Virus record (IMG/VR): IMGVR_UViG_3300025652_000451
Span: 1-26,492 of that record
Direction: 5' to 3' (one strand)
Source: a virus
Length of the DNA stretch: 26,492 nt
Shown: in pieces, positions 1 to 26,492 of the stretch
Layout of the letters: each line of letters begins with the position of its first letter
How positions within the stretch are numbered: position 1 is the first letter of the stretch
The notes under the pieces: model-generated
What the model saw: the letters and a program-made list of their open reading frames with translations, nothing else
The model's database searches: none
Told to the model about the DNA's origin: nothing
Program-made: the position numbers and the translations under genes

Positions 1-1
1 T

Positions 2-880
2 CTAATACCAACTATACGAGCAGGAGGCAGTGAGATTTGGGTGAGCTTTAACCCAAGATATACAACCGATGCAACTTGGGAGTTTATAGAGAACCCTAGA
101 CCTGACACAGCCATTGAAACAATGAATTTCAATGACAATCCTTACTTTGGTGAAGAACTAGAGAAAGAGCGTCTATTTGACTTAGAACAGAGCCAAAAGA
201 ATCAAGACAAAATTTACGATCATATTTGGCTAGGTGTACCAATGGGTTCAGAATACAATACCTTAATCACTCCTTACATGATTGAGCAAAGCCAAAACAG
301 AACACCATTTGTAACACAAGAGCGAAAGATAGCAGGCTTAGATGTTTCAAGATATGGCGGTGACTTCTCTGAGTTTGTAGTGAGGCATGGCAATCAAATA
401 ATCTATGAGAACTCTGCAAAGGGCTTGGACACTCAAGAGCTATCAGATTGGGCTAAAGAGCAGGTGATAATATCAGGCTGTGAAGTCATAGTCGTGGATA
501 GTGCAGGTTCTGCTGGAGTGTTTGATATACTAAAGGCTTCACTTAATGGCGTGTGTGATGTATATGACTTTAATGGAGCGTATGGAGCCGATGAATCTAA
601 ATATCTCAATCAGCGTGTGGAAACGTGGTTCAAACTTAAATCTTGGATTACAGACACAGGAAAGCTACCCCAAAATAAAAAGGTGAGCCAACTATCTACT
701 ATTACTTACTTTTATAATAACCAAAATAAGATACAATTACTTGGTAAAGAGGAAATGAGGCGAAAGGGAATACATTCACCTGATTGGGGTGACGCTCTTT
801 CAATGACTTTCTATGCAGATGTTAAACGAGTAGTTGAGAAAACAAGAAAGCGTCCAAGGCGCATAGGATTTAGCGGATGA
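2..880 (+). CDS. Terminase large subunit, 5' end cut by window edge
   Basis: This is the packaging motor and nuclease that cuts concatemeric DNA and pumps it into the prohead through the portal. The frame is open back to base 2 and reads LIPTIRAGGSEIW before the GTG at 41, so that GTG is an internal Val codon. SEIWVSFNP matches the end of the terminase ATPase domain, and DNPYF and YDHIWLG match the linker. The RNase H-like nuclease follows, with candidate metal-binding Asp codons at 341 (GLDVSRYGGD), 497 (VVDSAGSAG) and 791 (DWGDALS). The 292 visible codons are the C-terminal part; Walker A and B motifs lie outside the window. The stop overlaps the portal start as ATGA, so the two are probably translationally coupled. 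The family assignment is strong; the P22-like subtype is inferred from the downstream genes. Confidence 0.93.
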   Translation, partial: LIPTIRAGGSEIWVSFNPRYTTDATWEFIENPRPDTAIETMNFNDNPYFGEELEKERLFDLEQSQKNQDKIYDHIWLGVPMGSEYNTLITPYMIEQSQNRTPFVTQERKIAGLDVSRYGGDFSEFVVRHGNQIIYENSAKGLDTQELSDWAKEQVIISGCEVIVVDSAGSAGVFDILKASLNGVCDVYDFNGAYGADESKYLNQRVETWFKLKSWITDTGKLPQNKKVSQLSTITYFYNNQNKIQLLGKEEMRRKGIHSPDWGDALSMTFYADVKRVVEKTRKRPRRIGFSG

Positions 881-2997
881 TTAAAGAAGATAAGAAAGAG
901 GAAGTGCTAAAGAGATTCAAAAAAGCACTCTCAAACTACTCTGAGCTATACACAGAGCAATATGAGTTCACACAAGAGCAATTGCAATTTGCAAGTGGTG
1001 ATATGTGGGATTCTGCTGTAGCTAATGCTAGGATTAGAGATAACCGCCCAATGGTTACGACGAACCTAGTTAGACCTTACGCTAATAGAATTATAAATCC
1101 AATTCGTAAAAGTCCGCTAAGACCTGAGATTAAGCTAGAAGACCCACAAGCTACTGAAATAGTGATGGGTAAGATTAGAGATATTGATATAAGCTCAAGA
1201 GCAAAAGAAGCTGTTGAATGCGCTCATGAAACTCAAGTAATCGGTGGCATAGGCTTTATGCGTGTTTATACTGATTACAAAGATAACGAGAACCTAGAGC
1301 AATCTGTGTTCATCGGCAAGGTGGATAATCCAAGCCAATGTTACTTAGGTGTACATGAAGAGATTGATGGTTCAGACGCTAGGGATGGTGGATATTTCAC
1401 CTACATACCGAAAGAGCAAGCTAAAGAGAAGTGGGGCGAACAGATAGAAGTCGTTGGTGCTTCCAGCTTAGATATTTACTCTAGTTGGGCTGTGCCTGCT
1501 GAATCTATAATGGATGCTACTTATTATGAGCTTAAAGAATCAAGCAAGTGGAGATACTTCCTTATTGATGGCTCTTTTTTAGATGAAATTCCAGAGGGAG
1601 TAACAAAAGAGGAGTTTTTAAGCGCCACAACTGAAAAGGGCGAGCTTGTTGTAGTGAATAAGCGTAGAGTGACAGTCACAACAACAGAGTGCTATCGCAT
1701 TGTGGGTGAAGATATAGTTGAGCATCAAACGCTTCCAATCACAAATATTCCGATTGTTCCTGTATATGGTGATAGGCTTTACTTAGAAGCAACTGAAAAT
1801 AAAAAGTGGGCTGGTGTATCATATTGGCTTTGGGATTCACAGCGTACATTGAACTATTACAAGAGCAATGAGCTTGAGTTAGTATCAAAAGCACCAAAAG
1901 CTCCTATGTTGGTAGCAGAGGGTCAACTAGAAGGTTATAAGGACGAATGGGAGAGCGCAAACACTTCTAGTATTCCGTATTTGACCTATAAGCCTACCAC
2001 ATTTAGCGGTCAACCTGTTGCACCTCCTCAAAGGTTGGATAACCAAGCCTATACAGGCGGACTTTCTCAATCAATGATGCAAGTTGCTCAAGATATGGGC
2101 GCACAAATTGGTGTGAATGATGGAATGATGGGGATGGCTCAAGGTGCTAATGAAGCAAGCGGTGCTGTATTCCAACGCAACACTCAAGGCGAGATAGCTA
2201 CTATCCAATATGCTGATAACTTAGAGCAGTCAATGACTCAAGTATATAAGATTGTGCTCCAATTACTCCCTTATGTAGGAGATACCCCACAAAAGCACGC
2301 TATTCGTGACGAAAAAGGAAATAGAGAATTTCAAGAGATAGACTTTAGCCAAATCCTGACAAAGGAAGTGCTAAAAGATGCAGAGGTGAGTATAAAAGGT
2401 GGCTCAATGCGTGAATCAAGGCGCAGAGCAGATACACAGAGCGTACTTGAAATGATGCAGTTGTTCCCTGAGAAGATGCAAGAAGGCAATATAGCGCCTC
2501 TACTTGTGGAAATGTTAGATGTTGAAAACTCTGAGAAGTTCATACAAGCTTTAGGTGGTGGAGAAGATGCACCTGATCCTCAAGCAATGATGGCACTACA
2601 AGAAGCAGAGGCGACAATAGAAGAACAAGAGCAGATGTTAATGCAAGCAGAGGAGCATATTAAACAAATGAATAACTTTATCCTAGCACAGAAACAAGAG
2701 CGTGAGAATGACCTTGTGATGAAACAAATCGATTCGGAAACTAAGTTAGCACAAACAGAGCTACAAAATCAAGGTAAGCTTGAAGTGGAAGCTCTAAAAC
2801 AGACTGGTAATGCAGTAGCTCAAGACAAAGACATAGCACAAGAAACAAGAAAAAGTGTTATGGAATTAGCAAAAGAGACAATTTCAAAAAATAATAGTAT
2901 ATTAGAGGATAGGGAATTGACAGAAAATGACAATATTGGGATGCCTACAATCGTTACAAGCGCACCTGAGATTGAAGTAGAAGTTGAAGCCGAGTAA
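877..2997 (+). CDS. Portal protein, P22 gp1-like
   Basis: The portal is a dodecameric ring at one head vertex through which DNA enters and leaves and on which the tail is built. At 706 residues it is close to P22 gp1 (about 725). The N-terminal part reads NRIINPIRKSPLRPEI, then HETQVIGGIGFMRVYTDY, which follows the P22-type portal core. A long helical, Gln/Glu-rich C-terminus (about residues 565-690) resembles the C-terminal helical barrel of P22-type portals. It overlaps the terminase by 4 nt and AGGA lies 8 nt upstream of the ATG. The scaffold and capsid genes follow, the usual head order. Confidence 0.92.
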   Translation: MIKEDKKEEVLKRFKKALSNYSELYTEQYEFTQEQLQFASGDMWDSAVANARIRDNRPMVTTNLVRPYANRIINPIRKSPLRPEIKLEDPQATEIVMGKIRDIDISSRAKEAVECAHETQVIGGIGFMRVYTDYKDNENLEQSVFIGKVDNPSQCYLGVHEEIDGSDARDGGYFTYIPKEQAKEKWGEQIEVVGASSLDIYSSWAVPAESIMDATYYELKESSKWRYFLIDGSFLDEIPEGVTKEEFLSATTEKGELVVVNKRRVTVTTTECYRIVGEDIVEHQTLPITNIPIVPVYGDRLYLEATENKKWAGVSYWLWDSQRTLNYYKSNELELVSKAPKAPMLVAEGQLEGYKDEWESANTSSIPYLTYKPTTFSGQPVAPPQRLDNQAYTGGLSQSMMQVAQDMGAQIGVNDGMMGMAQGANEASGAVFQRNTQGEIATIQYADNLEQSMTQVYKIVLQLLPYVGDTPQKHAIRDEKGNREFQEIDFSQILTKEVLKDAEVSIKGGSMRESRRRADTQSVLEMMQLFPEKMQEGNIAPLLVEMLDVENSEKFIQALGGGEDAPDPQAMMALQEAEATIEEQEQMLMQAEEHIKQMNNFILAQKQERENDLVMKQIDSETKLAQTELQNQGKLEVEALKQTGNAVAQDKDIAQETRKSVMELAKETISKNNSILEDRELTENDNIGMPTIVTSAPEIEVEVEAE

Positions 2998-3059
2998 ATT
3001 TACACAAGGTTAGACCTCCACCTAAAGGGGGTATTGAACAATTGAAGTTAAGGAAACTT

Positions 3060-3887
3060 ATGCAAGAAGAAAATCCTGTAGTTGACTCTGAGGAAGAGTT
3101 GGTTGAAACATTGGGAACAACCGAAAACGAGACCCAAGAGGAAGAAACGGAAGAGCTAGAAACGGAAGAGGAAGGTAATGCAGAACCTGAGTCTGAGGAA
3201 GTTAGCGAAGAAGTAGAAGCCACTAGCAATACAAAGGTAGAGAAGCAAGGCAACCTCCCAAAAGGGGCGCAGAAGCGTATTGATAAGCTCACAAAACAGC
3301 GTGAGCAGAAAGATGCGAAGATTGCAGAGCTTGAAGCTCAACTAGAGTATGCAAATAAGTTTTTGGAACAGCCAGAGCCTGAGAACTTAGACGAGTTAAG
3401 TGTAAGCGAGCAAGTTAAACATGGTGTAATGCGTAACACAGCAGAGCAACAGAAGCAACAGCTTGAAGCCCAAAAGCAACAAGTGATAGCTCAACACAAA
3501 GCCCAAGTATGGGAGGCTAAAAAGCAAGAGAAAGCCGATGTATATGCTGATTTTGACCAAGCAATGGCATCAACTGCTCAAACTTTTAAGCTTTCACCAA
3601 AAAACACAGCCGAACTTATGGAATACATAGGCGAGTCTGATGTGGGTGTTGATTTAGCTTACTACTTAGCAAAGAACCCTCACGAAGCTAACGCTTTAGA
3701 AGGTCTAGGAACAATGGCGAAAGCTACCAAGTTAATGAAATTGGAACTCAAATTAGAGAGCCAACAACAAAAATCAACCAAGCCGATAACAAAGGCTAAA
3801 CAACCTATATCCAAAGCTAAGGGAAGCGCAACCACAAAATCAACTGCTTCCAATTCACGTAGTTTTTGGGATAATATAGGGAAATAG
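3060..3887 (+). CDS. Scaffolding protein (putative)
   Basis: This probably acts as the internal assembly scaffold for the prohead, leaving before or during packaging. The evidence is its place between portal and capsid and its composition: a very acidic first 60 residues rich in Glu and Thr, then a helical Gln/Lys/Glu stretch (QREQKDAKIAELEAQLE), then a basic tail ending SFWDNIGK. P22-type scaffolds bind coat through a basic C-terminus, which would fit. The ATG at 3060 was chosen because AAGGA (3050-3054) lies 5 nt upstream. An in-frame TTG at 3042 with AAGGGGG about 10 nt upstream would add six residues and remains possible. No conserved motif was recognised, so the call rests on context and composition. 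Confidence 0.78.
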   Translation: MQEENPVVDSEEELVETLGTTENETQEEETEELETEEEGNAEPESEEVSEEVEATSNTKVEKQGNLPKGAQKRIDKLTKQREQKDAKIAELEAQLEYANKFLEQPEPENLDELSVSEQVKHGVMRNTAEQQKQQLEAQKQQVIAQHKAQVWEAKKQEKADVYADFDQAMASTAQTFKLSPKNTAELMEYIGESDVGVDLAYYLAKNPHEANALEGLGTMAKATKLMKLELKLESQQQKSTKPITKAKQPISKAKGSATTKSTASNSRSFWDNIGK

Positions 3888-3896
3888 GATAATAAA

Positions 3897-5096
3897 ATGG
3901 CAACTAATGCTTTTAAGAATACACAGCTAGTAGTAGATGGAACAATTGCGTCACTTCACAAGGGTGATCCTTTCATTGGTCTAATTGATAAGCAATACTC
4001 CGACAGATACGCACGTTCAGGTGCAAAAGTTGGTAATACGATTTCAATTAAAAAGCCTGCACGCTTCACTACTGCAACAGGTAAAGTTACAACTCCACAA
4101 GATTATACAGAAGAATGGGTTGACTTGACGCTTGCTACACAGCGTAATGGTTCACTTTCTTTTGGTTCTGTTGAGGAAACTCTAGACCTTAACGACTTTA
4201 AAACTAATGTAGCAGACCCTTTTGGTCTTCAAATGGCTTCTGACATCGCAGAGGATGTTCTAACTGATGTTATGACTTCTGTGGGTAACACAATTGTAAC
4301 TACTTCACTTGTTCAATCTGATGTAGTTCAAGCTGGTGTTAAAATGACACACGGAACAACTCCAACAGCAGGGCGCTATTTACTTTGTGACCCAACTGAT
4401 GAAGGTACTTACACTGTAAACAATACAGGTCTATTTAATCCATCTGCAGAGATTTCAAAAGAGTTTTCTAACTCTACTGTTGGTCGTGCAAATGGCTTTG
4501 ATTGGTTCCGTTCTAATAACTTGCCTATTATTACTATGCCAACTTTGATTACTGGTGCGGTTACTACTACTTATGCAGATGGTGAAACTACTTTAATCGT
4601 TAAAGATTTTGGCGCAAATGCAGTTATTCAAGCAGGTACCGTGTTTACAATCGCAGGGACTAACGCAGTTCAAATTGAAAACAAAAAACTTCTAGGTTTT
4701 GGCTTCCAAGTTTCAGTACGTGAAACAGTGACTCTTTCAGGAACAGGCACAGGATCATTCAAGATTGAGCCTATGTATGGACCTCTTGCTGGTGGTCGTC
4801 AAAATGTAGATGCTTTGCCTCTAGCAAATGCAGTTATTACTCTTGCAGGTGAGTCAAACGCTTCTTATCGCCAACAACTTTGCTTCACTAAGTCTGCATT
4901 TACAATGGCAACTGCTGACCTGAAACATCTTAAAACGGGTTACTGTGCGACATCTAACTTTGATGGTATCGCAGGTCGCTTTGTTCAAGATGGTGATGCA
5001 ATCAATGACGAAAACATTTCACGCTTTGATGTTCTTTACGGACAAAGATGTTTACGTCCAGAGCATGCTTGTAAAATTTGGGTGAAAATCGCCTAA
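3897..5096 (+). CDS. Major capsid protein, P22 coat-like
   Basis: This is the predicted shell subunit of the icosahedral head. It has 399 residues (P22 coat has 430) and sits directly after the scaffold. The N-terminal order resembles P22-type HK97-fold coats: a helix (QLVVDGTIASLHKGDPFIGL), a KVGNTISIKKP strand, then a TLATQRNGSLSF region and SDIAEDVLTDVMTSVG. Translation is supported by AGGA 7 nt before the ATG. A strong terminator follows within 20 nt of the stop, suggesting that capsid transcripts end here in large numbers while some read through. The capsid role is well supported by order and length; the P22 coat family is a pattern judgement. Confidence 0.9.
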   Translation: MATNAFKNTQLVVDGTIASLHKGDPFIGLIDKQYSDRYARSGAKVGNTISIKKPARFTTATGKVTTPQDYTEEWVDLTLATQRNGSLSFGSVEETLDLNDFKTNVADPFGLQMASDIAEDVLTDVMTSVGNTIVTTSLVQSDVVQAGVKMTHGTTPTAGRYLLCDPTDEGTYTVNNTGLFNPSAEISKEFSNSTVGRANGFDWFRSNNLPIITMPTLITGAVTTTYADGETTLIVKDFGANAVIQAGTVFTIAGTNAVQIENKKLLGFGFQVSVRETVTLSGTGTGSFKIEPMYGPLAGGRQNVDALPLANAVITLAGESNASYRQQLCFTKSAFTMATADLKHLKTGYCATSNFDGIAGRFVQDGDAINDENISRFDVLYGQRCLRPEHACKIWVKIA

Positions 5097-5115
5097 TCAT
5101 TTTTAAAATGGAGAG

Positions 5116-5143
5116 GGGAGGGGTTAAGCTCCTCCCTTTTTTT
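5116..5143 (+). terminator. Intrinsic terminator after major capsid gene
   Basis: The 5' arm GGGAGGGG (5116-5123) pairs with CTCCTCCC (5129-5136) over 8 bp including one G-U, with a 5-nt loop TTAAG, followed by seven Ts (5137-5143). This is a strong rho-independent terminator on the + strand, 19 nt after the capsid stop. Downstream tail genes have no visible promoter of their own, so it probably works as an attenuator that makes capsid mRNA more abundant. Confidence 0.88.
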
Positions 5144-5389
5144 ATGCCTATGTTATTTGTTAAAAGAGAAATTCAAGTGGAGCTAGAGTTCCCAATGGTA
5201 GTATACCCAAAGGTGCAAGCTGATTGGGATGGCAAAGACTATTCAAAGCTCAACACTATTCGTTTGGAAACTGCAGAAGAATACAAAGCCTTAAAGATTG
5301 ATTTTGTATTAAATTTTAGAGAAGTGACAAATATTGTCAAACCAAAAAGAACTGTTGCTATAAAGAAACAAACCAAATTAGAGGTATAA
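5144..5389 (+). CDS. Small unknown protein between capsid and gp4-like gene
   Basis: I do not recognise this protein. It would have 81 residues, with hydrophobic/charged alternation early (VELEFPMVVYPK) and a basic end (PKRTVAIKKQTKLEV). By position it might be a minor head or head-completion component. The start is uncertain. The reading frame is open back into the capsid gene, but those codons lie in the terminator stem. ATG at 5144 directly abuts the T-run and ATG at 5150 is next; neither has a clear Shine-Dalgarno site. GTG at 5177 and ATG at 5195 are other options. The stop lies 1 nt before the following ATG. Confidence 0.6.
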   Translation: MPMLFVKREIQVELEFPMVVYPKVQADWDGKDYSKLNTIRLETAEEYKALKIDFVLNFREVTNIVKPKRTVAIKKQTKLEV

Positions 5390-5390
5390 A

Positions 5391-6098
5391 ATGGCAAGAA
5401 CTGCAAGGGATTTGATAACAGATGCCCTAAGAACAACAGGCGCTATTAGTGCTATTGAAACCCCTGCGCCTGAGGAAACAGCACACGGACTCAATGAGCT
5501 TAATAACCTTGTGGCTCAATTAGACCTAGACTCACTTTATCCTTATGTAGAGGATAGAACAACAGGAAGCCTCACAAGTGGGAAAACCTTGTATAGTATT
5601 GGAGTGGGTGCAGACATTGATATAGCACGACCTAATGACATTGTGAGCTTCTCTATTGAATATGGAGGGGCTTATTCTCCTTTGACTAAAGAAAGCTCTA
5701 GAGCGTTTGATAATGAATCAAGGATGAATACAAGCTATGGATCAATTCCTAGCACTTATATTTATAGGACTGATTTCCCTAATGGAACTCTTGAAATATA
5801 CCCAAGCCCATCAAGTAATTTTAATTTTATTATGACTTCAAAGTTTAAGAATTTAAACTATGGACTTAACGATGAGATACTACTACCAAGTGGCTACTAT
5901 CCATTATTGCAGTACAATCTTGCAAAGCTTCTTTTGATACATTACCCAAACCCTGAGAAATACACACTTGTAGCAGAAACAGCTAACGAAATGCTTGCAA
6001 GAGTTAAAAGATTGAACAATCAAGCTGGCAAGCTAAAGAATGACTTTGGTGGCTCTCGTGGTAAATATGATATTATTTCAGATAGTTTTGTGAGGTAG
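5391..6098 (+). CDS. Tail accessory factor / head completion, P22 gp4-like
   Basis: This is predicted to bind under the portal after packaging and start tail assembly, as gp4 does in P22. The N-terminus (ARTARDLITDALRTTGAI, then LNELNNLVAQLDLDSLYPY) has the helical pattern typical of gp4-like phage proteins. The middle reads RPNDIVSFSI and TLEIYPSPSSNF, and a helical LQYNLAKLLLIHYP segment follows. It has 235 residues, longer than P22 gp4 (166). GAGG lies 7 nt before the ATG. It sits immediately before the gp10-like gene, the same order as in P22-like phages. The family call is by pattern and context. Confidence 0.82.
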   Translation: MARTARDLITDALRTTGAISAIETPAPEETAHGLNELNNLVAQLDLDSLYPYVEDRTTGSLTSGKTLYSIGVGADIDIARPNDIVSFSIEYGGAYSPLTKESSRAFDNESRMNTSYGSIPSTYIYRTDFPNGTLEIYPSPSSNFNFIMTSKFKNLNYGLNDEILLPSGYYPLLQYNLAKLLLIHYPNPEKYTLVAETANEMLARVKRLNNQAGKLKNDFGGSRGKYDIISDSFVR

Positions 6099-6101
6099 CA
6101 G

Positions 6102-7556
6102 ATGCCCTTAGTTGATTTTATTTCACAGACTTATGAAAGTATATCTAAAAATGTGAGTTCTAAGAGGACTCTAAACTTGTACCCTGAAAGTACAGAGGGT
6201 GAGGGAAAATCTAACCTTATTCTTGTAGGGTGTGCAGGAACTACAGAAACAGCCGATTATTCAGGCATTAGTGGCGTAAGTCCTACAAGTGGATGCCGAG
6301 GGATGCACTACGCATCAAATAACATACTTTATGTAGTCTATGGTGGTGCCTTAATCAAATACCTACCCAATGGGCTAAGCGTTAAGATTCTAAGCTTATC
6401 GGAAAACTCAGGAACTAGAGTATCAATGGCTGACAATGGTACGGATTTGGTACTTGTAGATGGCGCTTTTTTAAAAACTATTCGCCTAAGTGATGATATA
6501 GTGGGAACTCCAACAGTTGACTTTGTTAACCCTACGGAAGTTGTCTATTTAGGTCGTAGGCTTGTAGTGATTAACGAGAGTAATAATTTTTGGTGGTCTG
6601 ATATTGACGATGCAAGCACTTGGAGTGCTTTAAGTGTGGCAAGTGCAGAAACTAACCCTGATAATATTCTAGCTATGGCTGTTAAAGATGGCGAGCTTTG
6701 GCTAATGGGAGAACGTAGCTATGAAGTCAGACGAGTTGACTCCGACCCTAATAATCCCTACAGCCTTGTGGGTGGTTCTGCTAATCAGATTGGTGTGGGA
6801 GCTAAGTACTCACTCACAAGCATTGCTGACAATGTTTTTTGGTTGGGTAGCTCAGTAGCAGGACAGAATCAAGTCTTTATGAGTAATGGGTATTCCGAGC
6901 AAAGAATCTCAAACCACGCTCTTGAATGGGAACTAGACAAGTACAAAGCAAACACATCAAGCGCATTTGGATTTAGCTATCAACAAGAAGGACATACCTT
7001 CTATTATTTGACTATTCCTCAAGCAGATAAAACTTTTGGTTTTGACTTAGCAACAGGAATGTGGCACGAAAGGAGCACGAGGGATGCGCTTAAAAATATT
7101 TTTCATCAGTGGGCTGTTACTCATTGCGCCTTTGCTTATGGTAGAATACTATGCGGAAATGGTGAAGTTCCTAAGCTTCTTGAGTTATCACTTGATAAAT
7201 ATGATGAATGGGACGGTCGTCCTATTGTAAAACTTCATCAAAGCCCAGTTTACTTCACGGATTACAAGCAACTTTATCATAATATATTTGAAGTTGATAT
7301 TGAAACAGGTGTGGGGCTTCAAACAGGACAAGGATCAAGACCTGAGATTATGATGCAGTATTCAGACGATGGAGGTCACACTTGGAGTTCTGAGCGTTGG
7401 ACTTCACTAGGTAATATTGGTAAATACAGAACTAGAGCTATTTGGCGCAGGCTTGGAAGGTCTAGGGAGCGTGTATATCGTGTGCTTGTTTCTGACCCTG
7501 TGAAAGTTGTAATGATTGGTGCTAAATTGGATTATTCAATAGGGGCTAACAAGTGA
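6102..7556 (+). CDS. Packaged DNA stabilization / tail hub, P22 gp10-like
   Basis: This is predicted to form the hub below the gp4 ring that plugs the portal and carries the tailspikes. It has 484 residues, close to P22 gp10 (472). The N-terminus reads PLVDFISQTYESISKNVS then RTLNLYPES, with GCAGTTETADYSG and GCRGMHYASNNILYVVYGG, all typical of this family and its beta-propeller-like body. Later landmarks are DDASTWSALSVASAETNPDN and DDGGHTWSSERW. GAGG lies 6 nt before the ATG. It directly follows the gp4-like gene and the stop overlaps the next GTG by 4 nt. The family assignment is strong. Confidence 0.9.
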   Translation: MPLVDFISQTYESISKNVSSKRTLNLYPESTEGEGKSNLILVGCAGTTETADYSGISGVSPTSGCRGMHYASNNILYVVYGGALIKYLPNGLSVKILSLSENSGTRVSMADNGTDLVLVDGAFLKTIRLSDDIVGTPTVDFVNPTEVVYLGRRLVVINESNNFWWSDIDDASTWSALSVASAETNPDNILAMAVKDGELWLMGERSYEVRRVDSDPNNPYSLVGGSANQIGVGAKYSLTSIADNVFWLGSSVAGQNQVFMSNGYSEQRISNHALEWELDKYKANTSSAFGFSYQQEGHTFYYLTIPQADKTFGFDLATGMWHERSTRDALKNIFHQWAVTHCAFAYGRILCGNGEVPKLLELSLDKYDEWDGRPIVKLHQSPVYFTDYKQLYHNIFEVDIETGVGLQTGQGSRPEIMMQYSDDGGHTWSSERWTSLGNIGKYRTRAIWRRLGRSRERVYRVLVSDPVKVVMIGAKLDYSIGANK

Positions 7557-7960
7557 AGTTTGATTCTGCTCCGATTAAAAAGCCTTTCATTGGTGAGTCT
7601 ATCATCAATGGTAAAGTTTGGGTTCAATGGCTCACGACAATAGGAGATGCACTAAAGGGGGAGTGGAGCGAAGGCACACGCCCTCTTGTTTCTTCTGTTG
7701 CTGTTGGCACTAATTACTTTTCTTTTCAAGGTCGCCAAGTCTTTGTTAGGCTTGTTTTTGAAGATAAGAGTCTTAGTGGTATAATAGAAGTCCTTGATGT
7801 AGGTGGAAAACCTATATTATTTGAAGATGGATTGTTAAATTTGTATGATGGCACAACGATATTGCAAGGTGTTGAGGTCGTTGGTAGTGAAATTAGATTA
7901 CCCACTTTAGTAACAAGTGGATTTGGAATATTAACAGGCACACTTGTGCTAAAGAGGTAA
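7553..7960 (+). CDS. Putative minor virion protein (135 aa)
   Basis: I do not recognise a named family with certainty. The N-terminus (KPFIGESIINGKVWVQWLT) resembles short podovirus proteins encoded near tail and fibre genes that carry a W-x2-W motif. The rest is predicted mostly beta: VGTNYFSFQGRQVFVRLVF, then SGIIEVLDVGGKP. The start is GTG, with AGGGG 7 nt upstream and a 4-nt overlap with the gp10-like stop, so coupled translation is likely. Its place between the hub and ejection genes favours a virion component. Confidence 0.68.
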   Translation: MKFDSAPIKKPFIGESIINGKVWVQWLTTIGDALKGEWSEGTRPLVSSVAVGTNYFSFQGRQVFVRLVFEDKSLSGIIEVLDVGGKPILFEDGLLNLYDGTTILQGVEVVGSEIRLPTLVTSGFGILTGTLVLKR

Positions 7961-7963
7961 AAA

Positions 7964-8764
7964 ATGGTTCCTTTAATTATGGCAGGAGCAGGGTTAGCTA
8001 GTTTGGGTGGTCAATTATATGGAGCGCACCAGCAAGCTGAGGCAATGAAGGCAAGCGCAAGAGCGCAAGAGCGTGGACAAATAAGAGCTATTGAAGAACA
8101 GCGTCAAGCTTATGGTGACATTGCCCCAATGTATCAACCTTACCAACAAGCAGGACTTCAAGGTCTTGCAGGCATGGGCGGTGACTACTCTACTGAAATG
8201 GGTGATTTTGAGTATAATCAAGATGTAAACAACTTCTTAGACCCTTCAATGCAATTTCAACAACAGCAAATGCGTGATGCAATGGAACAGAGCGCAGTAG
8301 CTAGAGGTGGCTTGCAAAGTGGTGGATTCGCTAAGGCTTTGCAAGATAGAGCTGGGCAATTTGCACAAACTGACTACGGAAACGCTTACAATAGAATGAC
8401 TCAAGACAAGCAAGGCGCTTATCAGCAGTTTATGGATAGATTTGCAAGTCGTAGAGCTAACAACCAACAGCGACTTAGCCAAATGCAGAATTTAGCAACA
8501 CTAGGCGCAAACTCAACAAGTGGACTAGCTAACCTAAGAACAGGCACAGCTAACAATATTAGCACAAACTTACAGAATATCGGAACAGCTCAAGGATATG
8601 GCGCACAAGCAGGCGGTATGGCTTATGGTCAAGCTGTGCAGAACATGACAAGCCCACAGAATCTTATGGGCGCTTATCAAACTTATAACAGCCTAGCGAC
8701 TCCACAGCCAAGTGGCTCTACCTATATGGGTGATGCTGTACAAATGGGCTTAACTACGAGGTAA
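7964..8764 (+). CDS. Putative DNA ejection protein, gp7/gp14-type
   Basis: This is predicted to be an internal virion protein injected with the DNA to help it cross the envelope. The 266 residues begin with a short Ala/Gly hydrophobic segment (PLIMAGAGLASLGGQLYG) followed by a helical AHQQAEAMKASARAQERGQ stretch. The rest is rich in Gln, Ala and Gly, with SAVARGGLQSGGFAKALQDR in the middle. This composition and the N-terminal hydrophobic helix are common in podovirus ejection proteins. GAGG lies 5 nt before the ATG. It is first of a run of ejection-like genes after the tail hub, as in P22 and related phages. The specific equivalence to P22 gp7 or gp20 is inferred. Confidence 0.75.
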   Translation: MVPLIMAGAGLASLGGQLYGAHQQAEAMKASARAQERGQIRAIEEQRQAYGDIAPMYQPYQQAGLQGLAGMGGDYSTEMGDFEYNQDVNNFLDPSMQFQQQQMRDAMEQSAVARGGLQSGGFAKALQDRAGQFAQTDYGNAYNRMTQDKQGAYQQFMDRFASRRANNQQRLSQMQNLATLGANSTSGLANLRTGTANNISTNLQNIGTAQGYGAQAGGMAYGQAVQNMTSPQNLMGAYQTYNSLATPQPSGSTYMGDAVQMGLTTR

Positions 8765-8767
8765 ATT

Positions 8768-9943
8768 ATGTATAATCCATTGCAATTTTTTAAGCCTGTA
8801 AACGCTAGGTTTGACTTAGCAGGGCAAATGGCTACCCAAATTTCAGAACAGAATCGCTTGAGGGATGACAGAGCTAAGCAACAAGCAGGAGAACAACGCT
8901 TTCTAGGTCTTCAACAATTAGGACAATACCAACCTGACGAGCTACAAAACCCACAAGTTCAAGGTCAAATGGAACAAGCTAAAATGGATATGTTGGGCGG
9001 TGGTGACAAATATTTGAATTACCAACTTTTGCAACAAAGGGAAGAGGCGAGAAAACAAGCAGAGCAAAAAATGAGTGACCCTAGAATCATTGCTTTGCGT
9101 GAATCACAAGACGAAAGTTTTCTAAAAGGTCAAGATTTACTAAGCCAAGCAATAAAAACAACTGACCCCGTTAAGCGTGATGAATACATGATGCAATATA
9201 AGGATATTTTAGCAGAGAATCTTAAAGCAGATAGACAGCTTACAGCGTTTGGGCTTCCTTCACACGCTAAAAGACCCCTTCCTTCTTGGACTAAGGGCTT
9301 AGGTGGTATGGCTAAACAATTAGGTGCAGAAGACTTAGCAAGCGCAGAATTAGCAATTAAGCAATCTGAGAAAGCAATTAAGGATCAACAAGTTAAAAAC
9401 CTAGGTATGGAGGAGGCTTTAAAATCAGAAGCCCTTAAACAATCTAAAGAACGCACTATTGATGCAAAAGCAGGAAGTCAATATCAAATCAACAATGCAG
9501 GTTTTGTTAAGCGTATGATTGATGCGGATAGAATCCTTTCTAAAATACAGCCAACAGCAATGCAACAAGCTAAGGCTAAATTTGGTTCTGTTACTGGACT
9601 ATTTGACGATGCCTTTAGTGTTAATTCTAGTGAGTTCATTACTCCTAATTTGCGTGATGAATCAGGTGCTGCAATCGGAAAAGATGAATTTGAGAGTGCT
9701 GAGTCTAGGTTTATCCCCAAACCTGCTGATACTCCACAAACTCTAGCGTTTAAGGCTAGAAATAGAGCAAACATCATCAACAAAGGTATTCAAGCAAGTG
9801 GTAAAGTTTGGAAAGGTGGGGGTTATTCAAGCCCATATACAGGGAAGGTTAGCTCTAAGATAGAAGATGTTTCTGTTGAGGAAAAACCAAAAGCAAAAGT
9901 AAAAAGAAGGGTTTACAACCCTAGTACGGGGAAGTTTGAATAA
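8768..9943 (+). CDS. Putative DNA ejection protein (391 aa)
   Basis: This is predicted to be a second internal virion protein delivered with the genome. It is highly helical and hydrophilic, rich in Gln, Lys, Glu and Ala (NARFDLAGQMATQISEQNRL and ELAIKQSEKAIKDQQVKN), with a basic tail ending RVYNPSTGKFE. No enzymatic motif was seen. GAGG lies 6 nt before the ATG. It follows the 266-aa ejection candidate and its stop codon overlaps the next small ORF as TAATG. The role is inferred from position and composition only. Confidence 0.72.
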   Translation: MYNPLQFFKPVNARFDLAGQMATQISEQNRLRDDRAKQQAGEQRFLGLQQLGQYQPDELQNPQVQGQMEQAKMDMLGGGDKYLNYQLLQQREEARKQAEQKMSDPRIIALRESQDESFLKGQDLLSQAIKTTDPVKRDEYMMQYKDILAENLKADRQLTAFGLPSHAKRPLPSWTKGLGGMAKQLGAEDLASAELAIKQSEKAIKDQQVKNLGMEEALKSEALKQSKERTIDAKAGSQYQINNAGFVKRMIDADRILSKIQPTAMQQAKAKFGSVTGLFDDAFSVNSSEFITPNLRDESGAAIGKDEFESAESRFIPKPADTPQTLAFKARNRANIINKGIQASGKVWKGGGYSSPYTGKVSSKIEDVSVEEKPKAKVKRRVYNPSTGKFE

Positions 9944-10116
9944 TGGAAGGGATAGCGCAATTTTTATTTGCTGTTTTTTTCTTAACTGCAGTCGCTCTTG
10001 TGAAGCCTACAATTAGTTTTGTAGGTTCTTTTGCTACACCTTGTAAACAAAGTTTTTATAATTCAGATACGCTATTTGAAGCGTCTAGGGATTGCATATT
10101 AAGGAAGGTTGACTAA
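9943..10116 (+). CDS. Small membrane-anchored protein among ejection genes (57 aa)
   Basis: A 57-codon frame exactly fills the gap between two ejection genes. It starts at ATG 9943 as TAATG with the upstream stop and ends at TAA 10114-10116, again overlapping the next ATG. GGGGAAG lies upstream of the start. The N-terminus (AQFLFAVFFLTAVALV) is a strong membrane segment or signal sequence. A polar tail follows with two Cys (residues 34 and 51) that could pair outside the cytoplasm. I do not recognise the family. The double stop-start overlap supports it as a real gene. It might be a membrane component linked to genome entry, or simply an unrelated small late protein. Confidence 0.68.
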   Translation: MEGIAQFLFAVFFLTAVALVKPTISFVGSFATPCKQSFYNSDTLFEASRDCILRKVD

Positions 10117-12107
10117 TGGCTATTATAGAAGTTAAGGGTTATGGAGAGCTTGAGTTCCCTGATTCAATGAGTGACGAGCAAATACAAAAGATAATTCAAG
10201 AGCAAATACAATCCGGTGAATTAACTCCTATTGAATTAGATAGTGAAAAGCAAAGTATTCAGTCTCCTAAACCGAGTTTAAAAAGCCCACAAGACTTAGC
10301 AATGGCAATCTCTCAAAAGGAAGGGATTCCTTACCAAGATGCTTACCAAAGAGTGGCAAACACACCAAGGAGTGCAAGGGCTTACTACGAAGGTAATAAA
10401 TTACCTATTCTATCTTCTGTAAGTGATGCAATAACACTTCCGTATAGAGGTTTTGCAGGTTTAAGTTCTCTTATTGCAGGTGGCGACCCATTGGAGAGAA
10501 TGGCAAAACCTGTTAGAGAAGACGAAAATTCTTATACAGGTTTTGTTGGTAGTATGGCTAATGACCCTCTAGCTTACACAGGTAATTTATTCACTAAAGG
10601 AATATCTAAACTTGGTGGGCAAGCTTTAGCACAAGCTCCTAAATGGTTAAGCGGACTTAAAGAAGGGGCAATCGCTTCTTTAGGTGAGTTTGGTTTGACA
10701 CAAGCACAACAAACCGAGGAGGGTGTCAAGCAAGAAGATGGTCTCAAGCAAGGAGCTTTACAAGTTGGACTAGGTAGTACGTTAGGTGCAGGAATAGGTA
10801 AGTTTTCGGATTATTTAGGCAAACAAGCAACCCCAACAGCTAGACAAGAAGTGAGAAAAACTCAAAAAGAATTTGCTGATATTGATGAGAAGTCAGTACC
10901 TATGGGAGTTGATGCAGAAAAATGGGAGCAAATACACCCAATGTATCAATTTGGATTTAATCCTAAGCTAAAACCTGAAAAAGGTGAGCTTGATTATAAG
11001 GAACTATTGACTATTGGGAAACAATCTGTTAAAAATAGAAGCATAGACCCGTTAGAGCATACGTTTAGAGAGGTTGGTCTTCCAGCTTTTAAAGAATATA
11101 AAGATATTAGAAAAAAAGTAGGCTCTGAAATCGGAGATATTAGGAAGCAATATATTAAAGACATTCAGCCAATTTCTAAGGGTGGACTACTTGAGTCAAT
11201 GAGTGATGATTTAGAGGAGTTTGGAGGGTACCGTGTAGGTCAAATTGTAGATGATGAAGGCGAGGAAGTTCTGCAAGTATTAGATTTAGATGGTGATGTG
11301 GTATCAAAAGATTTTATTAGTCCAAAAGTTGTTAAGGCTTTAGAAATAATGAATAAAATGCCACAAGACTTAAGCGGTAATAAATTAGAGTTGCTTAGAA
11401 AGCAAGTTGAAAGATTAGCTGATAAAGACCCAATAACTAGACAGCCTATATATACGCAAGATGATATGGCTTTAAAATCTTTAATTTCAGGTATTAAATC
11501 TAAGATTGATGAAGGTATTGAAGGTATAGCTCCTGATATAGCTCAAGATTTTAAAATGAAGCGTGAAGAATATGCCAAATTAACTAATAATGAGCAAGAA
11601 TTAGGCAGGTTGATTGGTAAATCACTAGAAAGTGAAGGTGTTGAGACAACTAAGAAGGGTACTTCTGCAATGAAGCGTGTAGTCCAATCTCTACAAGACC
11701 AAGGCTCTAGGGGGCTTTGGAGAGATGTTAAAAATAGAACTGGATTTGATATAGAAAGGGCAAGTGCAAGAGCTTTACAAGCAATGGATGAAGTTGGAGA
11801 CCCAAGAAGTAAATCATTACTTATGGAAATGGGTTTAATGAATGAAGCTTTAGCAAGTGGCTTAGACCCTACAAATATGATAAAGAAAAAAGGAGTTGAA
11901 GCAGTTGAGGGGATGAAAGAATTTGTGAATCCTAAAGGGTTGGCAGGGTTACAAGTTGAGCAACAAATTAAAAGAACACAACAACCTAGAGGAATGTTAG
12001 ATTTAATAGAAACAAATCCAAATTTAGATTTCAGTTCAGCTTTTGCTCCTTATGTGGGTGCAGTAGGTCGTTCAGGTCTTAGAGGTTTAACAACTAATGA
12101 GCAATAA
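10116..12107 (+). CDS. Putative DNA ejection protein, gp16-type (663 aa)
   Basis: This is the largest of the ejection candidates; P22 gp16 (609 residues) is the nearest counterpart by size and position. The N-terminus reads YGELEFPDSMSDEQIQKII, a short module seen at the start of many podovirus internal and ejection proteins. A Gln/Lys-rich linker follows, then helices with small residues (PYRGFAGLSSLIAGGDP and GSTLGAGIGKFSDYLGK) and long charged helices. No lysozyme or transglycosylase catalytic motif was noticed. AAGGAAGG lies 7 nt before the ATG. Its 3' end overlaps the tailspike gene by 11 nt in another frame. Confidence 0.75.
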   Translation: MAIIEVKGYGELEFPDSMSDEQIQKIIQEQIQSGELTPIELDSEKQSIQSPKPSLKSPQDLAMAISQKEGIPYQDAYQRVANTPRSARAYYEGNKLPILSSVSDAITLPYRGFAGLSSLIAGGDPLERMAKPVREDENSYTGFVGSMANDPLAYTGNLFTKGISKLGGQALAQAPKWLSGLKEGAIASLGEFGLTQAQQTEEGVKQEDGLKQGALQVGLGSTLGAGIGKFSDYLGKQATPTARQEVRKTQKEFADIDEKSVPMGVDAEKWEQIHPMYQFGFNPKLKPEKGELDYKELLTIGKQSVKNRSIDPLEHTFREVGLPAFKEYKDIRKKVGSEIGDIRKQYIKDIQPISKGGLLESMSDDLEEFGGYRVGQIVDDEGEEVLQVLDLDGDVVSKDFISPKVVKALEIMNKMPQDLSGNKLELLRKQVERLADKDPITRQPIYTQDDMALKSLISGIKSKIDEGIEGIAPDIAQDFKMKREEYAKLTNNEQELGRLIGKSLESEGVETTKKGTSAMKRVVQSLQDQGSRGLWRDVKNRTGFDIERASARALQAMDEVGDPRSKSLLMEMGLMNEALASGLDPTNMIKKKGVEAVEGMKEFVNPKGLAGLQVEQQIKRTQQPRGMLDLIETNPNLDFSSAFAPYVGAVGRSGLRGLTTNEQ

Positions 12108-14724
12108 AATATTCTATTCAAGCCCAAGGGCTAGATTCTTTGATAACAACGGAAATCCTCTCTCTAATGGGAGGGTTTCTTTTTATGAAGCAGGAACAAC
12201 AACTCTAAAGACTATCTACACGGATATAACACAAACGAATCCTGCACCAAATCCAGCTTTACTTGATGCTGATGGGTATGTTCGTGATCAAGGCATTTGG
12301 CTAGGCGGTGGGCGCTACAAATTCAAGCTAGATAGAGCGATTTTAGACAATCCTGATGTAAACGAGAATACAGACTTTGCAGAGCTTTGGACTATGGACA
12401 ATATAGAGGGCGCAAGCGTTCTAAATAGTGGTGAGCTTAGTACAATCGTAGTCGCTACCATTGCAGACCTTAGAGGGCTTACAGTAGGGGAGTATAGCCT
12501 TGTTTATGTGGCAGGTTATTGGGTTGAGAACGATGGTGGGGGCGGTTGGTTCAATTACTCTCCAAATGAGAATGAGGATGATAATGGGGGAACTGTTATC
12601 TCTCCAAATGGCTCACCTGCAACAGGTCGCTATCTTAGGAATTTAGAAAATTGGGAGGTTTCAGTACAATACTTCGGTGCTACATCTACTGCTCCTGTTG
12701 TTGTTGGTACTTACTGTCAAATAGCTCTTACTTGGTGCTTGGCAAACGCTAGAAGCTTAGTTTTTCCTGCTGACAATTACACCTTTGGAAGCTCTCAAAC
12801 TTACCTTGGTGACTTGACTATCACTATAAAAGAGAATGCTGTATTTAATGTAGAAAGCACTTCTGTGACTATTTCCTTTACTCCTACAATTTTGAATGTA
12901 GAAGGTAAGACGAATCACAGAGGCGATGATGTTACGCTTGTGCTTAATCCTACAACTCCAACAACTTTTAGACCTGAGCATTGGGGTGCAACTGGTTCTT
13001 CTGCGGATGATTTTGAGGCATTCGTGCAATTAGATGGTAACTATGGGAACTCTAGGCTTGTATTAAGTGGTAGTTATGACATAGTAAGACCACAAGGGAG
13101 CTTGATAAGCGAGTTTTCTACGCAAAATATGCACATAGTTAAGGGGGCTGTAGTTTTAACTGATACCCTTTGGAATATTGGAAGTTATACATTTGATGAT
13201 GGAGTTGACTCTTGCTTTGTTTTTGAAGCGGATAAAATCCAAAGTTTAGCTGACCCTGTGCTTTATTTAAACCACTTCTCTATCATAAGCTCATTAAGTG
13301 ATGCAAATTTTGCTTTTTTTGCTGATGCTGTTACGAACTTAGGCACTAGGCACGGAAGCTTTAAACTATTAACAGGTGGTAACTACAGAGTAAATGGAAT
13401 CACAGCAATACCTAGCTACTCTATGGACTTGTTTATTGCAGTTGGAAATAAGATTGAGGCAGTCACAGATTCAGAACTCCCAAGGCTTACGAATGGTGTA
13501 AATGATTTTGACATACTAAATGTAAGTGGTGCAAATATTCAATTTTCAAATAATGCTCATTCAATACTTTGGTGGGGTGCAAGTACTACGTCCACAGGAA
13601 CAAGCCAACTTGATGGAGTTAAAAAGGCGCTAGAATGTGCAAGTCTTGGCTCTAATCGTGGTGTGGTTTATGGAAATAACGAGGTTTTGAGCCTTTCATC
13701 TTCACTTTCTGCACCTGCTCTAAATGTAGAGCTTAGGGATTTAGAAATAAGTATTACAAGTGGGCTTACTTTCAATAGTGCTTCAAGCGATATTATTGTT
13801 ACAAATTGCAGGCTTACAGGCATTAGCTTCACAAATTGCACAAGTGTAGTTTTGGAAAACTCTAAGCTATTCGGCGCAACTGACCACACAATAACAAGTG
13901 ATATTATTGAGATTTCACGCTGTAACATTGTGATGGATGCGAGCGAAACGCTTACACTCACAGCTACAGACGAGCTTTACTATGAGGGGAATAGGTCTAA
14001 TAGTGGGCGCTTTAACTTCACAACAGGCTCAAGCACCAATGTTATTTCAAATAATAGATTTAATGGGCTTGCTTTAGCATCAGGATCTGTTTCAGAAAGT
14101 TTTATAAAAATTAATGGTGGTAGCTATACTGAAATACTCAGCAATAATATAAAAGGTGTAGAATCTTTAACAGCGACTGCAACTGGTACTTTCATAGAAT
14201 TTGTGGGGAGTGCAGAGTCGGTTAAAGGTTTGAATTGTGAAAACAATTACAATTACAGCGAGGTTATTGGTTCTGTTCAAAAATGGCAAGCTTATAAAGT
14301 CGGAGGTTATGCTAATGATGGACATGAGGCGAGAGTTATTGGGGAATTAATAAAGAATGATGGTGTTGGATTTCAGACTAATTTAGGTACTCAAATAAGT
14401 GGTACTTTTGATAGTGCAAGCGGTGGTAACGCCACTTTTAACGTGTACACTGACATGATATTTCCATATAATGTAGGTGCGTTCGTACTTGGTGCGCCTC
14501 CTTTATTTTATGTTTCAGGCTCTGCTAGTGGCTTTGATGAGGCTTATGTTGGTCGTGGTCTTCAATTAGAAGTTAAGGAAGTAACTGGAACTGGTGGAAA
14601 TTGCACCATTCACTACGAGGCACGTTTACCTGCTAGTTCAGGTTTTTCAACTGACCAATATGCTTTAGTTTTTGCATCGGTTGAAAAGCAAAAATTAATT
14701 GATATTGGGCGCTATGTAATTTAA
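12097..14724 (+). CDS. Tailspike with P22-like head-binding domain and beta-helix body
   Basis: This is predicted to bind, and perhaps cleave, a surface polysaccharide. Residues 7-85 form an anchor like the P22 tailspike head-binding domain (ARFFDNNGNPLSNGRVSFYE, then LDADGYVRDQGIWLGGGRYK). Residues 120-195 give a beta-helix entry module (DDNGGTVISP, GRYLRNLENW, QYFGA). Two further entry-like motifs follow, RPEHWGA at 292-298 and LWWGA at 491-495. Residues about 540-720 are Asn/Ser/Thr-rich with helix-rung rhythm (IIVTNCRLTGISFTNC). The C-terminal 120 residues look like a separate beta domain. At 875 residues it is longer than P22 tailspike (about 667). No catalytic residues can be assigned by eye. 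GAGG lies about 11 nt upstream of the start. Confidence 0.87.
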   Translation: MSNKIFYSSPRARFFDNNGNPLSNGRVSFYEAGTTTLKTIYTDITQTNPAPNPALLDADGYVRDQGIWLGGGRYKFKLDRAILDNPDVNENTDFAELWTMDNIEGASVLNSGELSTIVVATIADLRGLTVGEYSLVYVAGYWVENDGGGGWFNYSPNENEDDNGGTVISPNGSPATGRYLRNLENWEVSVQYFGATSTAPVVVGTYCQIALTWCLANARSLVFPADNYTFGSSQTYLGDLTITIKENAVFNVESTSVTISFTPTILNVEGKTNHRGDDVTLVLNPTTPTTFRPEHWGATGSSADDFEAFVQLDGNYGNSRLVLSGSYDIVRPQGSLISEFSTQNMHIVKGAVVLTDTLWNIGSYTFDDGVDSCFVFEADKIQSLADPVLYLNHFSIISSLSDANFAFFADAVTNLGTRHGSFKLLTGGNYRVNGITAIPSYSMDLFIAVGNKIEAVTDSELPRLTNGVNDFDILNVSGANIQFSNNAHSILWWGASTTSTGTSQLDGVKKALECASLGSNRGVVYGNNEVLSLSSSLSAPALNVELRDLEISITSGLTFNSASSDIIVTNCRLTGISFTNCTSVVLENSKLFGATDHTITSDIIEISRCNIVMDASETLTLTATDELYYEGNRSNSGRFNFTTGSSTNVISNNRFNGLALASGSVSESFIKINGGSYTEILSNNIKGVESLTATATGTFIEFVGSAESVKGLNCENNYNYSEVIGSVQKWQAYKVGGYANDGHEARVIGELIKNDGVGFQTNLGTQISGTFDSASGGNATFNVYTDMIFPYNVGAFVLGAPPLFYVSGSASGFDEAYVGRGLQLEVKEVTGTGGNCTIHYEARLPASSGFSTDQYALVFASVEKQKLIDIGRYVI

Positions 14725-14734
14725 AGGATAACAA

Positions 14735-17700
14735 ATGGCAAATTTTCTAATTTCACCAAAAGACATCTACTCTGCAATAGATGACAACGGAAACCCTCTT
14801 ACAGGAGGGCAGTTGTATACATACATTGCAGGATCAAGCACACCTGCTGATACTTTCACAGATGCAAGCGGTAACACTAAGAACGATAACCCAATCATAC
14901 TAGACTCAAGGGGTGAGGCTCCTGTGTGGCTAGATGATACTATGGTTTACAAATTCGTGCTTAGATACCCTGCAAGTGAGGGCGGTGGGATAATTCGCAC
15001 AACTGATAGTATAAGCGCTAACAATGGAGGGGGGAGCGTTGGTATTTCATTTGTTACCCATTCTGATAGTGATACCATTACATTAGATGGGCTTGGTACA
15101 GCAGGAAGCCCATTAACAGCAAACGCTTTGATTTCCTCTATAAGTTCAAATGCTCTAGGTATTACCACAAGTGGAATAAGTGGTGGTATGTTTGTAAATG
15201 ACTTAACTCCTAGAGTTGTATCACTTGAGGATGCAGTAGCAGTTATTGATACAGAGCTAGACAATAAACTGGATAAAGTGCAAGCAGGGGCGCAAAGCGT
15301 AGCTTCTGAGGTGACTTTTAATGAAGGGCTTATTCTTGGCGATTCAACTTGGATTAAACCAACAACTCCACAAGCTCCGATATTCTTAACCAACGGAGTT
15401 AATCCGAGTGGACTAAACACGACAGTTGCAATGCATAATGATTCTTTGATACTAACAGCAGGAGATGGAAGTGCTCAAAGTGGTCAATTAAATATGGGTT
15501 CTAGTGGGATGGATTTTATTGACCCAAATGGAAAATATATTTTTTACAACTTGAAAGACGAAACACCAATCAAGGCGTTAGGTCGCAACGCTTCAAATGA
15601 AGTTGTGGAATTTGATACTGGCTCAAGTAGTCAATATGTAGAGTCAACAGGGATGATTACAGATGGTGAAGGGATTCTTTCAATTGGAACCCCAAACACT
15701 ACATTTTCAATTACAGATGGTACAGCACAAATTGAAGACCTTGGAGTGATTACACCTATTTCTTGGAGTGGTAAAACAAACATCTCAGTTACTAATATAG
15801 CTACTCAAAACATCACTTTTATCTCTATTGATATGAATGGAAATGTTATTCAGCGTGGTACTCGTTGGACTCCTGAGCAGTTTTCTAGTGAGATTGTTTT
15901 GGGTGTAGTTGTTCATGTTAATAGGACTTTTGTAGATGCAGTTAACAATGAGCAAGCAGTGGCAACTAATGCAACCCAACAAGTAGGTGATGTTCTTGAA
16001 GGAATTGGATTTCTAAACTTATATGGCAACAAGTTTTCTCCTTTTAGTACTAATTTACAACTAAGTAAGACAGACGGAACTGTGATGAATAGGGGAATTA
16101 ACTTTGTTAATGGAGGTCACGAAAACCCACATAAGTTGAACTTACCTGTTTTAAACCCTATTACAGCTTTGCAGTATCGTATGAAAGATGGTTCAAGTGG
16201 CTCTCCAACTGCAACAGATGTAAACCCTAATATTTGGGATGATGGCTCACCTTTTGGCTCTGCCCCAAGTGTACCAACTAACAAATACACAGTACAGCGT
16301 ATTTTTTCTTTTACATCTAATAATGTTAAAATCCAAGCAGGTCAGGCAGTATACAACTCCCTTGCAGAGGCTAAAGGTTCAATTCAAACTGAGGCATTTA
16401 TAACTGAGCCAAGTATTGTAGCAAATGGTATCTTGAGGGGGTATTTATGTATCAAACAAGGTACAACTAATTTAAGTGATGTAAATAAGGTGTTCTTTCT
16501 TGACCCAGGTAAATATGGGGGAGGTTTTGGAACAGGTGGTCTTTCTGTTTCAACAATGCAGAACACTTATGACAATTCAACCAACCCTGAAATAATAACA
16601 GACACGACTAGAGGAGCTTTAACAGTTAGAAGAGGCTCTGCTTTAGATTCTGACGATGTAATAGAAGTTCAGAATGGTGCAGGAACAAAAACAGCAGGCA
16701 TAAGTGGCTCAGGTATAGGCTTGCTTGATGGCTTGATTCTATCTAATTGGCAAACAGACCCAAATCGCAATATAGTTGGGGTGGGCGCTTTGAATGAGCT
16801 AATTGATACAGGGGTGAATGTATCTGATATTTCTAACAAGCTAGATAAGGTGCAAGCAGGTGCTCAAAGTGTTGCGAGTGAAGTCACTTTTCAAGATGAT
16901 GTGGGGATAATTAAATCTGTTCCTTACAGTACATCTGCTGATTTGTCTTTTAACATGGGTAATAGTTTAAGTACAAGCGTAAACACAGGGGCAGTATTTA
17001 GATGGCGCAACTACATTAGTGGCAATCAATTTGGACAATTCCAAAGTATTCAATCTATTACTAGGGATGGAACTTGGAGTACTAACACACAATATACAGG
17101 TATAGGCGCTATCTTCCATAAAAACGTAACACTTCCTAATTTACCAACAGGTACGCAAACTGGAATCGTAGGCTATGACGCAACAGGTAAGTTAATGCAA
17201 GGATCGTTTGATTATATCAACAGTGTTGCATCACTTGATTCAGATACTATTAACTTTGCAGGTATAGGTACAAGTGGCGCACCTCTCACGGCAGATATTA
17301 TTCTTAATGCAAACCCAAGCAATCTACTTTCATCAAGCGCTAGTGGTTTACTAGCTCAAGCAAATTGGGGAGATATTGGAGGCTCACTATCTAATCAAAC
17401 TGACTTAAATACTGCCTTAGACAACAAGCTAGACAAGATTGATGCTACTGCTCAAAGTGTGGCTAGTGAAGTAACTTTTAATAGTGGCATAGACACTGAT
17501 AAATTATTAAACGTGCCGACAGGAGTACCTGAGTTTTCGCTAGGTCAAGAGGCAGTTACAGGCAACCTAATTAAATATGTAGATGGGGCTGTAACTACTC
17601 CAAGCCTCCAACAAGTTACAGATGTGGGGAGTGTTACCACTAATGGTGCTACTTTTGGTGGATTGCTAAAATCAAATCTAGGACATGAAAACAGAGGCGC

Positions 17701-19414
17701 AAACGCTACTAATTATCGCCAAATGGTAGGTGGGTTGATAGCATTTGATGCTGAGACAGTTGATGCTGATAATGTTAACCAAACACGCACTGGGATGGGT
17801 AGGAAATTAGTTTCTTCCTCAGCCCTTAACGCCCCTGTACTCAATGGTAGTAGCTATTCATACGCTCTTAATTTTTGTTGGAATCATACCGAGAGTGATA
17901 TAAATCCAACGAGTAACCTTAGTAAAACCCAACTTGTGATACCCTATTCTACGAATGTAGATGGCTCTCTTGGGGATATGGCTTATAGGGCTAAATACTC
18001 AAATAACGGTTTTGGTGGTTATCGTTACTTGCTAGCGACCGACTCAATCGGTAACTATGTTATGAATCGTGGGCGAGTCCTCCAAGGTGGAGTTACTGAC
18101 GATGGTACAACAGGTGTTCAAGGTGATAATGCTAGGTTTATTGGTGGTTTAGTTGTCGGTGGAACTGTTTTAGCTTCTGCTTCTACTGAATTAATACGAA
18201 CATCTAGGAATAGCGTAAACTCAGCTCTATATACTTATCAATATGGAGCAGGTAATATCCATGAGTGGCGCAATGGTGATGGTCTCCCCTCAGCTACCGC
18301 ACAAATTGCTAATGATGGTAGTTTTACAACAAAGGGGAATATCACAGCTGTAATACCAACAGGCACACAAAATGGACTTGTTGGCTACGATGCAACAGGA
18401 AAGCTTATTCAAGGTAGTACATCGGACTTGCTTAACAAAGTAGATGCTACTGCTCAAAGTGTGGTTTCTGAGGTTACATTCCAAAGTGGGGTTTCCGTAA
18501 CAGGCAACCTTGCCGATGGGTCTGCTATTAATATGCCCAATGGTGGGTGGATTAGACCAAATACAGTGGGTCAATCACTATACCTTACTAATGATGCTAA
18601 TCCTGGGCAAGGCTCACGACTTCATTTAAATAGTGCTAATATTCTACTACAATCAGCACCTACAGGAGTGGCTACGCCTGCATCTGAACTTGAGCTAGGT
18701 GCTGATGGGGTTAGCTATTTAAGAGGGAATACATCACTTAGTCTAGTAGGTGATAATGGAGGTCTTGACCCTTCACTTCTATCACTATTAAGTGGGGTTA
18801 TATCACTAGGGAACTCGTTCGGAAGCTATGTAATTAATGGTGGAGGACACGCATTTACTAGCGTCCCTACTGACACGCCTTCATTCACATACGGACAAAA
18901 CGCAAGTGGTAAGTTATGTAAGTTTGTAGGCGGTGGTGGTGGAAGTGGTATTTCAGCATGGAGTACATTTAACCTAGGGAATATTGAAGGTAACAGCGCA
19001 CTAAGTGGTGTTTACCAAGCTACACTAATTGAAACTCCTGCTGATATTGCAATGACTACAATGGAGGTTTCGGTTGATAACTATGTGAGCGCTTCAACTG
19101 TGACTGTGGCAGTGTATGACGAGGCAGGAACTACAAAACTAAAAGAAGCAACTGCAAGCGTTTCTGCTACTGGATTTCTAAATATGACAGCCTTTGCATC
19201 CTATACTCTGACAGGTGGCACGAAATATTGGATTGCTATGACAGACTCACACGGAAGCAATAGCTTTGGAAGTAAAACAGGAGGGGCTTCATTCCCCACA
19301 TCTGTGCAAAAAAGTGGAACAGCTACAGGTTCATTTGGTACTTGGGGTCTTCCTACAAGTATAGCAGGTGGAACAGCAACAACAACAGCAATGTATATCG
19401 GAGTTAAAGCGTAA
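14735..19414 (+). CDS. Long tail fibre with repeats (1559 aa)
   Basis: This is a second predicted receptor-binding protein. Its N-terminus (IYSAIDDNGNPLTGGQLYTY, then IILDSRGEAPVWLDD) is a distant version of the anchor at the start of the preceding tailspike, so both probably dock on the tail hub. The body carries internal repeats: four copies of a LDKVQAGAQSVASEVTF type motif, two of DSDTI..GLGT..SPLTA, and two of PTGTQTGIVGYDATGKL. From about residue 1405 a distinct end domain reads GISAWSTFNLGNIEGNSALS then LTGGTKYWIAMTDSHGS and may be the tip. No Peptidase_S74 chaperone domain was recognised. AAAGGA lies 6 nt before the ATG. The stop overlaps the next start as TAATG. Confidence 0.85.
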   Translation: MANFLISPKDIYSAIDDNGNPLTGGQLYTYIAGSSTPADTFTDASGNTKNDNPIILDSRGEAPVWLDDTMVYKFVLRYPASEGGGIIRTTDSISANNGGGSVGISFVTHSDSDTITLDGLGTAGSPLTANALISSISSNALGITTSGISGGMFVNDLTPRVVSLEDAVAVIDTELDNKLDKVQAGAQSVASEVTFNEGLILGDSTWIKPTTPQAPIFLTNGVNPSGLNTTVAMHNDSLILTAGDGSAQSGQLNMGSSGMDFIDPNGKYIFYNLKDETPIKALGRNASNEVVEFDTGSSSQYVESTGMITDGEGILSIGTPNTTFSITDGTAQIEDLGVITPISWSGKTNISVTNIATQNITFISIDMNGNVIQRGTRWTPEQFSSEIVLGVVVHVNRTFVDAVNNEQAVATNATQQVGDVLEGIGFLNLYGNKFSPFSTNLQLSKTDGTVMNRGINFVNGGHENPHKLNLPVLNPITALQYRMKDGSSGSPTATDVNPNIWDDGSPFGSAPSVPTNKYTVQRIFSFTSNNVKIQAGQAVYNSLAEAKGSIQTEAFITEPSIVANGILRGYLCIKQGTTNLSDVNKVFFLDPGKYGGGFGTGGLSVSTMQNTYDNSTNPEIITDTTRGALTVRRGSALDSDDVIEVQNGAGTKTAGISGSGIGLLDGLILSNWQTDPNRNIVGVGALNELIDTGVNVSDISNKLDKVQAGAQSVASEVTFQDDVGIIKSVPYSTSADLSFNMGNSLSTSVNTGAVFRWRNYISGNQFGQFQSIQSITRDGTWSTNTQYTGIGAIFHKNVTLPNLPTGTQTGIVGYDATGKLMQGSFDYINSVASLDSDTINFAGIGTSGAPLTADIILNANPSNLLSSSASGLLAQANWGDIGGSLSNQTDLNTALDNKLDKIDATAQSVASEVTFNSGIDTDKLLNVPTGVPEFSLGQEAVTGNLIKYVDGAVTTPSLQQVTDVGSVTTNGATFGGLLKSNLGHENRGANATNYRQMVGGLIAFDAETVDADNVNQTRTGMGRKLVSSSALNAPVLNGSSYSYALNFCWNHTESDINPTSNLSKTQLVIPYSTNVDGSLGDMAYRAKYSNNGFGGYRYLLATDSIGNYVMNRGRVLQGGVTDDGTTGVQGDNARFIGGLVVGGTVLASASTELIRTSRNSVNSALYTYQYGAGNIHEWRNGDGLPSATAQIANDGSFTTKGNITAVIPTGTQNGLVGYDATGKLIQGSTSDLLNKVDATAQSVVSEVTFQSGVSVTGNLADGSAINMPNGGWIRPNTVGQSLYLTNDANPGQGSRLHLNSANILLQSAPTGVATPASELELGADGVSYLRGNTSLSLVGDNGGLDPSLLSLLSGVISLGNSFGSYVINGGGHAFTSVPTDTPSFTYGQNASGKLCKFVGGGGGSGISAWSTFNLGNIEGNSALSGVYQATLIETPADIAMTTMEVSVDNYVSASTVTVAVYDEAGTTKLKEATASVSATGFLNMTAFASYTLTGGTKYWIAMTDSHGSNSFGSKTGGASFPTSVQKSGTATGSFGTWGLPTSIAGGTATTTAMYIGVKA
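15053..17296 (+). repeat. Two-copy DSDTI..GLGT..SPLTA repeat in the fibre gene
   Basis: Copy 1 at about 15053-15122 encodes SDSDTITLDGLGTAGSPLTA. Copy 2 at about 17224-17296 encodes LDSDTINFAGIGTSGAPLTA. Each is followed, after a short Ser/Asn-rich link, by a copy of the LDKV-type unit, so a larger composite block appears to have been duplicated. Confidence 0.75.
15260..18484 (+). repeat. Four-copy LDKV/AQSVASEVTF repeat in the fibre gene
   Basis: Copies lie at 15260-15322, 16835-16894, 17423-17482 and 18434-18484. The protein pattern is NKLDKVQAGAQSVASEVTF in copies 1 and 2, NKLDKIDATAQSVASEVTF in copy 3, and a shortened LNKVDATAQSVVSEVTF in copy 4. Each copy precedes a new beta-rich segment. 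The short helical-looking unit could be a trimer clamp between shaft segments. The DNA has drifted more than the protein, which points to old duplications under selection. Confidence 0.85.
17144..18418 (+). repeat. Two-copy PTGTQ.G.VGYDATGKL repeat in the fibre gene
   Basis: Copy 1 at 17144-17206 encodes PTGTQTGIVGYDATGKLMQG. Copy 2 at 18356-18418 encodes PTGTQNGLVGYDATGKLIQG. A weaker relative (PIKALGRNASNEVVEFD) occurs near 15570-15615. Copy 2 runs directly into the fourth LDKV-type unit. Confidence 0.75.
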
Positions 19415-19716
19415 TGGCAAGTTTAGAAACTAGAAAGGCTGAATATGTAAGCCATGAGTCAGCAGGAGTTGATTATTGCAACGCTTTTAGGTCGCAGTTA
19501 TCAATAGATATTGAGGCAGGGAGTAAGACCCTTGCTGAGTGCTTGGAGATTCAGAAAGTGTTGAGATATGTAGGGGAGGAAATTAGATTTGGAGATTGGA
19601 AGAGTGCACTGCATTTAATTTCAATGATTAGACCCAATGGGCATTGCCCAAAATCAATAATTAACGATATGACAGCAGATATTAACGCTTATATTACAGC
19701 AAACTACTCATGGTAG
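19414..19716 (+). CDS. Unknown 100-aa protein after the fibre gene
   Basis: I do not recognise this protein. It looks soluble and largely helical, with EYVSHESAGVDYCNAFRSQL near the start and TLAECLEIQKVLRYVGEEIR, DWKSALHLISMI in the middle. Its ATG overlaps the fibre stop as TAATG and GGAG lies about 10 nt upstream. Genes directly after a fibre gene are often fibre assembly factors, so that is one possibility, but nothing in the sequence shows it. Confidence 0.65.
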   Translation: MASLETRKAEYVSHESAGVDYCNAFRSQLSIDIEAGSKTLAECLEIQKVLRYVGEEIRFGDWKSALHLISMIRPNGHCPKSIINDMTADINAYITANYSW

Positions 19717-19735
19717 TTATATTTTGGACTCACAA

Positions 19736-19741
19736 AAGGAG
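19736..19741 (+). promoter_or_regulatory. Shine-Dalgarno site fixing a TTG start
   Basis: AAGGAG lies 5 nt before the TTG at 19747. The in-frame GTG at 19741 overlaps this site and so is unlikely to be the start. Confidence 0.7.
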
Positions 19742-19746
19742 TGATT

Positions 19747-20004
19747 TTGAAACAAAGAATTGAAAATCTAAGCTTTGAGGGGGTTATAGTACCCCTTGCA
19801 GAGGTTGAGCTTATAAGCTGTTGGGTGTCTGTTGATAACTCAGCAAAGACGCATCATAAGGTGTCAAGTATTAGAATGGTAGAAGGTGAGGAGCTTATAA
19901 CAGAGCTTAACCAATACAACCATCCATTTGAGTACAAGGGTGGTAATATCTTCCATGAAGGTATGCAGTCGCTTAGTGTTCACTTGGCAGACCCAACAAC
20001 ATAG
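19747..20004 (+). CDS. Unknown 85-aa protein, TTG start
   Basis: I do not recognise this protein. It appears soluble and beta-rich: LSFEGVIVPLAEVELISCWV, then KTHHKVSSIRMVEGEELI and FEYKGGNIFHEG. The TTG start is chosen because AAGGAG sits 5 nt upstream; the GTG six bases earlier overlaps that site. It lies between the 100-aa unknown and a membrane-anchored protein, at the border of fibre and lysis-type genes. Confidence 0.62.
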   Translation: MKQRIENLSFEGVIVPLAEVELISCWVSVDNSAKTHHKVSSIRMVEGEELITELNQYNHPFEYKGGNIFHEGMQSLSVHLADPTT

Positions 20005-20013
20005 GAGGAAAGA

Positions 20014-20655
20014 ATGGAATTTTTATTAGACTTAATCGGTGGATATGGCGGTGGGATTTCTGCTGTGGGTTTGGGTGTACTTGGTGCTTATGTTAAGCTT
20101 GAAAATAGAAACTTGACAAAGTTGATTATTGAAGGCTCTGAGGATATTAAGCACGAAAGAGCAGTTAAAACCTTTGAGAGTGCTTTTAAGACTGCTACAC
20201 GTTGCCTAGGGTATGAAATTAGGCGCATACAGCACGATAAAGAGCTACAAGGAAGACCTGAGGATATTTCTTATCGCTTTAATGCTGTTTGGTTAAACGA
20301 GTGGAAGGAAATGCTTAGATCATTAAGCGGTGCTACTTACAAGGGGAAGCCTTTAGAGTTATACGCACATTCTGCACTTACTGATTGGAATAAGAATAAA
20401 GACACGCTTCTAGATTTCTTGCAAAAGGAAATGGTGGGAGTCAAGACTCCAATTGATAACCTTGAGAAGTCTTTAAGTAGTTTCAAACACTCTCTTGAAT
20501 ATGGCTCTGAAAATTGGTTAAACACTGGCGCTTTGCATCAAGAGGAGCCTAAGCCTGAAAAGGTTATTAAAAAAAAGAATCCAAAAGCAGAGATACCAAA
20601 ATTTGAAGAGGTTGAAAAAGTAGAGCTAGAAGTCTATGAACCTGAAAAAGCTTAA
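20014..20655 (+). CDS. Protein with N-terminal membrane segment, candidate lysis-region gene (213 aa)
   Basis: I do not recognise the family. Residues 5-27 are hydrophobic and Gly-rich (GGYGGGISAVGLGVLGAYV) and would span the membrane. The remainder is soluble and helical: HERAVKTFESAFKTATRC, then WLNEWKEMLRSLSGA. The last 40 residues are Lys/Glu/Pro-rich (PKPEKVIKKKNPKAEIP). It directly precedes the lipase-like gene with a 20-nt overlap, and AGGAGG is 6 nt before the ATG. Position and the N-terminal membrane helix make it a holin or membrane-tether candidate, but the large soluble part is unusual for a holin. The function is open. Confidence 0.7.
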   Translation: MEFLLDLIGGYGGGISAVGLGVLGAYVKLENRNLTKLIIEGSEDIKHERAVKTFESAFKTATRCLGYEIRRIQHDKELQGRPEDISYRFNAVWLNEWKEMLRSLSGATYKGKPLELYAHSALTDWNKNKDTLLDFLQKEMVGVKTPIDNLEKSLSSFKHSLEYGSENWLNTGALHQEEPKPEKVIKKKNPKAEIPKFEEVEKVELEVYEPEKA

Positions 20656-21367
20656 AGAATTAAAGAGGGCAGTTAATCACTGCCTTCTTTCTTACGTTGA
20701 TAACTTTGTTGGCGATTCAATCAAACACGACTCAAAAGAAAATGATGATTGGATTTGGGAATTTGACAATGAAAGGAAGTTGTTAAGCTTTAGCATTAGA
20801 GGCTCTGATGATATAAAAGATGTACTCAAAGATATTTCCATATATCCTAAGAAAGTAAAGGGGGTAGGGTATGCTTGTGCAGGCTTTATAGATAGTGCTG
20901 AGAAGATACTAGACTACGCACTGCCACAATTCCTCAATGCTACACAAAATGGCTTTAGTATAACTCTAAGTGGGCATTCTTATGGTGGCGCAATTGCTCA
21001 AATCATGCAACAAATATTGAGGGTTAAGCACGGAATACCAACAACTTGTATTTCATTCGGAAGCCCTAGAGTATGGTTTCCATTTGCAGATACAATGGGC
21101 AAGCACTTGAGGGTTCAGATTGAAACAGACCCAATTACATTCTTGCCATTTATAGCTGGGCATTTATTTAGAATTTACAAGCACAAAGCAAGCGAACATA
21201 TAGAGCTTGAGAAACGTGGATGGTGGATGAAGGTAGAAGATCATTATCTCACAACTTATCAATCAATAATAGAAGGACTTTATGCAAAATATAATCAACA
21301 ATTTGGTAGTTTTCAGACAGCTCATAGGAGCGAGGACAACGCTAGGGCAGTTTTACCTAAACGGTAA
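20636..21367 (+). CDS. Class 3 lipase-like protein (alpha/beta hydrolase)
   Basis: This is predicted to hydrolyse acyl esters, perhaps membrane lipids. It shows the class 3 lipase (PF01764-type) layout: SIRGSDD at 53-59 in place of the usual FRGT oxyanion strand, a GHSYGGA nucleophile elbow with Ser115, FGSPRVW at 141-147, a candidate acid at Asp165 (TDPITFLPF), and a candidate catalytic His203 (DHYLTTY). There is no signal peptide, so release would need a holin or lysis. The start overlaps the previous gene by 20 nt with only a weak Shine-Dalgarno site, suggesting coupling. The 3' end overlaps the next gene by 86 nt. The hydrolase family is well supported; its substrate and a lysis role are inference. 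Confidence 0.85.
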   Translation: MNLKKLKELKRAVNHCLLSYVDNFVGDSIKHDSKENDDWIWEFDNERKLLSFSIRGSDDIKDVLKDISIYPKKVKGVGYACAGFIDSAEKILDYALPQFLNATQNGFSITLSGHSYGGAIAQIMQQILRVKHGIPTTCISFGSPRVWFPFADTMGKHLRVQIETDPITFLPFIAGHLFRIYKHKASEHIELEKRGWWMKVEDHYLTTYQSIIEGLYAKYNQQFGSFQTAHRSEDNARAVLPKR

Positions 21368-21707
21368 GTTTGCAGGGTATTCTTTAGAAGACACTGTTAG
21401 ACCTAGGCACATGAAAGTCTATGGAGAAACTGCAATACCTGATGGTATGTACCCAATGAGAAAATACATATCATCTAGATTTGGCGCTTGTCTTGCTATT
21501 GACGATGTACCAAACTTCAAGCATATTCGTATTCATGGCTTAAACGACCACACAGGCACTTTAGGCTGTATTGGCATAGGAAAGGATAGGGATATAGAAA
21601 AGATGCGTATATCTAATTGTAGGGTGGCGCTTGATGAATTGATAGCAAAGATAGATAATTCAATTCCTAGCTATATCACAGTAGTTAATGCAATCGGTAT
21701 AAAATAA
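21282..21707 (+). CDS. DUF5675-family protein, candidate peptidoglycan-active enzyme
   Basis: The sequence follows the DUF5675 pattern: TTLGQFYLNGKFAGYSLEDT, GETAIPDGMYP, VPNFKHIRIHGLNDHTGTLG, then a CIGIG motif. The family is found in phages and bacteria and its function is not established. The His-Gly plus later Gly-Cys arrangement recalls L,D-transpeptidase-like active sites; that likeness is my inference. AAGGA lies 4 nt before the ATG, inside the lipase gene, and the conserved part starts around residue 12, so this start is sound. It is the last gene before the convergent hairpin. With no other endolysin recognised, it is the best muralytic candidate in the window. Confidence 0.8.
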   Translation: MQNIINNLVVFRQLIGARTTLGQFYLNGKFAGYSLEDTVRPRHMKVYGETAIPDGMYPMRKYISSRFGACLAIDDVPNFKHIRIHGLNDHTGTLGCIGIGKDRDIEKMRISNCRVALDELIAKIDNSIPSYITVVNAIGIK

Positions 21708-21708
21708 A

Positions 21709-21743
21709 AGAAGCCCTAGACTCTCTTGAAATCTAGGGCTTCT
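21709..21743 (-). terminator. Hairpin terminator between convergent blocks
   Basis: A perfect 12-bp inverted repeat, AGAAGCCCTAGA (21709-21720) and its complement (21732-21743), encloses an 11-nt loop. Read on the minus strand it is followed by CTTTTATTTTAT-type sequence, so it is a good intrinsic terminator for the leftward block. On the plus strand no T-run follows, so termination of late transcripts here would be weak or factor-dependent. Confidence 0.82.
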
Positions 21744-21797
21744 CACAAACAGCAAGATAGTTAGGAGCAACCTTGCGTGTTATAAGTATAGCTAATT

Positions 21798-21962
21798 TTA
21801 GTCTTCTATCAATTCAAAAGTTAAAAAAGATATAGAATCTAGGTCTGAATGCTTAATAATGCGGTTTACTTTAGACCCATTGAAAACCTTAACTTTTTGG
21901 ATTGAGGTCTTCACTTGTGTATCTTTATCTTTGTGGAACTTTGGAACTACTAAGCTATTCAT
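21798..21962 (-). CDS. Unknown 54-aa protein, last of leftward block
   Basis: I do not recognise this protein. It is basic in the middle (KDKDTQVKTSIQKVKVFNGS) and acidic at the end (FELIED). The ATG at 21962 overlaps the end of the RusA-like gene by 8 nt in another frame. It has an AAAGG site about 8 nt upstream, which is why I prefer it to the longer frame beginning at 22016. It could be a small DNA-binding or accessory protein, but nothing proves this. Confidence 0.6.
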   Translation of the reverse strand: MNSLVVPKFHKDKDTQVKTSIQKVKVFNGSKVNRIIKHSDLDSISFLTFELIED

Positions 21963-22338
21963 ATTCTGCACCTTTGAACGTAACCAACACACCTGCATCT
22001 GCTTTATTATTAGCAAGCTGACCTGTTAGAATAACATCACCTGTTATCTGCCAATTATCATCTAAGAGTACCCCAGCACGAACGAGTGTATCATTCACAC
22101 CTTCAACAGCATTTGATAAATCACGCACACGCTTACAAGGAAACATAAAGTCATAAGTGATTGATTTACATTTAATAATCTTTTTTTCCTCCCAACCTGC
22201 ACGTATTTCTAACAATGCCCCACGCTCCCAAGCTAAATATTCCTTACTTGAAAGTAAGCGAGGTCTTCCGTTAGCTGTTACAATTCTCCTGCTGTTTTTC
22301 TTGCTAGGTATTCTACCACTTAGCCAAATTTGAGGCAT
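21955..22338 (-). CDS. rusA: RusA-like Holliday junction resolvase
   Basis: This is predicted to resolve four-way DNA junctions formed during phage recombination. At 127 residues it matches the family length (E. coli RusA is 120). The N-terminus (SGRIPSKKNSRRIV) and the core RVRDLSNAVEGVNDTLVRAG followed by VLLDDNW match RusA. Asp73 and Asp93/94 fit catalytic positions. The position of the second Asp in the E. coli DLDN motif is Ser75 here (DLSN), a variation I believe also occurs in other phage members. The ATG overlaps the previous stop as TAATG. It shares a block with ERF and a VRR-NUC-like nuclease. Confidence 0.87.
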   Translation of the reverse strand: MPQIWLSGRIPSKKNSRRIVTANGRPRLLSSKEYLAWERGALLEIRAGWEEKKIIKCKSITYDFMFPCKRVRDLSNAVEGVNDTLVRAGVLLDDNWQITGDVILTGQLANNKADAGVLVTFKGAEYE

Positions 22339-22622
22339 TAAGCAGGGATTTCTTGGTTATAAGTTGGGCTGTTAGGGTCAGGGTCAATTCTTGTTAGAAC
22401 TTCCTCTTGGGCATCTTCAACTTTTTCACCACCTAGTAGCTCTGTTTCTTTGCTCTCAAGCTCGTCTGCAATATCTTGAAGCTCCATATCCATTTCCTCA
22501 ATCAAGGCTCTATCTTCAAGTGCTTTATTCATTATGCGATTAGCGGAGCCTTTAGCTCTTTCAATATTCGCCTTTAGTCTTTCAAATACTGGTGTTTCTT
22601 TGTTTTCTATTTCTTCATTCAT
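22338..22622 (-). CDS. Unknown acidic coiled-coil protein (94 aa)
   Basis: I do not recognise this protein. It is strongly acidic and helical: FERLKANIERAKGSANRIM, then EDRALIEEMDMELQDIADEL, which would form a coiled coil. The C-terminal 20 residues are Pro/Asp-rich (RIDPDPNSPTYNQEIPA). AAGGAG lies 6 nt before the ATG, inside the end of the previous gene, and the ATG directly follows that gene's stop. Clean operon spacing supports it as real. Confidence 0.72.
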   Translation of the reverse strand: MNEEIENKETPVFERLKANIERAKGSANRIMNKALEDRALIEEMDMELQDIADELESKETELLGGEKVEDAQEEVLTRIDPDPNSPTYNQEIPA

Positions 22623-22802
22623 CTATAGCTCCTTTGCTGTTTTGTTGAACGTAATATCGTACTGGTGAAGGCAAGCGTCTGCAAAAAATTTAGATTGCTT
22701 TGCTCGTCCTTCGTGAGATTTGAATGCCTTGGCTTCTTTATGTAGATGCTCTGTGAATCTAGCAATCCAAAAGTCTTGTCTGTGTTTTTCTTCAGTAGTC
22801 AT
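22623..22802 (-). CDS. Small unknown protein (59 aa)
   Basis: A 59-codon frame fills the gap between the VRR-NUC-like gene and the 94-aa gene. It reads MTTEEKHRQDFWIARFTEHL and goes on to AFKSHEGRAKQSKFFADACL, a basic, His/Lys-rich, probably helical protein. It starts 10 nt after the upstream stop and ends exactly one base before the next ATG. It carries the Shine-Dalgarno site for that next gene in its last codons. Its own ribosome site is weak. I do not recognise the family. Confidence 0.65.
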   Translation of the reverse strand: MTTEEKHRQDFWIARFTEHLHKEAKAFKSHEGRAKQSKFFADACLHQYDITFNKTAKEL

Positions 22803-22812
22803 GTTTCAAAAG

Positions 22813-23286
22813 TTAGTCTAATTCTATTTCAAAATCTTGAAAATCTGCAATAGCTTCTTTTATTTCCTCTTTGGAGCGAGGAACAAGAAAGTTTTTGCCT
22901 CTTAGATAGCGTTTTTGAGTACTTCTAAGCTTGCTTTGTGGTGAGTCTGTCTTTAGCTCCATTTCAAGCACTAAATTGTAATCACAGCCATCTATGCGCT
23001 TTTTTATTACTAAGTCAGGTCTTCCAAAGAAATAGTTTTTTAAATAGCTCTTTGCTTCCTCTGGACAATAATCACTAGGCGAGCTTAACCACTGATACAA
23101 CTCTTGAGGCGCATGATCAAAGTCAAGGGCAAACCTTGTGCATTCTTCCTCTGCATAGTTCTGCAACATCTCTTCTGACACACTAGCCTTTTTATACTTC
23201 TTAGGCTTAGAGCGTAGGGGAGATGGCGCTTTTTTCTCTTTTATTTTACGAGGGAATGCAAGCCCTTCGTCTTTTGGGTGTATCAA
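22813..23286 (-). CDS. VRR-NUC-like PD-(D/E)XK nuclease
   Basis: This is predicted to be a structure-specific DNA nuclease. The core is FFGRPDLVIKKR (Asp91), then LVLEMELKTDSPQSKLRSTQ with Glu110-x-Lys112 and Gln124, matching the GxPD...ExK...Q order of VRR-NUC domains. The N-terminal 85 residues are basic, then acidic-helical, and match nothing I know. The start is uncertain. TTG at 23286 overlaps the upstream stop as TTGA and has no good Shine-Dalgarno site, so coupling would be needed. The first in-frame ATG is codon 40 and would still retain the nuclease core. It probably works with ERF and RusA in recombination intermediates. Confidence 0.8.
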   Translation of the reverse strand: MIHPKDEGLAFPRKIKEKKAPSPLRSKPKKYKKASVSEEMLQNYAEEECTRFALDFDHAPQELYQWLSSPSDYCPEEAKSYLKNYFFGRPDLVIKKRIDGCDYNLVLEMELKTDSPQSKLRSTQKRYLRGKNFLVPRSKEEIKEAIADFQDFEIELD

Positions 23287-23471
23287 TGGTAGAACTTTGG
23301 GGGGTTGGGGCGCACCTGTTGCTTTATCAAAATGATAATCTTAACAATAGTGACTGCAAACCAAATTAAGCCGATTATGGCAAAACCCTCTTTGATTAGC
23401 TCAAAAAGGGAAGTGTTGCCGATGTGGACAAGTATTGCCTGCTCAGATTTTAAAAGATATTCGTTAAACAA
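23283..23471 (-). CDS. Single-pass membrane protein, TTG start (62 aa)
   Basis: I do not recognise this protein. A single membrane helix covers about residues 29-49 (GFAIIGLIWFAVTIVKIIIL), followed by a basic Lys/Arg/Pro tail, so the C-terminus is probably cytoplasmic. It has no ATG. The TTG at 23471 is supported by GAGG 7 nt upstream, and it overlaps the previous gene by 8 nt. Its stop overlaps the nuclease start. A membrane protein inside a recombination block is odd and could serve host takeover or exclusion, but that is speculation. Confidence 0.65.
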   Translation of the reverse strand: MFNEYLLKSEQAILVHIGNTSLFELIKEGFAIIGLIWFAVTIVKIIILIKQQVRPNPPKFYH

Positions 23472-23751
23472 GCGTGAACCTCGTCAAAAAGTCATTATCA
23501 AAGTAGGGAGTTTGAGAGCTGGGGCGCACTCTGAACTCTTCAAAGCTTGCAGTGTAGCATTTTTCACATTCTTCTCCTTTTGGTGCAAAATTACGCTCTT
23601 GGAGAACCTTCTCTTTGCACTTAGCACCATTGCATCTAGCTCTCTCTTTATTGTGCAGTTTATTCTTCTTGTCCATCTTTGTTGTTGAACTTGATTTCAA
23701 GCTACCCCAAGATGAATGGGGTGGTATATGTATGCCTACGTTCTTAATCAT
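23464..23751 (-). CDS. Putative zinc-binding protein (95 aa)
   Basis: This is an unrecognised protein with four Cys in a zinc-ribbon-like layout: Cys40 and Cys45 (RCNGAKCKEK), then Cys62 and Cys65 (EECEKCY). The flanks are basic (KMDKKNKLHNKERAR) and would suit nucleic-acid contact. AGGAG lies 6 nt before the ATG and the start comes 1 nt after the previous stop. Zinc binding and a DNA role are inferred from the Cys pairs and operon context. It may be a small phage recombination or transcription accessory factor. Confidence 0.68.
   Translation of the reverse strand: MIKNVGIHIPPHSSWGSLKSSSTTKMDKKNKLHNKERARCNGAKCKEKVLQERNFAPKGEECEKCYTASFEEFRVRPSSQTPYFDNDFLTRFTLV
23479..23482 (-). promoter_or_regulatory. 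Shine-Dalgarno site supporting a TTG start
   Basis: GAGG on the minus strand lies 7 nt before the TTG at 23471 and is the main reason to accept the 62-aa membrane protein, which has no ATG. Confidence 0.6.
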
Positions 23752-23752
23752 T

Positions 23753-24013
23753 TTATTCTCCTAACTCTTTTTCAATATCCCTAAGCTCTTGCTCTCTACT
23801 CAAGCTCCACTTCATATCTGATAAATCATGATCGTAGCTCTTACCACCTGAACGCTCACCAATTTTAAACCCTTTTTTCAATACGTGCTCAATTGCAGAG
23901 GGTAGCTTTAAATCCCTAACTAAAGCATACCAATCAATCTTTATTTTATGTGCGTTGCCTTTTTTATCCCTACCGATAACCCATATATCATACTTTGAAT
24001 CTTCTTTACTCAT
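23753..24013 (-). CDS. Unknown 86-aa protein
   Basis: I do not recognise this protein. It opens MSKEDSKYDIWVIGRDKKGN and then shows a KIDWYALVRDLKLPSAIEHV stretch. It is charged and soluble, with an acidic end (ELRDIEKELGE). The phrase on Lys-rich gene products acting on an internal helix suggests a small binding protein, but no fold was recognised. AAGAG lies 7 nt before the ATG, 2 nt after the HNH gene stop. It begins with the same 11 bases as the HNH gene. Confidence 0.68.
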   Translation of the reverse strand: MSKEDSKYDIWVIGRDKKGNAHKIKIDWYALVRDLKLPSAIEHVLKKGFKIGERSGGKSYDHDLSDMKWSLSREQELRDIEKELGE

Positions 24014-24015
24014 TA

Positions 24016-24510
24016 TTATTCTCTTAGTTTTTTAAAAGCATTTGTATAAGCTTTATTTGCTTCAATCTCGGTTTTAAAAAAACCTAGATGTTTTGTTTTT
24101 CCGTTAATTCTTATTCTTGATTGCCAAGGTTTTGGTGTTTCAGCAAAAGCTTTGTTGAAGCTTGCTCCTACTAAGCGACCTTCTCTGTGGTGTTTTCTAT
24201 TTTGGTTATTCTCTCTATGGGTAACAACTCTTAGATTCTCTAAACGATTATCACTTCTTTCACCATTTATATGGTCAATCAATCCACTTCCGAGTTGAAA
24301 AGATGATTGTATTAGTTTATGAATCTTAAAATTTTTCCTTACCTTATTTTTAATAAGACCTATGAATATGTATCCCTTACCATCATTTGATGGTTTTAGT
24401 ATTCGCTCTGAAACACCTCTACATATTTTAAAACTTTTAACTCTTCCTAAGTTACTTATTTGATAATGACCTTCATAACCAATAACGTCTTTCCAAATCT
24501 CTTTACTCAT
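24016..24510 (-). CDS. HNH homing endonuclease with NUMOD4 and AP2-like domains
   Basis: This is a free-standing homing endonuclease, a selfish gene that copies itself into phages lacking it. The N-terminus EIWKDVIGYEGHYQISNLGR is a NUMOD4 motif (residues 4-27). The HNH core is KIHKLIQSSF, then LIDHINGERSDNRLENLRVV (Asp79-His80, Asn82, Asn88, Asn92). The C-terminus (GASFNKAFAETPKPWQSRIR then KHLGFFKTEIEANKAYT) is an AP2-like DNA-binding domain, about residues 115-155. GAGG lies 5 nt before the ATG. It sits among early genes with its own ribosome site and does not interrupt a recognisable gene. All expected key residues appear present. Confidence 0.92.
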   Translation of the reverse strand: MSKEIWKDVIGYEGHYQISNLGRVKSFKICRGVSERILKPSNDGKGYIFIGLIKNKVRKNFKIHKLIQSSFQLGSGLIDHINGERSDNRLENLRVVTHRENNQNRKHHREGRLVGASFNKAFAETPKPWQSRIRINGKTKHLGFFKTEIEANKAYTNAFKKLRE

Positions 24511-24543
24511 ATTTCCCTCAACTGTTGTGATTTTCCCAAAAGT

Positions 24544-24711
24544 TCAATCCCACAATCCCACCTGAGCAGGATTAGCATATTCAATTTTTCCCTCAATAGC
24601 AAGCATCTGCAACTTAGGGCTATCTGTTACTTCTACTATTGCACCTTTGTAAAACTCCCCCATAGAGGAGTTTATTTTGTCTGCTAGGATTATAATTTTT
24701 ACTTGGTTCAT
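24544..24711 (-). CDS. Small unknown protein (55 aa)
   Basis: A 55-codon frame fills the gap between the Gp157-family gene and the HNH gene. It reads NQVKIIILADKINSSMGEFY then KGAIVEVTDSPKLQMLAIEG, a compact alpha/beta-looking protein ending PAQVGLWD. Its ATG overlaps the upstream stop as ATGA and GAGG lies 5 nt upstream. It stops 33 nt before the HNH start. I do not recognise the family. Confidence 0.72.
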   Translation of the reverse strand: MNQVKIIILADKINSSMGEFYKGAIVEVTDSPKLQMLAIEGKIEYANPAQVGLWD

Positions 24712-25199
24712 TTAATCCTCAAGCTAGGGTTTCGTTTTAAAGTTACACCATCTATAAGCTCACCAGCTTTAAGAGCGTCTTTGAGAGCTTTCTTATCTGC
24801 GGTGTGTGTGTATTTCTCAACTACATATTTAGGGTCTAGCTTTTCAAGGTCTTCCACTTCTACAGATTCAGAACCCTTTGAATAGCTTACTTTGATTTGT
24901 GAGTCTTCAAACTTGTCACCATCTACCATGTTGAACAAAGCCCACTCTTTTAAGCGTAGTACTTCATTCTCAACATTTTTCCTACGCTCTGCCATTGACT
25001 TCTCTTGATCCTTGATTGACTTGGCAAAGGCTTCTTTTTCTTTTACCATCTTAGCAATGGCTAGGAACTTGTTAGTCTTGGTTTCTTCAAGGTTCCCAAG
25101 TTGTGAGTCGTCAAATAGTAGCTCACCTGTTTCAAGGTCTGCTGAAAAGCCATTGTTTACGATAGCTCTCAAGTGTTGGTTAATTTCAAATAAATTCAT
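24708..25199 (-). CDS. Gp157-family protein (PF05565-type)
   Basis: The sequence matches the Siphovirus Gp157 family. It has an N-terminal DLETGEL motif after a short helix, then a long helical stretch (TNKFLAIAKMVKEKEAFAKS, then MAERRKNVENEVLRLKEW), then a small beta/helix end (KYVVEKYTHTADKKALKDAL, KAGELIDGVTL). Members are common in phage recombination blocks next to single-strand annealing genes, and the family has been linked to phage resistance in streptococci. The exact biochemical role is not settled. AAAGGA lies 9 nt before the ATG, which overlaps the ERF stop. Confidence 0.87.
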   Translation of the reverse strand: MNLFEINQHLRAIVNNGFSADLETGELLFDDSQLGNLEETKTNKFLAIAKMVKEKEAFAKSIKDQEKSMAERRKNVENEVLRLKEWALFNMVDGDKFEDSQIKVSYSKGSESVEVEDLEKLDPKYVVEKYTHTADKKALKDALKAGELIDGVTLKRNPSLRIK

Positions 25200-25765
25200 T
25201 AGTCTAGTTCCTTTCTGATTTTTGCCTCTGTGTCATTACTGACCTTGTATTTAGTTCTTGCTTGTGCCATTACCTCATCTGCTGTTAGGTTATTGTCGTG
25301 TGCGTGCTTCACAATCTTAGCTACATCATTAAGCCAAGGCTTCACAGCTTCTTTTTCATCTGTATTTTTAAACTTATCTGTATCTCTACCGTCTTTGTCT
25401 TCATCTGTTACAATTCCAAGAATAGCAGAGAGCGCATACCTACGCATATAAGTGATGTTTGACCCTATGCTCTGTATTGCTGACATTTTTCCTTGACCCA
25501 TTGCTAGAGGCACGCTAAAGCTTGAGCTAATCCCTCCACCTTTTACAGCAAATAGGGAGGTGACAACTATAAGCTCTTGCTCGCCTTTAACCTCTTGGAA
25601 CATGATAAGCCCTGCCTCATTAAGGAATGGTTTAACACGCTCTACAATTTGAGGGAGTGAAGCGTATTTGTAGTTATGCCCAGTTGAATCTTTTTCAATA
25701 GTGGGACAAAGTTCTTGGAACTTTGCAAAAGCTGTTAAAAACTCAGGTGTTATATTCGTTTCCAT
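25199..25765 (-). CDS. ERF-family single-strand annealing protein
   Basis: This is predicted to anneal complementary single strands in phage recombination and genome circularisation. The ERF pattern is clear: GHNYKYASLPQIVERVKPFL (residues 29-48), AGLIMFQEV at 51-59, then AIQSIGSNITYMRRYALSAI (96-115) and LGIVTDEDKDG (116-126). It has 188 residues, similar to P22 Erf (about 204). The C-terminal 60 residues are variable and helical. GAGGAAG lies 4 nt before the ATG. It is followed at once by the Gp157-family gene, a common pairing. Confidence 0.9.
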   Translation of the reverse strand: METNITPEFLTAFAKFQELCPTIEKDSTGHNYKYASLPQIVERVKPFLNEAGLIMFQEVKGEQELIVVTSLFAVKGGGISSSFSVPLAMGQGKMSAIQSIGSNITYMRRYALSAILGIVTDEDKDGRDTDKFKNTDEKEAVKPWLNDVAKIVKHAHDNNLTADEVMAQARTKYKVSNDTEAKIRKELD

Positions 25766-25962
25766 TAGTCTTCCTCAATCACAAAGCCGATTTGCTTTGG
25801 GTCTTTTTCAATTAGTTCATACTCTCCACCATCATGAGAGATTAGGAAAGAGCCACCATCAATAGTGATGGCGATTCTTAATCTTTTCATATACTCTATA
25901 ATATGCTCCGTTTTGGCTTTATTTACCATTGCTGCCTTTTGCAGCTTTTCGGTGTCAATCAC
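25765..25962 (-). CDS. Unknown 65-aa protein, GTG start
   Basis: I do not recognise this protein. A helical, basic first half (KLQKAAMVNKAKTEHIIEYM) is followed by beta-like AITIDGGSFLISHDGGEYEL and an acidic end. The GTG at 25962 shares its G with the previous stop (TAGTG), and AGGT lies about 8 nt upstream. Its stop overlaps the ERF start as TAATG. It may assist ERF, but this is from position only. Confidence 0.65.
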   Translation of the reverse strand: MIDTEKLQKAAMVNKAKTEHIIEYMKRLRIAITIDGGSFLISHDGGEYELIEKDPKQIGFVIEED

Positions 25963-26147
25963 TATGATACCTGCCTAGTCGCCATGTTTATTGAAACAAT
26001 ATCGCCATTAGGAAGTCTAAAATCTTCTGTGTTAGTTGTAGCGTTATAGAATGGTACAGCTTCAGCTTCTTCAACTAGCAAGTTCCAAGTTTGCATAGTT
26101 GTGTAATTATTCTTCCTGCTTATTTCAAGCACTTTAGCCTTGTTCAT
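25962..26147 (-). CDS. Unknown 61-aa protein
   Basis: I do not recognise this protein. It reads NKAKVLEISRKNNYTTMQTW then EAEAVPFYNATTNTEDFRLP, with a short beta-like end (GDIVSINMATRQVS). The ATG overlaps the upstream stop as TAATG and its stop overlaps the next GTG. The tight packing supports it as a gene; the ribosome site is weak. Confidence 0.62.
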   Translation of the reverse strand: MNKAKVLEISRKNNYTTMQTWNLLVEEAEAVPFYNATTNTEDFRLPNGDIVSINMATRQVS

Positions 26148-26347
26148 TACACAACCTCCAAAGCAAAACCTATTACATCATCGCTAAGGGTTGATAACCC
26201 TAAAAACTCTTTAAGTTGTTTTTTGTCTAGGCAATGAGCGTAGCTAATACAATGAAGTGCCAACTCTTTTTTATCTGCACCTTCTAAGTTCTCTCTATTT
26301 ACAACAAATTCAAAACCTGCATCTATTGCTTTAGGTAAGTACATCAT
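26147..26347 (-). CDS. Unknown 66-aa protein
   Basis: I do not recognise this protein. It reads MYLPKAIDAGFEFVVNRENL and ends TLSDDVIGFALEVV, largely helical with two Cys in its middle. The ATG at 26347 is chosen over an upstream ATG at 26389 because it has GAGG 7 nt upstream and overlaps the stop of the preceding partial gene (TGATG). Confidence 0.65.
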   Translation of the reverse strand: MMYLPKAIDAGFEFVVNRENLEGADKKELALHCISYAHCLDKKQLKEFLGLSTLSDDVIGFALEVV

Positions 26348-26492
26348 CAGATCGCCTCGCTTATATGTGAGCCATCTGCAAAAGTCCATGTTCGCTTACC
26401 AAATGCTTTCACATCAAAAGCGTTGTCTTTAAGTAGCTGTGTGCGGTTCTGTGGGAATTTAGCTATTAGAGATTTAATCTCTTCTGCTATTG
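26347..26492 (-). CDS. Partial unknown protein, 5' end outside window
   Basis: The frame is open from the right window edge and ends at TGA 26347-26349. The 47 visible C-terminal residues include EEIKSLIAKFPQNRTQLLKD and KAFGKRTWTFADGSHISEAI. The TGA overlaps the next ATG, so this belongs to the same leftward operon. The product cannot be identified from this piece. Confidence 0.65.
   Translation of the reverse strand, partial: IAEEIKSLIAKFPQNRTQLLKDNAFDVKAFGKRTWTFADGSHISEAI

Follow-up and report, generated by a model that had tools for sequence, protein, structure and literature searches.

In the canonical lysis cassettes of Gram-negative phages, the holin, endolysin and Rz/Rz1 genes lie in a late position, overlap one another and have small membrane neighbours, and lysis ordinarily ends with the fusion of the membranes by spanins. 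Lipolytic enzymes encoded together with a holin and an endolysin, and thought to aid the opening of the outer layers, are represented by LysB of mycobacteriophage Ms6, a mycolylarabinogalactan esterase acting on a mycobacterial envelope, and by a GDSL-type lipase that a Pseudomonas syringae phage encodes in its lysis region (PMC12173070). Among wall enzymes, members of the YkuD family have been reviewed as transpeptidases, carboxypeptidases and endopeptidases (PMC12729407), and the domain table of the PhaLP database paper gives YkuD among the catalytic domains of phage lytic proteins, with 10 occurrences (PMC8310338). DUF5675 was not found in the passages of that table that were consulted; PhaLP domains are assigned by sequence families, and DUF5675 matches none of those.

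The locus analysed here comes from an uncultured, P22-like podovirus, whose whole virus record of exactly 26,492 bp (26.5 kb) is called the window and may be a fragment. The late position and the overlapping genes are common to this locus and the canonical cassettes; unlike them, the window showed neither a spanin nor a clear holin, and a lipase was present instead. This enzyme is a class 3 lipase and thus belongs to a hydrolase family different from those of the P. syringae phage enzyme and LysB, and the envelope concerned is not a mycobacterial one. A preliminary description of the locus had proposed a candidate lysis cassette. The exchange of the DUF5675 gene for an M15-like peptidase in a relative, together with the holin and spanin neighbours of DUF5675 in other phages, makes it very probable that the three genes are the cell-bursting unit of the phage. 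We consider it likely that the DUF5675 protein serves as endolysin, the lipase as accessory lysis enzyme and the product of the first gene (g213) as membrane-associated partner.

Organization of the locus

The window holds late genes and is devoid of the early region. The late block upstream of the cassette encodes terminase, portal (phrog_156, 9e-77), scaffold, coat, head-closure and ejection proteins and two long tail-fibre proteins, and the three cassette ORFs follow after the tail-fibre genes, all on the + strand. Beyond the cassette, genes for a RusA-like resolvase, an HNH endonuclease, Gp157 and ERF are located on the opposite strand. The first cassette gene (20014..20655) encodes g213, which is 213 aa long and has a hydrophobic stretch of borderline strength at the N terminus, a helical middle and a Pro/Glu/Lys-rich tail; the second (20636..21367) encodes the 243-aa lipase and the third (21282..21707) the 141-aa DUF5675 protein. 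The ORFs were found as previously reported, and the overlap of the three late genes is real: it amounts to 20 nt between g213 and the lipase and 86 nt between the lipase and DUF5675, and the three genes are therefore probably translationally coupled. Directly upstream of the cassette, an 87-aa gene (19741..20004, + strand) gave no family match in Pfam or PHROG.

When the main proteins of the window were scanned with Pfam and/or PHROG, no lysozyme, amidase, transglycosylase, wall peptidase or spanin was revealed, in agreement with what the preliminary description had noticed. The spanin families of Pfam and PHROG were likewise absent among the cassette proteins of this possibly fragmentary record, and inspection of the hydrophobic ORFs of the window showed neither an Rz/Rz1-like pair nor a lipoprotein with a C-terminal helix.

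Family and predicted fold of the DUF5675 protein

The third gene had been assigned to DUF5675, and this held firmly: the protein matched PF18925 with an E-value of 1.3e-21 and 77 bits, against a curated cut-off of 26.7. An AF2 model built from 101 sequences reached a pLDDT of 93.4. Foldseek alone gave weak matches with this model. The preliminary description had suggested a comparison with L,D-transpeptidases, and when the Foldseek matches were re-examined in a structural second look, all 41 listed entries were L,D-transpeptidase (YkuD)-type folds, with Z-scores of 6.0-9.4 over at most 115 aligned residues. Those at Z 8.8-9.4 included YkuD (1y7m), DpaA (8ikr), Bd1075 (7o21) and Tlde1a (7uo3). 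DpaA detaches Braun's lipoprotein.

The proposed catalytic residues, His85 and Cys96, were invariant in 14 BLAST-selected homologues and also across the 101-sequence set, in the latter partly by selection. The surrounding motif, IH..N...[ST].GC, resembles the IHGTN...SHGC of LdtB, with a shorter His-Cys spacing and the second His missing. The model has its fold in common with YkuD-type L,D-transpeptidases; unlike these, the protein has no export signal, belongs to a family encoded by phages beside holins and shows no sequence relationship detectable with Pfam or hhalign. PF03734 (YkuD) did not match it, and a Pfam scan at E-values up to 0.1 listed DUF5675 alone. Alignment with hhalign to the single sequences of E. 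coli LdtB and DpaA was not significant, and a PDB sequence search with the DUF5675 profile gave chance-level matches only. Because the PF03734 sequence match was lacking, the protein was not filed as a YkuD member, its likeness to that family being one of predicted fold.

Comparison with a colinear relative

A relative was found by a pattern built from the lipase motif. This viral contig of 37,978 bp (L397, with the pieces L486 and L487) and the window are colinear all the way from portal to RusA. The relative has kept homologues of the 87-aa gene (45% identity; L486:19591-19950, at the same position), of g213 (42%) and of the lipase (50%); the g213 homologue lies directly upstream of the lipase, and the Ser-Asp-His triad of the lipase is intact. 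Given this conservation and the E-values of the two enzymes, chance can be considered excluded for the lipase and DUF5675 assignments.

The record of the relative is without DUF5675. The slot is held by a 144-aa protein with the M15 zinc motif SSHKFGYAFD...WCHIE, which matched PF08291 with an E-value of 2.8e-4 and 21.4 bits, just under the curated cut-off of 23.2. The swap of one putative wall enzyme for an unrelated one at a single spot is as expected for an endolysin slot, and this comparison is the strongest single evidence concerning the window itself. It also bears on another explanation, according to which DUF5675 would be a wall-modifying or virion-associated protein, acting in entry, superinfection exclusion or remodelling during infection, with the true lysis genes in the early region that the window, as a possible fragment, lacks. 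We regard this as quite unlikely. The relative includes its early region, and no other endolysin was noticed there when the contig was read, which was done without a family-by-family scan.

Two further features were observed in the comparison of the two phages. Just upstream of the terminase genes of the relative (L486 1939-2461), an 88-aa lipoprotein overlaps a 96-aa one-helix ORF, possibly a spanin pair, which is absent from the window phage at that spot. Beyond the cassette, the gene at 22813-23286 of the window, a neighbour of a small one-helix ORF (23283-23471), is 64% identical to its counterpart, above the other shared genes.

DUF5675 in other phages

Searching viral contigs with the cassette proteins one at a time gave no match. 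DUF5675 was found by tblastn in 156 phage records, and a degenerate DNA pattern for IH..N....T.GCI had matches in at least 120 viral contigs; every one of the 139 loci collected contained an ORF matching the DUF5675 profile. Nearly all named bacterial contigs with the motif belonged to Gram-negative groups.

The neighbourhood was counted for 111 DUF5675 representatives (70% identity). A membrane gene of up to 220 aa, oriented like DUF5675, stood immediately upstream in 44 of 104 cases and immediately downstream in 43 of 108, against 32 of 409 positions at a distance of 5-8 genes. The most frequent Pfam families were GTA_holin_3TM, Phage_holin_4_1 and Phage_holin_8 among upstream neighbours and r1t_holin, GTA_holin_3TM and Peptidase_C92 among downstream ones, while with PHROGs, Rz-like spanins and holins headed both lists; the count for each family was small because the neighbours were diverse. 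These small membrane neighbours are a further likeness to canonical cassettes. MW202455 carries two multi-helix ORFs, DUF5675, an Rz-like protein and a lipoprotein; a Gilliamella contig has a holin-like ORF, DUF5675, a small membrane ORF and an Rz-like protein; and in several contigs DUF5675 is followed by a lipoprotein with a C-terminal helix, resembling a unimolecular spanin. Such cassettes of holin, DUF5675 and spanin argue against a wall-modifying or virion-associated role.

The presence of other endolysins was also assessed. Phage_lysozyme, Amidase_2 and Peptidase_M15_4 were each found in none of 50 DUF5675 records, which again speaks against lysis genes elsewhere, and an SLT match was obtained in 4 of the 50. 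Among 40 unselected contigs, Phage_lysozyme occurred in 5, Amidase_2 in 2 and DUF5675 in 1. The difference for Phage_lysozyme or Amidase_2 (0/50 versus 7/40; Fisher p 0.0025) refers to two families and to a small control set picked by an arbitrary 14-mer, with hosts unmatched. Pfam recognised 25 families among 50 CDS scanned from VA-RY-3, an isolated lytic Vibrio phage, and DUF5675 was the sole recognisable wall enzyme. In the lytic Vibrio phages R21Y and Virtus, DUF5675 adjoins a gene with a TM helix, and a word search of the papers on these two phages found no holin or endolysin gene named.

In Crassvirales records, DUF5675 is annotated as L,D-carboxypeptidase/transpeptidase and lies beside a 'lysis regulatory protein/holin' (e.g. 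MT774378, OQ221537). These proteins belong to the same family (29-44% identity range among BLAST-selected homologues), have similar neighbours and were assigned the same proposed activity; they differ in that the stretches read held no class 3 lipase, and their annotation is by similarity only. No functional test of these proteins came up in the papers searched, and literature searches on lysis genes of crAss phages were likewise without result.

DUF5675 was also present as an extra gene in four complete circular microviruses of 4.6-6.4 kb (L143 3009-3419; L144 3442-3843; L145 3650-4042; L146 1678-2067, the last copy being unannotated), and it is possibly the whole lysis system of these phages. 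In L145, an overlapping 71-aa ORF for a lipoprotein-like membrane protein follows the DUF5675 gene. In Sphingomonas phage PAU, gp261 (L009 4022-4777) combines DUF5675 with a C-terminal extension that by eye resembles a peptidoglycan-binding domain.

Other copies occur in different settings. In two Vibrio Ackermannviridae (L014 4989-5438; L015 4953-5417), the gene directly follows that for the portal and precedes that for the prohead protease, and DUF5675-like folds are also present in phage proteins of more than 800 aa. Four Nitrosospira contigs (L264, L277, L319 and L321) carry DUF5675 genes, and in L264 and L277 these are located amid ordinary bacterial genes, outside any obvious prophage. 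Because of the copies in head-gene clusters, in very large phage proteins and in non-prophage bacterial contigs, the family is broader than lysis. The copies between portal and protease and those in very large proteins are what a wall-modifying or virion-associated protein might look like, and the L,D-transpeptidase fold is best known from wall cross-linking enzymes. For the window phage, however, the slot exchange in the relative and the holin and spanin neighbours elsewhere favour the endolysin. DUF5675 is most simply the endolysin here, and the family is a large one in phages of Gram-negative bacteria. The preliminary description had seen in the missing classical endolysin an unusual mode of lysis: the absence from the window stands, but its strangeness does not, as DUF5675 is most likely an overlooked endolysin.

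The class 3 lipase

The lipase matched PF01764 (Lipase_3) with an E-value of 6.6e-16, its score of 58.9 bits exceeding the cut-off of 22. Three motifs, GHS115YGG, TD165PITFLP and EDH203YL, place Ser115, Asp165 and His203 at the canonical Ser-Asp-His positions, so that the triad was found at the residues previously named, and the protein carries no export signal, as had also been noticed.

A pattern for the lipase motifs had matches in at least 119 viral contigs. In six of these (L422, L420, L444, L445, L480 and L482), the class 3 lipase is directly preceded by an Rz-like gene that overlaps with a gene for an Rz1-like lipoprotein. A GH108-type endolysin adjoins the lipase in L429 (phrog_315, 1.5e-37) and L375, and an M15-like peptidase does so in L374 and L447; the M15-like and spanin calls were made partly from motifs and by inspection. 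Judged from these gene neighbourhoods, this type of lipase recurs in phage lysis cassettes. Where Rz/Rz1-like genes co-occur with it, it cannot be a plain replacement for spanins. Lipase_3 was found in none of the 50 other DUF5675 records, and the pairing in the window is therefore rare, while each half is recurrent.

It might be argued that DUF5675 is the endolysin and that the lipase, as an accessory gene in the same transcript, serves some purpose other than lysis, with lipid of the host or of the extracellular space as its target. The lack of Lipase_3 in the other DUF5675 records, the many viral class 3 lipases with no lysis gene alongside and the missing export signal would all fit. We nevertheless consider this unlikely, as two diverged phages have both kept the lipase at its place between g213 and the endolysin slot, and several unrelated contigs have a class 3 lipase adjoining a GH108, M15-like or Rz/Rz1-like gene. 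We also rejected the idea of a virion tail protein: the lipase is short, has no tail domain and is conserved between g213 and the endolysin slot. An accessory role in lysis remains our preferred reading.

Two other lipase candidates were set aside. Phage records gave a single lipase match, MT836410; this protein of 697 aa is encoded close to a VgrG-like gene and likely belongs to a bacterial secretion region. A GDSL lipase adjoining DUF5675 in contig L076 is a probable tail protein of 525 aa and was not counted.

g213 and candidate holins

The preliminary description had given g213 an N-terminal membrane helix. The hydrophobic N terminus was confirmed, but a clear helix was not: the best 19-residue Kyte-Doolittle mean was 1.43, under the usual threshold of 1.6, and 1.55 in the relative. 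No Pfam or PHROG family, and no holin family, matched g213, and an AF2 model from two sequences was unusable (pLDDT 44).

One explanation is that g213 is itself the holin, a single-helix protein like T of phage T4, which would make the cassette complete as holin, lipase and endolysin. It is the first cassette gene, its hydrophobic N terminus and full length are kept in the relative, and its length is similar to that of T4 T. On the other side stand the two hydrophobicity values, both under the threshold, the charges flanking the hydrophobic stretch, which on inspection suggest that the soluble part stays cytoplasmic, the missing holin family match and the existence of other conserved small membrane ORFs. 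This explanation is accordingly doubtful, and we prefer to describe g213 as a membrane-associated partner that is a candidate for a holin or a lysis regulator.

Two of the other small ORFs deserve mention. A 62-aa ORF on the - strand (23283-23471) has one strong helix, with a hydrophobic segment mean of 2.76, and is kept in the relative, with a pairwise score of 58 against a shuffle maximum of 7; it is another candidate for the role of small membrane lysis protein, or else an unrelated early gene. In contig L150, whose portal is identical to that of the window, a 58-aa ORF with two predicted helices (857-1033) lies upstream of the terminase small subunit gene and is also kept in the relative (L486:3274-3483), and it is a candidate holin.

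Proposed mechanism and implications

The endolysin slot, the fold and the recurrence of class 3 lipases in lysis cassettes emerge from the comparisons themselves; from these we infer the reactions, the order of events and the involvement of a holin as follows. DUF5675 would be a cytoplasmic enzyme that depends on Cys and has an L,D-transpeptidase-like fold, and a holin would let it through the inner membrane. It would then cut the peptide stems of the wall, most likely by hydrolysing the mDAP-D-Ala bond or one close to it; where stems are cross-linked, cleavage of the mDAP-D-Ala bond would open 4-3 links. As it has no export signal, the lipase would need to leave the cell through the same opening as the endolysin, and it would hydrolyse envelope lipid, most likely that of the outer membrane, and so help or replace the spanin step. 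g213 would act within the cassette as the membrane-associated partner.

In a wider sense, it is possible, and we put it forward tentatively, that DUF5675 constitutes a large unrecognised endolysin family of L,D-transpeptidase fold in phages infecting Gram-negative bacteria, with no second wall enzyme at work even in microviruses of 4.6 kb, and that class 3 lipases recur as a distinct component that breaks the envelope, with spanins or instead of them. Genomes with DUF5675 include those of crAss-like, Vibrio and Cellulophaga phages and of some microviruses, and in several of them our analysis recognised no other endolysin. If DUF5675 is indeed an endolysin, a common gap in phage annotation would be closed, and a fold known mainly for building wall cross-links would have been turned to wall breaking; class 3 lipases beside endolysins and spanins would likewise add a lipid-degrading step to Gram-negative lysis.
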